From positions 1,364,001-1,428,000 of the forward strand of contig NZ_BMGT01000002.1 in NCBI RefSeq assembly GCF_014640335.1: a stretch of 64,000 nt of DNA. Reading direction: 5' to 3'. This document shows positions 1-64,000 of this stretch, piece by piece. How positions within the stretch are numbered: position 1 is the first letter of the stretch; each line of letters starts with the position of its first letter. Source of the stretch: Edaphobacter dinghuensis. GTDB lineage: Bacteria > Acidobacteriota > Terriglobia > Terriglobales > Acidobacteriaceae. Position numbers and translations under genes: made by a program. The notes beneath the pieces were generated by a model that searched no databases, was not told where the DNA came from, and was given only the letters and a program-made list of their open reading frames with translations.

Positions 1-176
1 TCACCACATGCATCGTCGAAGGATGCAGCAACAAAGACGTCGCAAAACAATTTGCGATTAGCGAAGAGACGGTAAAGCGTCATCTCTCGAATATCTTCGA
101 CAAGACTGGCGTCTCAACTCGGCTGGAACTTGCGTTGTTCGCCATCGCCCATAAGCTGGTCATCCTCAACGCCTGA
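1..176 (+). CDS. C-terminal fragment of a LuxR/NarL-type transcriptional regulator (5' end outside window)
   Basis: The frame opens at base 3 and runs 57 codons to TGA at 174-176. The peptide contains a LuxR/FixJ-type helix-turn-helix: a scaffold helix with NKDVAKQF, a turn, then the recognition helix SEETVKRHLSNIFDKTGV. This is the DNA-binding half normally fused to a response-regulator receiver domain, so it probably binds DNA as the output of a two-component system. The sensor domain lies before the window, so the signal cannot be deduced. The next gene follows after 32 bases on the same strand. Confidence 0.8.
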   Translation, partial: TTCIVEGCSNKDVAKQFAISEETVKRHLSNIFDKTGVSTRLELALFAIAHKLVILNA

Positions 177-208
177 GGTCGCATCAAGCTTAATCACTCT
201 TCAGTAAG

Positions 209-1231
209 ATGAAAGACATGAGCGACGGTGCAGCTTCAGATAAGGTTGATTTACTGGTAGTAGGTGCCGGGCCCACTGGCTTGGCCTGCGCCATCGAGGC
301 GCAGCGCGCTGGGTTCTCCGCGATGCTGGTGGATAAGGGCTGCCTCTGCAACTCTCTCTTTCACTACCCCGCGCACATGACGTTCTTCACGACGCCGGAG
401 TTACTGGAGATCGGCGACATGCCCTTTTCCAGCCCGAATCAGAAGCCGAATCGCAACGAGGCACTGGAGTACTACCGCAAGGTTGCGGAGCACTATCGCC
501 TCGACGTCCGCCAGTACCAAACCGTAGACAGGGTCGAGGGTAGCGATGGTGACTTCACAGTTCACATCACAGACCGCTTTGGCCGCACTCTGACACACCG
601 GGCACGCAAGCTGGCTATCTCGACCGGCTACTACGATCTGCCCAATTATCTTGATATCCCCGGCGAAGAACTGCACAAGGTCCGCCACTACTATCACGAA
701 CCCCATCCTTTTTACGGCCTGGATGTCGTCGTCATCGGCGGCAAGAACTCGGCAGCCATTGCAGCGCTTGATCTCTGGCGGCATGGGGCCAGGGTAACGC
801 TCGTCCATCGCGGCGCACAGATGCACCGCCACGTAAAGTATTGGATTCTGCCCGACATCAACAACCGCATCAAAAATGGAGAGATCACAGCGTACTTCAA
901 CAGTACTGTGGCCAATATCTCCGAAGACGATGTGACCCTCCAAACACCGGAGGGCAATGTGACGCTGCCGAATCACTTCGTCTTTGCTCTCACCGGCTAC
1001 CACCCCGACTTTGACTTCATCGAGCGGCTGGGGGTGCATCTCGACGAGACCAACGATCGCTGCCCCATATGCGATCCGGCTACGCTCGAAAGCAATGTGC
1101 CCGGAATTTATCTTGCCGGTGTCATCGTCGCCGGAGAACGCACCAACGAGATCTTCATCGAGAATGGACGATTTCACGGAAAGCTCATCGCTGAGGACCT
1201 GCGCGCAAAACGAGTCGGCACGTTGGCATAA
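209..1231 (+). CDS. ypdA: YpdA-family FAD-dependent oxidoreductase (putative bacilliredoxin/bacillithiol disulfide reductase)
   Basis: The 340-residue flavoprotein matches YpdA over its full length. An N-terminal FAD Rossmann motif GAGPTG lies at residues 19-24, and the family block GYYDLPNYLDIPGEEL follows. A second (NADPH) Rossmann VVVIGGKNSAA starts near residue 172, and the C-terminal block is EIFIENGRFHG. In Firmicutes YpdA reduces bacillithiol disulfide or the bacilliredoxins that use it. Those enzymes carry a functional Cys in the first glycine motif (GGGPCG), whereas Thr23 stands there here; Cys44 and Cys46 (KGCLCN) lie nearby. An alternative ATG at 218 would shorten the protein by three residues. 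It is cytosolic. The reductase role is inferred from the family. Confidence 0.85.
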   Translation: MKDMSDGAASDKVDLLVVGAGPTGLACAIEAQRAGFSAMLVDKGCLCNSLFHYPAHMTFFTTPELLEIGDMPFSSPNQKPNRNEALEYYRKVAEHYRLDVRQYQTVDRVEGSDGDFTVHITDRFGRTLTHRARKLAISTGYYDLPNYLDIPGEELHKVRHYYHEPHPFYGLDVVVIGGKNSAAIAALDLWRHGARVTLVHRGAQMHRHVKYWILPDINNRIKNGEITAYFNSTVANISEDDVTLQTPEGNVTLPNHFVFALTGYHPDFDFIERLGVHLDETNDRCPICDPATLESNVPGIYLAGVIVAGERTNEIFIENGRFHGKLIAEDLRAKRVGTLA

Positions 1232-1310
1232 GCGATTGCGTTGATGCATCGAGGGGGGCTTCCCCTTCAAATGCCGCTACAGATAGATGTTGCGGCGTAA
1301 AATGAATATT

Positions 1311-1559
1311 ATGTCGCGAGGATGGGAGAGTAAATCTGTGGAAGAACAACAATCACAAGCCGCTGCTCCGCCGCCGGATCCCGCAAAGGCCAGCGCTGAA
1401 AACGCCGAGCGTAAACGCAAACGGCAGGCGCTGGAGCTACAGCGGGAGCGCGTTCTGTCGGAACGGACATCCAATCCGCACCGGCGGTCCGCACTGGAAC
1501 TCGCCCTGGCCGATATCGAAGAGAAGCTCTCCGAGCTCGGCTGGACGATCCATATGTAG
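1311..1559 (+). CDS. Small charged hypothetical protein
   Basis: The product is about 82 residues and not recognised. A Pro/Ala-rich N-terminal stretch (QQSQAAAPPPDPAKAS) is followed by a strongly basic and acidic region (ERKRKRQALELQRERVLSERT) that should be helical or coiled-coil. No signal peptide or membrane segment is visible. The ATG at 1311 is preferred over the upstream in-frame ATG at 1287, because only the last part of that extension lies near purine-rich sequence. It is isolated between a plus-strand flavoprotein and a convergent SDR gene. The coding character (GC-rich third positions, sensible composition) is reasonable, but no function can be assigned. Confidence 0.5.
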   Translation: MSRGWESKSVEEQQSQAAAPPPDPAKASAENAERKRKRQALELQRERVLSERTSNPHRRSALELALADIEEKLSELGWTIHM

Positions 1560-1579
1560 TGGCGCTAGCTGTGACGATG

Positions 1580-2353
1580 TTAACTATGGCGATGAAAGAC
1601 CGTTGAGTTTGCCTGGTCGATGCTCGTCATCAGGATGTTGTGAATGTTGACGTGTGCCGGACGACTGGCGGCCCAGACGATGGCGTCTGCCACATCCTCG
1701 GGTTGCAAGGGCGTAATGTTCTGGTAGACCTTCTCCGCTCGCTGCTCGTCTCCGCGAAACCGCACCGAACTGAACTCCGTCTCCACCATGCCCGGGTCTA
1801 CCGAGGTAACGCGCACAGGGGTTCCCATCAGGTCAATCTTCAGTCCCTGGCTGATAGCCTTCTCCGCTGCCTTGGTCGCGCAATAGACGGCACCGTTGGC
1901 ATAAGTAATGTATCCCGCTGTCGATCCAAGATTGATGACATGCCCACGTTCACGTGAGACCATCCCCGGCACAATAGCGCGGGTGACGTAGAGCAGACCC
2001 TTGATATTGGTATCGATCATCTCTTCCCAATTTTGCGGATCGTCCTCTTGCAGCTTGGTCAAACCGCGGCTCAGTCCAGCATTATTGACCAGCACATCAA
2101 TCTCCTGCCATTCGGAGGAAAGCTCCCTAAGAGCCTTCTCGACGGCTGAGCGCTTCTGAACGTCGAGGGCAAAAACATGCACCTCCGGCGCTCCCGCTTC
2201 AACCAGTGCTTGCCTGAAGTCTTCCAGTCGCTCCAAACGCCGCGCACACAGCAAAAGTCTGGCGCCCTCGCGGGCAAAAGCCAATGCTGTTGCTCTACCG
2301 ATTCCCGAGCTTGCCCCTGTAACGAAGACGGTCTTTCCCTTTAAGGATTTCAT
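1580..2353 (-). CDS. SDR-family NAD(P)-dependent oxidoreductase (YdfG-like)
   Basis: This is a classical short-chain dehydrogenase of about 257 residues. The cofactor motif TGASSGIG sits at residues 11-18, followed by an NNAG motif and the catalytic Ser...Tyr-x3-Lys (GSTAGY...VYCATKAA). The best relatives by pattern are YdfG-type 3-hydroxy acid (serine/threonine) dehydrogenases, suggesting NADP-dependent oxidation of a small hydroxy acid; the substrate is an inference. The ATG at 2353 follows an AAGAAAG ribosome-binding site. The longer frame upstream runs into the preceding gene's terminator. Only 14 bases separate that terminator from the start codon, so the promoter may lie inside the 3' end of the upstream OmpA gene, or expression depends on readthrough. 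Confidence 0.85.
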   Translation of the reverse strand: MKSLKGKTVFVTGASSGIGRATALAFAREGARLLLCARRLERLEDFRQALVEAGAPEVHVFALDVQKRSAVEKALRELSSEWQEIDVLVNNAGLSRGLTKLQEDDPQNWEEMIDTNIKGLLYVTRAIVPGMVSRERGHVINLGSTAGYITYANGAVYCATKAAEKAISQGLKIDLMGTPVRVTSVDPGMVETEFSSVRFRGDEQRAEKVYQNITPLQPEDVADAIVWAASRPAHVNIHNILMTSIDQANSTVFHRHS

Positions 2354-2367
2354 AGCTTTCTTATAGC

Positions 2368-2401
2368 AAAAAGCGAGGTGCCGCGTTGAACGGCACCTCG
2401 C
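2368..2401 (-). terminator. Rho-independent terminator of the OmpA-family gene
   Basis: A perfect 11-bp stem (2373-2383 with 2391-2401, loop 2384-2390) is followed on the minus strand by five T residues (2368-2372 read in reverse). It lies 21 bases after the stop codon of the OmpA-type gene and just before the start of the SDR gene. Confidence 0.85.
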
Positions 2402-2422
2402 TAACATTAGTCGATCAACGTC

Positions 2423-4033
2423 CTATTGCGGATTAGAAGTTCCAGTCTCATTAGGAGAGGCTGCTGGCACAGGTTGGGCAGTCGCCTCAGGACTGGACTC
2501 CTTGACGCCAATGGCATCGCCAGAGACGACAAGCTGTACGCGGCGATTTTGCGCACGCCCCTTTGCGGTGCTGTTATCCGCAACCGGATTGCTCTTGCCA
2601 TAGCCGGTAGACGTAATGTTGTCCGGCTGGACGCCTTGAGCGATAAGAAACGACTTGACGGCATCGGCACGGTTCTCCGAAAGCTTTTGGTTCATCATGT
2701 CGCTGCCAACGCTGTCGGTGTAGCCTTCCACCTGCAGTTTCAGTCCCGGATACGCCTGAAGAATTCCTGAGACCTTAGCAAGACTGATCTGGGTCGTCGG
2801 CTTCAGAGTGTATTTGCCAGTGTCGAAGAGCACATCGGACATATTGACGATCAAGCCGCGCGCAGTCTCGCTGGTGGCAAGCACGCTGTTCAACTGGCTG
2901 CGTAGCCGCTCCCTCACGGCGTTTGCATTCTCGGCGTTCTTATTGGCCTCTGCCGCGCGAGCACGCGCCTCGGCAGCTTCGGCATCAGCACGCGCCTTCG
3001 CAGCCTGGGCACGCTCCGCATCGAGTTGGGCCTGCTGTGCCTGTAATTGAGACTGCTGTGCTGCCATCTGTGATTGTTGCGCGGCACGCTGCGCATTCAA
3101 TTGACGCTCTTCATCTTTTTTGCGCAGAGTTACCAGACGAGCATCTTCGGAGCGCTGCACAGCCTGGCGCGCAAAGGTGATCTCCATCTTACGATCGCCC
3201 TTTTTATTGCTTTGAATATCGGCTGCATTCTGAAGATCCTGCTTTGCCTCGTTCAAGATGTCAGTGGCGTACCTGTCCGCACCATTCGCCTGGGCAATAC
3301 GCACGGCGTTATAGGCCTGATACAGCTCCAGAGGAGCCTTCTCGTCACGAGTAATCGGGTTGTCATTCGTTTTGGAGCCGTCCGTCGGCGCATAGAAGCC
3401 GCGTGGCAGAAGGGCGTAGTGCGCATTGACCTTCTCTAAAACGCCGTTCGTCTTATCCTGAATGATGTCGTTTTGCAGCACAACCACATCGCTGGGTACG
3501 GTAACAGCAAAGTAAGGCTCGGCGGTAACGATCATTCCAAACGACTGAAGAGGAGTCGTCACATGGATATTGTTTTTTGTGCCGGCCGGCAATACCTCTC
3601 CAAGATTCGTTGCGCGGCCGTCAGGCGTAATCGCCCAGAGAACATAGGTCAGATACCCGGCGCCAAAGCCGTTGGCAGGAGTAAGGCCCTTGAAGTTGGC
3701 GTCGATGGTGATGCGACCACGTTCACTCTGAACCTTGGCCTCCCCTTTGGCATTGGGAAGGAGCGAAGTTCCTCTGAAGCCGATCTTTGTGCTGCCGCTG
3801 CGATGCAGATAATTGACGGCATCCAAATCGCGATGCACGACCTTGACCTGGTAGAAATAGATCCCGTTTTTCTTGGTAATCGTGGTCGAGTCCTGCGTGG
3901 GGCTGGTCGTCTCAGTCGTTGTCGTCGTTCTGGTCGTCTGGGCAAAGGCAGTGGGCATGACAGACAACGTGACACCGGCAAATAAAAACGCGGACAAGGC
4001 CCGCGTGGAAAAGCTTTCTATCGTTCGGTTCAT
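2423..4033 (-). CDS. OmpA-family peptidoglycan-associated outer-membrane protein
   Basis: The product is 536 residues. A signal peptide (MNRTIESFSTRALSAFLFAG...AFAQ) is followed by a Thr-rich linker. A beta-rich domain of about 200 residues comes next, then a long Ala/Gln/Glu-rich coiled coil (repeats of AAQQSQLQAQQAQLDAERAQ type). A C-terminal OmpA/MotB domain is recognised by GYTDSVGSDMMNQKLSENRA and NRRVQL. OmpA domains bind diaminopimelate in peptidoglycan, so the protein probably tethers the outer membrane to the wall. The coiled-coil part resembles the DUF4398-type lipoprotein region. The ATG at 4033 has a strong AGGAGAG site; the longer frame starts inside non-coding sequence. It is monocistronic, with its own terminator. 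Confidence 0.85.
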   Translation of the reverse strand: MNRTIESFSTRALSAFLFAGVTLSVMPTAFAQTTRTTTTTETTSPTQDSTTITKKNGIYFYQVKVVHRDLDAVNYLHRSGSTKIGFRGTSLLPNAKGEAKVQSERGRITIDANFKGLTPANGFGAGYLTYVLWAITPDGRATNLGEVLPAGTKNNIHVTTPLQSFGMIVTAEPYFAVTVPSDVVVLQNDIIQDKTNGVLEKVNAHYALLPRGFYAPTDGSKTNDNPITRDEKAPLELYQAYNAVRIAQANGADRYATDILNEAKQDLQNAADIQSNKKGDRKMEITFARQAVQRSEDARLVTLRKKDEERQLNAQRAAQQSQMAAQQSQLQAQQAQLDAERAQAAKARADAEAAEARARAAEANKNAENANAVRERLRSQLNSVLATSETARGLIVNMSDVLFDTGKYTLKPTTQISLAKVSGILQAYPGLKLQVEGYTDSVGSDMMNQKLSENRADAVKSFLIAQGVQPDNITSTGYGKSNPVADNSTAKGRAQNRRVQLVVSGDAIGVKESSPEATAQPVPAASPNETGTSNPQ

Positions 4034-4139
4034 GATCTCTCCTGGCGTTCTGGAATGTCCTGTCGGAGACGTGAAAGAAGGCATTCTCTCCTTGCTTTTC
4101 GATGCCCGACGTCAGGGAAAGGTAGTCCTATGAACGCAG

Positions 4140-4181
4140 AACTGCCCCATTTTCTTCGATCTAGCAGAAAATGGGGCAGTT
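4140..4181. repeat. Perfect 16-bp inverted repeat (hairpin) downstream of the GvpL/F gene
   Basis: Arms 4140-4155 and 4166-4181 are exact reverse complements around a 10-base loop. The hairpin lies directly after the stop of the minus-strand GvpL/F gene, but neither strand shows a T-run, so it is not a typical terminator. The first 11 bases of the arm (AACTGCCCCAT) recur at 4962-4972, just upstream of the same gene, so the gene is bracketed by copies of this word. Confidence 0.7.
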
Positions 4182-4189
4182 TGAGAGAA

Positions 4190-4927
4190 CTAAGCCGAGT
4201 GTTGCTGTGTAGCACCGGAACGGTGCACGAAGTGGTAAGGAGGCCATGGGCCGGAAAGCTGCATACGGCACTCCTTCAACTGCACCGAGGCCGAAGAGTA
4301 CTTGTTTTGATAACGCTCTACCGTCTTGTTATCGATGAGATGGGCGATATCCAAAAGCATCTTGCCCGAGTCCATACGCTTGCAGGTAATCTCTTCGGCA
4401 ATGGGAAGGAACATACGATGCATCTGGACGGAGAGAGCTCGGGCCTTGGACTGGCGCTCCCGCTGGCGGCTGGCGCTCTCGCGCAGACTCGTGAGGTACT
4501 GCTGGCCGACCGTCATGTCACGCGCAGAATTACCGGGGCAGGTGTCGTCGACGAGAACCTTGAGGTGCATCTCGGCTTTGCCGCGAAGACGTTCAACATT
4601 AGCCTGGAAATGGCGTTGATTGGAGCGAACGGAGCGACGAAGCGCATCGTCATCCTGAAAGGTGGTACCGAAGCGGAAAGGCAGAACGGTTGAGAGCTTG
4701 AAGCAGTCCGCGATCACGCGGGCATGGTCTTTTGCAGCTTGCTGGTCGAGCCGCGCATGGTCTTCGGCGCTATGCTCGGAGACGATGACAGCTAAATCAC
4801 TGGCGGGAAACAAGAATGCCTGATTACCGAAGAGGCCTGAGACTCCGGTAAGGGGCATTGGACGACGGTGCCGGCAAAGTTCCGGGAACGACTGCCGTTC
4901 TGCGATGCAATAGGCGTACCATGCCAT
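4190..4927 (-). CDS. Orphan GvpL/GvpF-family gas vesicle protein
   Basis: The 245-residue protein carries the GvpL/F signature. It begins with MAWYAYCIAE, has the central block VLPFRFGTTFQDDDALRRSV, a following region (LRGKAEMHLKVLVDD), and the C-terminal SGPWPPYHFV motif. In gas-vesicle producers these proteins are accessory factors that bind GvpA during vesicle assembly. No gvpA or other gas-vesicle gene is present in the window, so a role in flotation is doubtful; solitary GvpL/F genes may do something else. The ATG at 4927 has an AAGGAAGG site eight bases upstream. The flanking sequence contains a hairpin word on both sides, and the upstream DNA is unusually AT-rich. Confidence 0.8.
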   Translation of the reverse strand: MAWYAYCIAERQSFPELCRHRRPMPLTGVSGLFGNQAFLFPASDLAVIVSEHSAEDHARLDQQAAKDHARVIADCFKLSTVLPFRFGTTFQDDDALRRSVRSNQRHFQANVERLRGKAEMHLKVLVDDTCPGNSARDMTVGQQYLTSLRESASRQRERQSKARALSVQMHRMFLPIAEEITCKRMDSGKMLLDIAHLIDNKTVERYQNKYSSASVQLKECRMQLSGPWPPYHFVHRSGATQQHSA

Positions 4928-5485
4928 GTCTTTTACCTTCCTTTTGCACACTGAGGGGTCTAACTGCCCCATCAGGAAGTTGGGTTATGGAACTCATACT
5001 GATTCAAAAGTTTGTTTGAACAGTCTCTGCATTTCGAACGCTTTCGCTTCAGACCAGATGCGCGATTAGCGACCTCGACTGAATGCGAAACGGATAGTAT
5101 GCCTATTGGAAGACGATTGGCAAGAATTTCTTAATCTTTTAGCTAACCTATTGAATCTAAATAAGACAAACTCGTGCAATTTTGCAGCAAGACATGAAGT
5201 TTTTTCTTACTCGTCCTTTTGTCCACGTTTACAAAGACATAGGCTCCAGTGCGAATTTTTAAATAAGTTCAATATATTCAATTATTTACCAGAATTTTTC
5301 TTATCCCACTCTGCATTTCGAATGAGAATTCGCACTGAAATCACTCTTTCTAAAGGAGTAGTTTCGTAAGCGCTGCCACTGCTTTTGAAAAAATCCGAAG
5401 CAGAAATTCTGCTTTACTACTGCGAATTTTCTCTCTCCGATAACTGGTAAAGACAGGCAACCGCGCATGGAGTCCAGAGAAATTT
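4928..5485. other. AT-rich intergenic region without a convincing gene
   Basis: About 560 bases with no supported coding frame. The part from about 5100 to 5400 is strikingly AT-rich compared with the rest of the window. It contains the 10-base inverted pair AGTGCGAATT (5249-5258) and AATTCGCACT (5327-5336), plus a related word near 5420. An 87-codon open frame at 5106-5369 has the composition of translated non-coding DNA. The stretch may hold promoters for the divergent flanking genes or be a relic of acquired DNA. Confidence 0.5.
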
Positions 5486-5644
5486 TTAGCTTGAACGACG
5501 CTCTGAATCCTCAGGATTGGGCGGCGTCTGATCGCGCCACGAGGGAGGATCCGCCGTCGTCTTGGGCTTCGGCAGATTATCTTCCGGGCTGGAAATCCCT
5601 ACCATACGCAACATCTTTCCAATGACACGAACAACTGGATTCAT
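5486..5644 (-). CDS. Small hypothetical protein (52 residues)
   Basis: A short frame reads ATG at 5644 to TAA at 5486-5488. It is supported by an excellent ribosome-binding site (GGGAGGGA, five to six bases before the ATG). The peptide starts MNPVVRVIGKMLRMVGISS and continues with a Pro-rich, charged, probably disordered tail (KPKTTADPPSWRDQTPPN). It has no membrane segment or known motif. It is divergent from the DUF481 gene, whose start lies 42 bases away, so the two share a compact promoter region. The Shine-Dalgarno sequence is the main evidence that it is real; function is unknown. Confidence 0.45.
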   Translation of the reverse strand: MNPVVRVIGKMLRMVGISSPEDNLPKPKTTADPPSWRDQTPPNPEDSERRSS

Positions 5645-5686
5645 AGCATCCCTCCCTGGGCTTGAGGCCTACGTTATTTTAAAGAA

Positions 5687-6892
5687 ATGAGCACATCCAA
5701 CAATTTCACTTGCAGGGTCCAGCGAATCTGGAGTTTAGGCGTTCTCTGCCTGGTCACAAGCATCATCGCCCACAGCGGCGTTGCCGTGGCGCAGGACAAG
5801 GCAGCTCCAAAGTCCGACGTGATTATGTTTACCAATGGCGACCAGTTGACTGGAACCATCGAACGCGGCGTGGGCGACAGTATCGTCTTCAAAAGCGATA
5901 CAGCCGGCGAAATTACAGTTCCTCTGAGCAAGATCAAGGAGTTGCGCTCCCATGGCAACTTTGTCGTCATCCAGAAAAATGAGAAGTCCACAAAGGTCAC
6001 TCGACATCCGGGCGCGCTCACCTATCAGGACAGCACCGTAACCATCGAGAGCCCATCAGGCACTCCCGAGACGATACCGACGAAGAATCTGGCCTACATC
6101 ATCGACCAGACGACCTACGACAAGGAAGTGGCACACAATCCGGGCTTCCTGCATGGATGGAATGGCTCCATCTCCGGCGGAGCGACGCTGATCCGCTCGA
6201 CGCAGACGGGAACCAGTTTTAACGCTGGCATAGCCTTGATTAGAGCGATCCCTACGGTGACTTACCTGCCGCCCAAGACACGTACCACCTTCAACCTGCT
6301 CGAGAGCTACGGCAAGTTGACCCAGCCGGTGATTCCGCAGACCACGCCACCGACGCCTCCTTCCGAGGCCAAGACCAGCATCTTCCACACCGATGCCGAA
6401 CATGACATCTATTTCAATCCCCGCTTCTACGCTTTGGGCGAGCTCTCCTTTGACCACAACTTCGCCCAGGGCCTGAATCTGCAACAGATCTATGGCGGCG
6501 GTTTTGGCTGGACTCCTCTCAAAACCCCGGTGCAGCAGCTTGATCTGAAGGCAGACGTTCATTACGAGATGCAAACCTTCATTCAGCCGAACCCGATTAC
6601 CGTAGACAATCCGCGCGTACCCGATCAGAACCTGATCGGATCGACGTTTGGCGAGGCCTATCACCGCAACCTGCCTGGCAAGGTCGTCTTTACCGAGAGC
6701 GCCAGCATTCTACCGGCGTTCAATAATCCGGATGCCTATTCGGCAATCGCAGCAGCCGGACTTGCTCTTCCCACCTACAAGCGAATCAGCCTTGGGCTAA
6801 ATGCCACGGACAACTACCTCAACATGCCGGCGGCTGGCTACAAGAAGAACAGCTTCCAGTTCATCACCTCCATCGTCTACACGTTGAAATAA
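5687..6892 (+). CDS. DUF481-family outer-membrane protein
   Basis: The 401-residue protein has a cleavable signal peptide (hydrophobic core SLGVLCLVTSIIAHSGVAVAQ). An N-terminal beta domain resembles a small Sm-like or SH3-like fold, with the pattern FTNGDQLTGTIERGVGDSIVFKSD then PLSKIKELRS. The C-terminal half has the alternating aromatic strands of a DUF481 (YdiY-like) beta-barrel and ends SFQFITSIVYTLK with a terminal hydrophobic strand. The role of DUF481 proteins is poorly defined; location in the outer membrane is inferred from the signal peptide and barrel pattern. The ATG at 5687 follows weak purine-rich sequence. The gene ends at a strong bidirectional terminator. Confidence 0.75.
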   Translation: MSTSNNFTCRVQRIWSLGVLCLVTSIIAHSGVAVAQDKAAPKSDVIMFTNGDQLTGTIERGVGDSIVFKSDTAGEITVPLSKIKELRSHGNFVVIQKNEKSTKVTRHPGALTYQDSTVTIESPSGTPETIPTKNLAYIIDQTTYDKEVAHNPGFLHGWNGSISGGATLIRSTQTGTSFNAGIALIRAIPTVTYLPPKTRTTFNLLESYGKLTQPVIPQTTPPTPPSEAKTSIFHTDAEHDIYFNPRFYALGELSFDHNFAQGLNLQQIYGGGFGWTPLKTPVQQLDLKADVHYEMQTFIQPNPITVDNPRVPDQNLIGSTFGEAYHRNLPGKVVFTESASILPAFNNPDAYSAIAAAGLALPTYKRISLGLNATDNYLNMPAAGYKKNSFQFITSIVYTLK

Positions 6893-6916
6893 GAAAAAGC
6901 AGACAATTTCAGGCAT

Positions 6917-6968
6917 AAAGAAAACAGGCGGTCTCGGCCATACTCGGCCACGACCGCCTGTTTTCTTT
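6917..6968. terminator. Bidirectional rho-independent terminator
   Basis: A perfect 17-bp stem (6917-6933 with 6952-6968) has an 18-base loop that itself contains a TCGGCCA direct repeat. The AAAGAAAA/TTTTCTTT ends give U-rich tails on both strands. It sits between the convergent DUF481 gene and the cytochrome c gene and can serve both. Confidence 0.85.
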
Positions 6969-6987
6969 AACTCTTTCCGCTTCGTTC

Positions 6988-7533
6988 CTATTGCGTCAGA
7001 ATTTGCGTCACCGGCAGCGGCAACTCTGTGTTCGCGCTCTTCAAAAGAAGGCTAACCTGCCACATTTGCGTATCGGTCAGAACGTGGTTAAAGGCGGGCA
7101 TACCGGTAAGGCGGATGCCATTGGCGACCTTCCAGTAGGTCTCGCCTGCTGAATCATCGCTGACACCGACCACGCCGGACTTTCCATGCGCCTTCCAGAG
7201 CTGAGGTGCCCGGGGATACATATAGCGTGCATAATCTACGTCGTGGCCGGGAACGCCATGGCAGCTTGCGCACTGGGCACGATAAACATGTGCTCCGGCC
7301 TCGAATACATCTTCGCTGGTACCGAAGGGCGGCGTTTTAACCTCGCGGTCGATCCGGGCGTTCATGGGCATTCGAACAATCTGCTTCTCATAGGGGAACG
7401 GCGCGTCAGCTACGGCGACGGGAAGCGGCCCAAAGTGAAGGTAAAGAAACAGACCGGCTGCCACCGCGCCAATACCGATCAGAAAGCCTAAAAAGATCTT
7501 GCCAAAGCCGCCACTGCCGCTTTTTTTTGCCAT
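6988..7533 (-). CDS. Membrane-anchored monohaem cytochrome c
   Basis: The product is about 181 residues. The N-terminus is a membrane anchor (GKIFLGFLIGIGAVAAGLFLYL) after a short basic, Gly-rich tail. A class I cytochrome c domain follows, with the haem motif CASCH and a distal methionine in RLTGMPAFNHVLTD, a typical axial-ligand context. It should face the periplasm and carry electrons in a respiratory chain. The partner is unknown because the neighbours are unrelated. The open frame extends 100 codons upstream, but MAKKSGSG at 7533 is the natural start because it directly precedes the anchor. The gene shares the 6917-6968 terminator with its convergent neighbour. Confidence 0.85.
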   Translation of the reverse strand: MAKKSGSGGFGKIFLGFLIGIGAVAAGLFLYLHFGPLPVAVADAPFPYEKQIVRMPMNARIDREVKTPPFGTSEDVFEAGAHVYRAQCASCHGVPGHDVDYARYMYPRAPQLWKAHGKSGVVGVSDDSAGETYWKVANGIRLTGMPAFNHVLTDTQMWQVSLLLKSANTELPLPVTQILTQ

Positions 7534-7672
7534 CGGATGCACTCCTTCGCCGGTAGCCGCCCCGGAAACGGCGGCGGATGTTCTAATAAGGGATGGCCGC
7601 GGCTGGGATTGCCAGCAGCGCGCTCCAAGATTCAACAATAGCAAAGCGCAGCTTGTGCGGGAGTAACAGTTG

Positions 7673-8359
7673 ATGTTCGGTTTGAAGTTGAAGGAAAAGT
7701 GTGTAGCGGTTACGTTGCTGGCGGGACTGATCGTCAGCGGAGCAGGCACCATGCAAGCGCAGTCGATGCGGCGGACACGGCGCGAAACCAACGCCAACCG
7801 CCAGGCGAGAATCGCGCGCATCGTCAAGGACACCTACAGCCATAAATGGGAAGTGGGCGGCGGCGGCGGCTATCTGCGCTATCGTTCAGGCGAGGGCCTG
7901 CAGCGCAACAACGAAGTCACCTTCTGGCTGAGCGGGACACGCTACTTCAATCCGAAGTTCGGCGTCGAGGCTGACGTCCGCGGCGCGTTCGGCAATGCGA
8001 AGATCGGCACCAACGACTACCTGAAGTTCAACCCGCAGATCTCACAGTACGCCTTTATGGCTGGTCCGTCCTATCGCTTCTACGCGAAACAGAAGATTGC
8101 AGCGAGCGTATTTGGCGTAGGCGGCGCAGGCGTAGGCAAGTTCGACACTGGCTCGAAGGGAATCCCCTCCTCCCTGCTGGGAACCTGGCCTTCCGAAACC
8201 CGGGCTGCCTTCTCCGTCGGGCTCAATCTCGACTACAACATCTATCCCAACCTGGCACTCCGGGTTACACCGACCTACCTGGGAACGACCTTTGGAGGAA
8301 CCGTGCAGAATAACGCCGGCTTCAACATCGGGCTTCTCTATCGCTTTGGAAGAAACTAG
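7673..8359 (+). CDS. Outer-membrane beta-barrel protein (OmpA-like 8-strand type)
   Basis: The 228-residue protein has a signal peptide (MFGLKLKEKCVAVTLLAGLIVSGAGTMQAQ) and a series of amphipathic strands typical of small barrels (WEVGGGGGYLRYRSG, RYFNPKFGVEADVRG, YAFMAGPSYRF, FSVGLNLDYNIYPNLALRVTPTYLG). It ends FNIGLLYRFGRN; a terminal aromatic-rich strand is the usual barrel assembly signal. It is probably a porin-like or structural protein of the outer membrane. The ATG at 7673 is preferred over the TTG just before it, because GGGAG lies nine bases upstream. It is divergent from the cytochrome c gene. Confidence 0.7.
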   Translation: MFGLKLKEKCVAVTLLAGLIVSGAGTMQAQSMRRTRRETNANRQARIARIVKDTYSHKWEVGGGGGYLRYRSGEGLQRNNEVTFWLSGTRYFNPKFGVEADVRGAFGNAKIGTNDYLKFNPQISQYAFMAGPSYRFYAKQKIAASVFGVGGAGVGKFDTGSKGIPSSLLGTWPSETRAAFSVGLNLDYNIYPNLALRVTPTYLGTTFGGTVQNNAGFNIGLLYRFGRN

Positions 8360-8452
8360 ATCACTTTAGCTTTCGTAACGCGCAGCTTTATCGCGCGGCG
8401 TAGCGGAGAGACCCCTGTATTTGTCTTTCTTTCAGCGCAGAAAGTTCAATAG

Positions 8453-8494
8453 ACGGAACCACAGCAGTCAGAGTTTTCTGGCGTGTGGTTCCGT
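8453..8494. repeat. 11-bp inverted repeat at the 3' end of the lyase gene, beside a degenerate repeat
   Basis: Arms 8453-8463 and 8484-8494 are exact reverse complements with a 20-base loop, and overlap the stop codon of the minus-strand lyase gene. Just left of it (about 8390-8425) lies a sequence of the form TAGCGGAGAGACCCCTGTATTT, which resembles the sequence after the hairpin at 27820-27857. Neither strand has a clear T-run, so a repeat-element origin is more likely than a classical terminator. Confidence 0.4.
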
Positions 8495-9868
8495 CATGCT
8501 TTTGGGGTCCAGAATCTCCGCGATCTGCTCTTCGGTAAGCAGATTCTTCTCACGCGCCAACGCTACGATACTCCGTCCCGTAGCGACCGATTCCTTTACC
8601 AGCGCCGCAGCTTTTGCATAGCCGATATAGGGATTCAGCGCAGTGGCCAATGCAATCGTGCTGCCCGCATAGTGAGCGCAGCGGTCCCGGTTCGCAATGA
8701 TGCCGCGGATGCAACGATGGTCCAGCTCGCGCAACGCATTGGTCAAAATCGCGACCGATTGCAGCGTATTGTGCGCCATCGTAGGCATCATCACATTAAG
8801 CTCTAGCTGCCCCGCCTGGACTGCGAGCGCCGTGGCAGTATCGTTGCCAATAACCTGAAAAGCCACCATCGCAGTCAGCTCCGCCAGAACGGGATTCACC
8901 TTGCCCGGCATAATGCTCGAGCCAGGCTGCAGGCTGGGAAGATGAATCTCATCAAAGCCCGTATTTGGCCCGCTAGACAGCAGACGCAGGTCATTCGAGA
9001 TTCGAATGAGCTCGAGCGCAAGGCTGCGCAGCGCAGCGGAGACATCAGCCATCACAGCATTCGACTGCATGGCATAGCGGAGGTCTTCGGTAGAAGTTAG
9101 CTCAAAACCGGAGATGCGGCCGAGGCCCTCAATGACGCGCTGACGATAGTCGGGATGAGTGTTGAGCCCCGTCCCGACGGCAGAGCCGCCAAGGCCAAGC
9201 TCGCGAAGTGACGCCGCGGTCCGGGCTATGTGCTGGTGGCACTTTTGAATCGCCACAGCATAAGCGGCAAACTCCTGGCCGAGCGTAATAGGCACAGCGT
9301 CCTGCATATGAGTCCGCCCAGCCTTCAAAACGTCTTTGAACTCTCGACCTTTGTCCGCGAGACTGGCTGCAAGCTCGTTCAGCACAGGATAGAGCTCTTC
9401 GAGCGCCAGCAAAGTTGCGAGGCGCATCGCGGTGGGAAAGACGTCGTTGGTGGACTGTCCGTAATTAACGTGATCGTTAGGATGGATTTTTTTGTAGGTG
9501 CCGAGCGGTTCACCAAGAATCTGTCCAGCACGGTTGGCGATGACCTCGTTGGCGTTCATATGCAGGCTGACTCCGGCCCCGGCCTGAAAGACGTCTACGA
9601 CGAAGTGCTCATGGTGCTGGCCATCGATGATCTCTTTCGCCGCCTGCCGGATCGCGCTTCCCTGCTCCGGTGTGATAAGGCCAAGGGACTGGTTGGCCTC
9701 AGCAGCAGCATGCTTAATCATCGCAAGCGCGAGGATAAGGAAGGAACTAGCCTTAAGCCCGCTAATGGGAAAATTGGCGATGGCCCGCGCGGTCTGCGCT
9801 CCATAAAACGCCTCCGCAGATACCTCGACAGGGCCTAACGAGTCGGTTTCGGTGCGAGTATCGGACAT
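8468..9868 (-). CDS. aspA: Aspartate ammonia-lyase (aspartase/class II fumarase superfamily)
   Basis: The 466-residue protein belongs to the aspartase/fumarase superfamily and carries its signature SSIMPGKVNPVLAEL. Several motifs favour aspartase over fumarase C: FQAGAGVSLHMNANEVIANR rather than the QTGSGT of FumC, and YGAQTARAIANFPISG. Aspartase releases ammonia from L-aspartate to give fumarate. A divergent class I fumarase gene starts 105 bases away, which fits a route from aspartate through fumarate to malate. The ATG at 9868 has a GAGGAAG site; 30 upstream codons are in frame but lack support. Distinguishing aspartase from FumC by eye is good but not absolute. Confidence 0.8.
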   Translation of the reverse strand: MSDTRTETDSLGPVEVSAEAFYGAQTARAIANFPISGLKASSFLILALAMIKHAAAEANQSLGLITPEQGSAIRQAAKEIIDGQHHEHFVVDVFQAGAGVSLHMNANEVIANRAGQILGEPLGTYKKIHPNDHVNYGQSTNDVFPTAMRLATLLALEELYPVLNELAASLADKGREFKDVLKAGRTHMQDAVPITLGQEFAAYAVAIQKCHQHIARTAASLRELGLGGSAVGTGLNTHPDYRQRVIEGLGRISGFELTSTEDLRYAMQSNAVMADVSAALRSLALELIRISNDLRLLSSGPNTGFDEIHLPSLQPGSSIMPGKVNPVLAELTAMVAFQVIGNDTATALAVQAGQLELNVMMPTMAHNTLQSVAILTNALRELDHRCIRGIIANRDRCAHYAGSTIALATALNPYIGYAKAAALVKESVATGRSIVALAREKNLLTEEQIAEILDPKSMTEPHARKL

Positions 9869-9973
9869 GATCTTCCTCAACATTCCCTGAATATAAGATG
9901 CCGCGATCTCTAACGGCGCGCCGCAGGGACAACAGCATGTCAGACATCCTAGAATCAATGCTGAGAGATCAAT

Positions 9974-11503
9974 ATGGCAATCATCAAGCAGGACGATCTA
10001 ATTCAGAGCGTGGCGGACGCTCTGCAGTACATCAGCTACTACCATCCGGTGGATTACATCACCAATCTGGCACAAGCCTATGAGATGGAAGAGAGCCACG
10101 CAGCCAAAGATGCGATCGCACAAATTCTTATCAACTCGCGCATGTGCGCCGAGGGTCATCGCCCCATCTGCCAGGACACCGGCATTGTCACCATCTTTCT
10201 AAAAGTAGGCATGGAAGTCATCTGGCAGGGACCGAACGGTGGACCTACCACATTGGACCTGCAACAGATGTGCGACGCGGGCGTGCGTAAGGCTTATCTC
10301 GACCCCGACAATAAGCTGCGCGGCAGCATCCTCGCCGACCCGGCATTCACACGCAAGAACACGAAGGACAACACACCGTCGGTCGTCGAGGTCTCGCTGG
10401 TTAAAGGCGGCGACGTAGACGTCATCGTCGCAGCCAAGGGCGGAGGCTCCGAGGCAAAGTCGAAGTTCGTTATGCTAAATCCTTCAGACTCGATTGTTGA
10501 CTGGGTGCTGAAGACGGTGCCAACCATGGGCGCGGGATGGTGTCCACCGGGGATGCTCGGCATCGGCATCGGCGGCACAGCAGAGAAAGCGATGCTGCTG
10601 GCGAAGCAGTCGCTGATGGACCCCATTGACATGCAGGAGCTAAAGGCGCGCGGGCCAAAGAACAAGATCGAAGAGCTGCGCATCGAACTCTACGACAAGG
10701 TCAACCGGCTCGGCATCGGAGCGCAGGGGCTGGGCGGGCTAACGACAGTGCTCGATATCAAGATTCTGGATTATCCGACGCACGCGGCCAACCTCCCCGT
10801 AGCGATGATTCCCAACTGCGCCGCGACGCGCCATGCCCACTTTCATCTCGATGGCAGCGGCCCTGTGATGCTCGAGCCGCCACCGCTCGATGCGTGGCCA
10901 AAGCTGACCTACGACGTCAGCACCGCCCGCCGCGTGGACCTGAACACCGTGACCCGCGAAGAGGTCAAGGCGTGGAAGCCGGGTGAGGTTATCCTTCTCA
11001 ACGGCAAGCTACTTACTGGGCGCGATGCCGCACATAAGCGCATGACCGACATGCTCAACCGCGGCGAAAAGCTGCCCGTCGACTTCACCAACCGCTTCAT
11101 CTACTACGTCGGCCCAGTGGATGCCGTGCGTGAAGAGGCTGTAGGACCCGCCGGCCCCACGACCGCGACGCGCATGGACAAGTTCACCCGGCAGATGCTC
11201 GAATCCACCGGCCTGCTGGGTATGGTTGGCAAAGCCGAACGCGGCCCAGCCGCCATTGAAGCGATCCGCGACAACGAAGCGGTCTACCTGATGGCCGTCG
11301 GCGGCGCAGCGTACCTCGTCTCAAAAGCGATCAAGAGTTCCCGCGTGCTCGCCTTCGAGGACCTCGGCATGGAAGCGATCTACGAGTTCGATGTCAAAGA
11401 CATGCCGGTAACCGTGGCCGTAGATTCACAAGGAACAAGCGTCCACAACACAGGGCCTGCGGAATGGTCACGACGGATCGCAGGAGTTCCGATCCTGCAA
11501 TGA
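9974..11503 (+). CDS. fumA: Class I (iron-sulfur) fumarate hydratase
   Basis: This is a single-chain class I fumarase of 509 residues, an oxygen-sensitive [4Fe-4S] enzyme interconverting fumarate and malate in the TCA cycle. The N-terminal alpha domain contains CQDTGI and GWCPPGMLGIGIGG, and a third cluster Cys lies in PNCAATRHAHF. The C-terminal beta domain carries AGPTTATRMD, GKAERG and the Lys/Ser-rich end of the active site. The length is normal for the one-gene form. The ATG at 9974 follows GAGAG. It is divergent from the aspartase gene, with a 105-base shared promoter region, so the two may be co-regulated. Confidence 0.9.
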   Translation: MAIIKQDDLIQSVADALQYISYYHPVDYITNLAQAYEMEESHAAKDAIAQILINSRMCAEGHRPICQDTGIVTIFLKVGMEVIWQGPNGGPTTLDLQQMCDAGVRKAYLDPDNKLRGSILADPAFTRKNTKDNTPSVVEVSLVKGGDVDVIVAAKGGGSEAKSKFVMLNPSDSIVDWVLKTVPTMGAGWCPPGMLGIGIGGTAEKAMLLAKQSLMDPIDMQELKARGPKNKIEELRIELYDKVNRLGIGAQGLGGLTTVLDIKILDYPTHAANLPVAMIPNCAATRHAHFHLDGSGPVMLEPPPLDAWPKLTYDVSTARRVDLNTVTREEVKAWKPGEVILLNGKLLTGRDAAHKRMTDMLNRGEKLPVDFTNRFIYYVGPVDAVREEAVGPAGPTTATRMDKFTRQMLESTGLLGMVGKAERGPAAIEAIRDNEAVYLMAVGGAAYLVSKAIKSSRVLAFEDLGMEAIYEFDVKDMPVTVAVDSQGTSVHNTGPAEWSRRIAGVPILQ

Positions 11504-11530
11504 ATTTGAACTTGGCTTAGATCACAGACA

Positions 11531-12223
11531 CTAAGAAATTCGTGAAGGGTGCTCCGCTGGCGGGGCGCTCTTCTTTTTGCGGCTCAAGACGAAGCTGCGG
11601 CGATTCCGCCGTTTATCGCTGGCATGGTCGATCTTCTTCCAGAAGCCCACAAAGTAATCCACCGCAGAGATGATCGAAACGATCACCATCCAGTAGATCG
11701 CCGTCACTGCGATGAAGTGAACGCCGACGATAAATCCGCCCCAGTTCCAGTAGTCCCAGCGATGCGCCAGAATAGCGGCGACAACGGAGACGATCTGAAT
11801 GACAGTCTTGAGCTTGCCAATCTCACTGGCCTCAATGGTGAAGCCCTCCGTGGCGGCAATAGAGCGAAGCCCGGAGACAAGAAATTCTCGCCCTATAACC
11901 AGAACGGCGATCCACGGCGGAACAACCCGCGGATTATAGGCGACCAGAATGATGAAGGCCGCGCTGACCATGAGCTTATCGGCCAAAGGATCGAGCAACA
12001 TTCCCATCGTCGTGATCTGCTGGCGCCGCCGGGCAAGATAACCGTCGAGCCCATCGGTAATGCTCGCCAGAATAAAGACGATAGACGCAATAACTTCCTG
12101 CTCGCCCCCGCGCAGGCCCACGGCTCCATGCCCGCCTGTCCATGGAAAAGCAGGCGAAAGTATCCAGATGAGAAGGGGCACGCATGCAACGCGGCTCATC
12201 GTGATGGAGTTGGGCAGATTCAT
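11531..12223 (-). CDS. pgsA: CDP-diacylglycerol-glycerol-3-phosphate 3-phosphatidyltransferase
   Basis: The 230-residue integral membrane protein contains the full CDP-alcohol phosphotransferase motif. It reads D-G-x2-D-G-x2-A-R then G-x3-D-x3-D, seen as DGLDGYLARRR and GMLLDPLADKLM. PgsA makes phosphatidylglycerol phosphate, the precursor of phosphatidylglycerol and cardiolipin. The start MNLPNSITMSR at 12223 matches the conserved family N-terminus although no clear Shine-Dalgarno precedes it. A GTG 20 codons upstream (12283) is possible. The C-terminal tail is basic (KKIDHASDKRRNRRSFVLSR) and probably cytoplasmic. It is convergent with the fumarase gene. Confidence 0.9.
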   Translation of the reverse strand: MNLPNSITMSRVACVPLLIWILSPAFPWTGGHGAVGLRGGEQEVIASIVFILASITDGLDGYLARRRQQITTMGMLLDPLADKLMVSAAFIILVAYNPRVVPPWIAVLVIGREFLVSGLRSIAATEGFTIEASEIGKLKTVIQIVSVVAAILAHRWDYWNWGGFIVGVHFIAVTAIYWMVIVSIISAVDYFVGFWKKIDHASDKRRNRRSFVLSRKKKSAPPAEHPSRIS

Positions 12224-12443
12224 ATGCTGACGATCCAGGACGGCGTGGGAGGGCGCACCACCCAATGATAGTAATTCTGCCACATCGGTGATAGCGGCCG
12301 CATAAACGCTGCCCGGGCTTCTTCTCTGAAGACGACTCTCGCACGAAAATTGTTGCCCTTTTCACCGATTTTTCCCCTGAATCCGCCGCCACCTCGGCAC
12401 TAAATCTTCTGCATGCAACACGCGCTCTCGATTTCGGCTCGAG

Positions 12444-14039
12444 ATGCCGATAAAGAGACCGTCCGTCACGACGGCTCAAAGAGTGCTCCAAATGTCGATT
12501 CAAAGTCTCGCCCTCAAGACAGCCACCCTGATCGCTCTGATATCCGTGGCACTCCCGGCGCCGACACAACAGCTTTCGACAAACCAGACCGTGAAAGACG
12601 GAGATAAGCCTGTTGCAACATTACAGACGGCGACCGTCCCTACCACCATCGTCCTGACAATTTCTTCTGCATCTCCCCTCTCCTATGGCGAGGACGTTGG
12701 CGGTTATGCGCTCGTCAACTCCAGCGATGGAACTGCCTTATCAGGGACGGTGACGTTTTACGACGGAGCTACAAATATCTGCACGATCCCCGTGACGCAG
12801 ACAACAAGCTGTCCGGCCAGCGCGGGAACAGGATTCGTAACTGGAACTCATATGCTGACGGCAGTGTATTCCGGTGACGCAACCCATCAAGGATCGACCT
12901 CGAATGGTGTGCCAGTCGTGGTTTTGCCCGATGTAACCACTCTGAGCCTGGCCAGCTCTGCCAATCCAGCAGGCTATGGAGGCGCCGTGACATTTACCGC
13001 TACGGCGCAGGGAGACCATGCAACGCCTACCGGGCAGATCGAGTTTCTCGATGGAGGAAATCTCATTGCAACCGCAACGCTGAGCCCGGGCGGCGTTGCG
13101 TCCATCGCAGAGTCGGCATTGACGCTGGGAACTCACCCGATCACCGTCAGATACGCAGCAACGCAAAACTTCGGAGCCGCAGAGAGCGCCGTTCTTAACG
13201 AGGTAGTTCAAGCCTCTTCGGCGATGGCAACGTCGACAACGCTGGCCTCGAGTGCGAACCCCGCGTCCGCCGGGCAGAGCATCACCTTTACCGCGAATGT
13301 TGTGACCGTGGGACAGACGCTTGCGCCTTCAGGAACAGTCACATTTCTGGATGGAAGTTCAGTCCTGGGAATGGCGCCTTTGAATGGCGTCGGACTGGCT
13401 ACTTTGACTACTTCTTCCCTCGCACCCGGCAGTCATACGATATCGGCCAACTATGCTGGCTCTGGGGCTACCGCTGCAAGTTCCTCCGCTCCATTGACAG
13501 AGACAGTGAGCGGCACATCGACATTAAGCCCCGCTCCATTTACATTGACCGTTGCAGGAACGCCGAACGTCATTGCAGGAGAAGGCGTGAACCTTGTGAT
13601 TACCGTAGCTCCGCGAGCCGGCACCATTCAGCCGGTGCAGCTCACTTGCGATGGGCTTCCGGCGGAATCTGCATGCACCTTCGGTACGGCAACGCTTCCA
13701 GCGAACGGCGGCACCACCACCCTCCAGATCAGCACCATGTCTCCGCATAGCTGCGCCTCGGATACACCATACTCACAGAACGCAGGAATACCTCTCGGCG
13801 CACCCGTACTTGCCGGTTTCTTTATCCTGTTTCTTCCACGTCGTGGGCGCAGGTCGATGAAAAATCTCCTAATGGTCCTGATAGCGACCTGCGGCATCGC
13901 TACGCTCATGGGCTGCGGAAACTGCAGCGATCTGGGAACGCGTCCCGGCGACTATACCGTCCAGGTTGTCGGTACCTCCACCGGAGCGATCACCAGCAAA
14001 GTGATCACGAAGATCGCGCTGCACGTAACCGTCCCATAG
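12444..14039 (+). CDS. Ig-like (Big_3-type) repeat surface protein with C-terminal membrane segment
   Basis: The product is about 515-531 residues. After a signal-like N-terminus (LALKTATLIALISVALPAPTQQ) come about three repeats of roughly 95 residues of bacterial Ig-like type, each with a pattern such as SSANPAxxGxxVTFTATV and GTVTFxDGxxxL. A divergent fourth module (FTLTVAGTPNVIAGEGVN) follows, then a hydrophobic helix with a basic stop-transfer (LAGFFILFLPRRGRR). A second hydrophobic stretch ends in GCGNC, and a final beta tail GDYTVQVVGTS closes the protein. Such proteins are common in acidobacteria and are assumed to be surface-exposed and adhesive. The start is uncertain: ATG at 12444 or 12492. 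Its stop lies three bases from the convergent gdhA stop. Confidence 0.7.
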   Translation: MPIKRPSVTTAQRVLQMSIQSLALKTATLIALISVALPAPTQQLSTNQTVKDGDKPVATLQTATVPTTIVLTISSASPLSYGEDVGGYALVNSSDGTALSGTVTFYDGATNICTIPVTQTTSCPASAGTGFVTGTHMLTAVYSGDATHQGSTSNGVPVVVLPDVTTLSLASSANPAGYGGAVTFTATAQGDHATPTGQIEFLDGGNLIATATLSPGGVASIAESALTLGTHPITVRYAATQNFGAAESAVLNEVVQASSAMATSTTLASSANPASAGQSITFTANVVTVGQTLAPSGTVTFLDGSSVLGMAPLNGVGLATLTTSSLAPGSHTISANYAGSGATAASSSAPLTETVSGTSTLSPAPFTLTVAGTPNVIAGEGVNLVITVAPRAGTIQPVQLTCDGLPAESACTFGTATLPANGGTTTLQISTMSPHSCASDTPYSQNAGIPLGAPVLAGFFILFLPRRGRRSMKNLLMVLIATCGIATLMGCGNCSDLGTRPGDYTVQVVGTSTGAITSKVITKIALHVTVP

Positions 14040-14042
14040 CTC

Positions 14043-15308
14043 CTACGCATACATACCGCGTTGCTTGGTCGTGTAAGCCACACGATCGATCGCCAGCATA
14101 TAGGCTGCGATGCGGTTGTTGACGTTATGGGCCTTCGCATAGGCAAGCACGTCATGGAAGCTGTCGGCCATGATCCGGTCGAGCCGCTGGTTCACCTCGG
14201 TCTCGGTCCAGAAATAGCCCATCCGGTCCTGCACCCACTCGAAGTAGCTGGTCGTCACTCCACCGGCGTTGGCGAGGATATCGGGAACCACGAAGATCCG
14301 TTTGTCAGCGAGTATCTCATCGGCAAGCGTCGTGGTCGGCCCATTGGCCCCCTCGCAGAGAATGCGGCAGCGCAGCTTGTCTGTATTGCGGCTGGTGATG
14401 ACATTCTCTGTCGCCGCAGGGATCAGAATCTCGCACGCATAGGTCAGCAGCTCTTCCTTATCCACCGCCTCAGCCTCAGCGAAACCATTGATCGTACCTG
14501 CCTGTTGGCGGTGCTCAACCAGTGCGGCGATATCGATTCCATTCGCGTTGTACAACCCGCCATCGTATTCGGCGATGCCGATGATCTTGTAGCCCTTCGC
14601 CGCAAGAATGGCCGCCGCATTGGAGCCGACGTTGCCAAATCCCTGCACGATCACCCGGCAGCCCTCAACCGACATGCCCAGATGTTTCAACGCCTCATCA
14701 CACACAACCGAGATACCGCGCCCCGTAGCCTCGCGCCGCCCCCGCGAGCCGCCGATGTTGACCGGCTTGCCCGTCACCACAGCGGTGCAGGTCTGCCGCG
14801 TGTGCATGGAGTAGGTATCCATAATCCATGCCATCGTCTGCTCGTTAGTGCCCATATCGGGTGCGGGAACATCCTTCTCCGGCCCGATGAACTCCATCAG
14901 TTCGGCGGTGTAGCGCCGAGTCATCCGCTCCAGTTCGCCCTGCGACATCTTTCTGGGGTCGCAAATGATGCCGCCCTTTGCCCCGCCAAACGGAATATTG
15001 ACGACAGCACACTTCCAGGTCATCCAACTGGCCAGTGCGCGCACCTCGTCGAGCGAGACGTTCGGTGCATAGCGCACACCGCCCTTACCGGGGCCGCGCG
15101 CAATCGAGTGCTGAACACGGTAGCCGGTGAAGACCTCGATCGATCCGTCGTCCATGCCTACAGGGATGTAAACCGTAATCTCGCGCACCGGCGAGCGCAG
15201 GACCTTCATGATCCCGTCATCAAGATTGAGCTTTGTAGCGGCAATATCGAATCGAGCGGCTTGCGCCTCCCACGGGTTGGTCTCCTGCTCGATAGTAAGC
15301 GTCTGCAT
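14043..15308 (-). CDS. gdhA: NAD(P)-dependent glutamate dehydrogenase (Glu/Leu/Phe/Val family)
   Basis: The 421-residue protein has the family's glutamate-binding and catalytic region: [11 protein letters not shown], the catalytic Lys in [18 protein letters not shown], and [16 protein letters not shown]. The nucleotide-binding domain contains [17 protein letters not shown] links 2-oxoglutarate plus ammonia to glutamate, so it joins the aspartase nearby in nitrogen metabolism. The length and the [19 protein letters not shown] block fit the hexameric NAD-type enzymes of about 420 residues; coenzyme preference is inferred. The ATG at 15308 is preferred (AAGGAGAG some 12 bases upstream) over a longer frame of 32 codons. 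Confidence 0.9.
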
Positions 15309-15465
15309 GGCCGTAATCCTCTCCTTGGCTGGCAATCTCAGCGTTACTCCAGCCAAACCCCGAGGAGTATAGGCTCGGTCGCTGAAGTTGCGCAATCCAA
15401 CCAATGATTAGACGCAGGTTCAAGGCAAAACACAAAAATCAACCGCAGTTATGATGGAAGCAGCC

Positions 15466-16980
15466 ATGCCCATTGCCGATACCAATTCCCTGCCCTCCGC
15501 CAGCGACTTTCTAAAGCTGAGCCGCAAGCACTCGCTCGTTCCCGTCTACCGCACGGTGACGGCAGACCTCGAGACGCCGGTATCGGCCTTTCTGCGCATC
15601 GCAGCCGAGGAGCCGGAGGCATTTCTGCTGGAATCCGTCGAGGGCGGCAAACACGTCGGCCGCTACACCTTCATCGGCATCCAGCCCTACAAAAAGATCG
15701 TCTCGCGCGGCCAGCAGATCACCGTGCAGGAGGGCCGCCGCCAGCGCACCTTTACCGGTGACATCTTTCAGCAGCTCAAAGACGCGCTCAGCGGCCATAC
15801 CCCGGCAAAGCTCCCCGGCCTTCCACCCTTCACCGCAGGCGCGGTAGGCTTCTTCGCTTATGATGTCGTACGTCAAATAGAAAAACTGCCCTCGCTCGCC
15901 AAGGACGACCTCGGCGTTCCCGACGCCTGTCTCATGTTCTTCGATCAGGTACTCGCCTTCGACCACGTCAAGAAAGAGATTCACCTGATCGCGACGGTCG
16001 ACCTCACGCGCGAGTCCCGTGACGGCGCCTACCAGCGCGCAGTCCGCCGCCTCAACCGCATGGAGCGAAGCCTCGCAAACGCGCTGCCCGCAAAGCGCAA
16101 AAAGAAGCCCACCGGAAAGCTCGTTCTCGCCCCGCAGACATCCAAGACCGCATTCATCAAGTCCGTCAACAAAACCAAGGAGTACATCGCCTCAGGCGAC
16201 GTCTTCCAGTGCGTCCTGTCTCAGCGCTTCGATTGTGTACCCGGTGTCGATGCCTTCGAGGTCTACCGTGCGCTGCGCATCGTAAACCCTTCGCCCTACA
16301 TGTACTTTCTGCGCTTCGGCATGGATGCCAAACCCGGAAAGAAACCAACCGCAGCGCACATCGTAGGCTCTTCGCCTGAACTGCTGGTGCGCGTACATGG
16401 CCGCGAAGTCGAGTATCGTCCCATCGCCGGGACCCGTCCCCGCAGCGCCGACGAGGTTGAAGATGCCGCGCTCGAAGCCGACCTTCGCTCAGACACCAAA
16501 GAAGTCGCCGAGCACATCATGCTGGTCGATCTCGGACGCAACGACGTAGGCCGCGTCAGCGAGTTCGGCTCCGTCAAGGTAAAAGATCTGATGTACGTCG
16601 AGAAGTACAGCCACGTCATGCACCTCGTCAGCACGCTCGAAGGAAAGCTCAAGCCTGAGTTGGAGCCCATCGACGCCTTCCGCTCCTGCTTCCCCGCCGG
16701 AACCCTCAGCGGAGCGCCGAAGATCCGCGCCATGGAGATCATCGAAGAGCTGGAGCCGACACGGCGCGGTGTCTACGGCGGCAGCATTTTATACGCCGAC
16801 TTCAACGGCAACCTCGACTCCTGCATCGCCATCCGCACCCTCTTCATGAACGGCGAACAGGGACACATTCAAGCCGGTGCAGGTCTCGTCGCCGACTCCA
16901 TCCCCGAAAAAGAATTTGAAGAATGCCGCAACAAGGCACAAGCCGTCGTCCGTGCCATCGAGCGGGCACGGAACAATTAA
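15466..16980 (+). CDS. trpE: Anthranilate synthase component I
   Basis: The 504-residue enzyme has an N-terminal TrpE domain, with the tryptophan feedback region around LLESVEGGKHVGRYTFIG. A C-terminal chorismate-binding domain follows, with VGSSPELLVRV, PIAGTRPRSADE, LVDLGRNDVGRV and FPAGTLSGAPKIRAMEII. It converts chorismate, with ammonia supplied by TrpG, to anthranilate, the first committed step to tryptophan. The ATG at 15466 has GGAAG at a good distance; ATG at 15451 would add five residues. The likely partner trpG lies about 21 kb away on the other strand, so the subunits are not in one operon. A TrpE role is more likely than PabB because of the length and N-terminal domain. Confidence 0.9.
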   Translation: MPIADTNSLPSASDFLKLSRKHSLVPVYRTVTADLETPVSAFLRIAAEEPEAFLLESVEGGKHVGRYTFIGIQPYKKIVSRGQQITVQEGRRQRTFTGDIFQQLKDALSGHTPAKLPGLPPFTAGAVGFFAYDVVRQIEKLPSLAKDDLGVPDACLMFFDQVLAFDHVKKEIHLIATVDLTRESRDGAYQRAVRRLNRMERSLANALPAKRKKKPTGKLVLAPQTSKTAFIKSVNKTKEYIASGDVFQCVLSQRFDCVPGVDAFEVYRALRIVNPSPYMYFLRFGMDAKPGKKPTAAHIVGSSPELLVRVHGREVEYRPIAGTRPRSADEVEDAALEADLRSDTKEVAEHIMLVDLGRNDVGRVSEFGSVKVKDLMYVEKYSHVMHLVSTLEGKLKPELEPIDAFRSCFPAGTLSGAPKIRAMEIIEELEPTRRGVYGGSILYADFNGNLDSCIAIRTLFMNGEQGHIQAGAGLVADSIPEKEFEECRNKAQAVVRAIERARNN

Positions 16981-17044
16981 TCCACGGGCTCGAAGTTGCA
17001 ATAAGGTTGTGGTCGCCGATCATTGATCCTGACGGGGAACGACA

Positions 17045-17446
17045 ATGAAAGATCAACTACTGCGATTCAACGGAGCAGTCGAGCGAGATCCCGCCATCGA
17101 TGCGTGGATGAGAGAACATGCAGGTGAATTGGGAGCGATCGCGCATCACTGGTTTGAGATGATGCGAAAATGCGGGGACGAAGTCCGGGAACTCTTACAT
17201 GACGGCTGTCCGGTGGCATGTCTGGGTGATGCGCCCTTCGGCTACGTCAATGTATACACATCCCACGTCAATGTAGGGTTCTTTCACGGTGCAACGCTGC
17301 CCGATCAGGCTCGCTTACTGCAAGGCACTGGCAAGTTCATGCGCCATGTGAAGTTAAAACCTGGAATGACCACAAACGCCGCAGCGCTAAGCCAGCTCAT
17401 CGATGCAGCCTACTCTGACATAAAAGAGCGCGTCGAACACGGCTGA
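17045..17446 (+). CDS. DUF1801 domain-containing protein
   Basis: The 133-residue protein fits the DUF1801 (YdhG/YdgI-like) pattern. A helical N-terminal half contains DAWMREHAGELGAIAHHWFEMMRKCG. A beta block with FGYVNVYTSHVNVGFFHGA follows, then GTGKFMRHVKLKPG. Members are small cytosolic proteins with a frataxin-like fold and no firmly established function. It is a single gene with no obvious operon partner. The ATG at 17045 is preceded by GGGGAACGACA, a usable ribosome-binding site. Confidence 0.75.
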   Translation: MKDQLLRFNGAVERDPAIDAWMREHAGELGAIAHHWFEMMRKCGDEVRELLHDGCPVACLGDAPFGYVNVYTSHVNVGFFHGATLPDQARLLQGTGKFMRHVKLKPGMTTNAAALSQLIDAAYSDIKERVEHG

Positions 17447-17482
17447 CTCAAAGAACCCCTGATAGAACGCAGCGACAAAGCG

Positions 17483-17719
17483 CTAATCGTCTTCCCTCTC
17501 GTGATACAGCGCCCACCAGACGCCGCCAATAATCTGCGCTGCTCCGATAGCGCGCGTCAGATTCGGGTTGTCCTGCAGCCGATGCATCAGCCTTCGCCAC
17601 GGCTTCGGGCCACGCTCCCAGGCCATAGCATCGTGACGAGGACAGACGACCGCCATGACACCATCTCCGATCAGAGCCATGGCAGTGAAATGTTTCCAGC
17701 GTTTTGGCGTAAGAAGCAT
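17483..17719 (-). CDS. Small hypothetical protein, possibly membrane-associated
   Basis: The product is 78 residues, MLLTPKRWKHFTAMALIGDG followed by VMAVVCPRHDAMAWERGP, a basic middle and AIGAAQIIGGVWWALYHEREDD at the end. Two short hydrophobic stretches, at each end, could associate with the membrane. The ATG at 17719 is chosen because AGAGGTGA lies at an ideal distance; ten more codons upstream are in frame but lack a site. It is convergent with the DUF1801 gene and divergent from the acyltransferase gene. I do not recognise the family. Confidence 0.6.
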   Translation of the reverse strand: MLLTPKRWKHFTAMALIGDGVMAVVCPRHDAMAWERGPKPWRRLMHRLQDNPNLTRAIGAAQIIGGVWWALYHEREDD

Positions 17720-17811
17720 GCGAATCACCTCTGCCGTTAGATGTTGCACCGCAACCGCTTGTTGTCCGGATTCTGGATTCCGTTTAAGTCCGTAAAGGTA
17801 AACTCATCCTT

Positions 17812-18438
17812 GTGGACTCTCCGTACACGCTAAAGCAGCGCATCGCGCTCGCTATTGTTCCCCGCCTTGCGAGCGCCGTCATCTGCTGCCTCGGCGCTAC
17901 GCTGCGCTATGAAGACGTCTGCGATCCCGGCACGCTTCCTGGCTACGATACCCCGCCTCCCGCCATCTACGCCTTCTGGCACCGCTGCCTGCTCGCCTCC
18001 GCATGGCGATTCCGCAACCGCGGCGTCACCATCCTCATCAGCCGCAGCTTCGACGGCGAACTCATCGCCCGCACCGTCGAGCGTCTCGGCTTCATCGCTG
18101 TCCGCGGCTCCAGCTCGCGCGACGGCGCCGCTGGCCTGCGCAATCTGCAACGCGCCTATGTCGCCGGAAATTACTGCGCCATCACCGCCGACGGTCCCCG
18201 AGGCCCCGCACAGGTCGCCAAACCCGGCGTCGTCCAACTGGCCAGACTCGTCAACAGCACCGTTGGAGCATTCTACGTCCACCCGCACAGCGCCTGGCAG
18301 GCAAACTCCTGGGATCGCTTCCTCATCCCAAAACCTTTTTCCCGCGTCACCGTAGCGTGGACCTCTCAGGTCCCCGCAGACCAAGCCGCCGTCCAGGCCG
18401 CGCTCGATCACTCCGTAGAACTAGCCCAACCCAAATAG
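17812..18438 (+). CDS. DUF374-type lysophospholipid acyltransferase family protein
   Basis: The 208-residue protein matches the DUF374 branch of the glycerolipid/lauroyl acyltransferase superfamily. It has a histidine motif FWHRCLLAS, then [34 protein letters not shown] and the ADGPRGPA block. Such proteins are thought to acylate lipid A or other glycolipids at the inner membrane; the exact acceptor is unknown. The first residues ([28 protein letters not shown]) form a membrane-embedding helix. The start is a GTG at 17812. A palindromic repeat begins right after the stop codon, and queA follows 92 bases on. Confidence 0.8.
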
Positions 18439-18440
18439 AT

Positions 18441-18473
18441 CGGGTGCCCCATGTCCCCATTCTGGGACATGGG
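18441..18473. repeat. GGGTGCCCCA-type palindromic repeat, copy 1
   Basis: A perfect 10-bp hairpin (18448-18457 with 18464-18473, loop of six) is preceded by the conserved leader CGGGTGCC. It begins immediately after the stop codon of the acyltransferase gene. The same leader and stem plan recurs at 20889-20921, 26098-26137 and, inverted, 57512-57545. Confidence 0.75.
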
Positions 18474-18530
18474 AGATCGTGCGAAGCGCGATCTGTTTTG
18501 CTCAATCTCTACGCAACTAGAATAAGAACA

Positions 18531-19634
18531 GTGCGCGTAACCGACTTCCATTTCGACCTCCCCGAAGAGCTCATCGCCCAATCGCCGCCACCGGTTCGCG
18601 GCACCAGCCGCATGCTCCGCCTCGACCGCCGCAGCGGCGAACACAGCGACGACTTCTTCCGCAATCTCCCTGACATCCTTCGTCCGGGCGACCTCCTCAT
18701 CCTCAACGACAGCCGCGTCATTCCTGCGCGCCTCTACGCTACCCGAGTCGGTTTACATACCCAGCAAAGCTCACCAAGCCCCAGCGGATGCATCGAAGTT
18801 CTGCTAACACAGCACCTCGGCGGCGATGACTGGTCAGCCCTCGTTCGCCCGAGCCGCAAAGTCCAACCCGGTGAGCATCTCCACTTCCACGCCGCCAACG
18901 AAACCGAGCCACTACTCTCCGCCGAAATCCTCACCGCCGGAGAGTTCGGCGAACGCACCCTGCGCTTCGCCCCCACACCAAATTTTCAAGCCGTCCTCGA
19001 AAAGATCGGCCACATGCCGCTGCCCCCTTACATCCACCGCAGCGATACGTCCGAGGACCGCGACCGCTACCAAACCGTGTTCTCGCACGAACCCGGCTCT
19101 GCCGCCGCCCCCACCGCAGGCCTCCACTTCACACCCGAAATCCTCGCGCAGCTCAAACAAAACGGCATCCAGATCGAGACCATCACCCTCCACGTAGGCC
19201 TCGGCACCTTCCAGCCCGTCCGCGCCCAAGACCTCGCCGACATCCACCTCCACGCCGAGCACTACACCCTCCACGCCGCCACCGCCACAGCCATCAACGC
19301 CGCACTGGCAGAGGGCCGCCGCATCATCGCCGCCGGAACCACCACCACCCGCACGCTCGAGCACTGCGCTCAACTCGCTAACACCGACCCCTTCGAGCCG
19401 CACACAGGCCTCCGCCTTCACCCCCACTCCGGCTCAACCGAAATCTTCATCAGCCCCGGCCACAAATTCCGTGTCGTCAGCGGCCTGCTCACCAACTTCC
19501 ACCTTCCGCAGTCCACGCTGCTCATGCTGGTAAGCGCCTTCGCCGGAAGAGAACAAGTCCTCGCCGCCTACGCTCACGCCGTCCGCGAGCGCTACCGCTT
19601 CTTCTCCTACGGCGACTGTATGCTGCTGCTCTAA
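18531..19634 (+). CDS. queA: S-adenosylmethionine:tRNA ribosyltransferase-isomerase
   Basis: The 367-residue QueA transfers and isomerises the ribosyl moiety of SAM onto 7-aminomethyl-7-deazaguanine in tRNA, making epoxyqueuosine. Visible family blocks are [13 protein letters not shown] at the N-terminus, [42 protein letters not shown], and the C-terminal [18 protein letters not shown]. The open frame continues 176 codons upstream but there overlaps the acyltransferase gene in another frame. The GTG at 18531 gives the family N-terminus and is the real start. tgt and the other queuosine genes are not nearby. polA starts 50 bases downstream on the same strand. Confidence 0.93.
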
Positions 19635-19684
19635 ATCTTCACAAAAGCACGAACCCCACCCCAACGCGCTACCATCAAACCATC

Positions 19685-22564
19685 ATGTCCGACGCGAAAA
19701 CAGAGAAGACCACCGCCGAAAAGCCGCCCATCTACCTCCTCGACAGCATGGCCTTCATCTTCCGCGCCTATCACGCCATGCAGCGCCAGCGACCCATGTC
19801 CACGCGCACCGGCATCCCCACCGCGGCGACGTATGTCTTCGTCAATATGATCAACAAGCTGCGCAAGGACTTCCAGCCCCACTACCTCGCAGCCGTCTAT
19901 GACCTCTCCGGCCCCGTCTTCCGCGACGAGCGCGCCAAGGAGATGAAAGGCGTCAAAAAGTTCAACATCAAGACCCAGCAGTTCGAGGTCATCGACTACG
20001 CAGGCTACAAGGCCAACCGCGCCGAGATGCCGCAGGACCTCGCCCAGCAGCTTCCCTTCATCCGCCGCGCCCTCGAAGCCTTCCGCATCCCCATCCTCAG
20101 CTACGAGGGCTTCGAGGCCGACGACGTCATCGGCACGCTCTCCTCGAAGCTCTCCGAGCTCGGCCACAAGGTCTTCGTCGTCTCCTCCGACAAGGACATG
20201 ATGCAGCTCGTCAACAACGGCGTCTCCATCCTCAACCCCACGAAAGACAACCTCATCCTCGACCCCGCCGGAGTCGAAAACATTCTCGGCGTCCCTCCCG
20301 AGCGAGTCATCGACGTGATGGCACTGCGCGGCGATGCCATCGACAACATCCCCGGCGCACCCGGCATCGGCGACAAAGGCTCGGTCGAACTCATCCAGCA
20401 GTTCGGCACCGTCGAAGCCGCGCTCGACCGCGCCGAAGAGGTCAAGAAAAAAACGTATCGCGAATCGTTACAAAATAATCGCGAAAATATTCTGCTCTCC
20501 AAAGAGCTCGTCACCATCCACACCGGCGTCCCCATCGAATTCAGCATCGAGGACATGCTCACCCAGCCTATCGACAACGCCGCCAGCCGCGAGCTCTTCT
20601 CCGAGCTAGAATTCACCACGCTGCTCAAAGAGCTGGCCCCCGCCGTCGACAACACGCCCATCGCATACATCACCAAACCAACACACGAGCAGATAGCCTC
20701 TCTCCTCACCGAAGCCCGCACCATCGACAAGGTCACCGGCAAACCCCACGGTCTCGCACTGGCCATCTTTGAAGACGCCCGAGCCATCGCCGAAGAGATC
20801 GCCGCCGAACCCAGCGAAGACTCCGCCGAACCCGAACCACCGCCCGCCGAAAACCTCTCCCTCTTCGGCGCACCCGAAGCCACAAAACCGGGTGCCCCAG
20901 GTCCCGATTCTGAGACCTGGGTTTCCACCGAGGCATCCACCGACGCAGCCTGCCAACTGGGCCTAGCCGTCGACTCACACACCGCCATCGAAGTCCCCCT
21001 CGACGCTCCCGGCATCAAGGAAGCCCTCCTCGACGCCGAGCTTCCCAAAGACGTTCACGACCTCAAAGCCGTCCACCGCGCACTCCAACCCCACGGCATC
21101 ACGCTCGCCGGAGTCCGCGACGACGTCATGCTGCTCAGCTACCTCGTCAATCCAACCCACGGATCGCACACTCTCGCCGACGTCACCGCCCGCTTCACCA
21201 ACCGCGCCCTCGCGCAGGTCACCAAAGGTGTCGTCTCCAAAGACCTCCTGCCCGAAGCCTCCAACGCCGTCCAACGCCTCGCTCCCATTCTCCGCGCCGA
21301 AATTGAAACCTCAAACGTTACAAATGTCTACGACACCATCGACCTCCCTCTCGTAGCCGTTCTCCTCCGCATGGAGCAAGCCGGAGTCCGCATCGATCCC
21401 ACCGTCCTCAACGACATGTCCAACCGCCTCGTCATTGAGATCGACAACCTCGCCGAGCGCATCTACGCCGAGGCAGGCTCCGCCATGGGCAGCGACTCCC
21501 CGCATCGCTTCAACATCAACTCCCCCAAACAGCTAGGCGACGTCCTCTTCAACAAGATGAACCTCCCCAAGCCGATGAAGTATGGCAAGGGCAAGGTAGT
21601 CTCCACAGCACAAGACGTCTTGGAAGAACTGGCCGAAAGCCACACCACCCCGGCCCTCGTCCTCGAATACCGTCAGTTCGCCAAGCTGAAGAGCACCTAT
21701 CTCGACCAGCTCCCCAACCTCGCCGATCGCGAAGGCCGCATCCACACCACCTTCAACCAGGTAGGCACAGCCACCGGACGCCTCTCGTCCACCAATCCCA
21801 ATCTGCAAAATATTCCCGTCCGCACCGCTGTCGGTCGCGAGATCCGCGCCGCCTTCATCGCCGCGCCCGGCAACGTCCTCATGTCGGCGGACTACTCACA
21901 AATAGAACTTCGCCTCATGGCGCACTTCTCGCAAGACCCCCTTCTGCTCGACGCCTACCGCACCGGCAAGGACATCCACACTCTCACCGCAGCCGAGGTC
22001 TTCGGCGTCGATGCCGCGACCATGGACAAAGAAACCCGCAACCGCGCCAAGGCCGTCAACTTCGGCATCGTCTACGGCATCAGCCCCTTCGGTCTCGCCG
22101 CTCAACTTGGCATCGACCAGAAGACCGCGAAGCAATACATCGAAACCTACTTCGAGCGCTACGCCGGTGTCCGCCGCTTCATCGACGAGACCCTCGAAAC
22201 CGTCCGCCGCGACCAAGCCGTTCGCACCTACTTCGGACGCGTCCGCCCCATCCCCGACATCCAATCGCGCAATCCCAACATGCGCGGCTTCGCCGAGCGC
22301 ACTGCCGTCAACACGCCGCTGCAAGGCACCGCAGCCGACCTCATCAAACTAGCCATGCTCCGCATCGACCAGGCTCTCCGCGACCGCAAGCTCAAATCGC
22401 AGATGACCCTTCAGGTCCACGACGAACTCCTGTTCGACGTAGTCCCCGAAGAAGCCGAGGAGCTGCAAAAGCTGGTCAAGCACGAGATGGAACACGTGGC
22501 CGAATTCACCGTCCCCATCATCGCCGATGTAGGCATCGGCCAGAACTGGCGCGACATCAAGTAG
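19685..22564 (+). CDS. polA: DNA polymerase I (proofreading domain apparently inactive)
   Basis: The 959-residue protein has an N-terminal 5'-3' exonuclease domain (about residues 10-310; LLDSMAFIFRAYHAM, EADDVIG, SSDKDMMQL, GAPGIGDKG). A degenerate central domain follows. The C-terminal family A polymerase has motif A (ADYSQIELRLMAHFS), the O-helix (RNRAKAVNFGIVYGISPFG) and motif C (LQVHDELLFDV). The central region keeps exonuclease-II-like sequence (HDLKAVHRALQPHG) but no DxE exonuclease-I motif, so proofreading is probably lost. It also carries a Pro/Glu-rich insert that contains a translated palindromic repeat (20889-20921). The last 31 bases, including two bases of the stop codon, are duplicated 752 bases downstream. 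Confidence 0.93.
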   Translation: MSDAKTEKTTAEKPPIYLLDSMAFIFRAYHAMQRQRPMSTRTGIPTAATYVFVNMINKLRKDFQPHYLAAVYDLSGPVFRDERAKEMKGVKKFNIKTQQFEVIDYAGYKANRAEMPQDLAQQLPFIRRALEAFRIPILSYEGFEADDVIGTLSSKLSELGHKVFVVSSDKDMMQLVNNGVSILNPTKDNLILDPAGVENILGVPPERVIDVMALRGDAIDNIPGAPGIGDKGSVELIQQFGTVEAALDRAEEVKKKTYRESLQNNRENILLSKELVTIHTGVPIEFSIEDMLTQPIDNAASRELFSELEFTTLLKELAPAVDNTPIAYITKPTHEQIASLLTEARTIDKVTGKPHGLALAIFEDARAIAEEIAAEPSEDSAEPEPPPAENLSLFGAPEATKPGAPGPDSETWVSTEASTDAACQLGLAVDSHTAIEVPLDAPGIKEALLDAELPKDVHDLKAVHRALQPHGITLAGVRDDVMLLSYLVNPTHGSHTLADVTARFTNRALAQVTKGVVSKDLLPEASNAVQRLAPILRAEIETSNVTNVYDTIDLPLVAVLLRMEQAGVRIDPTVLNDMSNRLVIEIDNLAERIYAEAGSAMGSDSPHRFNINSPKQLGDVLFNKMNLPKPMKYGKGKVVSTAQDVLEELAESHTTPALVLEYRQFAKLKSTYLDQLPNLADREGRIHTTFNQVGTATGRLSSTNPNLQNIPVRTAVGREIRAAFIAAPGNVLMSADYSQIELRLMAHFSQDPLLLDAYRTGKDIHTLTAAEVFGVDAATMDKETRNRAKAVNFGIVYGISPFGLAAQLGIDQKTAKQYIETYFERYAGVRRFIDETLETVRRDQAVRTYFGRVRPIPDIQSRNPNMRGFAERTAVNTPLQGTAADLIKLAMLRIDQALRDRKLKSQMTLQVHDELLFDVVPEEAEELQKLVKHEMEHVAEFTVPIIADVGIGQNWRDIK
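20889..20921 (+). repeat. GGGTGCCCCA-type palindromic repeat inside polA, copy 2
   Basis: The leader CGGGTGCC is followed by an 8-bp stem (20896-20903 with 20914-20921) and a loop. It is in frame within polA and encodes KPGAPGPDSETWV in a Pro/Glu-rich linker of the inactive proofreading region. It has the same structure as the intergenic copies at 18441, 26098 and 57512 (inverted). Confidence 0.7.
22533..22563 (+). repeat. 31-bp direct repeat, copy 1 (3' end of polA)
   Basis: These are the last ten codons of polA (encoding GIGQNWRDIK from its second base on) plus the first two stop-codon bases. An exact copy lies at 23285-23315. The two copies bracket the nuclease gene at 22570-23316. Confidence 0.95.
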
Positions 22565-22569
22565 CCGCC

Positions 22570-23316
22570 ATGAGAATAATTACTTGGAACTGCCAAGGTG
22601 GCTTTGTAAATAAGAAGAAGGCAGCAGAGGTCTTTGCAACAGATCCTGACATTGCGATTATTCAGGAATGTTCGGAAGGAGACGCCAAACCGATTCATCA
22701 TAAAGGCTATTCGAGCTTATGGTTTGGCGACGCCTCGACAAAAGGTCTAGCGGTTTTCTACAAATCTCAGTGGAAACTTCATCCACTGCCGCAGCCGAGC
22801 CATCAATGGATTGCTCCCATTGATGTAAGAGGTCCCGAAAACTTTACCTTGATCGCGATTTGGGCTTGTGCGGTAAAAGGCAATGCACGGGAGAGTTATA
22901 TAGGAGTGATCCATCGCGCACTGACCGCCCATCCAGAATGGTTTGATCGTGGCCCAGTCGTTATGGCTGGTGACTTCAACAGCAATAGCCAGTTGGACAG
23001 GAAACATTCAGGCAACAATCATTCTTCTTTAGTTGCGCTGCTGGAAACTCATCAACTAATAAGTACCTATCATTTTCATCATAAGGAAGAACAAGGAAGA
23101 GAATCGCGACCTACTTTCTACCTGTACAGGCAAAGTAATACGACTCTTCATCTCGACTATATTTTTATGCCCAGCGCATGGACGGAGCGACTGAACTACT
23201 TCGAGCTGGGCGATTTTGCTCTATGGTCCAACCACAGCGACCATAGCCCGCTACTGATCGACATTGCTCCATCCGAATCTCCGAGCATCGGCCAGAACTG
23301 GCGCGACATCAAGTAA
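22570..23316 (+). CDS. Endonuclease/exonuclease/phosphatase (EEP) family protein with a polA-derived tail
   Basis: The 248-residue protein has the EEP (DNase I-like) active-site pattern: TWNCQG with Asn7, IIQECS with Glu33, GDFNSNS, LDYIFM and the terminal SDHSP histidine motif. These residues bind a divalent metal and cut phosphodiester or phosphomonoester bonds; the substrate is unknown. No signal peptide is seen. Base composition and codon use are visibly AT-richer than polA, which suggests transfer. The last residues, SIGQNWRDIK, are a copy of the polA C-terminus, in the same frame and with a stop at the same place. So the gene's own end has been replaced by duplicated polA sequence. It starts six bases after the polA stop, with no clear ribosome-binding site, so translation may be coupled. 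Confidence 0.85.
   Translation: MRIITWNCQGGFVNKKKAAEVFATDPDIAIIQECSEGDAKPIHHKGYSSLWFGDASTKGLAVFYKSQWKLHPLPQPSHQWIAPIDVRGPENFTLIAIWACAVKGNARESYIGVIHRALTAHPEWFDRGPVVMAGDFNSNSQLDRKHSGNNHSSLVALLETHQLISTYHFHHKEEQGRESRPTFYLYRQSNTTLHLDYIFMPSAWTERLNYFELGDFALWSNHSDHSPLLIDIAPSESPSIGQNWRDIK
23285..23315 (+). repeat. 31-bp direct repeat, copy 2 (3' end of the EEP gene)
   Basis: Exact copy of 22533-22563. It supplies the last ten codons and most of the stop codon of the EEP gene. The sequence after it (TAAGGCCG) may be the original downstream flank of polA. Confidence 0.95.
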
Positions 23317-23414
23317 GGCCGTCGATAAAAATATTTGCTCCGTCAAAATTTCACGGGCGTCTCTGAGCAAGCCAGAGTAAGATGCTTGCCTAACAGACAC
23401 CGTGAGGCGATGCC

Positions 23415-24146
23415 TTGGGCAACTGGAACAACTTCTCGAATACGCTGAACGGATACGGCTACTCCGTACAGATGCCGCCCGGTTTTATGTCGACGCCGCT
23501 CGACCCCATGAGCGGCGGATGCTTCGCGTGGCCTCTGGGATCAACGCCGCCGCCCGGCAGTCCTGCGCTGGTCTGGCTTCTGCCCATCATGCCCGGTTAC
23601 CTGCCCGGTCTGATACAGCACTACTACAACTTCGACAACCCGATGATCGCCAACTTCAACGCGCAGAGCCTTGGCCTGATGAGCGTGACCCGCATCGCTC
23701 CCCTGCGTCAGACCACTCTGAACGGTGCCTCGGCGCTGATCCGAGAGTTCGATGCCATGTCCCTCGGTGCAGAACCCATTCGCATGAGCGCCATGCTGTT
23801 GCAGGGGCCTTACTCTGCGCTGCAATGCATCGCTGGCGTCAATCTCTATCGCTGGGTCGAGTTCGCCGGTCCTACCCTTCAGTTCGTCGCGAACGTTCAG
23901 ATGAACGGAACCTATGCCACTCCGAGCCAGGTACGCACCCTCATCGATAAAAACAACCTGAACCATGTAGAGATGCAGGTGGTCAACGCCGACCAATCCC
24001 AGGTGACGCCCATCATGAACCTGCCAACCTCGGTCGGAGGAGCGCAGGTCTTCGAGATACACGTGCAGGCTGGCGGCACCATCTCCTTCGGCGACGTCAA
24101 AGGAACCAACGTTCAGATTGGCGATCACAATAGCCAGCCGCACTAG
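23415..24146 (+). CDS. Hypothetical cytosolic protein with C-terminal amyloid-like (RHIM/PP-like) motif
   Basis: The product is 243 residues with no signal peptide. The body begins GYSVQMPPGFMSTP and later has TTLNGASALIREFDAMSLGA and SAMLLQGPYSALQCIAGVNL. This order of strands loosely recalls PsbP/LpqN-like folds, but I do not assign the family. The tail, residues 223-241, reads ISFGDVKGTNVQIGDHNSQ. The core NVQIGDHN resembles the (V/I)-Q-(V/I)-G-x-x-N amyloid core of RHIM and bacterial PP motifs. The next gene has the same motif at its N-terminus. The start is taken as TTG at 23415 with GAGG upstream; ATG at 23472 is an alternative. It lies directly after the EEP insertion. Confidence 0.65.
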   Translation: MGNWNNFSNTLNGYGYSVQMPPGFMSTPLDPMSGGCFAWPLGSTPPPGSPALVWLLPIMPGYLPGLIQHYYNFDNPMIANFNAQSLGLMSVTRIAPLRQTTLNGASALIREFDAMSLGAEPIRMSAMLLQGPYSALQCIAGVNLYRWVEFAGPTLQFVANVQMNGTYATPSQVRTLIDKNNLNHVEMQVVNADQSQVTPIMNLPTSVGGAQVFEIHVQAGGTISFGDVKGTNVQIGDHNSQPH

Positions 24147-24198
24147 CCATACCCGGGCCCACACACAAAAAGAGAGCTGCAAAAAGGAGATCTCGATT

Positions 24199-24588
24199 AT
24201 GTCGAACATCAAAATGGGCAACGTCTCCGGAACCAATCTTCAGGTTGGCGACAACAACACGCAGAACATCACCATCAACCAACAGGACCGCGACCAGATC
24301 GCCAGCCTGCTCAACTCCCTCCATCAGCAGATTCAGCAAGCCCCCATCCCCGAGCAGGCGAAGCAGGCGATCACGCAACAAGTGCTGCCCACCATGCAGG
24401 AGGCCGTCAAACAGCCCGATCCCAAACCCGGGCTGACACAAGGGCTGGAGCATCTCAACGCCAATCTGCAAAAGGCCAACACCGCAGCGAGTTCCGTCTC
24501 CGAAATCGTAGGAACCGTATCGAAGATCGCAGGCATCATCGGCATCGGCGTAAAGGTAGTCGCACCATTTTTAGCTGGCCTCTTGTAG
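24199..24588 (+). CDS. Small protein with N-terminal amyloid-like (RHIM/PP-like) motif and C-terminal hydrophobic helix
   Basis: The product is 129 residues. Residues 4-22 read IKMGNVSGTNLQVGDNNTQ, nearly the same as the tail of the preceding protein. The middle is a Gln-rich helical segment (RDQIASLLNSLHQQIQQAP). A Pro-rich linker and a second helix follow, then a hydrophobic C-terminus (IVGTVSKIAGIIGIGVKVV then APFLAGLL) that could insert in a membrane. Small bacterial proteins of this plan, with a GDxNTQ motif, two helices and a hydrophobic end, are known to me as uncharacterised. A signalling or membrane-effector role is inferred. The ATG at 24199 has AAGGAG ten bases upstream. It sits 52 bases after its neighbour, probably co-transcribed. 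Confidence 0.75.
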   Translation: MSNIKMGNVSGTNLQVGDNNTQNITINQQDRDQIASLLNSLHQQIQQAPIPEQAKQAITQQVLPTMQEAVKQPDPKPGLTQGLEHLNANLQKANTAASSVSEIVGTVSKIAGIIGIGVKVVAPFLAGLL

Positions 24589-24702
24589 ATATTTCCGCGC
24601 TCACGTGCGAACTCTTCGATCGTTCCTCTATACTGGCCCACTCCTCGCAGAGATGGATGGACGGAGTCCGCAATTTAATCCCGCAACGCATTGGACAGGT
24701 GC

Positions 24703-26058
24703 ATGAACAAGAGAGAATTCCTCAAGAGCACAGGCGCTATCATTACCGGAACCATGTTGTCTCGCATCGCCCCAGCCGAAACTACAGCCCCCGACGCCGC
24801 GCACCGCACCAACTGGTCCGGCAACCTCACGTATCACACAGATCATCTGCTCCAGCCCAAAACCGTCGAAGAGACCCAACAGGCTGTCAAGAGCTGCACC
24901 AAGCTCCGAGCCCTCGGCGCGCGCCACTCCTTCAACACCATCGCCGACAGCAACTTCAATCAGATCTCTGTCAAAGCCCTTCAGAATATGTCGGTCGATG
25001 CCAAGGCCCGCACCGTCACCGTCGGCGGCGGAGTCACCTACGGCGCACTCTCGCCGTGGCTCGACGCGCAGGGCTTTGCTGTCCACAATCTCGCCTCGCT
25101 GCCCCACGTCTCGGTCGCCGGAGCCTGCGCCACCGCGACTCACGGCTCGGGAAACAAGAATGGCAACCTCTCCACCGCCGTCGCCGCCGTAGAGATCGTC
25201 ACCGCCGACGGCAACATCGTCCACATCTCCCGCGCAACGGACGGCGATCAACTCCTCGGTGCAGCCGTCGCGCTCGGCGGCCTCGGCGTCATCACCAACA
25301 CCACGCTCAACGTGATCCCGCGCTTCGATATGGCGCAGGTCGTCTACGAAAATCTCTCCTTCGACCAGCTCGAGCACAACCTCGAAGCCATCTTCGGCAG
25401 CGGCTACAGCGTCAGCCTCTTCACCGACTGGCAAAAAAATCGCGCCACCCAGGTCTGGATCAAGAGCCGCCTCGCCCCCGGCGGCAAGGCCGACATGCCC
25501 GCCGAATTCTACGGCGCAACCCTCGCCAAACAAAAGCTCCACCCCATCACCGGAGCCTCCGCCATCAACTGCACCGAGCAGCAAGGCATCCCCGGCCCCT
25601 GGTACGAGCGCATGCCGCACTTCCGCATGAACTTCACCCCCAGCAGCGGCAACGAGCTGCAGACCGAATACTTCGTCCCTCGCGACAAAGGCTACGCCGC
25701 CATCCGCTCCGTCGAAGAACTTCGCGACCACATCACGCCGCATCTCTTCGTCACCGAGTTCCGCACCATCGCCTCCGACAACATCTGGATGAGCACCTGC
25801 CACAACCGCGACGCCATGACCATCCACTTCACCTGGAAACCGGAATGGCCCGCCGTCAAAAAAATCCTTCCGCTCATCGAAGCCAAGCTAGCGCCCTTCG
25901 ACGCCCGCCCGCACTGGGCCAAGATGTTCACCATGCAGCCCTCGCACATCCAGAAGCTCTACGAGAAGCTGCCCGACTATCAGGCCATGCTCAAGCACTA
26001 CGACCCCAACGGAAAATTCCGCAACGACTTCCTCAACACCAACCTCTTCAGTGCCTGA
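24703..26058 (+). CDS. FAD-dependent alditol oxidase-like protein (VAO/ALO family)
   Basis: The 451-residue protein has an N-terminal secretion-type segment (MNKREFLKSTGAIITGTMLS; it resembles a Tat leader but has Lys-Arg, not twin Arg). An FAD-binding PCMH domain follows: GARHSFN, whose His would bind FAD covalently, VGGGVTYGALSPWL, and SVAGACATATHGSG. The C-terminal D-arabinono-1,4-lactone oxidase domain contains FRTIASDNIWMS, HFTWKPEWPAV and APFDARPHWAKMF, very like Streptomyces alditol oxidase. It probably oxidises a sugar alcohol at C1, making hydrogen peroxide. The ATG at 24703 is chosen over one four codons earlier because GGACAGG precedes it. It is followed by a palindromic repeat. 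Confidence 0.85.
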   Translation: MNKREFLKSTGAIITGTMLSRIAPAETTAPDAAHRTNWSGNLTYHTDHLLQPKTVEETQQAVKSCTKLRALGARHSFNTIADSNFNQISVKALQNMSVDAKARTVTVGGGVTYGALSPWLDAQGFAVHNLASLPHVSVAGACATATHGSGNKNGNLSTAVAAVEIVTADGNIVHISRATDGDQLLGAAVALGGLGVITNTTLNVIPRFDMAQVVYENLSFDQLEHNLEAIFGSGYSVSLFTDWQKNRATQVWIKSRLAPGGKADMPAEFYGATLAKQKLHPITGASAINCTEQQGIPGPWYERMPHFRMNFTPSSGNELQTEYFVPRDKGYAAIRSVEELRDHITPHLFVTEFRTIASDNIWMSTCHNRDAMTIHFTWKPEWPAVKKILPLIEAKLAPFDARPHWAKMFTMQPSHIQKLYEKLPDYQAMLKHYDPNGKFRNDFLNTNLFSA

Positions 26059-26097
26059 GCATCTCTGCCGCCAAGAATCATCTCTACCTCAAACGAT

Positions 26098-26137
26098 CGG
26101 GTGCCCCATCCTTCGCAGCAGCATCGCGAAGGGTGGG
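26098..26137. repeat. GGGTGCCCCA-type palindromic repeat, copy 3
   Basis: The leader CGGGTGCC is followed by a 12-bp stem with one mismatch (26105-26116 with 26126-26137, nine-base loop). It lies about 40 bases after the alditol oxidase stop and 75 bases before the carboxylesterase start. Confidence 0.7.
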
Positions 26138-26210
26138 AGCGTAGACGTTCCATCCGGCAAACACAAAGCTAAACCGTTTCTGTGGTAAGTTGGGCAGCGG
26201 AGAAAAACCG

Positions 26211-27809
26211 ATGCCCTTGCTGCAACTGAACCGCACCCTCGCGTCTTTTGCCACCCTCCTGCTCTTTTCTCTTCCCGCCCTCGCCGCCAACCCGCTTCAG
26301 GTAAAAACCGACAAAGGAAAAGTCGAAGGCGCATACACCACCGACAAACAGGTCATCGCCTTCAAAGGCATCCCCTACGCCGCGCCTCCCGTCGGAGATC
26401 TTCGCTGGCAGCCGCCACAACCCGCCGCCAAATGGAAGGGCGTCCGCTCCGCCGCAAACTTCGGCTCGCACTGCGTCCAGTCCGGCGGCTATCCCGACAT
26501 GGTCTTCCACGACCCCGGCCCCAGCGAGGACTGCCTCACCCTCAACGTCTGGGCCCCCGCCAACGCCAAGCCCGATAGCAAGCTCCCCGTCATGGTCTGG
26601 ATCTACGGCGGCGGCTTCACCACCGGCGGCACCTCCGAGAACCGTCAGGACGGCCAGTTCCTCGCCCACCGCAACACCATCATCGTCTCCATGAACTATC
26701 GCCTCGGCATCTTCGGCTTCTTCGTCCATCCCGAGCTCACCGCCGAATCACCCCACCACGCCTCCGGCAACTACGGCCTCATGGACCAGACCGCCGCCGT
26801 CGAGTGGACCAAGCGCAACATCGCTGCCTTCGGTGGAGACCCATCCAACATCACCATCTTCGGCGAGTCCGCCGGTTCCTTCGCCGTCAGCACCCTCATG
26901 GCTTCCCCGCAAAGCCGCGGCCTCATCTCCAAGGCCATCGGCGAAAGCGGCGGAGCCCTCTACAGCGCTGGCCTGAGCTACCCCTCTCGCGAATCCCTCG
27001 AGCAGCGTAACGTCGAGTTCGCCCAAACCGCCTTCGGCACCTCCAAGCTCGCCGACCTGCGCAAGCTCTCCGCCGACGATCTCGTCAAAGCCGCCACCGC
27101 CAAAACCACACCGCCGCCACCGCGCTTCGGACCCGACGTCGACGGCTACTTCCTGCCCGAATCCGTCCCTGCCATCTACGCCGCAGGCCAGCAGGCCCAC
27201 GTTCCTCTCCTCGCCGGTTGGAACGCCGACGAAGCTCGCGGTGCAGTTCTCTTCGCCAAGCCACCCGTCACCGCCGAAAGCTTCACCGCCCAGGCCGACA
27301 AGGAGTTCGGCGACCGCGCCAAGGACTTCCTCGCCGTCTATCCCGCCACCACCGATGCCGAAGCGCTCGCCTCCGCCGGAGACTTCGCCAGCGATCGCTT
27401 CATCGCCTTCTCCACCTGGCGCTGGATCGAGGCGCAGATCCTGACCGGCAACGCTCCCGTCTATCGCTACTTCTTCACCCTCGGCAACCCCGGCGACCAG
27501 AACCACAAGGCGGCCCTGGGAGCCTTCCATTCCGACGACATCGAGTACGTCTTCGGCACCCTCGACTCCCGCCCCGGAGCCGTCTGGCGGCCAGAAGATC
27601 GCAAGCTCTCCGACCAGATGGGTCAGTACTGGACCAACTTCGCCCGCACCGGCAACCCCAACGGTCCCGGCCTGCCCAACTGGCCCACCAGCACAGCCGA
27701 CGACCAGTACCAGGTCATGCACCTCAACGCCAACCCCGAAGCTCAACCCGACACCCTGCGCCCCCGCTACCTCTTCCTCGACTCCGTCTGGGGCAAGCCA
27801 AAACCCTGA
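26211..27809 (+). CDS. Secreted type B carboxylesterase
   Basis: The 532-residue protein has a signal peptide (LNRTLASFATLLLFSLPALAA). It has the type B carboxylesterase/lipase fold with EDCLTLNVWAP, oxyanion-hole glycines in WIYGGGF, and the nucleophile elbow FGESAGS. The acidic residue is probably in GWNADEAR, and the catalytic His is in GAFHSDDIEYVFG. It should hydrolyse carboxylic esters in the periplasm or outside the cell; the natural substrate is unknown. The ATG at 26211 has GGAG ten bases upstream and gives the signal peptide at once. A 14-bp perfect hairpin follows 10 bases after the stop. Confidence 0.88.
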   Translation: MPLLQLNRTLASFATLLLFSLPALAANPLQVKTDKGKVEGAYTTDKQVIAFKGIPYAAPPVGDLRWQPPQPAAKWKGVRSAANFGSHCVQSGGYPDMVFHDPGPSEDCLTLNVWAPANAKPDSKLPVMVWIYGGGFTTGGTSENRQDGQFLAHRNTIIVSMNYRLGIFGFFVHPELTAESPHHASGNYGLMDQTAAVEWTKRNIAAFGGDPSNITIFGESAGSFAVSTLMASPQSRGLISKAIGESGGALYSAGLSYPSRESLEQRNVEFAQTAFGTSKLADLRKLSADDLVKAATAKTTPPPPRFGPDVDGYFLPESVPAIYAAGQQAHVPLLAGWNADEARGAVLFAKPPVTAESFTAQADKEFGDRAKDFLAVYPATTDAEALASAGDFASDRFIAFSTWRWIEAQILTGNAPVYRYFFTLGNPGDQNHKAALGAFHSDDIEYVFGTLDSRPGAVWRPEDRKLSDQMGQYWTNFARTGNPNGPGLPNWPTSTADDQYQVMHLNANPEAQPDTLRPRYLFLDSVWGKPKP

Positions 27810-27819
27810 TAGCTCTTTT

Positions 27820-27857
27820 GGTCGAGATGACGGTCATAGCGCCCCGTCATCTCGACC
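27820..27857. repeat. 14-bp perfect inverted repeat with trailing degenerate element
   Basis: Arms 27820-27833 and 27844-27857 pair perfectly around a 10-base loop. No T-run follows, so simple termination is unlikely. The following GCAGCGAAGGGGGAGAATTC then CTCTATTT resembles the sequence at about 8390-8425, suggesting a second dispersed repeat family. Confidence 0.65.
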
Positions 27858-28320
27858 GCAGCGCAGCGAAGGGGGAGAATTCCTCTATTTCGCCCTTGTC
27901 TCTATATTGTCTCTTGATTCAATAACTTACGAGAATATCCTTCCAAAACACCGACAAATTTCCTGTCAAGACCCATACCCCCTTCAAATCTCACATAATA
28001 AAAGGGATAATGTTTGCAAAAGAGTTATCCTTCACCAGATAGACTGGAAGTAGTGGGAAAGATCTGGCGTCGGCAAACGGACCTAACTCTTTTCGATTCA
28101 AGACTTTACATTTTAAGTCATTTAGAATGAAGACTTTGGACCTCTAGTACACAGGGGGGTACCCTACAGAGCAGATTGACGAAGGGGATGCAAAAAGAAC
28201 TACAGAATCTCGCAACCTCTTTCCCGCACTGATAGACTTAAATTCCTGCGTCGACCGTTCACGCAACCAGTTCTCTCAAAGCGGCCCGACCGTCGCGAGC
28301 AAAAAGGAAGACTCAACCAA
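27858..28320. other. Intergenic region, AT-rich, no gene seen
   Basis: About 460 bases with no supported frame. The section 27900-28160 is clearly more AT-rich than its surroundings and includes direct words such as AAGACTTT (28101-28108 and again near 28130). It probably contains the promoter of the TPR gene at 28321, whose leader ends in AAAAGGAAG. Confidence 0.5.
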
Positions 28321-29055
28321 GTGGATCAGCAGACCAAGCAAGCGCTCAAGCACGACCAGTTCATCGACACCACACAGCAGGGCCTCGAGTGGGCCAGCGA
28401 AAACCGTCAGACGGTCATCGTCGCCAGCTCCATCCTGATCGCGCTCCTCCTCATCGTGGTCGGCAGCTTCGTCATCTACAACAACCGCAGCAATGCGGCC
28501 TCCGTCGCCTTCGGCTCTGCCATGCAGGAGTACCAGACCCCGCTCGCCGAGCCCGGCCAGCAGGTTCCTCCCGGCGTCAAGACCTACGCCTCCGCAGCAG
28601 AGCGCGCCAAGGCTGCCAATCAACTTTTCATGGCTGCTGCCGATAAGTACAGCATGGAGCCCGATGGAAAGACGGCCCGCTACTTCGGCGGCCTCACCTA
28701 TATCGAAGCCGGCAACAACTCTGCCGCCGAAAGCACGCTGAAGCAGGTAGCCAGCGGCTGGAACAGCGAACTGGCCTCGCTCGCCAAGCTCTCGCTCGCA
28801 AATCTCTATCGCCAGACCGGGCAGGATGCTCAGGCCGTCGATCTTTACAACGAGCTGACCGCCAAGCCCACCACCTCGGTTCCCGCCGGTCTCGCCCAGC
28901 TCCAGTTAGCGGAGATGTACGAGTCGCAGGGCAAGCCGGAGGAAGCCAAGAAGATCTACGCTAAGCTCAAGGACAAGGACAGTAAGAGCGCCGTCGGCAT
29001 GCTCGCCGCGCAGAAGCTGAACCCCTCAGCCGAGCCCGCCGCCCTTCAGCGGTAA
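28321..29055 (+). CDS. Membrane-anchored TPR protein (YfgM-like)
   Basis: The 244-residue protein has a short cytoplasmic segment (MDQQTKQALKHDQF) and one membrane helix (TVIVASSILIALLLIVVGSF). The periplasmic domain contains tetratricopeptide-like repeats (ARYFGGLTYIEAGNNSAAES, LANLYRQTGQDAQAVDLYNE, LQLAEMYESQGKPEEAKKIY). This order matches YfgM/TPR_21 proteins, which assist periplasmic protein folding with SecYEG and PpiD in E. coli. Here the neighbours do not confirm that role. The start is GTG at 28321 with AAGGAAG upstream. A GC-rich hairpin lies after the stop. Confidence 0.75.
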   Translation: MDQQTKQALKHDQFIDTTQQGLEWASENRQTVIVASSILIALLLIVVGSFVIYNNRSNAASVAFGSAMQEYQTPLAEPGQQVPPGVKTYASAAERAKAANQLFMAAADKYSMEPDGKTARYFGGLTYIEAGNNSAAESTLKQVASGWNSELASLAKLSLANLYRQTGQDAQAVDLYNELTAKPTTSVPAGLAQLQLAEMYESQGKPEEAKKIYAKLKDKDSKSAVGMLAAQKLNPSAEPAALQR

Positions 29056-29081
29056 CTCTTCTTTACACTCGCAATTCCACA

Positions 29082-29108
29082 GCAGAGGCCGCGTGGCCTC
29101 TGCTTATT
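29082..29108 (+). terminator. Probable terminator of the TPR gene
   Basis: A 9-bp GC-rich stem (29082-29090 with 29095-29103) has a four-base loop and is followed by TTATTCTCC. It is 27 bases after the stop codon. The T-tract is imperfect. Confidence 0.6.
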
Positions 29109-29209
29109 CTCCGCAAAAAATATCGATATATTCATGGACAAATGCGCCTTTTCCGGCCTAAGGTGTAGGCAGAAACATGCATCCAGAAGCTATTCAAAGG
29201 GAGATCACC

Positions 29210-29584
29210 ATGCAACGAATTCTTGTCGTTGACGATGATCGTCTGGTCGCCGACACCCTTGCGCTCATCTTCGTCAAGAGTGGCTTCGAAGCCAGGACTG
29301 CTTATTCAGCAGATCAGGCACTTGTGTCCGCGCGCTCCTTCAATCCCAACCTTCTTCTATGTGATGTCACTATGCCGGGAAGAGATGGCCTCGCACTCGT
29401 CTGCGATGTCACCCGCGAACTTCCCTCCTGCCGCATCATCGTGCTGACGGGCTTCTACTCCAATCTCAAAAACGTGCGCGAGCAATCCAATAAGCTCGCC
29501 CGTCCCGTTGGCATCCTCACCAAACCCTGTCAGCCCGCCGACCTGCTGCGCGAAGCCACCACGATGCTGGCCGCCGCTAGCTAA
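29210..29584 (+). CDS. Single-domain response regulator (CheY-like receiver)
   Basis: The 124-residue protein consists only of a receiver domain. It has the acidic pocket (VVDDDRLVAD) and the phospho-acceptor Asp near residue 52 (LLLCDVTMPGRDGL). The Thr switch residue is in VLTGFY and the conserved Lys is in LTKPC near residue 104. It would be phosphorylated by an unlinked histidine kinase and act through protein contacts. The ATG at 29210 follows AAGGGAG; a longer frame begins 11 codons earlier. It precedes the DUF2905 gene by 19 bases, so the two, with xseA, may form an operon. Confidence 0.88.
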   Translation: MQRILVVDDDRLVADTLALIFVKSGFEARTAYSADQALVSARSFNPNLLLCDVTMPGRDGLALVCDVTRELPSCRIIVLTGFYSNLKNVREQSNKLARPVGILTKPCQPADLLREATTMLAAAS

Positions 29585-29603
29585 TCAACCTGTCCTGATT
29601 CTG

Positions 29604-29828
29604 ATGTCTGACCTTGGCCGCATCCTTATCTTCCTTGGCCTTCTCCTCGTCGTCGCGGGGCTGGCAGTTCTGGGTCTCAACCGCCTCAACATCCCGCTGG
29701 GCCGCCTTCCCGGCGACTTCAACTGGCGCGGCCGCGGCTGGTCGGTCTCCTTCCCGCTCGTCACCTGCCTCCTGCTCAGCGTCCTCCTCAGCCTTGTGCT
29801 CTGGGTCATCAATCACCTCCGCCGCTAG
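29604..29828 (+). CDS. DUF2905 small membrane protein
   Basis: The 74-residue protein has two membrane helices (ILIFLGLLLVVAGLAVLGL, and FPLVTCLLLSVLLSLVLWVI) separated by the short conserved loop IPLGRLPGDFNWRG. This loop is the DUF2905 hallmark. Function is unknown. The ATG at 29604 is the only start that fits the family length; the longer frame overlaps the response regulator. It is packed between the response regulator and xseA on the same strand. Confidence 0.85.
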   Translation: MSDLGRILIFLGLLLVVAGLAVLGLNRLNIPLGRLPGDFNWRGRGWSVSFPLVTCLLLSVLLSLVLWVINHLRR

Positions 29829-29865
29829 CTTCAACTACGCCCGCCCGCGATGCTAGACTCGGCCA

Positions 29866-31419
29866 ATGGGCGAAAAAGAAGAGAAGCCGCCAACCCTTGC
29901 AAGCCTGCGCGCTGGCCGGGGAAGAACACGCCTCGCAAAGCCCATCCCCATACAAACCAATCTTCTCTTCACCTCCGAACCGGTAAAAGCCGACACTCAA
30001 CCAGCTGCTCCACGTCCGGCCTTTGAGGACGCGAGCAGAAGCAACACAAGTCTCAAACCAATCGACGAGCCAACACCCTCGCTTCCCACCCAGCGCCGCA
30101 TCTGGAGCGTCCGCGACCTCGTCATCGACATTCGCCAGCAGGTCGAAGGCGGCTACCCCGATCTCTGGGTCGAAGGCGAGATCTCCAACTTCCGCGCCGC
30201 TCCCTCCGGCCACATCTACTTCACGCTCAAGGACGGCGAAGCCCAGCTCCCCGTCGTCCTCTTCCGCCGTCAGGCCACTCTCCTCCGCTTCCGCCCCGCC
30301 GACGGCCTCGCCGTCCTCGTCCGTGGCCGCATCTCCATCTACGAGAGCCGCGGCCAGCTCCAGCTCATCGCCGAAACCCTCGAGCCTCGCGGAGCCGGAG
30401 CCCTCCAACTCGCCTTCGAGCAGCTCAAAGCCCGCCTCCTCGCCGAAGGACTCTTCGACGCCGACCGCAAACGTCCGCTCCCCGCCTTCCCGCACTGCGT
30501 AGGCATCATCACCTCGCCCAGCGGTGCGGTCATCCGCGACATCGTCAATGTCACCCGCCGCCGCCACGCCCGCCTCAACCTGCTCGTCTATCCGGCAACG
30601 ATGCAAGGCACGACGTGCTGCTCCACGGTAGCCGCCGGAATCCGCTACTTCAACGAAAACCCCTCGCTCGTAGACATCATCGTCCTCGCTCGCGGCGGCG
30701 GCTCCATCGAAGACCTCTCCGGCTTCAACGACGAGTCGCTCGCCCGCGCCATCGACGCCTCTGAGATCCCCATCGTCTCGGCCATCGGCCACGAGACCGA
30801 CTTCACCATCGCCGACTTCGTAGCCGACCTCCGCGCCCCCACACCCTCCGCCGCCGCCGAACTCGTCACCGCCGCGCAACATCGTATCGAAGAGCGCATC
30901 GACGCCCTCATGGCCCGCATCCACCGCGCCGGACGCTTCCATATCCTCTCCGCCCGCCAGCGCTACGCCCGCCTCTCGTCGGAGTCCGTCCTCAACCGCC
31001 TCCGCGATAGCATCAGCCGCCGCGATCAGCGCATCGACGAGCTAAGCCTTCGCCTCGAGGCCGCCGCCACGCGCCGTCTCCGCATCAACACCCAGCGCTT
31101 AGCCACACTCACCGAACGCCTCCGCCGCCAGAACATCTCCATCCGCATCGCCGCCACCCAGCGCCGCCTGCAGACTGCGACCGAGCGCCTGCTTCGCACC
31201 GCTACCCGAACCGTCTCCACCAATCAAGCTCGCCTCAGTCGCTCCACCACGCGCCTCGAAGCGCTCTCACCGCTGGCCGTTCTCTCGCGAGGCTATGCGC
31301 TCGTCTACGCTGAAAACGGCATCCTATTAAGATCGGCTGCAGACACCTCCCCAGGAGAAACCATCCGAGCCCGCCTGGCCGAAGGCACACTGACCGCAAA
31401 AGTATCGGACAATAAGTAG
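29866..31419 (+). CDS. xseA: Exodeoxyribonuclease VII large subunit
   Basis: The 517-residue XseA has its OB-fold DNA-binding domain from about residue 75 (WSVRDLVIDIRQQVEGGYP, VEGEISNFRAAPSGHIYF). The catalytic core follows (GIITSPSGAVIRDI, ARGGGSIEDLSGFNDE, SAIGHETDFTIADFVADLRAPTPSAAAE), then a long Arg-rich coiled coil and the C-terminal LSPLAVLSRGYALVY. With XseB it degrades single-stranded DNA from both ends. The first 70 residues are a Pro/Thr-rich extension not found in the E. coli enzyme. No xseB gene is visible next to it. The glmM gene starts 29 bases downstream. Confidence 0.92.
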   Translation: MGEKEEKPPTLASLRAGRGRTRLAKPIPIQTNLLFTSEPVKADTQPAAPRPAFEDASRSNTSLKPIDEPTPSLPTQRRIWSVRDLVIDIRQQVEGGYPDLWVEGEISNFRAAPSGHIYFTLKDGEAQLPVVLFRRQATLLRFRPADGLAVLVRGRISIYESRGQLQLIAETLEPRGAGALQLAFEQLKARLLAEGLFDADRKRPLPAFPHCVGIITSPSGAVIRDIVNVTRRRHARLNLLVYPATMQGTTCCSTVAAGIRYFNENPSLVDIIVLARGGGSIEDLSGFNDESLARAIDASEIPIVSAIGHETDFTIADFVADLRAPTPSAAAELVTAAQHRIEERIDALMARIHRAGRFHILSARQRYARLSSESVLNRLRDSISRRDQRIDELSLRLEAAATRRLRINTQRLATLTERLRRQNISIRIAATQRRLQTATERLLRTATRTVSTNQARLSRSTTRLEALSPLAVLSRGYALVYAENGILLRSAADTSPGETIRARLAEGTLTAKVSDNK

Positions 31420-31448
31420 GACAACAAGACAACGGAGAACTGTAAGAC

Positions 31449-32798
31449 ATGAAGAAGCTCTTTGGAACCGACGGCATCCGTGGCGTTGCCGGTCAGCCTC
31501 CCCTCGACGGCCCCACCGTCCACGCCATCGGCCTCGCTCTCGCGCACACGCTCAAAGCCACAACTCCCTCGCCCCGCGTCCTGCTCGGCATGGACACCCG
31601 CGAGTCCAGCGACTCCATCGCAGCCATCCTCACCGCCGGACTCACCGCCGGAGGAGCCACAGTCGAAAGCGCCGGCGTCATCACCACACCTGCCGTCGCT
31701 TTCCTCACCCACACCCATCGCTTCGCTACCGGCATCGTTATCTCGGCCTCGCACAATCCCTGGCAGGACAACGGCATCAAGCTCTTCGGCCCCGACGGCT
31801 TCAAGCTTCCCGACACCACCGAGCTTGCCATCGAAGACGAGATCTTCCGCCACCTCGAAACAGCCGCCGCACCCTCTAACTCCATCCCGCAAGCACCCCC
31901 CGTCAACGAAGCCGACCGCGCCGAATACATCCGCTTCCTCCTCGCCGCCGTTCCCGGCCTCTCGCTCGACGGCAGGCGCATCGTCGTCGACTGCGCCAAC
32001 GGAGCCGCTTCTTCCGTCGCCCCCCAGCTCTTTGCCGGACTCGGCGGTGAAGTCGTAGTCACCCACGCCAGCCCCGACGGCTTCAACATCAACGAATTCT
32101 GCGGAGCCCTTCACCCCGACGTCGTAGCCGCCGAAGTCGTCACCCAGAAAGCCTCCATGGGCATCACCTTCGACGGCGACGCCGACCGCGCCCTCTTCGC
32201 CGACGAGAACGGCCGCGTCGTCAACGGCGACGCCGTCCTTCTGCTCGCCGCCCGCGACCTGCAGCTCCGCGGCCTGCTCACCAACGACACCGTCGTCGCC
32301 ACCACCATGTCCAACATGGGCCTCGAAGCCGCGCTCAAGCGCAGCGGCATCGCCATGCTTCGCGCCAACGTCGGCGACAAGTACGTCCTCGAGCAGATGC
32401 TCTCCACCGGGGCCGCACTCGGCGGCGAACAGTCCGGCCACATCATCTTCAACGGCCGCAGCACCACGGGCGACGGCCTGCTCACCGCGCTCCTCGTGCT
32501 CGACACCGTCCATCGCAGCGGCAAGACCCTCAGCGAACTCGTCGCCGACCTCAAGGTCTTCCCCCAGGTCATCGTCAACGTCAAGGTCCGCGAGAAGAAG
32601 CCTCTCGAAAACATCGCCCCCGTAGCCGAAGCCATCCGCGCCGCCGAGCAGGAACTCGCCGACTCCGGCCGCGTCGTCATCCGCTACAGCGGCACCGAAG
32701 CTCTCTGCCGCGTCATGATCGAAGCCGAATCCGAACCGCTGATGCGCCACCACGCCAACACCATCGCCGACGCCATCCGCGCCGAGCTAGGCGTCTGA
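31449..32798 (+). CDS. glmM: Phosphoglucosamine mutase
   Basis: The 449-residue enzyme interconverts glucosamine-6-phosphate and glucosamine-1-phosphate for UDP-GlcNAc, and so for peptidoglycan and lipopolysaccharide. It starts MKKLFGTDGIRG. The phosphoserine loop is ISASHNPWQDNGIKLFG, the metal loop is FDGDADR, the sugar-binding loop is GGEQSGHIIF, and the phosphate-binding loop near the C-terminus is RYSGTEALCRVM. The length is typical. The ATG at 31449 has GGAG upstream. It probably belongs to the transcription unit of the response regulator and xseA. Confidence 0.95.
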   Translation: MKKLFGTDGIRGVAGQPPLDGPTVHAIGLALAHTLKATTPSPRVLLGMDTRESSDSIAAILTAGLTAGGATVESAGVITTPAVAFLTHTHRFATGIVISASHNPWQDNGIKLFGPDGFKLPDTTELAIEDEIFRHLETAAAPSNSIPQAPPVNEADRAEYIRFLLAAVPGLSLDGRRIVVDCANGAASSVAPQLFAGLGGEVVVTHASPDGFNINEFCGALHPDVVAAEVVTQKASMGITFDGDADRALFADENGRVVNGDAVLLLAARDLQLRGLLTNDTVVATTMSNMGLEAALKRSGIAMLRANVGDKYVLEQMLSTGAALGGEQSGHIIFNGRSTTGDGLLTALLVLDTVHRSGKTLSELVADLKVFPQVIVNVKVREKKPLENIAPVAEAIRAAEQELADSGRVVIRYSGTEALCRVMIEAESEPLMRHHANTIADAIRAELGV

Positions 32799-32892
32799 AA
32801 TTGTTGCAGCGTAGCTTCCTTTGTTTTGTCATTCCCAAAGGGAATCTGCGTTTTGCTCAAACCACCAGAACTACATCTGGAAAAGAACCGCT

Positions 32893-33435
32893 CTAAAGTG
32901 TGCCTTCCGGTTCAACAGCGGAGGTAGAACGCGAGATCCGTGCAGTGATGAGATCGACCGGACGGAGAACGAATCCCGCAATGAACCGGGGCACGCGGCG
33001 AAAGTCGTCGAGCAGCGAATGGCCTTGGCCTGTGAGGAAACCGCCGTTGCGCATGACGTGCAAATGAAAGAGTGCAGAGAGCGCAGCGAAGAGGCTGACA
33101 GCCAGTGTAGTTCTGCCTGTGGCGACGGTATGGGTAAGGTGATGAATAAACCAATCCATTACCTGGGCCAGGCCGGGAACGCCCAGAACGACGATCAGGT
33201 TTCCAAGTAGCCGCGAACGAAGTCGGAGAGCATTTTGCTGCATGCCCGCATACACCCCGGCCGTGAGCGTCACATAACCTATCTCAACCACAACGACGGG
33301 CAGAGTGCTATGAAGTCCGGTGTGGGCCATTGCCGCAAGGTAGACCAGTGAGCGGGCGGTAGCGCTCATCAGAGCACATTTCCAGTTCCAGTACGCGAAG
33401 GCTTGCTTCAAAAGGGAAGAATCCTTTGGGAACAT
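32893..33435 (-). CDS. Hypothetical integral membrane protein
   Basis: The 180-residue protein is not recognised. It has about three to four hydrophobic segments (ALMSATARSLVYLAAMA, LPVVVVEIGYVTLTAGVYAG, LLGNLIVVLGVPGLAQVMDW, TTLAVSLFAALSALFHLHVM) and ends in a charged cytoplasmic tail (RISRSTSAVEPEGTL). The ATG at 33435 has GGAAG close upstream. It is a single minus-strand gene between plus-strand genes. The alternation of hydrophobic and charged segments supports a real protein; function is unknown. Confidence 0.65.
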   Translation of the reverse strand: MFPKDSSLLKQAFAYWNWKCALMSATARSLVYLAAMAHTGLHSTLPVVVVEIGYVTLTAGVYAGMQQNALRLRSRLLGNLIVVLGVPGLAQVMDWFIHHLTHTVATGRTTLAVSLFAALSALFHLHVMRNGGFLTGQGHSLLDDFRRVPRFIAGFVLRPVDLITARISRSTSAVEPEGTL

Positions 33436-33651
33436 GCTTCCATGGTCGCCGATCAGCGAGAATCGAGCGTCAAGCTCCAGTTACAGCAACGTTGAGATTA
33501 GGCGCAAACTGTATTCAGGTAGATTCCCCCTGAGCTGTATCAATCCAGTAAGCCCTTGGCAACGAAAGAACGGCAGCGAAGAGGACAGCCCCAAACAGAA
33601 GACCGCACCGCCTTGCCCATCGCTCCACCGTGAACTAATCTAGAAACAGCT

Positions 33652-34116
33652 ATGTATGAAGACTTCAAAGTAACCGACCGCTGGACCGGCGAAGAGCTCC
33701 GCTGCCTGTGGAAAGGCACCGTCGTCGCCATCGCCACGCGCCACGCCGATGCCACCGATATCCGCTTCTCCGTCAACGGCAAGCCTCTCTGGATCGCCAT
33801 GCCCAACCTTGCCTGGGTGGAGCAGAAGCGCCGCAACGGCCATGTCATCACCGACTACCTCGCCGCTCAGGCCGCTGGCCGCTACCTCAAGCACGCCATC
33901 GAGTCCGGCTACGACAACGGCCGCGAGATGTACACCATGACGGTCGAAGAGGTCCTGACCCACGCCGACGCCGTCGTGCGCGAGGTTGGCCGCACCGACA
34001 ACCTGCCCAGCCTTCCCGTCATCAACGAGAACATCCAGCCCGAGCTTGAGCTGGGACGTCTCCCCGGCGACAACCAAGGTCCCGTACAGATTCCACCCGA
34101 CCATATGGTCCTGTAA
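33652..34116 (+). CDS. Conserved-looking hypothetical protein upstream of acyP
   Basis: The 154-residue soluble protein starts MYEDFKVTDRWTGEELRCLW. A compact beta-rich first half (KGTVVAIATRHADATDIRFS, GKPLWIAMPNLAWVEQ) is followed by a helical second half (ITDYLAAQAAGRYLKHAIES, MTVEEVLTHADAVVREVG) and a Pro-rich tail. No catalytic motif or membrane segment is recognised. Coding statistics look normal for this genome. It ends five bases before the acylphosphatase start, so the two are probably co-translated. The function is unknown. Confidence 0.7.
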   Translation: MYEDFKVTDRWTGEELRCLWKGTVVAIATRHADATDIRFSVNGKPLWIAMPNLAWVEQKRRNGHVITDYLAAQAAGRYLKHAIESGYDNGREMYTMTVEEVLTHADAVVREVGRTDNLPSLPVINENIQPELELGRLPGDNQGPVQIPPDHMVL

Positions 34117-34121
34117 CGTCG

Positions 34122-34403
34122 ATGGTCTGCCACTACCTCGTCAAAGGTCGCGTGCAGGGCGTTGGCTTTCGCTGGTTCGTCCAGCGCGAGGCCGCCGAGA
34201 TCGGCCTCAAGGGCTGGGTTCGCAACACCGACGAGGGCCACGTCGAGATCGTCGCAGCCGGCGACCCCGAAGATTTAACGGAGTTGAAAGAGGCACTTCG
34301 TAAAGGTTCGCGCGGCAGCCGCGTCGATGCAGTCATCGAACACCAGCTCGACGAGAGCGAAGGCGCAAATCTCGGAGAGTTCAATATTGAAGGGGCCTGG
34401 TAA
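34122..34403 (+). CDS. acyP: Acylphosphatase
   Basis: The 93-residue enzyme hydrolyses acyl phosphates such as acetyl phosphate or 1,3-bisphosphoglycerate. The active-site segment GRVQGVGFRWFVQREA holds the catalytic Arg, and the catalytic Asn is in GWVRNTDEGHVEI. Length and fold pattern are standard. It follows the 33652 gene with a five-base gap and no separate ribosome-binding site, indicating coupling. The apt gene follows about 50 bases on. Confidence 0.93.
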   Translation: MVCHYLVKGRVQGVGFRWFVQREAAEIGLKGWVRNTDEGHVEIVAAGDPEDLTELKEALRKGSRGSRVDAVIEHQLDESEGANLGEFNIEGAW

Positions 34404-34454
34404 AAAAGGACTGAAAAGTCAGGTTTAAAAAATAAAGGAGTCTGGAAATTAACG

Positions 34455-34988
34455 ATGTCCTATAACTGCGAACCACTGAAGTCGCTCGTCCGCACCGTTC
34501 CCGACTTTCCCAAGCCCGGAATCCTCTTCTACGACATCACCACGCTGCTGAAGGACAAGGCAGGCTTTGCCCAGCTCATCGACGCCTTCGCCGCCTACTA
34601 CATCGGCAAAGAGATCGATCTGGTTCTCGGCATCGAGGCCCGCGGCTTCATCTTCGGTCCCGCGCTGGCCTACCGCCTCAATGCAGGCTTCGTCCCCGTA
34701 CGCAAGCCCAACAAGCTGCCCGCAAAGGCCGCTCGCGTGACCTACGATCTCGAGTACGGCAGCGACTCGCTCGAGATTCACCTCGACGCTATCCAGCCCG
34801 GCCAGCGCGTCGTCATCGTCGATGACCTGCTCGCCACCGGAGGCACCATGCAGGCCACCGTCCAGCTCGTCCGCCAGCTCGGCGGAGAGATTGCAGGTCT
34901 TGGCTTTGCAGTCGAGCTCGACTTCCTCAAGGGGCGTGAGAAGTTTCAGGAGTACGACGTCCTCAGCCTCTTGCACTACGACGAATAA
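34455..34988 (+). CDS. apt: Adenine phosphoribosyltransferase
   Basis: The 177-residue Apt salvages adenine with PRPP to AMP. The family blocks [33 protein letters not shown] and the PRPP-binding loop [16 protein letters not shown] are all present. The ATG at 34455 opens the usual family N-terminus. An AAGGAG lies some 15 bases upstream, which is rather far. The gene runs on into an alcohol dehydrogenase gene 16 bases downstream, likely in one transcript. Confidence 0.95.
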
Positions 34989-35004
34989 CCTCAGGAGTTT
35001 CTCG

Positions 35005-36051
35005 ATGAAGTCTCATGGATATGCCGCACACGATAAGAAGTCGCCACTGGTTCCCTTCAGCTTCGACCGCAGAGAGCCCGGCCCGAACGATGTCGTCGTA
35101 GAGATCGCCTACTGCGGCATCTGTCACTCCGACATTCACCAGGTCCGCGACGAGTGGAACCAGTCCATCTACCCGATGGTTCCCGGCCACGAGATCGTCG
35201 GCCATGTCACCGCGGTCGGCTCAGCAGTGAAGAAGTTCAAGAAGGGCGATCTTGCCGGAGTCGGCGTCATGGTCGACTCTTGCCGCATCTGCGAGAACTG
35301 TAAGGCCGAAGCACAGCCCTACTGCGTCAAGGGCATGGTGGGAACCTACAACGCGCGCGACTACAAGGGCGAGCTTACATTCGGCGGCTACTCGAATAAC
35401 ATCGTCGTCGATGAGAAGTACACCTTCACTCTGTCGCCAAAGATAGATCTGGCGGCGACAGCACCGCTGCTCTGCGCAGGCATCACGACCTACTCGCCAC
35501 TACGCCACTGGGGCGCGGGCAAAGGCAAGAAGGTCGGCGTCGTCGGCCTCGGCGGTCTGGGACACATGGGCCTGAAGTTCGCCCACTCCTTCGGAGCGCA
35601 CGTCGTTCAGTTCACGACATCCGAGAGCAAGATCGAAGACGCCAAGAAGCTAGGAGCCGATGAAGTTGTCATCAGCAAAGATGCCAACGCCATGGCAAAG
35701 CATGCAGGCAGCTTCGACTTCATCCTCGATTGCGTGGCAGCAGAGCACAATCTAAACGACTATCTCAACCTGCTGCGGCTTGACGGCACACTCTGCTCGG
35801 TCGGCCTGCCGGAGCAGCCGCTGTCCATTGCACCGTTCGCCATTCTCGCCAATCGCCGCTCGCTTTCAGGGTCGATGATCGGCGGCATGGCCGAGACGCA
35901 GGAGATGCTGGACTACTGTGCCGAGCACAATATCGTCTCCGATATCGAGCTGACCTCCATCCAGAAGCTGCCCGAAGTCTACGAGCGCGTCGTTAAAGGC
36001 GATGTGAAGTATCGCTTCGTCATCGACATGAAGACGCTGCCCGCGCAATAA
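35005..36051 (+). CDS. Zinc-dependent NAD(P)-dependent alcohol dehydrogenase (cinnamyl alcohol dehydrogenase-like)
   Basis: The 348-residue MDR-family enzyme has the catalytic zinc motifs CGICHSDIH and GHEIVGHV. The structural zinc cysteines are in CRICENCKAEAQPYC, and the Rossmann motif is VGLGGLGHMGLKFA. It is close to the YahK/CAD group, which reduces a wide range of aldehydes with NADPH; the natural substrate is not deducible. The ATG at 35005 has AGGAG nine bases upstream; the longer open frame overlaps apt in another frame and is an artefact. It is followed by a strong hairpin terminator. Confidence 0.92.
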   Translation: MKSHGYAAHDKKSPLVPFSFDRREPGPNDVVVEIAYCGICHSDIHQVRDEWNQSIYPMVPGHEIVGHVTAVGSAVKKFKKGDLAGVGVMVDSCRICENCKAEAQPYCVKGMVGTYNARDYKGELTFGGYSNNIVVDEKYTFTLSPKIDLAATAPLLCAGITTYSPLRHWGAGKGKKVGVVGLGGLGHMGLKFAHSFGAHVVQFTTSESKIEDAKKLGADEVVISKDANAMAKHAGSFDFILDCVAAEHNLNDYLNLLRLDGTLCSVGLPEQPLSIAPFAILANRRSLSGSMIGGMAETQEMLDYCAEHNIVSDIELTSIQKLPEVYERVVKGDVKYRFVIDMKTLPAQ

Positions 36052-36087
36052 GCGACTGTTCTAAAAATTAGTTGCAAGGCTACAAAC

Positions 36088-36122
36088 GAATGGCCGTTTT
36101 CTCTTAGAGAAAACGGCCATTC
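36088..36122. terminator. Bidirectional rho-independent terminator
   Basis: A perfect 16-bp stem (36088-36103 with 36107-36122) has a three-base loop and AT-rich inner ends. It sits between the convergent alcohol dehydrogenase gene and efp, 37 bases and 25 bases from their stops. Confidence 0.75.
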
Positions 36123-36147
36123 AATCTTTCTTGTACCGCAGCAAACC

Positions 36148-36705
36148 TTATGCGCGGCTCATGTACGCGCCTTCAGCTGTATCCACGCGAATCTTTTCGC
36201 CTTCATTGATAAACGGAGGCACCTGCACCACAAGCCCTGTCTCCAGCTTGGCAGGCTTGGTGACAGAAGACGCCGTCGCCGACTTGATGCCTGGCTCCGT
36301 CTCCACCACGGTCATCTCGACCACCAGTGGAAGCTCGATGCCGACTGCCTTGCCATCGTGGAAGCTGACGGCAATGGTGAGGTTAGGCAGAAGATAATCG
36401 ACTGCATCACCCAGCGTGTCGCGCTTCAGCATGGTCTGCTCGAAGCTCTCGTCCATGAAGTAGTAGTCATCGCCGTCGTTGTACAGGTACTCCATCTTCA
36501 CCTCGTCGACGATGACGCGATCGATGGGATCAGGCGAGCGGAAGCGCTCGACGAACATCGCTCCGGTACGAACATTGCGCAGCTTGGCCTGAATGAAGGC
36601 GCGAAGGTTGCCCGGCGTGCGGTGCTCGACGGAGAAGACCAGATGAAGGTCGTCTTTGAACTTGATAATCATGCCCGGTCGCATCTGCGTGGCGGGAATC
36701 GACAT
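36148..36705 (-). CDS. efp: Elongation factor P
   Basis: The 185-residue EF-P relieves ribosome stalling at proline runs. All three beta domains are visible: KOW-like IKFKDDLHLVFSVEHR, the OB domain with YLYNDGDDYYFMD, and the C-terminal KPAKLETGLVVQVPPFINEG and KIRVDT. At the domain I loop tip the sequence is RTPGNLRAF. Asn33 stands where E. coli has the beta-lysylated Lys34 and Pseudomonas a rhamnosylated Arg; Arg35 is two residues away. So the usual modification is probably absent or different. The ATG at 36705 has a weak upstream site. It is a single gene sharing the 36088 terminator. Confidence 0.93.
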   Translation of the reverse strand: MSIPATQMRPGMIIKFKDDLHLVFSVEHRTPGNLRAFIQAKLRNVRTGAMFVERFRSPDPIDRVIVDEVKMEYLYNDGDDYYFMDESFEQTMLKRDTLGDAVDYLLPNLTIAVSFHDGKAVGIELPLVVEMTVVETEPGIKSATASSVTKPAKLETGLVVQVPPFINEGEKIRVDTAEGAYMSRA

Positions 36706-36818
36706 AAGAAAAACCCCTGATTTCTATTGTTGTATTTGAAAGTGGCAGAGTGGACAAAGCATCGCTGCCGACTCGCCCACAACCCTTTAATTGTAGCTCA
36801 GTGGGCCGTCCGTCCGGC

Positions 36819-37757
36819 TCAACCGCGGCCAAACAGGCGCTTAAAGAAGTGGCCAATCCAGTGGCCCACATCCGAATGATGCTGCGGCGCCGGAGTCGGC
36901 GGTTCTGCCGCCACTGGCGACGCTGCCTGAACCGTCGCTGGAGCATTCGCCTCTGCTGGCTCGCTGGGAGGCTGCGGAGCAGATGAATTGTTTCCATTAG
37001 CGTCATAGTTCAACGTCGTATCGACCTGTGCGTGAACTACACCCTGCGGAGCCTGCGGGACGGAAGCAGCAGGTGCAAGGCCATTACTGATGGCAGCCGG
37101 AAAAGGATGCTGTGCCTCCACCACCTGCTTTGTGTTGCCGCCCTTGATCGCTGCGTCCGCCAGTGAGAGCCCGGGCGCTGGAGCAGGTGGACAGCCGCAG
37201 GGAGAGCTCTCGTTGTCCACCACTTCCTTCAGGCTGCCGTGCTCAAACAGCACGTGTTGGCCTGGGCGCAGGTTGTAGCTCGCTTCACCGAACGCATCAG
37301 AGCCAGTCAGGATCGGCGCGTTCGCACCGCGGTTCTCGACGCAGGTATCGCCGTTGCTGGTGACACGAAGCATGAGGTCGAGCGGCCCGTTGCTGGCGAT
37401 GCCAAACCGCAGATCAGGCGTCATGATGACATCACTGGTCGTCGCTGCCATCTGCACTTCAATCGCGCCGCGATCGAGCGAAAGCATCAGCGGCGCTGGC
37501 CCTGTCGTGCTTTTGCCTGCGGTGATGTGCAAACCGCTGGTGGCGCATACGTGGATCGAGCCGCCGCGATTCAGCGTGACATCCGCAGTATGGTCTTTCG
37601 CGGTAACGGTGGTATTGGCTACAAGAACGGCGCGGCCATTGTTGACGGTAAGCTCGCCTGCCACAGTAGCGTCCTGCACAGCCACGTTGCCGATAGGCTG
37701 CTGGGCCTGTGCGGCTCCGCAAAGTACCGCGAACAAAAGGGCCAACTGGAGCTTCAT
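36819..37757 (-). CDS. Secreted hypothetical protein with FecR-like beta region
   Basis: The product is 312 residues. A signal peptide (MKLQLALLFAVLCGAAQAQ) leads a beta-rich region (VAVQDATVAGELTVNNGRAV, TTVTAKDHTADVTLNRGGS, LSLDRGAIEVQMAATTSDVI) that resembles the FecR-like repeat pattern. A CGCPPAPAPG segment and a Pro/Ala-rich, disordered C-terminal half ending in a basic tail (FFKRLFGRG) follow. It is probably periplasmic or surface-located; function is unknown. The ATG at 37757 begins 10 bases after the trpG stop, so the two may be co-transcribed, which would be unexpected for a tryptophan gene. Confidence 0.6.
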   Translation of the reverse strand: MKLQLALLFAVLCGAAQAQQPIGNVAVQDATVAGELTVNNGRAVLVANTTVTAKDHTADVTLNRGGSIHVCATSGLHITAGKSTTGPAPLMLSLDRGAIEVQMAATTSDVIMTPDLRFGIASNGPLDLMLRVTSNGDTCVENRGANAPILTGSDAFGEASYNLRPGQHVLFEHGSLKEVVDNESSPCGCPPAPAPGLSLADAAIKGGNTKQVVEAQHPFPAAISNGLAPAASVPQAPQGVVHAQVDTTLNYDANGNNSSAPQPPSEPAEANAPATVQAASPVAAEPPTPAPQHHSDVGHWIGHFFKRLFGRG

Positions 37758-37767
37758 CTTCACCACG

Positions 37768-38343
37768 CTACATCTTCAGGAAATTCTGGATGATCTCTTT
37801 GCCGTGCACGGTCAGCACGCTCTCGGGATGGAACTGCACCCCCTCAATCGGCAGCTCGCGATGACGCAATGCCATGATGGTTTCGCCATCGGCAGTCCTC
37901 GCGGAGACCTCAAGCTCTTCCGGAAAGCCATCCTGCGCGACGATCAGCGAGTGATAGCGTGTGCAGGTCATCGCCGACGGAATGCCCTTGAAGATGGTCT
38001 TGCCGTCGTGCTCAACCTCGCTGGTCTTGCCGTGCATCAGCTTCGGAGCGCGTACGACGTTGCCGCCGAAGGCCGCTCCAATGGCCTGATGGCCAAGGCA
38101 GACGCCCAGCAGCGGAACACGGTGCTTCGCCTTGGCAAAGTGCTGAATCAGCTCGATGCTGATGCCTGCATCCTGCGGCGTGCACGGCCCGGGCGAGATC
38201 AGGATGTGGTCCGGACGCAGCGCTTCAACCTCGGCCGGGGTCAGTTCGTCGTTGCGGCGAATCACCATCTCAGCGCCGAGTTCGCCCATGTACTGCACCA
38301 GATTATAGGTAAAGGAGTCGTAGTTATCGAGCACGAAGACCAT
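37768..38343 (-). CDS. trpG: Anthranilate synthase component II (glutamine amidotransferase)
   Basis: The 191-residue class I glutamine amidotransferase has [20 protein letters not shown] at the start, the [11 protein letters not shown] oxyanion region, the nucleophile Cys in GVCLGHQ, and the catalytic His-Glu in VQFHPES. It supplies ammonia from glutamine to TrpE, or to PabB as the dual-use PabA. The ATG at 38343 is standard. trpE lies 21 kb away on the opposite strand, and no other trp gene is beside it. The downstream secreted protein gene nearly touches its stop. Confidence 0.93.
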
Positions 38344-38458
38344 AGGATTTCTATGATTTTACGCCTTTCACAGCAAATCGTCTGAAGACCTCTCATCGCG
38401 GCCTTCTGGCTGGATTTGGCCTCCAAACAGCGGTACACTCGCCACGTGAGTTTCGAGC

Positions 38459-38794
38459 ATGTTGCTTGAGGTCGCCAAGCCGATCGCCTTGTTGTTATGC
38501 ATGCTCTCACTGTGTGCCGTCTTCCACACGGCTTTTCTGGTTCCCGCCAGCGACCTGCATCAGACGCTCCTAGACTCTCTCGAACTATTATCGCTGGCTG
38601 CCGGAATCTCGCTCATCAGCGGATTGATCTTTCGCGAATCCGTAGAAGAGCCATCGGCTGACAATAAGCGGCTCATGACGACACTTCCAGTTCAGGTCTT
38701 CTATTGGGCTACAAGCATCATGTTGCTTCTCTTCGTCTGTTGCTGGTATTTGGAGAGTCACTGCATCTTCTACCGGGATGTACGACGTTTCTGA
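38459..38794 (+). CDS. Small hypothetical membrane protein
   Basis: The 111-residue protein has three hydrophobic segments: PIALLLCMLSLCAVFHTAFL, LLSLAAGISLISGLIF and VFYWATSIMLLLFVCCWYL. The N-terminus is short, the middle is a charged loop (ESVEEPSADNKRLMT) and the C-terminus is CIFYRDVRRF. It is not recognised. The ATG at 38459 has only a weak upstream purine tract. It is convergent with infB and shares the terminator at 38813-38840. The membrane topology makes a real gene plausible. Confidence 0.6.
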   Translation: MLLEVAKPIALLLCMLSLCAVFHTAFLVPASDLHQTLLDSLELLSLAAGISLISGLIFRESVEEPSADNKRLMTTLPVQVFYWATSIMLLLFVCCWYLESHCIFYRDVRRF

Positions 38795-38812
38795 AACTAG
38801 CCGCATTGCAAT

Positions 38813-38840
38813 GAAAAGGCGGGACCGAAGTCCCACCTTT
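38813..38840 (-). terminator. Rho-independent terminator of the rimP-nusA-infB operon
   Basis: An 11-bp stem with one mismatch (38815-38825 with 38830-38840) and a four-base loop is followed by TTTT on the minus strand. It lies 24 bases after the infB stop. On the plus strand it may also end the small membrane protein gene. Confidence 0.75.
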
Positions 38841-38864
38841 AGGTAGATAAAGCTACAGATTGTT

Positions 38865-41800
38865 TCAGGCGTTGACCGAAGTCTCGTTCGCCGTTGCAGC
38901 GGCGGCTTCGGCTGCGGCCTTCTCGGCCTTGCGTGCAGCGGCGGAGTTCTGGCCGAGTTCAGCAGCGAGCGTCTCCGTCGTGAAGGACTCGATGATGTCG
39001 CCTGCCTTGATGTCCTTGAAGCCCGCGAGATCGATACCGCATTCGACGCCCTGACGGACCTCGGCAACGTCATCCTTGACGCGCTTGAGGCTGGCGATCT
39101 TGCCCTTCCAAAGCTCCGTGCCATCGCGCAAAACGCGGACCTGAGCATCGCGCCGGATAAGGCCGTCGGTGACACGGCAACCTGCAATCTGGCCGACCTT
39201 GGTGATCTTGAAGACCTGCAACACCTCGGCGCGGCCTGCATAGTTCTCCTTGTAGACCGGTTCGAGCAGGCCATACATCGCCTTCGTGATCTGGTCCTGA
39301 AGCTCGTAGATGATCGAGTGCAGACGAATCTCGACGTTCTCGCGCTCCGCAATCTCTGCGGCCTTGCGGTCGGGACGGACGTTGAAGCCGATGATGACGG
39401 CGTTCGATGCGGACGCGAGCAGCACGTCGGACTCGGTGATGGCGCCGACGCCGGAGTGCAGGACGCGTACGCGAACCTTCTCGGTCGACATGCGCTCCAA
39501 CGAGTCGGCCAACACTTCGACTGAACCCTGCACATCGCCCTTGAGGATCAGGTTCAGGTCCTTCATGCCGGCCTGCTTGATCTGTTCGGCAAGGCCCTCG
39601 AGCGAGACGCGGGAGCTCTTGGCGAGCTGCGCCTCGCGCTCCTTCATCTTGCGGTACTGAGCGATGCCCTTGGCCTTGTCGCGGTCGGCCATAACCAGGA
39701 AGGTGTCGCCAGCGTCGGGCATACCTTCGAGACCAAGAATCTCGACCGGTGTGGAGGGCCCGGCTTCGGTGATGGAGCGTCCGCGATCATCGAACATGGC
39801 GCGGATCTTACCGAAGGTGTTACCGACGATGTAGCTGTCCCCGGTACGCAAGGTTCCGTTTTGAACGAGAATGCTGGCGACGGCACCGCGGCCACGATCG
39901 AGTTTGGCTTCGATGACGGTTCCGACGGCAGGACGATCGGGAACAGCCTTGGGCGCGCTGATGTCGGCCACCAGGCAGATCATCTCTTCGAGCAGATCGA
40001 GGCCGATGCGCTTCTTCGCCGAGACCTCGACGAACTCGGTATCGCCGCCCTGGTTGGAGGGCTGGAGGCCACGAGAGGCAAGCTGCTGGATGACCTTTTG
40101 CGGATTCGCTTCGGGCTTGTCGATCTTGTTGACGGCAACGATGATCGGCACCTTGGCAGCGCGGGCGTGGTCGATCGCCTCAAGCGTCTGAGGCATAACG
40201 CCGTCATCTGCCGCGACAACCACAACAACGATGTCGGTGACCTTGGCTCCGCGAGCACGCATGCGGGTGAAGGCCTCGTGACCGGGTGTATCGAGGAAGA
40301 CGATCTCGCGACCGAAGGCGGGAGAGTCGGGCTTGGTGACGTGGACCTTGTAGGCTCCGATGTGCTGCGTGATGCCGCCGGCTTCGCCAGAGGCGACGTC
40401 GGTGGAGCGGATGGCGTCGAGCAGCGAGGTCTTACCGTGGTCGACGTGGCCCATGACCGTAACGACCGGCGAACGGGCGATCTCGGCCATGCCGGTGGTG
40501 TCTTCGAGGAAGCCTTCGATGGCCTCGTTTTCCAACTGCTCTTCAACGGAGATGACCTGCGCGTCGGCGCCGAACTGGCGCGCGACGTCCTTGACCAGCT
40601 CGCCTTCGAGCGACTGGTTGACGGTGACGAAGACGCCGCGCATCAGCAGCGTTGCGATGAGGTCCTTACCGCGAACATCCAGCTTTTCTGCGAGGTCTTT
40701 AACGCTGATGCCCTCAGTGACGGTGATGGTCTTGGTGATCGGCACCGGCTCGCGGGGAATCTGCGCGCCGCCAAAACGTGATGGCGGCTGGAAGCCCTTC
40801 ATCGGGCCTTCTTTGGTCTTCTCGTAGCGCTGGCCGCCGCGCCGTGATGCTGGCCGCGCTGCCGGACGCATTCCGGGCTTCTCACCCGGACCGGGCAAAC
40901 CAGGAGCGGCACCGGGAGCTCCGCCGGGACGTGCGCCAAAGCCAGGACGGGCACCGAAACCGGGACGCGCTCCTCCGGGGGCAAAGCCGGGGCGTCCGGG
41001 TGCTCCGCCGGGACCGCCAGGACCACCGGGATAGCTGCGCGTCGGGTGCATAGGCCGACGCGCGCCAGGAGCGAGTGACGGTGGACGAGAACCGGGAGCA
41101 CCGGGAGCCTGTGGACGCGGACGCTCAAAGATGGGACGGCTGCGAGCCGGTGCTCCGGGAGCGACTGGCGGCGCGGTATAAATGGGGCGCGGACCGGTCT
41201 GCGGCATGATGACGCGACGTGGCGGAGGGCCAGCAGGCGCGGCCGGAGCCGGAGGAGCAGCAGCGGCCTCGGCCGGAGCCTCTGAGGCGGCAACGGTAGC
41301 AGCGACGGCGGGAGCAACGGCCGGTTCCGGCGCAGGAGCCGGTGGGACAGCAGCGGGTGGGGCGACGACGACCGGGGGAGCAACAACCGCCACGGGTGGC
41401 GTTGCTGCCGCGGGCTTCGCAGCAGGAGACGCAACCACAACCGGAGGCGCGACAGCCACAGGCGGTGTCGGTACATGAGCCGCGACAGGAGGCTTCGCGA
41501 TCACCGGGCCAACCGGAGGCTTGCTTGCAATCGCCGGAGCGGCAGGGGCCGCGGGAGTGATAATGTTCGCCGCCTGACGGGGTTGCGGGACGATGCGGCG
41601 CGGCGCAGGCGGTGTAGCCGGAGTTGGCGCTGGTGCAGCAGCAGCCGAGGCAGAGATGGAAACCGCAGGAGTCGCCGGTCGCGATGCCACCGGTGCAGCA
41701 TGAGCAGTGGGCGGAGGCGCGGCTACGACAGCCGTGGGGCGCGGAGGCGCAGCCTTGGCAGCAGCCTCGGCCTGCTTGCGCTCGAGGATCGCCTTGAGCG

Positions 41801-42041
41801 CATCGCCAGGCTTGGAGATCTTGGAGAGGTCGATCTTCGGCTTGACGTCGGCCTGTAGCTTACTCGCGCTCGCGGTGCGGTTTCCACCGTTGAAGTAGTT
41901 GCGTACTTTCTCAGCCTGATCGGCCTCGATCGAGCTGGAGTGCGTCTTTCCAGTAATGCCGATCGCTTCAAGCGCATCGAGAATCGGCCTGCTCTTTACT
42001 TCCAGTTCTCGTGCCAGATCATTGATTCGAACTTTGCTCAT
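38865..42041 (-). CDS. infB: Translation initiation factor IF-2
   Basis: The 1058-residue IF-2 brings fMet-tRNA to the 30S subunit. An IF2_N helix ([20 protein letters not shown]) is followed by a very long Pro/Ala- then Gly/Arg-rich linker (about residues 75-400), a second IF2_N-like domain ([20 protein letters not shown]), and the GTPase domain. G1 is GHVDHGKT near residue 530, G3 DTPGHEAF and G4 NKID. Domains II to IV end in [20 protein letters not shown]. The linker is longer than in E. coli IF-2 and probably disordered. It is the last gene of the rimP-nusA-infB operon, 136 bases after nusA; rbfA is not adjacent. Confidence 0.95.
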
Positions 42042-42177
42042 CCGTCCCTTTTCGCTTTCCCTGCGCCCTTAGCTGTTCATATCAGCCTCATTGAGGTAGG
42101 AATCTTTGGTTGTAAGTATTATCGCTGAAATGCCTTTGGGGCGATTCAGCGAAGAATGCGTTGCATGGCTGATACGG

Positions 42178-43776
42178 CTAGCCACGGTCTGATCCATCGC
42201 TATCGATACCTTCGTCAGAGAACTCCTGGCTGTCGTTCACCAGAGAATCCACACTGTCGTTGTCTGACTCAATCTGCTCTTCGCGAGCGTCCGCATCGCT
42301 GAATGCGTCGCTTGCCTCATCTTCGGCTTCGGCAATCTCTTCCGAAGAGGTATCGTCCACCTCTTCAGCAGTGCCGGTCTCGGCTGCTTCCGCCAGAATT
42401 GCCTCTGGAGTCCTGGTCATAGTCTCTGCCTCCGCTTCTTCGTTTTCAGATGCAGCTTCGGCAGCTACGGGAGCTTGACCGGCAGGCCGCTCCTCGCCCT
42501 CTTCGTACTGGCCGAAGTAGTGACGGACAGCCACGGAGATCTTTTCTACGGTCTTTTCGCCAATTCCAGGCACCTCTTCGAGCTGCTCGGGGGTCATGTC
42601 GGCCAGTGCTTCTACCGTGGTGATGCCAGCGGCGATCAGCTTCTCGAGGACGGCTTCGCCAAGCTCTGTGACCTGCTCGATGGCCGTGGTCGGGCCGCCG
42701 GACATGGCCTGCATCTGCTGCTCGACCTCCTGACGCTTCTCCTCTTCACTCTTGATGTCGATCTTCCACTGCAGCAGCTTGGCGGCAAGACGAACGTTCT
42801 GGCCCTTCTTGCCGATGGCGAGCGAGAGCTGAGTGTCATCGACGATGACCTCGATCTGCTTCTCGCCGAGATCGGTGATAGAGACGCGGCTGACCTTAGC
42901 GGGCTGCAAGGCCTTCTCGGCGAAGGTAGTGATCTCATCCGAGAACTCGATGATGTCGATCTTCTCGCCGCGCAGCTCGCGGATGATCGACTGCACGCGC
43001 ATTCCCTTCATGCCGACGCAGGCGCCGACTGGGTCGACGTCTTTGTCGCGGCTCATGACGGCGATCTTGGTGCGCTCGCCTGCCTCGCGGGCGATAGCCT
43101 TGATGCTGACCGTGCCGTCGTAGATCTCGGGAACCTCGGACTGAAAGAGGTTCTGCACCAGCGCCGGAGCGGCGCGGGAGACGATGACCTGCGGCCCCTT
43201 GGCGGCACGGTCGACGCGAAGGAGGACAACGCGAACGCGCTCGCCGACGGCGAACTGCTCGAGACGCGACTGCTCGCGCTTGGGCATGCGGGCTTCGGCC
43301 TTGCCCAGATCGAAGATGATGTCCATGGGCTCGAGACGCTTCACGGTGGCGTTGAGGACCTCGCCGGCGCGATGGTTGTACTCGTTGAAGACGGTGTCGC
43401 GCTCGGCTTCGCGGACCTTCTGGAAGATGACCTGCTTGGCCATCTGCGCGGCGATGCGGCCGAGCGGAGTCGTGTCTTTGTAGAAGCGGAGTTCGCCGCC
43501 AACCTCGACCTCGGGCGCGAGTTCACGGGCCTGCTCGAGCGTCATCTGGTTGACCTCGTCTTCGACCTGCTCCGGAGTCTCGACGACGGTCTTGTAGACA
43601 TAGGCGCGGATCTCGCCGGTGTCGCGGTCCATCTCGGCGCGCATGTTCTCCTGCGTCCTGTAGTACTTGCGGGTCGCGAGGGCGATGGCGTCTTCAACCG
43701 CGCCTACGACGACCTCGGGCTCAATTCCCTTGTCCCGGCTTAAAATCTCAATGGATTGATACAAAGCACTTGCCAT
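42178..43776 (-). CDS. nusA: Transcription termination/antitermination protein NusA
   Basis: The 532-residue NusA has the N-terminal RNA polymerase-binding domain and the S1 domain (GEVLNATVKRLEPMDIIFDL). Two KH domains follow (KIAVMSRDKDVDPVGACVGM, VDDTQLSLAIGKKGQNVRLA), then one helix-hairpin-helix region (MTPEQLEEVPGIGEKTVEKI). The remaining tail of about 95 residues is almost all Glu, Asp, Ala and Ser. That acidic tail replaces the acidic repeats of enterobacterial NusA. It controls pausing and termination. It lies between rimP and infB. Confidence 0.95.
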   Translation of the reverse strand: MASALYQSIEILSRDKGIEPEVVVGAVEDAIALATRKYYRTQENMRAEMDRDTGEIRAYVYKTVVETPEQVEDEVNQMTLEQARELAPEVEVGGELRFYKDTTPLGRIAAQMAKQVIFQKVREAERDTVFNEYNHRAGEVLNATVKRLEPMDIIFDLGKAEARMPKREQSRLEQFAVGERVRVVLLRVDRAAKGPQVIVSRAAPALVQNLFQSEVPEIYDGTVSIKAIAREAGERTKIAVMSRDKDVDPVGACVGMKGMRVQSIIRELRGEKIDIIEFSDEITTFAEKALQPAKVSRVSITDLGEKQIEVIVDDTQLSLAIGKKGQNVRLAAKLLQWKIDIKSEEEKRQEVEQQMQAMSGGPTTAIEQVTELGEAVLEKLIAAGITTVEALADMTPEQLEEVPGIGEKTVEKISVAVRHYFGQYEEGEERPAGQAPVAAEAASENEEAEAETMTRTPEAILAEAAETGTAEEVDDTSSEEIAEAEDEASDAFSDADAREEQIESDNDSVDSLVNDSQEFSDEGIDSDGSDRG

Positions 43777-43845
43777 CGGTCACTTGTCCTTCACTGCCCA
43801 TACTGCAGGGCCTTCTGTTGCTTATCGTTACTTTGATGCGGGTAC

Positions 43846-44418
43846 TTAGATCTCCGCGACCAGGTTTGCCTTTTCGATATTCGCCAAGGGAATATCGACG
43901 GTTTGCTCGGTTACGGCCTTCTTTGCCTTGCCCTTTTGCTTCATGGCGGAGAGGTCGACGGTCGCCGTATTGTCGGCGAATTTGACCAGCCTGCCCTGCC
44001 ATTGCCGATTGTTATTGATCGGCGTAAATGTCTGAATCTTCACCAGACTGCCTTGAAACCGGGTGAAGTCCCCTGCCCCATACAGTTTGCGCTCGAGCCC
44101 CGGAGAAGAGACTTCGAGCGTGTACTCGGCGCCGAGAATGAGGTCTTCGACGTCGAGCACGGTGCCGAAGTCCTGGGCGAACTGGGCACAATCCTCGTGG
44201 GTTACCCCTGAGAGCATCTCCACCGGAACCCCCTTGGGCAATTCGTCGGGATTCGCCGTCTCAGCCAACCGGGCACGCTCCTCCGCGTTCTTTTCGACAA
44301 AGATGCGGAGCGTGCGGAACTTGCCGCCGCCCTGAAACTCGATATCGACGATGTCGAGGTTGTGCGACGCGGCGACACGCTGTGCGGCGGCTCGAATTGT
44401 ATCCAGTTTCAACGACAT
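43846..44418 (-). CDS. rimP: Ribosome maturation factor RimP
   Basis: The 190-residue protein has the RimP pattern. Its N-terminal domain includes NLDIVDIEFQGGGKFRTLRI and GVTHEDCAQFAQDFGTVLDV, the block YTLEVSSPGLERKLYGAGDF is the hallmark, and a C-terminal SH3-like domain ends in IPLANIEKANLVAEI. RimP helps late assembly of the 30S subunit. The ATG at 44418 fits the family N-terminus; the 18 extra upstream codons are not supported. It is the first gene of the operon, divergent from the TIGR03435 gene with 151 bases between them. Confidence 0.93.
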   Translation of the reverse strand: MSLKLDTIRAAAQRVAASHNLDIVDIEFQGGGKFRTLRIFVEKNAEERARLAETANPDELPKGVPVEMLSGVTHEDCAQFAQDFGTVLDVEDLILGAEYTLEVSSPGLERKLYGAGDFTRFQGSLVKIQTFTPINNNRQWQGRLVKFADNTATVDLSAMKQKGKAKKAVTEQTVDIPLANIEKANLVAEI

Positions 44419-44569
44419 AGCGTTCTTCTCAGGGCCGTTTTTAAAGCAAATAAAAAGTGGGTTCTCACCCACTCATCTCTTCCGTCAATTTGCCGGTGCG
44501 CTCACGGCTGTTCGAACAACGGAACAAAAGCGTTCTGTTTGATGATACATCTCCTGTATAGGGATTTCA

Positions 44570-45409
44570 ATGCTTGGATGGGCCTCTCTTATGAAGTTCT
44601 TCAGAACTGGACGGATTATGCGCGGTTCGTACCTTTTGGCTGTGATCGTTGGCCTGATGAGCATGTTTTTCGCCTGTGGCCAGGACAAACCTCAAGACAG
44701 GCCGGACCGGACCTTCGACGTGGCGGCGATCAGGCGCTCTGATCCGAACGTGCGTAACGGGTATATCAAGGCGATGCCGGGAGGCAACGGGTATTCGGCG
44801 CAGAACGTTCCGGTCAAGCTGATGATCAGCCTGATGTACAAGGTGCCTATGCGCCAGATCAAGGGCGCGCCGGAGTGGCTTGCTACGGATGGCTACGATG
44901 TCCAGGCCAAGTCTGACCATGCATCCAACATTGACGATCTGCATGTGATGTTTCAGAATCTGCTGGCCGACCGGTTCAACCTGAAGTTCCACAAAGAGAT
45001 CAAGGAAGGCCCGGTTTATGCGCTGATGGTGGACAAATCAGGGTCGAAGTTGAAGGTCGACGAGAGTCCGCAGGATTTTTCCATCCCAATGAATGACAAC
45101 GAGGATGACGTCACAGTCGGCAAGAGGGTCAATATGGAGTACTTCTGCTGGTGGCTGGGTCGGGTGCTCCACCAAGATGAGCGGCCGGTGATCGACAGGA
45201 CCGGGCTGACCCAGAGCTACGATTTCACCCTGTCGTTTGCCCCGGTGCTACCGCCCAATGTCTCGCAAGAGAAGCTTCCAAACGGGTTACTGGATCGTCC
45301 GTCGATCTTTGACGCCTTGAAAGAGCAGCTTGGTCTAAAGTTAGTGGCCGAGAAAGGGCCGGTGGTGTATTACGTGATCGACCATGTCGAGCGGCCGTCG
45401 GCGAATTAG
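44570..45409 (+). CDS. TIGR03435-family protein
   Basis: The product is up to 279 residues. A hydrophobic N-terminal segment (SYLLAVIVGLMSMFFACG) could be a signal or lipoprotein anchor. The family pattern follows: FDVAAIRRSDPN near the start, KLMISLMYKVPMRQIKGAPE, YDVQAKSD, LLADRFNLKFHKEIKEGPVY, VIDRTGLTQSYDFTL and IFDALKEQLGLKL. This uncharacterised family is abundant in acidobacteria and planctomycetes. Starts at 44570, 44591 and 44615 are all possible; the last has GGACGGA upstream. It stands alone between the rimP operon and a minus-strand hydrolase gene. Confidence 0.85.
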   Translation: MLGWASLMKFFRTGRIMRGSYLLAVIVGLMSMFFACGQDKPQDRPDRTFDVAAIRRSDPNVRNGYIKAMPGGNGYSAQNVPVKLMISLMYKVPMRQIKGAPEWLATDGYDVQAKSDHASNIDDLHVMFQNLLADRFNLKFHKEIKEGPVYALMVDKSGSKLKVDESPQDFSIPMNDNEDDVTVGKRVNMEYFCWWLGRVLHQDERPVIDRTGLTQSYDFTLSFAPVLPPNVSQEKLPNGLLDRPSIFDALKEQLGLKLVAEKGPVVYYVIDHVERPSAN

Positions 45410-45419
45410 CGGGCTGGAG

Positions 45420-46313
45420 CTATATGGCCTGAGCGAGAAAGGGCTGGACCATCTCTGCAACCATTATTGTGGAGAGGATGTTGTAGTGTGTCGCTCCCGG
45501 CACGATACCGAGCCGGGCTACCGAACGTAGAGAACCGTCCAGTCCTGCATCGCGCTTGCCCCCACCGAGAGCTTCATAGAACACCACGATATGCTCAGGA
45601 CGAATGGAATCAGCATCAGCAAAGATGAGTTCTGTAGGCGATTGAATCTGTTTTACCTGCGCCGACCAGTCGAAATTTTGTGATTCCATCTCGCCGATCT
45701 TGCGAAGCAGACTCTCCCAGTTCACCTCTGGATAGAGCTTGCCGAGCGGCGATCCTTTAATATTCTGCGCGATCTGCGCAGCATGCAGGCCCATCTGGTC
45801 AAATGCTGCATTCACCTCCGGGTATGAGGCGTCTTGCGCCATGGACGCCGATACCACAATCAGCCGTTTTACCGATGCCGGGTGTCGAATCACCGTCTGC
45901 AGGGCAACGCCGCCACCCAATGAATAACCCAGAAGATCCGTTTTCCCGAGTTTCAGATACGCGATGAGTGCAGCGATATCGTCGGCCATGGATTCAAACC
46001 GAAGAGGCCGGTCGATATCTTTCGTGTGCCCGTGCCCCTGCAGGTGCACGGCAATCACCTGCCTCGATTTGGCAAGCGCGGGCAGATTGGGACCGAATGC
46101 CTCACTCGCTTGAACTCCACCGTGCAACAGCACCAGCGGTTCCCCATCGCCATGAATCTCGTAATACATCTGCAAACCATTGACCGGAGCAAAACCTGAT
46201 TTCTTATTTGGCATAATTGACCCTAAAGGCTGTGTAGGTTGCGCAAATGTAGGAAGGACGGCCACTGTGCTCATTGCCAGGCCTGCATAGGCAAGGAATT
46301 CTCTTCTTTGCAT
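45420..46313 (-). CDS. Tat-exported alpha/beta hydrolase
   Basis: The 297-residue protein has a twin-arginine leader (MQRREFLAYAGLAMSTVAVL). The alpha/beta hydrolase fold shows the oxyanion region VLLHGGVQASEAF and the nucleophile elbow GYSLGGG. The acid is probably in FADADSIRP and the catalytic His in PGATHYNIL. The substrate is unknown; the sequence is of the general esterase or epoxide hydrolase-like type. The ATG at 46313 has AGGAGA nine bases upstream. Its stop is 10 bases from the convergent TIGR03435 stop. Confidence 0.85.
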   Translation of the reverse strand: MQRREFLAYAGLAMSTVAVLPTFAQPTQPLGSIMPNKKSGFAPVNGLQMYYEIHGDGEPLVLLHGGVQASEAFGPNLPALAKSRQVIAVHLQGHGHTKDIDRPLRFESMADDIAALIAYLKLGKTDLLGYSLGGGVALQTVIRHPASVKRLIVVSASMAQDASYPEVNAAFDQMGLHAAQIAQNIKGSPLGKLYPEVNWESLLRKIGEMESQNFDWSAQVKQIQSPTELIFADADSIRPEHIVVFYEALGGGKRDAGLDGSLRSVARLGIVPGATHYNILSTIMVAEMVQPFLAQAI

Positions 46314-46689
46314 CTCATCGGTCTCCTAAACCGCCGGCAATCACGCGAGTATCGGGCCTAAGTTTTTACTTGATATGTGCTTAGGCGTCTTCGTCTGCCC
46401 ATTTTTGTCGCGCTCCGTATGCTACTTTATTCGTCCGCAGGCGGCAATATCGCTTGGCAATCAGTTCGGGAAATCAACTGTTTGCGTCCCGCTCACTCCG
46501 CTCGTTGGGCTCATAACCCAAAGGTCTCGATTTCTGGGCTATTCGAATCTGTAGATTTAACCTGACCCCACTACCCCCAAAAGGGCGAAGATTTGCTCTG
46601 CCGGGTGGGCGACTCTACAATCTAGGGTAATCCTTTGGTTTTTAGGCGCAGCTCTCACTCTGGCTTATCTGCCGAGAAACATAAAAAAC
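46314..46689. other. Intergenic region before guaB, containing a tRNA remnant
   Basis: About 375 bases. A 63-codon frame on the plus strand crosses the tRNA remnant and is not credible. The last 120 bases (CCTGACCCCACTACCCCCAA onwards) should contain the guaB promoter, although no consensus boxes are clear. No other gene is seen. Confidence 0.5.
46500..46526 (+). pseudogene. Fragment of an initiator tRNA gene (tRNA-fMet, CAU)
   Basis: These 27 bases contain GCTCGTTGGGCTCATAACCC followed by AAAGGTC. They match, as I know it, the end of the D arm, the whole anticodon arm with CAU and the variable loop of bacterial tRNA-fMet. Acceptor stem, first half of the D arm and a proper T arm are missing, so it cannot make a tRNA. 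A TTCGAATC word 15 bases on (46542-46549) may be a displaced T-loop remnant. Confidence 0.7.
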
Positions 46690-48216
46690 ATGATTATTTC
46701 CCCGATTCCTGAAGCCCTCACCTTCGATGACGTTCTCCTCGTTCCGGCCTATAGCGACATCATCCCGACCCAGGTAAGCACACAGACGCAACTGACCAGG
46801 AACATCGTTCTGAATACACCGCTGGTCTCCGCGGCAATGGATACGGTAACCGAGTCGCGTCTGGCCATTGCCATGGCGCAGCAGGGAGGGCTGGGAGTCG
46901 TACACCGCAATCTCAGCATCGAGCAACAGGCAGGAGAGATCGACAAGGTCAAGCGGTCGGAGAGCGGGATGATCGTCGATCCGGTGACCATCGACCCGGA
47001 GCAGACAATTGCTGCAGCGCTGGAGGTAATGCGGCGATACAAGATCTCGGGCGTGCCGGTGACGAAGAACAAGAAACTGGTCGGCATTCTGACCAACCGT
47101 GACCTGCGTTTTGTATCGCGCACCGATCTGACCATCGATTCGGTCATGACGAAGAACAACCTCATTACGGTTCCGGTGGGAACGACGCTGGAGCAGGCAG
47201 AGCAGATCCTGCATCAGCACCGTGTGGAGAAGCTGTTGGTCGTCAACGACGACTATGAGCTGAAGGGCCTGATCACGGTCAAGGACATTCAAAAGAAGCT
47301 GAAGTACCCCAATGCGTCGAAGGACAGCCAGGGCAGGCTGCGGGTGGCGGGTGCGATTGGAGCGACGGGAGATTTTCTGGAGCGCGCTGCGGAGCTGGTA
47401 AAGGCTCGCGTGGATGCTCTGGCGATTGACTCCGCACACGGACACTCTTCGCGCGTTCTCGAAGCGGTTGCTGCGGTGAAGAAGCAGTTCCCCGACGTCG
47501 ATTTGATGGCAGGCAATATCGCCACCTACGAGGGTGCGCTGGCGCTCATCAAGGCCGGAGCCGATGCAATCAAGGTCGGGATTGGACCGGGCTCGATCTG
47601 CACAACGCGCATGGTGACGGGCGCGGGCATGCCACAGATTACAGCCATCTCGGAGGCATATCGTGCCGCTAGCGAGCATGGGGTTCCAGTGATTGCCGAT
47701 GGTGGGATCAAGTACTCGGGCGACGTGGCGAAGGCAATTGCCGCAGGCGCAAGCGTGGTGATGATCGGCTCTCTGTTTGCCGGGGTGGATGAGAGCCCGG
47801 GCGAGACGATTCTGTATCAGGGCCGGTCGTTTAAGGCGTATCGCGGGATGGGTTCGCTGTCAGCGATGTCGCAGGGTTCGGGCGAGAGGTACTTCCAGGG
47901 CAAGGACGATATCGATGGAGCAGCGAGCACGGAGAAGCCTGACCTGACGGCGCGTGAGGGTTCCTCGCAAAATCGGTTGTCGAAGTTTGTTCCTGAAGGA
48001 ATCGAAGGGCGTGTGCCTCACCGCGGGCCGCTGGAGGCGATGGTTTATCAGTTAGTGGGTGGATTGCGGTCGGGCATGGGTTATCTGGGATGCTCGACCA
48101 TTACGGACCTCCAGAAAAATGCGCGGTTTATCCGGATATCTAACGCCGGACTGCGCGAGAGCCATGTGCACGACGTGATCATTACCCGGGAAGCTCCGAA
48201 CTATCATGTCGAGTAG
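46690..48216 (+). CDS. guaB: Inosine-5'-monophosphate dehydrogenase
   Basis: The 508-residue IMPDH oxidises IMP to XMP with NAD, the first committed step of GMP synthesis. It has the N-terminal barrel start ([18 protein letters not shown]) and two CBS domains (about residues 95-215; [40 protein letters not shown]). The catalytic loop is [17 protein letters not shown] with Cys, and the flap region is [20 protein letters not shown]. The ATG at 46690 gives the family N-terminus. No guaA follows; a possible terminator lies 29 bases after the stop. Confidence 0.95.
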
Positions 48217-48245
48217 AAACCTGTAGGCAAAACAGAATGATGGAT

Positions 48246-48284
48246 AGGGCTTAAAGCGGCAAGAGGCGCGATAAGCCCTTTCTT
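48246..48284 (+). terminator. Possible terminator of guaB
   Basis: An 8-bp stem (48246-48253 with 48272-48279) has an 18-base loop and is followed by TTCTT. It lies shortly after the guaB stop. The loop is long and the T-run imperfect, so confidence is moderate. Confidence 0.45.
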
Positions 48285-48370
48285 ATGTATGACAGGGGTC
48301 GTCTTTGGAGCGTGCAGCGCTTTGGCGCGTCCAATCACTATGGAAGTTGCCGCCGCAGGAGATGGATGGA

Positions 48371-48877
48371 ATGAGAGATTCACAAGCCTCGAAGGTGGGA
48401 ACGGCCGGGCCTACGCTGCCGATGGCATGGCTGCCGGCGGTTTTTGGATTGGTGGTGATTTCGGTGGAGTCCACGGCGCTGATGCGTGGCGCTAACACGG
48501 GTCGATGGCTGACGGATCTGTGCGAGTCGGTCTGGGGATATTCCGATGGATCGACGATCGCGACGGCAAATATCGTCCTGCGAAAGATCGGGCACTTCAT
48601 TGGTTATGGAACGCTGGGCCTGCTGTTTCGCAGAGGATGGTACGCCAGCCTGCGCCGTCGATGGATGGGAACACGGAGCGACCTGCGTGCCGCGGCAATG
48701 GCATTGGCAGTGCTGAGCACGCTTCTGGTAGCGAGCCTTGATGAGTGGCATCAGTCATTTCTGTTCGGGCGCGTGAGCAGCCCGTACGATGTGCTGCTCG
48801 ATACCACCGGCGCCATCCTGTTCAATCTGGCAATGCTGAAGTTTCTGGCCTGGAGGCGAACCCGCATGGTTGGGTAG
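48371..48877 (+). CDS. VanZ-family membrane protein
   Basis: The 168-residue protein has four membrane helices and the VanZ-like pattern. A first helix (LPAVFGLVVISVESTALM) is followed by NIVLRKIGHFIGYGTLGLLF, with the family's paired His/Tyr, then AMALAVLSTLLVASLDEWHQ with the conserved DEWHQ. SSPYDVLLDTTGAILFNLAM comes last. The role of stand-alone VanZ-like proteins is unknown. The ATG at 48371 is preferred over several upstream codons because AGGAG lies at about 10 bases. Confidence 0.85.
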   Translation: MRDSQASKVGTAGPTLPMAWLPAVFGLVVISVESTALMRGANTGRWLTDLCESVWGYSDGSTIATANIVLRKIGHFIGYGTLGLLFRRGWYASLRRRWMGTRSDLRAAAMALAVLSTLLVASLDEWHQSFLFGRVSSPYDVLLDTTGAILFNLAMLKFLAWRRTRMVG

Positions 48878-48887
48878 CGGGACTTCC

Positions 48888-49862
48888 TTAGCCTTTGTTC
48901 AGAACCATCGCTTCGAAACGATGGCGGGTGAAGAAGCCGAGATCTTCGTAGAGCCGGACGGCCTGATGGTTGGCCTCGGTGACGGTCAGCGTGATGGCAT
49001 TGAATCTCGACTGTGCGAGTTGTGCCATGCAGTGCTTCAGAAGCGTTCGACCGAGCTGGTGGCCGCGCATGTTTCTTGCGATGCAAAGCTGGGTGATGTG
49101 GGCAACGTCGTCGGCTACATGCGAGCAGAGCACCATGCCTATGAGGGCTTCGGTGCGAGTGTCGAGCAGTATCCATGAACTGGTGGCGTCGAAGACACCG
49201 CAGCCGGGAAAACGTACGATGTTGTGCAAGAAACGAAGAGAGCCATGGAGCGAGCAGTACTGATCGTTGATGCGGGCGTCGATGTGACCTGCATACGCCT
49301 CGTGGATGAGTTCAGCCGCAGCCTGATAGTAGTCCGGCGACCATCGACACATCTCGATATTTTGCGGAAGGACCGGGTTAGATGAGGGTGCGGCAGAGGC
49401 GGCGGGCTCGAAGTTGTACTCCATGAAGAGGCGCGGGTAGAGGGTGAAGCCCGTCTCACGGAAGCTCTGGTCGACAGAGCCAGCATCGTAGAGGAGCAGT
49501 TGCGACTCAATGCGATGGATGCCGGGAGAGTGCAGGAGCAGGTCAAGCAAAGCCTGCAGCAGGGTGTGGGTGATATGGAGAGCCTGCCGGTGATCTGCCG
49601 CGACGGCGTAGGCATCGCCAACGACTGCCTTGTTGCCTTCGTAGACACAGAAGGTAAAGCCGCAGATGCGTCCACGGTCGAGTGCGACAAAGCCGGGGAG
49701 AATGCGGGAGTCAAGATACTGAAGCAGAAGCTCCGTGGAGCCGCGATAGTTCCAGCGGAGGCGCTGCTGCCAGACCTCTGCCTCGGACTCAAGCAAGGGC
49801 CGAAGCTGGCGCGCAGAGAAGTGCCGCAGGTCGAGAATCTCGAGTTGGGTAGCGACAGGCAT
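48888..49862 (-). CDS. Tandem GNAT-family N-acetyltransferase
   Basis: The 324-residue protein has two GNAT-like halves. The N-terminal half (GFVALDRGRICGFTFCVYEG then AYAVAADHRQALHITHTLLQ) is degenerate. The C-terminal half has a full acetyl-CoA site, CIARNMRGHQLGRTLLKHCM, and the end motif TEANHQAVRLYEDLGF. It probably acetylates a small molecule or protein with acetyl-CoA, in the cytosol; the acceptor is unknown. The ATG at 49862 is clear. It is downstream of the glycosyltransferase gene on the same strand, with 95 bases between, and convergent with the VanZ gene. Confidence 0.83.
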   Translation of the reverse strand: MPVATQLEILDLRHFSARQLRPLLESEAEVWQQRLRWNYRGSTELLLQYLDSRILPGFVALDRGRICGFTFCVYEGNKAVVGDAYAVAADHRQALHITHTLLQALLDLLLHSPGIHRIESQLLLYDAGSVDQSFRETGFTLYPRLFMEYNFEPAASAAPSSNPVLPQNIEMCRWSPDYYQAAAELIHEAYAGHIDARINDQYCSLHGSLRFLHNIVRFPGCGVFDATSSWILLDTRTEALIGMVLCSHVADDVAHITQLCIARNMRGHQLGRTLLKHCMAQLAQSRFNAITLTVTEANHQAVRLYEDLGFFTRHRFEAMVLNKG

Positions 49863-49957
49863 TTAAGCTTCTGTCGAGCTTATAGGAATTTCACGAGGGT
49901 GGGGAGTGCCGGGGGTGACGCTCGTCTCGATTTCATCCATACGAAACAGAGAGCAGC

Positions 49958-51784
49958 TTATTGACGGGCATAGACTTTGTAGACCTCAAGTCCCTGGGTG
50001 TCATAGAGGAAGAGCGGCTTGTAGACTCGGTTGACGAGGCATTGGTTCAGCACGGCCATGTCCTTGGTTGGAATCACAAGAATATGCTCCTGGGCGGGGA
50101 CGCTGGCAGCGCAGTCTTCTTCGGTGTAATGGACGGTGGGGATGTTGCGGTAGAAGGCGAGGCCGTAATCCAGATCGCGGCGCACCTCATAGACGGCCAG
50201 AATATTCTCATTCGGCGCCAGGCGCTGGATCTCGCGGGCCAGAGGCCGGGCAGAGTAGTTCAGATCGAGATCTTTGCCGTGGAAGCCGAGCAGAAAAACA
50301 AGCGTAATGACGATGGGAATAAAAGTCGCGTTGACCAGTTGCGGCACACCCCAGCGGCGGATGATCAGGAAGACGGCCGCTCCAACAATAAGAGCCGATC
50401 CACCGGCGATGAAAAGCCACTGCGCCGAAGGAACCAGGGTCTCGTACTTCATGTGCTGGGGGGCAAGGATCAGGACGAAGACGAGGATGGCGCAGACGGC
50501 AGCGTGTGCCCAGACCAGCCAGTTCGGCAGACCGTCGCGACGGTTGCGGTGGAGATAATCAGCCGTGAGGATGGTGAGCGGTGGAATGGAGGGAAGAATA
50601 TAGCCGGGAAGCTTCGATCCGGAGAAGGAGAAGAAGACGATGGGAAAGAGTGCCCAGAGAACAAGGAACTCCGGGAAGGCATCACCGGCACGCGAGTGTC
50701 CCAGATAGCGCTGAGGATTATGGCGGACCTTCCACTCGGCGATGGAGACGTCGATGGAGTCGACCAGAGCGCGAAGGGCGAGGATGGTCCAGGGCATCAG
50801 GCCGAGGATCAGTACAGCGAGATAGAACCAGAAGGGCTGATGGTGTTGATAGCGGTTGGTGGCGAAGCGCTCGAGATTATGTTCGAGGAAGAAGAGGCGA
50901 TAGAAGGTTGGGTTCTTCCATTGAACGGCGATGTACCACGGAAGCACCATCACCATGTAGAGAAGAATGCCGGGAAGCCAGATGGTGCGGCGCAGTAGGG
51001 ACCACTCTCGGCGAAGACCTGCGAAGAGCAGGATGGTAACAAGGGCCAGAAAGGGTGCTACCGGACCTTTGGCAAGAGTCGCCGCAGCTCCGAAGAAGTA
51101 GAGGTCGAAGAGCCAGAACTTCTTGCCGGTCTCATACCAGGCGTACCAGCCAAGCATCCCGATACAGAAGGGCGCTGCTAACTGCATGTCGGTGGAAGCC
51201 CCGCGAGCAAAGCTGAAGACAGCGAGGCTCGAGGCTGTGATGAGTGCGGCGTTGAGGTGGCCTCCAGGGCGGAATCGCCTCATGTGGAGAAAGATCAGAA
51301 AGAAAAGAGCGAAGGCTCCTGAAGACGACGGCAGCCGGGCCGACCAGTCGGAGACGCCGAACTCGCGAAAGAAACTCATGGCACGCCAGTAGTAGAGCGC
51401 GGGCTTCTCAAGCCAGGGCTTGCCGTAGAGGATGGGTGTGATGGTTCCACCGATGAGGCAGTGGAAGGAGTCATCGATAGCCTTGGGATTAAAGCTATGG
51501 GGAACCATGTCTGCGTGGAGCTGGTTGCAGACCTCGTTGTGTTGCGCGAGCATCTCGCGGGCGATCTGGGCGTAGCGTGGTTCGTCTGCGCCGACGAGGC
51601 CGAGCTGGTCGCCACCGATCAGCGGGACCAGACCGTAGAGCAGGAGAAAACCCGTCACAATGCAAAGGACTAGAAACTCGTGGGGCGACTCGGCGGCGAA
51701 GCCCTTCCAGATGCCATACAGCCACGCGATGGGTGCGCGTTCTTTCCATGCGCCGGGCGCGGCAGATTTTTGCAGATCACTCAT
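49958..51784 (-). CDS. ArnT-like family 39 glycosyltransferase
   Basis: The 608-residue membrane protein has about 11 to 12 hydrophobic helices and the GT39/ArnT signature. A first periplasmic loop has the Asp-Glu pair (VGADEPRYAQIAREML), and WLEKPALYYWRAMSF follows. The C-terminal part is soluble and periplasmic (SARPLAREIQRLAPNENILA, ending YDTQGLEVYKVYARQ). It would move a sugar from a polyprenyl-phosphate carrier onto lipid or protein; the sugar is not deducible. The ATG at 51784, 23 bases after the nrnA stop, is preferred to a start 32 codons upstream inside nrnA. Confidence 0.85.
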   Translation of the reverse strand: MSDLQKSAAPGAWKERAPIAWLYGIWKGFAAESPHEFLVLCIVTGFLLLYGLVPLIGGDQLGLVGADEPRYAQIAREMLAQHNEVCNQLHADMVPHSFNPKAIDDSFHCLIGGTITPILYGKPWLEKPALYYWRAMSFFREFGVSDWSARLPSSSGAFALFFLIFLHMRRFRPGGHLNAALITASSLAVFSFARGASTDMQLAAPFCIGMLGWYAWYETGKKFWLFDLYFFGAAATLAKGPVAPFLALVTILLFAGLRREWSLLRRTIWLPGILLYMVMVLPWYIAVQWKNPTFYRLFFLEHNLERFATNRYQHHQPFWFYLAVLILGLMPWTILALRALVDSIDVSIAEWKVRHNPQRYLGHSRAGDAFPEFLVLWALFPIVFFSFSGSKLPGYILPSIPPLTILTADYLHRNRRDGLPNWLVWAHAAVCAILVFVLILAPQHMKYETLVPSAQWLFIAGGSALIVGAAVFLIIRRWGVPQLVNATFIPIVITLVFLLGFHGKDLDLNYSARPLAREIQRLAPNENILAVYEVRRDLDYGLAFYRNIPTVHYTEEDCAASVPAQEHILVIPTKDMAVLNQCLVNRVYKPLFLYDTQGLEVYKVYARQ

Positions 51785-51807
51785 TGGGTCAGGTAATCGA
51801 GACAAGG

Positions 51808-52803
51808 CTAACAGAGTCCCATGCGTAGTTGTGTGAGGATGCGCTCGGTAGCTACATCGAGCGGACCGCGAATGGTACATCCGCTGGCGCTGCGGTGACC
51901 GCCGCCGCCGAAGGACTCGGCGATCCGGGCAACATCGAGCTTGCCTTTGCTGCGAATGCTGAGACGGAACTCATTAATGTCAGGAAGCTCACGGAGGAAG
52001 ACGGCGGACTCGATACCGGCGATGCTGATGAGATAGTTGACGACGCCTTCACAGTCCTCAGCGTCGGAACCGGTAAGCATCATGTCATTGCTGGTGACCC
52101 ACGACCAGGCGACGTTGCCTTCGCAATGAAGATTGGAAAGGGCCGCACCAAGCAGGCGTATTTTGCTGATGGAGTTGGAAAAATAAACATCGCGAGCGAT
52201 CTTTGCCGGGTTTGCGCCACGCATGGCAAGATCGTGGGCGACGGCAAAGGTCTCCGCGTTGGTGCTGGCGTAGGTGAAGCCGCCGGTGTCGGAGAGGATC
52301 GCGGTGTAAAGACACGTAGCCATGCTGGGCGTGATCTCAGCTCCGGCAGCAAGCGCGATGCGATAGACCATAGCCCCGACGGCGCAGGCATGCTCATCGA
52401 TCCAGTTGACGGCGGCAAAGTGACGGCCGCTGGCGTGGTGGTCGATGTTGATGAGGGGCCGGTTTTCGTCGAGACCAAGGAGACCGGTACGGGCGATACC
52501 GTCACACTCCAACAGAATGGCTGGGATGCTGTGGTCAGCAATGTCGGCAGCAGAGGGTGTGTGGTGGATGCGGTCGACGTTGGGCAGCGTGCGATAGATG
52601 GCCGGAACCGGGTCGGCAAAGACGACGTCGGTCTGACGGCCCATCTGATCGAGAATCTCGGCTAAAGCGAGCACCGAACCAAGAGCATCGCCGTCGGGAC
52701 GGGAGTGCGAGGTCAGAATGAAGCGTGGATTGGCACGAAAGGCCTCGAGAAGTGCTTCGATCTGGGCCTCATGCGTTGCTTCGTCGATCAAAGGATGCGT
52801 CAT
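51808..52803 (-). CDS. nrnA: Bifunctional oligoribonuclease/PAP phosphatase NrnA
   Basis: The 331-residue DHH/DHHA1 phosphoesterase shows the metal motifs TSHSRPDGDALGSVLAL (with SRPDGD) and the DHH motif in INIDHHASGRH. The C-terminal DHHA1 domain is seen as FGGGGHRSASGCTI. NrnA degrades short RNA oligonucleotides and 3'-phosphoadenosine 5'-phosphate. The start codon overlaps the stop of rbfA (ATGA arrangement), so the two are translationally coupled. It belongs to the DUF503-rbfA-nrnA block that, in many bacteria, follows infB. Confidence 0.93.
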   Translation of the reverse strand: MTHPLIDEATHEAQIEALLEAFRANPRFILTSHSRPDGDALGSVLALAEILDQMGRQTDVVFADPVPAIYRTLPNVDRIHHTPSAADIADHSIPAILLECDGIARTGLLGLDENRPLINIDHHASGRHFAAVNWIDEHACAVGAMVYRIALAAGAEITPSMATCLYTAILSDTGGFTYASTNAETFAVAHDLAMRGANPAKIARDVYFSNSISKIRLLGAALSNLHCEGNVAWSWVTSNDMMLTGSDAEDCEGVVNYLISIAGIESAVFLRELPDINEFRLSIRSKGKLDVARIAESFGGGGHRSASGCTIRGPLDVATERILTQLRMGLC

Positions 52804-53186
52804 GGTTGAGATGGGGTCGCCTTCTTTTCGCGTTTACGCATACGGTTCAAGAGCTCGTCCATGCGGCCGGTCATCTTTTCAGAGCGGTCAATGGCGAAGC
52901 TGAGTTCAGGGACGTGGCGGACACCCATGCGGTCACGAAGCTGCGAACGAATATAGCCACGGGCCGAGGTGAGTGCTTCGAGGGTGGACTCTTCTTCCTG
53001 CTCGCTGCCGTGGACCGCGATGAAGACGCGAGCAGATTTGCCACCGGGAGCGAGAACTACCTCGGTGACGTGGCTGGGCGCGATACGGGGATCGGAAAGC
53101 TCGCCTTCCAGCATGGCACCGATCTCTTCGGAGAAGGTGTTGGCTACTCGGCTGCGGTGGTGCGTTCTGGCTCGTTGCTCGGGCAT
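52800..53186 (-). CDS. rbfA: Ribosome-binding factor A
   Basis: The 128-residue protein has a KH-type fold with HRSRVANTFSEEIGAMLEGE, VTEVVLAPGGKSARVFIAVH, and the end HVPELSFAIDRSEKMTGRMD. RbfA assists 16S rRNA 5' end maturation on the 30S subunit. It has a short basic C-terminal extension (MRKREKKATPSQP). The ATG at 53186 is standard. The gene overlaps nrnA by four bases and is 83 bases after DUF503. Confidence 0.93.
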   Translation of the reverse strand: MPEQRARTHHRSRVANTFSEEIGAMLEGELSDPRIAPSHVTEVVLAPGGKSARVFIAVHGSEQEEESTLEALTSARGYIRSQLRDRMGVRHVPELSFAIDRSEKMTGRMDELLNRMRKREKKATPSQP

Positions 53187-53269
53187 ATATTTCTACAGGG
53201 TGAACGGTTGAGGATATCAAAGTTCAAGCGTTTGACCTAGCCCGTTCTCGATAAAAGAGAGTCTGGCAC

Positions 53270-53566
53270 TTATTCAGGCAGAATTTCGGCATAAGAATCC
53301 ATGATTTCAGCTCCCAGGCCAGCGGCCAGACGCAGCACGGCCTCGTCGATGAGCCGGATCTGGCCAGTGAGATAACTGGTGGAGGATGAGATGGCTGCGA
53401 TTCCCAGCGTGGCCCGGTTCCAGACGATCCCATCGTCGAGCTCGGCGATCGAGAGGTTGAAGCCATGTCGAAGCTTATCCTTAATTGATCGAACGACTTG
53501 GCGACGGTCCTTGAGCGACTGCGCGTGAGGAATCTCCAGCTCGATGGTGAGTCTAGCTATTGGCAT
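53270..53566 (-). CDS. DUF503 family protein (YlxP-like)
   Basis: The 98-residue protein has the DUF503 pattern: LTIELEIPHAQSLKDRRQVV, IKDKLRHGFNLSIAELDDGI and WNRATLGIAAISS. YlxP-type proteins are linked to ribosome assembly by genomic context in the infB-rbfA cluster, as here next to rbfA. The ATG at 53566 fits the family; 22 upstream codons are unsupported. It is the first gene of this minus-strand operon, and the promoter probably lies in the 246 bases up to the diguanylate cyclase gene. Confidence 0.85.
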   Translation of the reverse strand: MPIARLTIELEIPHAQSLKDRRQVVRSIKDKLRHGFNLSIAELDDGIVWNRATLGIAAISSSTSYLTGQIRLIDEAVLRLAAGLGAEIMDSYAEILPE

Positions 53567-53736
53567 TGTTCCGAAGTCTTCGTCCCCCGGACAACGACAG
53601 CAAAAAGCGAGGGTTGAACTGTTAACTTTCATTGTAAAAGTACAGTGTGGGACTTATCCCTTTGCGCGCATAAGCGAAAGTGGGAACAAGGCAAATAAAC
53701 CAAAGTAACTTTAACACCCGCTAACGTTGGTTACTC

Positions 53737-53750
53737 TCGTAAGCTTACGA
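53737..53750. promoter_or_regulatory. 14-bp perfect palindrome upstream of the diguanylate cyclase
   Basis: TCGTAAGCTTACGA is an exact palindrome 62 bases before the start of the diguanylate cyclase gene and 170 bases from the divergent DUF503 gene. Its place and symmetry fit a dimeric repressor or activator site; no regulator can be named. Confidence 0.3.
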
Positions 53751-53812
53751 AAAAGCTTATAGCATCAGGGTTGCCGTGACAGATATCCTTACTGTTGACC
53801 TGACGGTGACAG

Positions 53813-55261
53813 ATGAGTACACGGCTAGCTGAGAACGAAAATGCCAGTCTCAAAGAGATTTGGACGCAGGAGTTACTAGACTCGCAACCGGAGCAGGAGT
53901 GCGATGAACTAGTGAAACTCGCTGCTGCAATCTGCGGGACACCGGTGGGACTGGTGACCCTGCTGGATGAGCGGCACCAATGGTTCCGATCGACCGATTG
54001 GCTGAAGCGACGGGAGACCCCACGAGAGGCCGCGTTTTGCGCGCACGTAGTGCGGCAATCGGGGCTGTTGGTCGTCACAGACTCATTCACCGATCCGCGG
54101 TTTGCCTCGAACCCATTAGTAACGAACGAGCCAGGCTTAAGGTTTTTTGCCGGGGTACCTCTTCAGACGGTGGATGGAGACTTGTTAGGTACGCTCTCTG
54201 TCATTGACATCGTGCCGCGCCTGCTCAGCGAAGAGCAAGGACACACGTTGGAGGTTCTGGGCAGGCAGGTGAGCGCGCGCTTGGAGCTGCTGTTGCAGCG
54301 TACCGCGCTGGAGCAGGCTTTGAAGGAGAAGGAAGAGGCCGCCGCGGGGCTGAGGGCGAGCGAGGAATTATTTCGTGCGTTTATGAACGCCAGCCCTTTT
54401 ATGAGCTACATCAAAGACTCGGCCGGGCGGCTGCTCTTCTATAACCGCAGCTTTGCTCAACGATTCGGCGTGAGCGAGTATGCGTGGCTGGGACGCACCG
54501 ACGAACAGCTGTGGCCGCGCAATCTAACAAAGTCGAGCCGCATCCACGATCTTGAAGTAATGGTTGGCGACCGGATTATCGAGAATGAGGAACAAGTTCG
54601 CGGAGCCGATGGCGTCATCCGCTCTCTGCGTTCCTTCAAGTTTCCCTGTCACGACTCGGCTGGAAATATTCTGCTGGCGGGAGTGGCGGTCGACGTCTCC
54701 GAAGAGGTGGCGCACAAGGCTGAACTGGAGCGCTACCACCGCGAGTTGGAAGAGGCCAACAACCGTCTGCGCAAGCTGGCAGTAACCGATGAGCTGACGG
54801 GACTGCGGAATCGCCGCGCATTCGAAGAGCGGCTGGTGATGGAGTTTTCGATGGCACGGCGCCGGAACCGTGAGCTGTCGGTTCTGCTGCTCGATGTGGA
54901 CGACTTCAAGAAGGTGAACGACCGCTGGGGTCATGCTGCAGGCGACGAGGTACTGCGTCGCCTGGGAACGATTCTGCAGACGACGGTGCGACTACCCGAT
55001 CTTCCGGCACGGTATGGCGGTGAGGAGTTTGTCGTGCTGCTGCCGGAGAGCGGTCAGGAGAGCGCCCTGGGGTTGGCCAAGCGCGTGATGTCGAGAGTGG
55101 CGATCGAGAAGTGGGAGAATGCGCCACTGACGATCAGCATCGGGATGGCTGCAATGGACGAATCTCTGGCCAATGGCTATCAGTTGGTGGAGAGAGCGGA
55201 CGAGGCTCTGTACGCGGCCAAGCGCGCAGGAAAAAATCGCGTCGTCGTGTACAACGGCTGA
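53813..55261 (+). CDS. GAF-PAS-GGDEF diguanylate cyclase
   Basis: The 482-residue soluble protein has an N-terminal GAF domain (about 25-165; FCAHVVRQSGLLVVTDSFTD, GVPLQTVDGDLLGTLSVID). A PAS domain (about 185-310) begins FRAFMNASPFMSYIKDSAGR and is followed by a short coiled coil. The C-terminal GGDEF domain carries GGEEF near residue 402 and the inhibitory RxxD site (RLPD) five residues before it. It should make cyclic di-GMP, under product inhibition, in response to a small ligand or redox signal bound by GAF or PAS. A palindrome lies upstream. Confidence 0.9.
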   Translation: MSTRLAENENASLKEIWTQELLDSQPEQECDELVKLAAAICGTPVGLVTLLDERHQWFRSTDWLKRRETPREAAFCAHVVRQSGLLVVTDSFTDPRFASNPLVTNEPGLRFFAGVPLQTVDGDLLGTLSVIDIVPRLLSEEQGHTLEVLGRQVSARLELLLQRTALEQALKEKEEAAAGLRASEELFRAFMNASPFMSYIKDSAGRLLFYNRSFAQRFGVSEYAWLGRTDEQLWPRNLTKSSRIHDLEVMVGDRIIENEEQVRGADGVIRSLRSFKFPCHDSAGNILLAGVAVDVSEEVAHKAELERYHRELEEANNRLRKLAVTDELTGLRNRRAFEERLVMEFSMARRRNRELSVLLLDVDDFKKVNDRWGHAAGDEVLRRLGTILQTTVRLPDLPARYGGEEFVVLLPESGQESALGLAKRVMSRVAIEKWENAPLTISIGMAAMDESLANGYQLVERADEALYAAKRAGKNRVVVYNG

Positions 55262-55301
55262 ACCTGCCGCGATAGCAGCCTACTGGCTCGCTATCTCCTC
55301 A

Positions 55302-55595
55302 CTATATTTTGGAGAGCCGGTCAAGATACGCTTGCAGAACGTCGCGGCGCAGTGTGTAGTTGACGAACTTTCCTTCTCGCCGGACATCGACCAGACCGGC
55401 GTTCTCCAACTCTTTCATGTGGTGCGAGAGCGTTGCCGGGCTGATAGGAAGGCCGCTTCGAATATCGCCGCATGCACACGAGGCACTACATTTGCCGATC
55501 TTCTGAAGGATGTCGTAGCGGCGCGGATCTGCCAGCGCGCGGGCGATGAGGGTAAGCTGGCGGTCGGTAAGAGTCATACGCTTGGTCGCTGTCAC
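55302..55595 (-). CDS. ArsR-family winged-helix transcriptional regulator
   Basis: The 97-residue protein has an ArsR winged helix: ALADPRRYDILQKIG, then PISPATLSHHMKELENAGLV as recognition helix, then the wing VDVRREGKFVNYTLRRD. The CSASCACGDI segment with three Cys may bind a metal or sense thiol oxidation, a common ArsR mode. The GTG at 55595 is chosen because GTAGGAG lies at a good distance. Other starts are the ATG at 55577 and a GTG at 55649. It has no adjacent target gene, so its regulon is unknown. Confidence 0.8.
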   Translation of the reverse strand: MTATKRMTLTDRQLTLIARALADPRRYDILQKIGKCSASCACGDIRSGLPISPATLSHHMKELENAGLVDVRREGKFVNYTLRRDVLQAYLDRLSKI

Positions 55596-55685
55596 TTGCA
55601 CTCCTACTGTAATGGATGTGCCATGGGGAGGCAGCGATGTATCAATCACTGAATTGCGGCGGATAACGATAACAGAGCGTCCTTT

Positions 55686-55725
55686 TCAAAAAGTTGAGGC
55701 GCACCTTTCGGGTGCGCCTCAACTT
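55686..55725 (-). terminator. Terminator of the spc/alpha ribosomal operon
   Basis: A perfect 15-bp stem (55691-55705 with 55711-55725) has a five-base loop; with the adjoining bases the minus strand reads into a run of T. It lies 17 bases after the rplQ stop and closes the operon. Confidence 0.9.
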
Positions 55726-55742
55726 CAACTCTAATCTCAGGT

Positions 55743-56222
55743 TTAGGGCTCAGCGTTGGGATCGGGAGCTTCGCCGGGGTTGCGCTCTTCCATCTGCTTG
55801 GCGAGCTCTTCACGCCGCTTGGTGCGGGCCTCTGCACGCTTCTGGGCCTTCTCGTTCAGCTCATGCTCTGCACCGAGAAGCTCGATGAATGCCATCTCGG
55901 CTGCGTCACCCTTGCGGGGTCCGCTGCGCACGATGCGCAGGTAGCCGCCGTTGCGGGCTCCGTAGCGGGGCGCTACCACTGCAAAGAGACGATCGACCGC
56001 ATCAGGAGTCATGAGGTAGGCAGCAGCCTGACGACGGGCGTGAACATCGCCGCGCTTGCCGAGGGTAATCATCTTCTCGACCAGAGGGCGGGTGGCTTTG
56101 CACTTGGTGATGGTGGTCTCGACGCGGTCCATCAGGATGATGGAGGTGACGAGGTTGCGCAGCATGGCGCGGCGGTGGCTGGTGTTGCGGCCTAATTTGA
56201 ATCCTGCATTACGGTGGCGCAT
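55743..56222 (-). CDS. rplQ: 50S ribosomal protein L17
   Basis: The 159-residue L17 begins with the conserved [20 protein letters not shown], continues with [20 protein letters not shown] and [21 protein letters not shown] charged C-terminal extension ([20 protein letters not shown] onwards) of about 35 residues goes beyond the E. coli protein. It is the last gene of the alpha operon, 97 bases after rpoA, with a strong terminator following. Confidence 0.96.
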
Positions 56223-56319
56223 TTGATCTCCTTCGACTGGGCTTTAGCCGTGAGTCGGAACTGCTGGTTGAAATGCGGAGGGACCGGGTTGAGTGGTCTC
56301 TCCGCTGTGAATCGTACGG

Positions 56320-57417
56320 TTAGAAGTTTTCGGGCTCGGCGGGAAGATCGAAGTCATCATCCTCGTCTTCGTCCTCATCGTCGTCATCGAAGTTGCCGAA
56401 GCTGGCGGCGAGGGTGGCTGCGGGCAGGACGGAGGTTGGTCCGGGCTGCGGGTTGCCGTGCTCGTCGATCTTCATGCCCAGCGAGAGGCCCATTTGAGCG
56501 AGGATTTCCTTGATCTCGTTCAGGGACTTGCGGCCAAAGTTCTTGGTCTTGAGCATCTCGGCTTCGGTCTTCTGGATGAGCTCGCCGATGGTGATGATGT
56601 TGGCGTTCTTGAGGCAGTTGTAGCTGCGAACGGAGAGCTCGAGCTCTTCGACAGAACGGTTGAGATTGTCATTTTGCAGCGCGGGGCCGTCGTGCAGACC
56701 GTCATGACCGGCTTCGAGCTCTTCTTCGAAGTTGATGAAGATGGTCATGTGGTCTTTGAGCAGCTTGGCAGAGAGGCCGAGTGCGTCTGCGGGAAGGACG
56801 GTTCCGTTGGTCCAGATCTCGACGGTGAGCTTGTCGTAGTCGGTGATCTGACCGAGACGGGCGGCCTCGACGAGGTAGTTGACCTTGCGGACGGGCGAGT
56901 GAACGGAGTCGACGGGAATGAAGCCGAGACCGAGATCGCTGTCGAAGTTCTTGTCGGCAGAGATGTAGCCACGGCCGCGCTTTAAGCGCATCTCCATGTC
57001 GATCTTGCCGCCTTCGGAGATGGTGCAGATGTAGACGTCCTTGTCGAGAATCTCGACGTCGCCGTCGGCCTCGATGGACCCCGAGGTGACAACACCGGCC
57101 TGGTCGGCGCGGAGGTAGAGAGCCTTGGGGCCTTCGCCGTTGAGCTTGAAAGGAATCTGCTTCAGGTTGAGGATAATGTCAGTCGCGTCCTCAACAACGC
57201 CGGTGATCGACTGGAACTCGTGCAGCACGCCTTCGATGCGAACGGCGGTGACGGCAGCGCCTTCGATGGACGAAAGCAGGGTGCGGCGGAGCGCATTGCC
57301 GATAGTGGTACCGAAGCCGCGCTCAAAGGGCTGCGCGGAAAACTTGCCGTACTTGTCGGTGAGTGTTTCGGTGTCGACTGCGAGGCGCTTGGGTTTTTGG
57401 AATCCTCTCCAAAGCAT
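56320..57417 (-). CDS. rpoA: DNA-directed RNA polymerase alpha subunit
   Basis: The 365-residue alpha subunit starts [20 protein letters not shown]. The N-terminal assembly domain contains [20 protein letters not shown]. The C-terminal domain ([34 protein letters not shown]) binds UP elements and activators. The tail ([20 protein letters not shown]) is strongly acidic and longer than in E. coli. The ATG at 57417 has AAGGAGA upstream; the longer open frame runs into the repeat at 57512-57545 and is not coding. It lies between rpsD and rplQ. Confidence 0.96.
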
Positions 57418-57511
57418 GTGGTTCTCCTTTATCCGTCCTGGCCGCGATGCATTTTGCGGACCGGCAGGTGGTTCGGTTGCGGTTAAGTTGTGGGTACTGC
57501 TGTGAGAAGAA

Positions 57512-57545
57512 CCCCATGTCCGAAAATCCGGACATGGGGCACCCA
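57512..57545. repeat. GGGTGCCCCA-type palindromic repeat, copy 4 (inverted)
   Basis: A perfect 11-bp hairpin (57512-57522 with 57529-57539, six-base loop) carries the leader GGGTGCC on the minus strand. It lies between rpsD and rpoA inside the ribosomal operon, 95 bases before the rpoA start. Confidence 0.75.
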
Positions 57546-57564
57546 ATCTTTGTAAACAGCAAAG

Positions 57565-58197
57565 TTACTTGCTGTAGAGTTCGACGATCAGCTGCTCGTT
57601 GACGGGCAGGTTGACATCTTCGCGCTTCGGCAGAGCAAGAACTTTGCCGGAGAGATTGTCGCGGTTGATGTCGAGCCACTGAACTGCATTCTGACCGCTG
57701 GCAAAGTTCTTCGACTCTTCGAGAACCACCAGGGACTTGGAGCCTTCGCGGATCGCGATCTCGTCGCCGACCTTGCACTGGAAGGACGGGATGTTGACCT
57801 TGCGGCCGTTGACCTGAATGTGGCCGTGGCGAACGATCTGGCGGGCCTGACGGCGGCTCATCGCAAAGCCGAGACGGTAGCACACGTTGTCGAGGCGGGT
57901 CTCAAGCTGCTGCAGCAGGAGTTCGCCGGTGACGCCGGTGCGGTTCGAGGCCTTCTGGTAGTAGGCGCGGAACTGGGTCTCGAGCGTGAAGTAGATGCGC
58001 TTGGCCTTCTGCTTCTCGCGAAGCTGCAGACCGTAGCCAACAACCTTCTTCTGCTTCTTGGACTGGCCGTGCTGGCCGGGGGGGAAGTTGCGCTTCTCGA
58101 CGGGGCATTTTTCTGAGAAGCATTTGGCTCCCTTGAGGAAGAGCTTGGTGCCGTCGCGGCGGCAGAGGCGGCAGACGGGTCCTGTGTAACGTGCCAT
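57565..58197 (-). CDS. rpsD: 30S ribosomal protein S4
   Basis: The 210-residue S4 nucleates 30S assembly and binds 16S rRNA. It has an N-terminal zinc-type Cys set ([11 protein letters not shown] and CFSEKC), so it is the C+ form. The conserved [14 protein letters not shown] and the S4 RNA-binding domain ([38 protein letters not shown]) follow. The ATG at 58197 has TAGGAG upstream and gives the family start MARYTGP. It follows the small membrane ORF and precedes rpoA. Confidence 0.96.
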
Positions 58198-58207
58198 GGT
58201 ATTGCTC

Positions 58208-58483
58208 CTATTCTTTGGTAATTCTGGTGTCGATCGTTTTACGCGCTGGCTGCGCTTCGTCACGATCCTGTTTCACAGCAGGCTTTGCCCACTGAGGAAA
58301 ATTTCTACTTGACCACCACGCAATTGCGTTCATGAGCGTGAAGGCAAATATCAAACCAATTATGGAGGGCCAGTCCGACCGGATCTGACCCTTCCACCAA
58401 ACAAATACTAGAGATACGGCATTGAAGAGCAAGAAAGCGGACTTCTTACTCATCAGATCCGGGATCTCAGGAAGCCACTTCAT
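58208..58483 (-). CDS. Small hypothetical membrane protein inside the ribosomal operon
   Basis: The 91-residue protein lies between rpsK and rpsD, two bases after the rpsK stop. It has two membrane helices, KSAFLLFNAVSLVFVWW and WPSIIGLIFAFTLMNAIAWW, and a charged C-terminus (KQDRDEAQPARKTIDTRITK). I do not recognise it. Base composition is lower in GC than the flanking ribosomal genes. No strong ribosome-binding site precedes the ATG at 58483; another ATG at 58453 is possible. Two regular helices and the clean fit in the gap support a real gene. Confidence 0.6.
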   Translation of the reverse strand: MKWLPEIPDLMSKKSAFLLFNAVSLVFVWWKGQIRSDWPSIIGLIFAFTLMNAIAWWSSRNFPQWAKPAVKQDRDEAQPARKTIDTRITKE

Positions 58484-58485
58484 AC

Positions 58486-58908
58486 TTATACGCGGCGGCG
58501 CTTCGGCGGACGGCAGCCGTTGTGCGGCATGGGCGTAACGTCGCGGATGCTGCGAACCTCGATGCCTGCGGTAGCGAGAGCGCGGATCGCGGATTCACGG
58601 CCGGAGCCGGGACCGGAGACGCGCACATCGACCGAACGAAGACCGTGGTCGCGGGCTGCATTAGCAGCGCCGACAGCCGCCTGCTGCGCGGCAAACGGGG
58701 TACCCTTGCGGGAGCCACGGAAGCCGAGCGAACCACTGCTCTTCCAGGAGAGCGTGTTGCCAGCCTGGTCGGTGATGGTGACGATGGTGTTGTTGAATGA
58801 TGCCTGGATGAAGACGAGGCCGAATGGAACATTCTTGCGTTCGCGCTTCTTGAACTTCTTATTCTTGCCAGGCTTGGCTGCGCCTTTGGTGTTCTGTGTC
58901 TTCGCCAT
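58486..58908 (-). CDS. rpsK: 30S ribosomal protein S11
   Basis: The 140-residue S11 has the universal pattern [57 protein letters not shown] and the end [13 protein letters not shown]. It forms the platform of the 30S subunit. The ATG at 58908 directly abuts the rpsM stop. A short basic N-terminal extension ([20 protein letters not shown]) is present. Confidence 0.96.
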
Positions 58909-59289
58909 TTATTTCGTCGCTTTCTTCTTACCGGCAACGGTGCCCTTGCGCGGGCCTTTGCGGGTGCGAGCGTTGGTGTGGGTGCGCTGACCGCGAACCG
59001 GCAGGCTGCGGCGATGGCGGAGACCACGGTAGGACTGAATTTCAATGAGACGCTTGATGTTCAGCGAGACATCCTTGCGGAGGTCGCCTTCGATCTGGCC
59101 CTCTTCTTCGATGACTTGACGGATGCGGTTCAGCTGATCCTCGTCGAGGGTCGCGATCTTTGCGAAGGGATCGACGTCCGCCTTCGCGAGGATCTTGGCC
59201 GCGCGCGAGTCGCCGATGCCAAAAATGTAGGTGAGACCGATGCGCGCCTGTTTGTTGTTAGGGACATCGACTCCAGCAATACGTGCCAT
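58909..59289 (-). CDS. rpsM: 30S ribosomal protein S13
   Basis: The 126-residue S13 is recognised by [34 protein letters not shown] and the C-terminal [20 protein letters not shown] then [13 protein letters not shown]. It contacts tRNA and the 50S subunit in the head of the 30S subunit. The ATG at 59289 is the family start. It lies 141 bases after rpmJ. Confidence 0.96.
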
Positions 59290-59430
59290 GGGGTTCCTTT
59301 TCGGTTAGGCTCCTGGAACTGGTCGGGGAGCGGGTTGATGGTCTTCGGTTTTCCCGGCGGGTTCAACGCAAGCCTTGATTTCGGCTAACTAGCCCGCAGG
59401 GGCCGATATAAAACAGAGATAAAATTTTCT

Positions 59431-59544
59431 TTATCCCTGGCGCTGCTTGTGCTTGGCGTTCTCGCAGATGACGCGAACGACGCCGCGGCGATGGATTACC
59501 TTGCACTTATCGCAGATCTTCTTGACTGATGCACGAACCTTCAT
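59431..59544 (-). CDS. rpmJ: 50S ribosomal protein L36
   Basis: The 37-residue L36 is the zinc-binding form: [20 protein letters not shown], then [17 protein letters not shown]. The three Cys and the His are the usual zinc ligands. The ATG at 59544 has AAGGGA upstream; a longer open frame of 27 codons before it is not coding. It is between infA and rpsM. Confidence 0.95.
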
Positions 59545-59661
59545 TTGATTCCCTTCTAAGTCGTGCCTCGGAGACGAAGCCTCTTTGGCATGTTGCATGC
59601 GCGACACGGCCAAAGCCATGCCCACAACTGATGAATACGGCTACATACAGCCGGGGATTGT

Positions 59662-59880
59662 CTACTTGTAGCGGTAGACGATACGGCCACGGTTGAGATC
59701 GTACGGACTGAGCTCAATCGCGACACGGTCGCCGGGGAGGATGCGGATGAAGTTTTTACGCATACGTCCGGAGACGTGCGCAAGAGCCTGATGCTTGTTT
59801 TCAAGCTCGACCTTGAACATCGCGTTCGGCAGCGTCTCAACGACAACCGCCATCACTTCAATTGCATCTTCCTTCGACAA
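59662..59880 (-). CDS. infA: Translation initiation factor IF-1 (TTG start)
   Basis: The 72-residue OB-fold protein matches IF-1: [60 protein letters not shown], and [11 protein letters not shown]. It blocks the A site during initiation. The start codon is TTG at 59880, supported by AGAGGAG seven bases upstream and by the family N-terminus MSKED; no ATG lies before it in frame. A TTG start could keep expression low. It lies between map and rpmJ. Confidence 0.95.
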
Positions 59881-60048
59881 ACGATCTCCTCTGGAAAACC
59901 CGGAGCTGAACCCCGAATTTCCTCAAATACTTCAGCGTTTAGAGAACCGCTGTTTGAATCTCTTTTTAGTGGACAGACAACCACTGTTGCTGCAATTACT
60001 CATGACACACGCATCATCTCTCATCATACCCCCAAATGGGCAGATTTC

Positions 60049-60798
60049 CTAGCGGGTAAGCACCCGGGGACCATCTTTTGTGATGGCAACAGTATGCTCA
60101 AAGTGGGCGCTGTAGCTTCCATCGACGGTCACAGCGGTCCATCCGTCCTTCAGAACTCGAACTTCCGGGCCTCCCGCATTGATCATCGGCTCGATGGCGA
60201 GGACCATGCCTGCCTTGAGACGGGGGCCTTTTCCTGCGGTGCCGAAGTTGGGAACTTGGGGGTCTTCGTGCATGGATTTGCCGATGCCGTGCCCCACAAA
60301 GTCACGGACGACCCCAAAACCAGCGGCCTCGCACATCTGCTGAACGGCGGCGGAGATGTCGAAGAGGCGACCACCTACTTGGCATTGCTGGATGGCAGCT
60401 TCGAGCGAAGCATTGGTCACGTCAAGGAGCTTTTGCGTCTCGGGGCTGACCTTGCCTACCGGATAGGTTACGGCAGCGTCGGAGTAAAAGCCGTCAATAA
60501 TGACGCCGCAGTCGATGGAGATAATGTCCCCTTCGTTGAGAACACGTTTTTCGTTCGGCATTCCATGCACGACCTCGTTATTGACCGAGGTGCAGAGCGC
60601 TGCTGGGTAGCCGTGGTAACCCTTGAATGCTGCGATTCCGCCGAGCTCCGCAATCTTGCGGACGGCGACATTCTCAAGATCCATCGTGGTAGCGCCCGGC
60701 TTAACGAAGGGCGCAATAGCATCGTGGACCTGGCGGAGGGCCTTGCCGGAGATCCGCATCTTCTCGATCTCTGCGGGCGATTTGATAAGTATGGCCAT
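60049..60798 (-). CDS. map: Methionine aminopeptidase, type I
   Basis: The 249-residue enzyme removes N-terminal Met from nascent proteins. The five metal ligands are seen in DCGVIIDGFYSDAAVTYPVG (two Asp), FVGHGIGKSMHEDPQV (His), MVLAIEPMI (Glu) and FEHTVAI (Glu). Substrate His is in GYHGYPAALCTSVNNEVVHG. The protein has no N-terminal zinc finger. The ATG at 60798 lies two bases after the adk stop, so translation is probably coupled. The gene is in the usual secY-adk-map-infA order. Confidence 0.95.
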   Translation of the reverse strand: MAILIKSPAEIEKMRISGKALRQVHDAIAPFVKPGATTMDLENVAVRKIAELGGIAAFKGYHGYPAALCTSVNNEVVHGMPNEKRVLNEGDIISIDCGVIIDGFYSDAAVTYPVGKVSPETQKLLDVTNASLEAAIQQCQVGGRLFDISAAVQQMCEAAGFGVVRDFVGHGIGKSMHEDPQVPNFGTAGKGPRLKAGMVLAIEPMINAGGPEVRVLKDGWTAVTVDGSYSAHFEHTVAITKDGPRVLTR

Positions 60799-60800
60799 TG

Positions 60801-61541
60801 TTATAACTTAGGGTTCGATCCGCGCAACGCCTTCAACGCAGTGATAATGCTTTGCGATACTTCCTCAACAGCGGGCTCGCCACTGACCTCGCGGAAGCGA
60901 TTGCTTGCGCGATAGTGCTCGATCACCGGTGCAGTCAGAGACTCGTACGCCTTCATTCGTTCGACAAAAGCCTCTTCCGTATCATCGCTGCGATGCTGAA
61001 GGGAACTTCCATCGATATCGCAGACGCCCGGTTTCGCCGGCGGATGCGAGTAGATGTTATAGATGTGCTTGCAGGCCAAACAGATTCGCCGCCCAGTGAT
61101 GCGACGGAGCAGCTCGGCCTCATCGACGCGAATGTTGACTGCTACCAGCGGCGGTGTCTCACGGAAGATAGGAAGATGAGTGTCCAGCCACGTTGCCTGA
61201 GCAAGGGTGCGGGGAAATCCGTCGAGGATATAGCCAGCGTGGACGTCATCCGCTGTGAGGCGAGCCTGCACCATGTCGTTGACGATCTGGTCAGGGACGA
61301 GTTGCCCCTTATCCATCAACCCCTTTGCGGTCTTGCCCAGCTCGGTTCCCTTCGCAATGTTCTCGCGCAGAATATCTCCGGTAGAGATCTGCGGAATACC
61401 GAAGGTGGCCATGAGCAATTGGGCCTGCGTGCCTTTACCTACTCCGGGCGCGCCTAAAAGGAGTACCGGCCCAGGCAGAAATGTGCTGTATGCCGGGGCC
61501 GGGGAATGATGAGCTGCGGAATCGCTGGTCAATGTCGGCAC
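60801..61541 (-). CDS. adk: Adenylate kinase with non-ATG start and N-terminal extension
   Basis: The product is about 246 residues. The P-loop GAPGVGKGTQAQ, the AMP site QISTGDILRENIAKGT and ILDGFPRTLAQA, and a LID domain with CLACKHIYNIYSHPPAKPGV and CDIDGSSL are seen. The LID keeps three Cys and has Asp as the fourth ligand, a known zinc variant. It equilibrates AMP, ADP and ATP. No ATG precedes the P-loop in frame. The start is GTG at 61541 or TTG at 61532; the latter has AGGGAAG at a better distance. This gives about 27 extra residues before the usual N-terminus. It lies four bases after secY. Confidence 0.9.
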   Translation of the reverse strand: MPTLTSDSAAHHSPAPAYSTFLPGPVLLLGAPGVGKGTQAQLLMATFGIPQISTGDILRENIAKGTELGKTAKGLMDKGQLVPDQIVNDMVQARLTADDVHAGYILDGFPRTLAQATWLDTHLPIFRETPPLVAVNIRVDEAELLRRITGRRICLACKHIYNIYSHPPAKPGVCDIDGSSLQHRSDDTEEAFVERMKAYESLTAPVIEHYRASNRFREVSGEPAVEEVSQSIITALKALRGSNPKL

Positions 61542-61545
61542 TTCC

Positions 61546-62955
61546 CTACCAGCTCTTGCGGCCACGAATACGACCGCTCCGTGGAGAGAAGCCCTCGTAG
61601 TGGCGCATAACCAGTTGAGCTTCGATCTGCTGCACAGTATCCATCGCCACACCGACGACGATCAGAAGTGATGTGCCGCCGAAGTAGAAGCTAACACCAA
61701 GACCATTCGTTACCCAGGTCGGCATCCTGTCGAAGATTCCGCCGATCAGCCAAAGATGGTTGAAGTGAATACCGCTGATGAGCAGCATCGGGATGAGCGA
61801 GATGATCACCAGGTAGACGCCGCCAACCAGCGTGATGCGGGTGAGGACGTCGTTGATAAAGTCAGCAGTGCGCTTGCCGGGACGAATGCCGGGGATAAAC
61901 CCGCCATACTTACGCATATTGTCTGCGATGTCATCGGGACGGAAGACAATCGAGATATAGAAGTAGGCGAAGAAGATAATCGAGACGCTGTAGAGGAAGA
62001 CGTACCACGGCTCACCTGGTCCTAGGGCGCGGAAGAGCGGCCCGAAGAACGGCGAATCGTGCAGCGAATAGCCGAAGATGCTGGCACCAGAGAACAGCAG
62101 CGGCGCAGAGAGGATCGATGCGGCGAAGATGACCGGCATAACACCGCCGGAGTTGACCTTCAACGGAAGATGCGTCGACTGACCACCCATCATCTTGCGT
62201 CCGACAATACGCTTGGCATACTGCACCGGAATGCGGCGCTCCGCCTTTTCCACGTAGACGATGAAAGCCACAACAGCGAGCATTCCACCGATGAGAACGA
62301 GCAGGGCGAAAGGAGTGAAGGCACCCCAGGTTCTGTCCACAGCCTTCTGCCAGAGATCACCGATGCCGGCAGGCAGGCCGACGACGATACCGGCGAAGAT
62401 AAGCAAGCTCATACCGTTGCCAATACCGCGTTCCGTGATCTGTTCACCCAGCCACATAACGAAGCCGGTTCCAGCAGTCAGCGTCAACACGCAGAGCGGA
62501 ACGAACAGCCCCTTGGAGATGGTGACCATCGACTCGCCGGTGGAGGTATTGGTGAGGGTCAGCGCGATGGCGAAAGACTGGACAACACCCAGCATGATCG
62601 TGACATAGCGGGTCCACTGCGTAATCTTGCGGCGTCCGAGTTCACCTTCCTTCTGCAGCTTTGCCAGCGGCTCATAGATGACAGTGAGCAACTGGAAGAT
62701 GATGGAGGCGGTGATGTACGGCATGATGCCGAGGGCAAAGACAGTCAGCTTGCGCAGGTTTCCGCCCGAGAAGAGGTCAACCAGCCCGAGAGATGACCCG
62801 GCGTTCTGATTGAAGTACTGCGCCAGCATGTCTGCATTGATGCCGGGGGTGGGGATGTGCGACCCGAGGCGATAGACGGCCAGCATGGCAAGCGTGAAGA
62901 GGACGCGCGTACGCAGATCGCTGATACGGAAGATGTTTGCGAATTTCTCGAACAT
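61546..62955 (-). CDS. secY: Protein translocase subunit SecY
   Basis: The 469-residue SecY has ten membrane helices and forms the channel for secretory and membrane proteins. Family markers are MFEKFANIFRISDLRTRVLF, TPGINADML, LVDLFSGGNLRKLTVFALGI (plug region), KEGELGRRKITQWTRYVTIM, and cytoplasmic AKRIVGRKMMGGQSTHLPLK. The start at 62955 gives the usual N-terminus; a second ATG 19 codons upstream (63012) is possible. It lies between rplO and adk in the spc operon. Confidence 0.95.
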   Translation of the reverse strand: MFEKFANIFRISDLRTRVLFTLAMLAVYRLGSHIPTPGINADMLAQYFNQNAGSSLGLVDLFSGGNLRKLTVFALGIMPYITASIIFQLLTVIYEPLAKLQKEGELGRRKITQWTRYVTIMLGVVQSFAIALTLTNTSTGESMVTISKGLFVPLCVLTLTAGTGFVMWLGEQITERGIGNGMSLLIFAGIVVGLPAGIGDLWQKAVDRTWGAFTPFALLVLIGGMLAVVAFIVYVEKAERRIPVQYAKRIVGRKMMGGQSTHLPLKVNSGGVMPVIFAASILSAPLLFSGASIFGYSLHDSPFFGPLFRALGPGEPWYVFLYSVSIIFFAYFYISIVFRPDDIADNMRKYGGFIPGIRPGKRTADFINDVLTRITLVGGVYLVIISLIPMLLISGIHFNHLWLIGGIFDRMPTWVTNGLGVSFYFGGTSLLIVVGVAMDTVQQIEAQLVMRHYEGFSPRSGRIRGRKSW

Positions 62956-63045
62956 CGGAGACTGAACCTCGGGATGAAACCTTGCTGCGGATGAACCGGC
63001 AGGCAAAGACATCTGCCCTTGCCTGCCACTGATTCTAAATGCTGC

Positions 63046-63507
63046 TTAGCCGATCAGGACGGCCTTACCGCCTGCCTTTTCGATCGCTTCCTGTGCCGTC
63101 TTGGAAAACTTGTGCGCGTGAACGGTAACAGCAGTCTTCAACTCACCGTTGTTGAGGACTTTGATAAGTCCCTTCTTTTTGCGCAGAAGGCCAAGAGCAA
63201 CGATCTTGTCGAGCGTGAACTCGGTCTCGTTGGAGGCGGCGTTGATCTCGGCGATACGGTCAAGGCCAAGCACCTGGTACTCGACGCGGAAGATGTTCGT
63301 GAATCCGCGCTTGGGCAGACGACGGTGAAGGGGCATCTGGCCGCCTTCGAAGCCGCGCATGAGGCTCGAACCTGAGCGCGAACCCTGGCCCTTGTGACCA
63401 CGGCCGGAGGTCTTACCGATGCCGGAACCCATACCGCGGCCGACGCGCTTCTTGTTCGAATTTGCCTTTTTGGGGGCGCGGAGATTGGAGAGATTACGAA
63501 TTGCCAT
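63046..63507 (-). CDS. rplO: 50S ribosomal protein L15
   Basis: The 153-residue L15 begins MAIRNLSNLRAPKKANSNKK, with the Gly/Arg-rich segment RGMGSGIGKTSGRGHKGQGS and the conserved RRLPKRGFTN. It binds 23S rRNA during late assembly. The ATG at 63507 gives the family start. It is between rpmD and secY with the standard order. Confidence 0.95.
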   Translation of the reverse strand: MAIRNLSNLRAPKKANSNKKRVGRGMGSGIGKTSGRGHKGQGSRSGSSLMRGFEGGQMPLHRRLPKRGFTNIFRVEYQVLGLDRIAEINAASNETEFTLDKIVALGLLRKKKGLIKVLNNGELKTAVTVHAHKFSKTAQEAIEKAGGKAVLIG

Positions 63508-63609
63508 TGTTTCCTCGCTTAACGCCGGCCAGCTCGTTGGCTGGTCGACTCGCATTTAATTTGCCCTTATGGGCTTGAAATCTTGTTCCGTCGATCCGTT
63601 TGTCGATGA

Positions 63610-63804
63610 CTACTCGACGACGCGAACGAGATGTGGAACCTTTGCCACCATGCCACGAATGGACGGCGTGTCTTCGCGCTCTACGATCTGGTTGAGACGG
63701 GTGAAGCCGAGGCCCTTGATAACGAGCTTGTGCTTGACCGGGGTGCAGATCTTGGAACGGAAGTACTGCAGCTTGATTTTGGCGGTTGTGTTGGTATCAG
63801 CCAT
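63610..63804 (-). CDS. rpmD: 50S ribosomal protein L30
   Basis: The 64-residue L30 shows IKLQYFRSKICTPVKHKLVI, LGFTRLNQIVEREDTPSIRG and VPHLVRVVE. It is part of the 50S subunit. The ATG at 63804 lies four bases after the rpsE stop, indicating coupling. Its length is normal. Confidence 0.93.
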   Translation of the reverse strand: MADTNTTAKIKLQYFRSKICTPVKHKLVIKGLGFTRLNQIVEREDTPSIRGMVAKVPHLVRVVE

Positions 63805-63808
63805 TGGA

Positions 63809-64000
63809 TTAAAGCTCCTCTTCTGCTTTGCCGCGCAAAGCGGCGACTTCGGCCTTGTTGCGAAGCTGGATGAGAGCATCGAAGGTGGCCTTAATAACGT
63901 TGTGCGGGTTGGCGGTGCCGAGCGACTTCGTGAGCACGTTCTGAACGCCGGCGGCGGTCATCACAGCGCGAACCGTCTTGCCGGCGATGACGCCGGTACC
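63809..64000 (-). CDS. rpsE: 30S ribosomal protein S5 (C-terminal part; 5' end outside window)
   Basis: The last 63 codons of S5 read [20 protein letters not shown], then [20 protein letters not shown], then [20 protein letters not shown] and EEL. The frame is open at the window edge and ends in TAA at 63809-63811. S5 takes part in translational accuracy in the 30S subunit. It precedes rpmD as in other spc operons. Confidence 0.95.

What the first reader, a model, noticed from the sequence alone, without database searches (positions are those of the whole stretch)
23415..24588. Adjacent genes share a RHIM/PP-like amyloid motif, at the C-terminus of one and the N-terminus of the other
Seen: residues 223-241 of the first protein (ISFGDVKGTNVQIGDHNSQ) and 4-22 of the second (IKMGNVSGTNLQVGDNNTQ) agree at most positions, while the rest of the two proteins is unrelated. 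Known: RHIM and related bacterial/fungal motifs have a (V/I)-Q-(V/I)-G-x-x-N core and propagate amyloid from a sensor to an effector, often encoded by neighbouring genes. Inferred: the first protein may be a sensor or carrier, and the second, with a hydrophobic C-terminal helix, a membrane-active effector. No NLR/STAND gene is seen here, so this would be a simpler or different layout.
Basis: partly seen in the sequence, partly recalled or inferred. Interest (0 to 1): 0.82.

Follow-up and report, generated by a model that had tools for sequence, protein, structure and literature searches.

The report
Two-gene motif-sharing module without NLR
Two neighbouring bacterial genes carry the same short peptide, like those used in amyloid signalling, occur together, and one resembles part of a phage-defence protein, so they may form a minimal cell-death relay without the usual receptor; no experiment has tested this.

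Summary
P1 (23415-24146) residues 223-241 and P2 (24199-24588) residues 4-22 match gaplessly, 11 of 19 identical (E 9e-6); nothing else in the two is alike. The pair is a module: of 200 genomes of the order, P1 and P2 occur in the same 8, adjacent, in several chromosomal sites; a ninth copy, on a contig labelled Phycisphaerales, has both in one open frame. A motif profile finds exactly two strong places in each of the nine genomes, P1 and P2; no NLR carrier appeared. The profile scores a published, Congo-red-positive BASS3 (RHIM-like) peptide above all 5000 shuffles; Pfam RHIM hits stay below cut-off. P1 is predicted to have the PsbP/MOG1-type fold (also EagT6, DcrB). P2 is disordered at the motif, then helical with a hydrophobic end; motif and first helices are homologous to the tail of a plasmid AbiTii abortive-infection protein and to defence candidate PDC-M14B. 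Best reading: an NLR-free two-protein motif relay, perhaps for defence by cell death, with motif polarity reversed from NLR/Bell systems. Amyloid formation, toxicity and the direction of signalling are untested; P1 as chaperone or antitoxin of P2 is the main rival.

The parts
23415..24146 (+). P1: 243-aa protein, TTG start, PsbP/MOG1-like predicted fold plus small beta region, C-terminal motif
   Evidence: relatives in 8 of 200 order genomes; model pLDDT 84, pTM 0.81; Foldseek to PsbP, EagT6, DcrB
23442..23891 (+). P1 residues 10-159, PsbP/MOG1-like domain (approximate limits)
   Evidence: limits are my reading of the predicted secondary structure
24081..24137 (+). P1 motif, residues 223-241 (ISFGDVKGTNVQIGDHNSQ); modelled as short strands 222-225 and 232-236 around a turn; last residues disordered
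24184..24189 (+). Shine-Dalgarno-like AAGGAG before P2
   Evidence: sequence
24199..24588 (+). P2: 129-aa protein, N-terminal motif, helices, hydrophobic C-terminal end
24208..24264 (+). P2 motif, residues 4-22 (IKMGNVSGTNLQVGDNNTQ); pLDDT under 50 in the model
24280..24582 (+). P2 helical part, residues 28-128 (helices 28-47, 52-70, 75-92, 97-114 and two short ones); up to about residue 83 it aligns with an AbiTii tail
24526..24582 (+). P2 hydrophobic C-terminal segment, residues 110-128
   Evidence: A122, P123, F124 invariant in 9 of 9 members

Best explanation
P1 and P2 form a self-contained two-protein relay. P1, probably cytosolic, has a PsbP/MOG1-like fold and a RHIM/BASS3-like strand-turn-strand motif at its C-terminus. 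P2 carries the matching motif at its N-terminus, then helices related to the tail of an AbiTii abortive-infection protein, then a hydrophobic end. When P1 meets its trigger (unknown; perhaps a phage product or membrane damage), P1 motifs cluster and template P2 motifs by homotypic cross-beta stacking; crowded P2 puts its hydrophobic end into the membrane and stops growth. Shown by computation: the motif pair, its exclusivity, the gene coupling, the motif's likeness to BASS3, the predicted fold of P1, the kinship of P2 with an AbiTii tail over motif and first helices. Inferred: amyloid-type assembly, P1 as trigger side, membrane action, defence.
For: Co-occurrence and adjacency in 8 of 8 carrier genomes among 200, in at least five different gene surroundings by my reading (G072 and G180 share theirs). 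Tight coupling: gaps of 11-52 nt in five genomes, a 4-nt overlap in G072, G081 and G180, one open frame of 412 codons with an internal AAGGAG and ATG in L028. Same glycine spacing G-x3-G-x5-G in 16 of 16 aligned copies. Exactly two strong motif places per genome, P1 and P2, in 9 of 9 genomes; next best E 0.02 or worse. Partner motifs agree in kind: phi-Q-phi-G-D-x-N in both proteins of 4 genomes, phi-(A/V)-phi-G in both of 5; with 5 lineage representatives no other of the 120 pairings scores as high as the true one by BLOSUM62, 2 of 120 (the true one included) by identities. The BASS3 peptide of PMC8086366 (section 13 read) scores 13.2 bits, 0 of 5000 shuffles reach it; the three other peptides of that table are not distinguished from their shuffles. 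P2 and the tail of AbiTii protein WP_172686057.1: BLASTP E 2e-7, P2 3-76; P2 profile E 2.3e-12 in a set of 21 proteins; hhalign probability 90, E 1.5e-6. PDC-M14B is matched by 8 of 8 P2 and by that AbiTii tail.
Against: No amyloid, toxicity or phage assay exists. In 5 of 9 pairs the RHIM glutamine is replaced. In 4 of the 5 pairs of the A/V class the partner is not the best match, so the agreement may rest on one or two ancestral changes; on the 14-residue core alone 5 of 120 pairings reach the true score. A9 recognises the motif in 1 of 12 AbiTii proteins read, so motif and tail need not act together. The AbiTii kinship covers P2 to about residue 83 and not its hydrophobic end; AbiTii ends are less hydrophobic (best 19-residue mean in the last 45 residues 0.27-1.85 in 12 proteins, 1.19 in WP_172686057.1, against 2.07 in P2). 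The module is rare (P1 in 8 of 398 family genomes; P2 in 3 of a phylum sample of 396), stands among non-defence genes here, and P1 was not found in viral contigs or plasmids. All Pfam hits of P2 are below cut-off.
Confidence: 0.42

Rival explanations
1. P1 is a chaperone or antitoxin of P2. Its PsbP/Eag-like domain covers the hydrophobic end of P2, the shared motif is a docking tether, and P2 is a membrane toxin set free when P1 is lost.
For: P1's model matches three EagT6 entry chains at E 1.5e-4 to 4.2e-4; Eag chaperones stabilise transmembrane parts of effectors (start of abstracts of PMC7773334 and PMC12881460 seen in a listing). A Tse3-Tsi3 complex chain also matches, E 2.4e-3. Order and tight coupling fit toxin-antitoxin operons.
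Against: TM-scores with EagT6 are low (0.26-0.32 on the query, 0.41-0.51 on the target) and PsbP-like folds have many jobs; in L028 both are in one open frame, odd for a labile antitoxin; a chaperone of this type needs no shared motif; the tested neighbours include no secretion gene.
Confidence: 0.25
2. The motif is a non-amyloid beta docking element: P1 and P2 pair through strands in a small stable complex with some other role.
For: In P1 the motif is predicted as two short strands around a turn; only three glycines are invariant over 16 copies, which suits any beta-arch; Q is replaced in 5 of 9 pairs.
Against: Kinship of P2 with a defence-protein tail and a defence candidate; likeness to BASS3; rare distribution.
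Confidence: 0.23
3. The pair belongs to a classical NLR amyloid signalosome whose receptor lies elsewhere in the genome.
For: BASS motifs are typically shared by an NLR N-terminus and a Bell C-terminus (PMC7889193, passages read).
Against: No third motif copy in any of nine genomes at the sensitivity of A9; no NLR among eight neighbours scanned with Pfam.
Confidence: 0.05
4. Chance similarity or a local duplication without function.
For: In the window 6 of 9 codons for identical residues are identical between the two motifs, as a recent exchange could give.
Against: Pair and both motifs persist down to 28% (P1) and 32% (P2) identity to the window, under purifying selection.
Confidence: 0.02

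Closest known systems
NLR-associated bacterial amyloid signalling with BASS3 (RHIM-like) motifs (Dyrka et al. 2020, not read; described in PMC7889193, passages read, and PMC8086366, section 13 and passages read)
   Same: Adjacent genes share a short RHIM-like motif at protein ends; one partner is a small helical protein with a hydrophobic part; the motif profile recognises the published BASS3 peptide.
   Different: No NLR; motif C-terminal on a PsbP-like protein and N-terminal on the helical one, the reverse of NLR N-terminus and Bell C-terminus; Q replaced in 5 of 9 pairs.
AbiTii abortive-infection proteins (PF18864), e.g. WP_172686057.1
   Same: P2 3-76 aligns with its tail, motif included; profile comparison agrees over motif and first helices.
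   Different: P2 has no AbiTii domain; its hydrophobic end is not part of the alignment and is stronger; the plasmid gene has no P1-like neighbour among the annotated features shown; A9 finds the motif in 1 of 12 AbiTii proteins.
PADLOC phage-defence candidate PDC-M14B
   Same: 8 of 8 P2 match its C-terminal part (best E 2e-7).
   Different: P2 lacks the first ~155 positions, whose nature I could not see. The model rings in 1 of 14 control genomes (Methanosarcina acetivorans), 0 of 61 relatives (E 1e-6) and 0 of 149 genomes of G781's phylum (E 1e-5); at these cut-offs carriers of P2 itself (G000, G035, G781) are missed too.
PsbP / Eag / DcrB, MOG1-type fold
   Same: P1 model: best Foldseek E 1.4e-5; of 21 chains at E 0.001 or better, 8 are named PsbP and 3 belong to the EagT6 complex entry; DcrB at 2.6e-3. 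That these share one fold class is recalled.
   Different: TM-scores only 0.26-0.60; no sequence family above cut-off; extra beta region and motif tail; no signal peptide apparent (my reading).
RHIM (PF12721)
   Same: phi-Q-phi-G core in 4 of 9 pairs; 3 of 16 copies hit the model.
   Different: Below the curated cut-off; the residue before the core is N, A or V where Q is kept, not G as in the RHIM/PP core given in PMC7885112 (passages read).

Membership tests
BASS3 / RHIM-like amyloid signalling motif | phi-Q-phi-G core followed by D-x-N | tested here: inconclusive
   Met in both proteins of 4 of 9 pairs, window included; A or V in place of Q in 5 of 9
BASS3 / RHIM-like amyloid signalling motif | Recognisable against a published BASS3 peptide | tested here: met
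   One peptide, 13.2 bits, 0 of 5000 shuffles reach it; three other peptides of the table not distinguished, among them a BASS3-resembling Methanothrix one
BASS3 / RHIM-like amyloid signalling motif | Pfam RHIM curated cut-off | tested here: not met
   3 of 16 copies hit, best 14 bits against 20, E 0.038; whole P1 and P2 give no RHIM hit
BASS3 / RHIM-like amyloid signalling motif | Forms cross-beta fibrils and seeds the partner | not testable with these tools
   Needs peptides
NLR-associated amyloid signalosome | Same motif in two proteins of adjacent genes | tested here: met
   9 of 9 loci, in L028 within one frame
NLR-associated amyloid signalosome | One partner is an NLR with the motif at its N-terminus | tested here: not met
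   No third motif copy in nine genomes; P1 and P2 have no NLR domain; eight neighbours scanned are not NLRs
NLR-associated amyloid signalosome | Effector carries the motif at its C-terminus (Bell layout) | tested here: not met
   Motif is N-terminal on the helical protein
AbiTii | AbiTii domain PF18864 | tested here: not met
   No hit for P2; present in the plasmid relative, E 1e-41
AbiTii | Tail of motif plus helices, as in WP_172686057.1 | tested here: met
   BLASTP E 2e-7 over P2 3-76; hhalign probability 90; C-terminal part of P2 not aligned
PsbP/MOG1-like fold | Three-dimensional fold | tested here: met
   Predicted model pTM 0.81; Foldseek best E 1.4e-5, TM-scores 0.26-0.60; no sequence hit in solved structures
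Toxin-antitoxin pair | One product toxic, the other neutralises it | not testable with these tools
   Needs expression

The most novel reading that the evidence does not exclude
A bacterial amyloid-type signalling relay that needs no NLR: a PsbP/Eag-fold protein templates, through a private RHIM-like motif, a free-standing relative of the AbiTii tail that acts on the membrane. AbiTii-type proteins with a motif would then be the fused, and this pair the split, form of one motif-driven abortive-infection design.
Probability: 0.28. Interest if true: 0.82.

Novelty: new variant of a known kind. Interest (0 to 1): 0.62.

Why it matters
A review of the field asks whether bacteria have signalling amyloids in pathways that do not depend on NLRs (PMC7889193, outlook section, passage seen). 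This pair is a compact, testable candidate: two short motifs, two small proteins, no other carrier found in the genome. The AbiTii link would also suggest what the tail of a classic abortive-infection family does; the mode of action of the Abi proteins was called largely enigmatic in PMC3710099 (passage).

Tried and rejected
NLR elsewhere in the genome: disfavoured. Chance: rejected. SIR2 kinship: 2 of 8 P2 matched PADLOC SIR2 models; a search for that model hit 25 of 297 phylum genomes; of the 15 loci fetched none matched the motif or P1 profile at E 1 and two gave only E 0.46 and 0.52 with the P2 profile; I read most as SIR2 genes beside a HerA-type ATPase, without a family scan; dropped. 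P2 in solved structures: sequence E 0.34 or worse, Foldseek best E 0.32, no fold claim; the PedB match (TM 0.78 on its own length, E 0.89) is what any four-helix bundle could give. P1 by sequence in solved structures: none. Motif profile in solved structures: none. Bacillus_HBL hit of P2: below cut-off, not used. Viral contigs: 46 and 34 candidate stretches, no relative of P1 or P2. Plasmids: none for P1; none for the window's P2 even at E 10; for two relatives only weak places, one of which led to the AbiTii protein. A Nonomuraea place lay in a region that I read as respiratory-complex genes, no relative. Empty-site test: in 16 other same-genus genomes with a polA end held, no P1 or P2 in the DNA after it (about 1.5 kb in 14, 1.3 kb in L071, 0.2 kb in L078); my polA query was out of frame, but one search confirmed that the loci hold the polA end. 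One search gave a wrong hydropathy for the AbiTii protein (only the first line of its file was read); one search gives the right one. Literature; among the listed papers I saw no description of this pair; only listings were seen except for the papers named, one search listed 8 of 1,389, and the library lacks most subscription journals. 'amyloid signaling' + 'Acidobacteri' + 'NLR' gave 0 papers.

Full report
Observation. P1 starts with TTG; two same-genus relatives begin at the same conserved place, with TTG (G035) and GTG (G060). BLASTP aligns P1 223-241 with P2 4-22, 11 of 19 identical, E 9e-6; the next match is E 7.

The pair is a module. A search of 200 genomes of the order found P2 in 8 and P1 in 8, the same ones, adjacent in each. 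A profile of P1 found it in 8 of 398 genomes of the family; a profile of P2 found it in 3 of a phylum sample of 396. So the module is rare and patchy. Surroundings differ: polA and a FAD-linked oxidase in G000, G035 and G060; other genes in G034, in G198, in G081, and a shared set in G072 and G180 (my reading of the gene lists). The gap between P1 and P2 is 52, 40, 41, 11 and 23 nt in G000, G035, G060, G034 and G198, and a 4-nt overlap in G072, G081 and G180 (positions). A ninth copy, L028, is on a contig titled Phycisphaerales; there P1 and P2 form one open frame of 412 codons with an internal AAGGAG and ATG, the two motifs 44 residues apart, so P2 may be made both fused and alone. That contig comes from the same metagenome series (GL140) as the G034 contig, so its taxon label may be wrong.

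The motif is private to the module. I aligned 16 motif copies into A9: 8 of the 9 pairs; G060, whose motifs equal those of G035, was left out. Only three glycines are invariant, with spacing 4 and 6 in P1 and P2 alike. On the window's genome A9 finds P2 (1.2e-11), P1 (2.3e-10) and then hits from 0.06 up. On the eight other genomes it finds exactly two strong places each, P1 and P2, then hits from 0.02 up. The weak hits look to me like an AMP-binding ligase, a glutamate synthase and other unrelated frames (no family scan). As A9 is made of these copies their own scores prove nothing, but a third carrier with a like motif should have shown; a strongly diverged one would not.

Partner motifs agree in kind. 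In G000, G035, G060 and G034 both proteins read phi-Q-phi-G-D-x-N; in G198, G072, G081, G180 and L028 both read phi-(A/V)-phi-G. G034 has VQFGDHN in both proteins. Summed BLOSUM62 over true pairs is 462 against a permutation mean of 328 (9 pairs, near-identical ones included; 10 of 100,000 shuffles reach it); with 7 representatives 4 of 5040 orders reach it, with 5 representatives 1 of 120, the true one; by identities 2 of 120; on the 14-residue core 5 of 120. Against this, in the A/V class the partner is the best match in 1 of 5 (G198); in the Q class G034 is best, G035 and G060 tie, G000 is one point below its sisters. The agreement could rest on one or two ancient changes.

What the motif resembles. 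The BASS3 effector-side peptide of Frankia, Congo-red positive, is printed in PMC8086366 (section 13, read). A9 scores it 13.2 bits, above 5000 of 5000 shuffles; the sigma peptide, the Methanothrix NLR-side peptide that resembles BASS3, and the non-aggregating peptide of the same table are not distinguished from their shuffles. Pfam RHIM is hit by 3 of 16 copies, best E 0.038 and below cut-off; one copy hits the curlin repeat at E 0.011. PMC7885112 (passages) gives the RHIM/PP core as G-phi-Q-phi-G; here the first G is N, A or V wherever Q is kept. I call it BASS3-like, not a proven member.

P1. No family above cut-off in Pfam, NCBIfam or PADLOC. The AlphaFold2 model from six sequences has pLDDT 84 and pTM 0.81. 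Foldseek gives 21 solved chains at E 0.001 or better: 8 named PsbP, 3 of the EagT6 entry, the Jonesia protein 3lyd, Apa, BT_1490, a Pseudomonas PA94 protein and photosystem-complex chains; DcrB and a Tse3-Tsi3 chain follow at 2-3e-3. TM-scores are 0.26-0.60, so a fold class is likely and no closer kinship is claimed. The motif end is modelled as strands 222-225 and 232-236; block pLDDT falls from 78 to 69 over residues 211-240 and to 34 at the end.

P2. The model has pLDDT 76; residues 1-24 are below 50; four long helices follow, and the hydrophobic end 110-128 spans the end of the fourth and two short ones. The best 19-residue hydropathy mean is 1.42-2.13 in nine members. PDC-M14B is matched by 8 of 8 members. 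A weak tblastn place of the L028 P2 (E 0.4-2 in this plasmid group) led to WP_172686057.1, a 293-aa plasmid protein; 29 of 106 plasmid records with a match hold it at 90% identity or more. It is an AbiTii protein (E 1e-41, residues 4-185). Its tail begins with HFGDVSGSQIQIGSNS and goes on into a stretch like the first helices of P2. P2 matches it by BLASTP (E 2e-7); in a set of 21 proteins the nine-row P2 profile matches it at E 2.3e-12 and A9 at 1.1e-5; a profile of seven AbiTii tails matches P2's profile with probability 90, E 1.5e-6, over motif and first helices. The same tail matches PDC-M14B. Ten further proteins read here, eight of L103 and one each of L104 and L105, are AbiTii by Pfam (10 of 10); with WP_172686057.1 and L106 (not scanned) that makes 12, of which A9 recognises one and the P2 profile six at E 0.02 or better. 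AbiTii ends are less hydrophobic than P2's: 0.27-1.85 in 12 proteins. AbiTii is a known abortive-infection domain, fused in places to HEPN domains (PMC3710099, passages); one relative on a Rhizobium plasmid lies beside an Abi-family gene and near a CBASS cyclase.

How it most likely works. Shown by computation: two proteins, one private motif, tightly coupled genes, and a P2 whose motif and first helices are those of a defence protein's tail. Inferred: P1 gathers on a trigger, motifs stack, P2 is crowded and its hydrophobic end enters the membrane. The main rival reverses the sign: P1 as an Eag-like chaperone or antitoxin that hides the P2 end. Sequence alone does not decide between them.

Novelty. 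The kind, RHIM-like motif sharing between neighbours in bacteria, is known; different are the lack of an NLR, the reversed polarity, the PsbP-like partner and the AbiTii-type helices. PMC7889193 names NLR-independent signalling amyloids in bacteria as an open question (passage). My ten literature searches showed no description of this pair in their listings, with the limits of that library.

Noticed in passing
window 22533-22563 and 23285-23315, around 22570-23316: A perfect 31-bp direct repeat made of the end of polA flanks an endonuclease/exonuclease/phosphatase gene, whose protein therefore ends with polA's own last residues. The gene is absent at this place in G035 and G060, and a 51% relative follows polA in another same-genus genome (L071): it looks like insertion at the polA 3' end.
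   Followed up: partly
L103, 1315-14746 (Aeromonas plasmid pAER-f909): Eight AbiTii genes (Pfam, 8 of 8) within 13.5 kb on one plasmid, mixed with small genes and with rather similar tails; the tblastn search counted 10 places in this record.
   Followed up: partly
L028, 4950-6188: P1 and P2 in one open frame with an internal ribosome-binding site and ATG, which could make a fused and a short product from one gene.
   Followed up: partly
L105, 2851-8750 (Rhizobium plasmid pColt5.8d): An AbiTii gene lies between an Abi-family gene and an AAA ATPase followed by a CBASS-like set (cyclase, SAVED), a compact defence island.
   Followed up: no
L048-L062: PADLOC model SIR2 PDLC04094 hits 25 of 297 sampled genomes of the phylum; in most of the 15 loci fetched the gene stands beside what I read as a HerA-type ATPase.
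   Followed up: no
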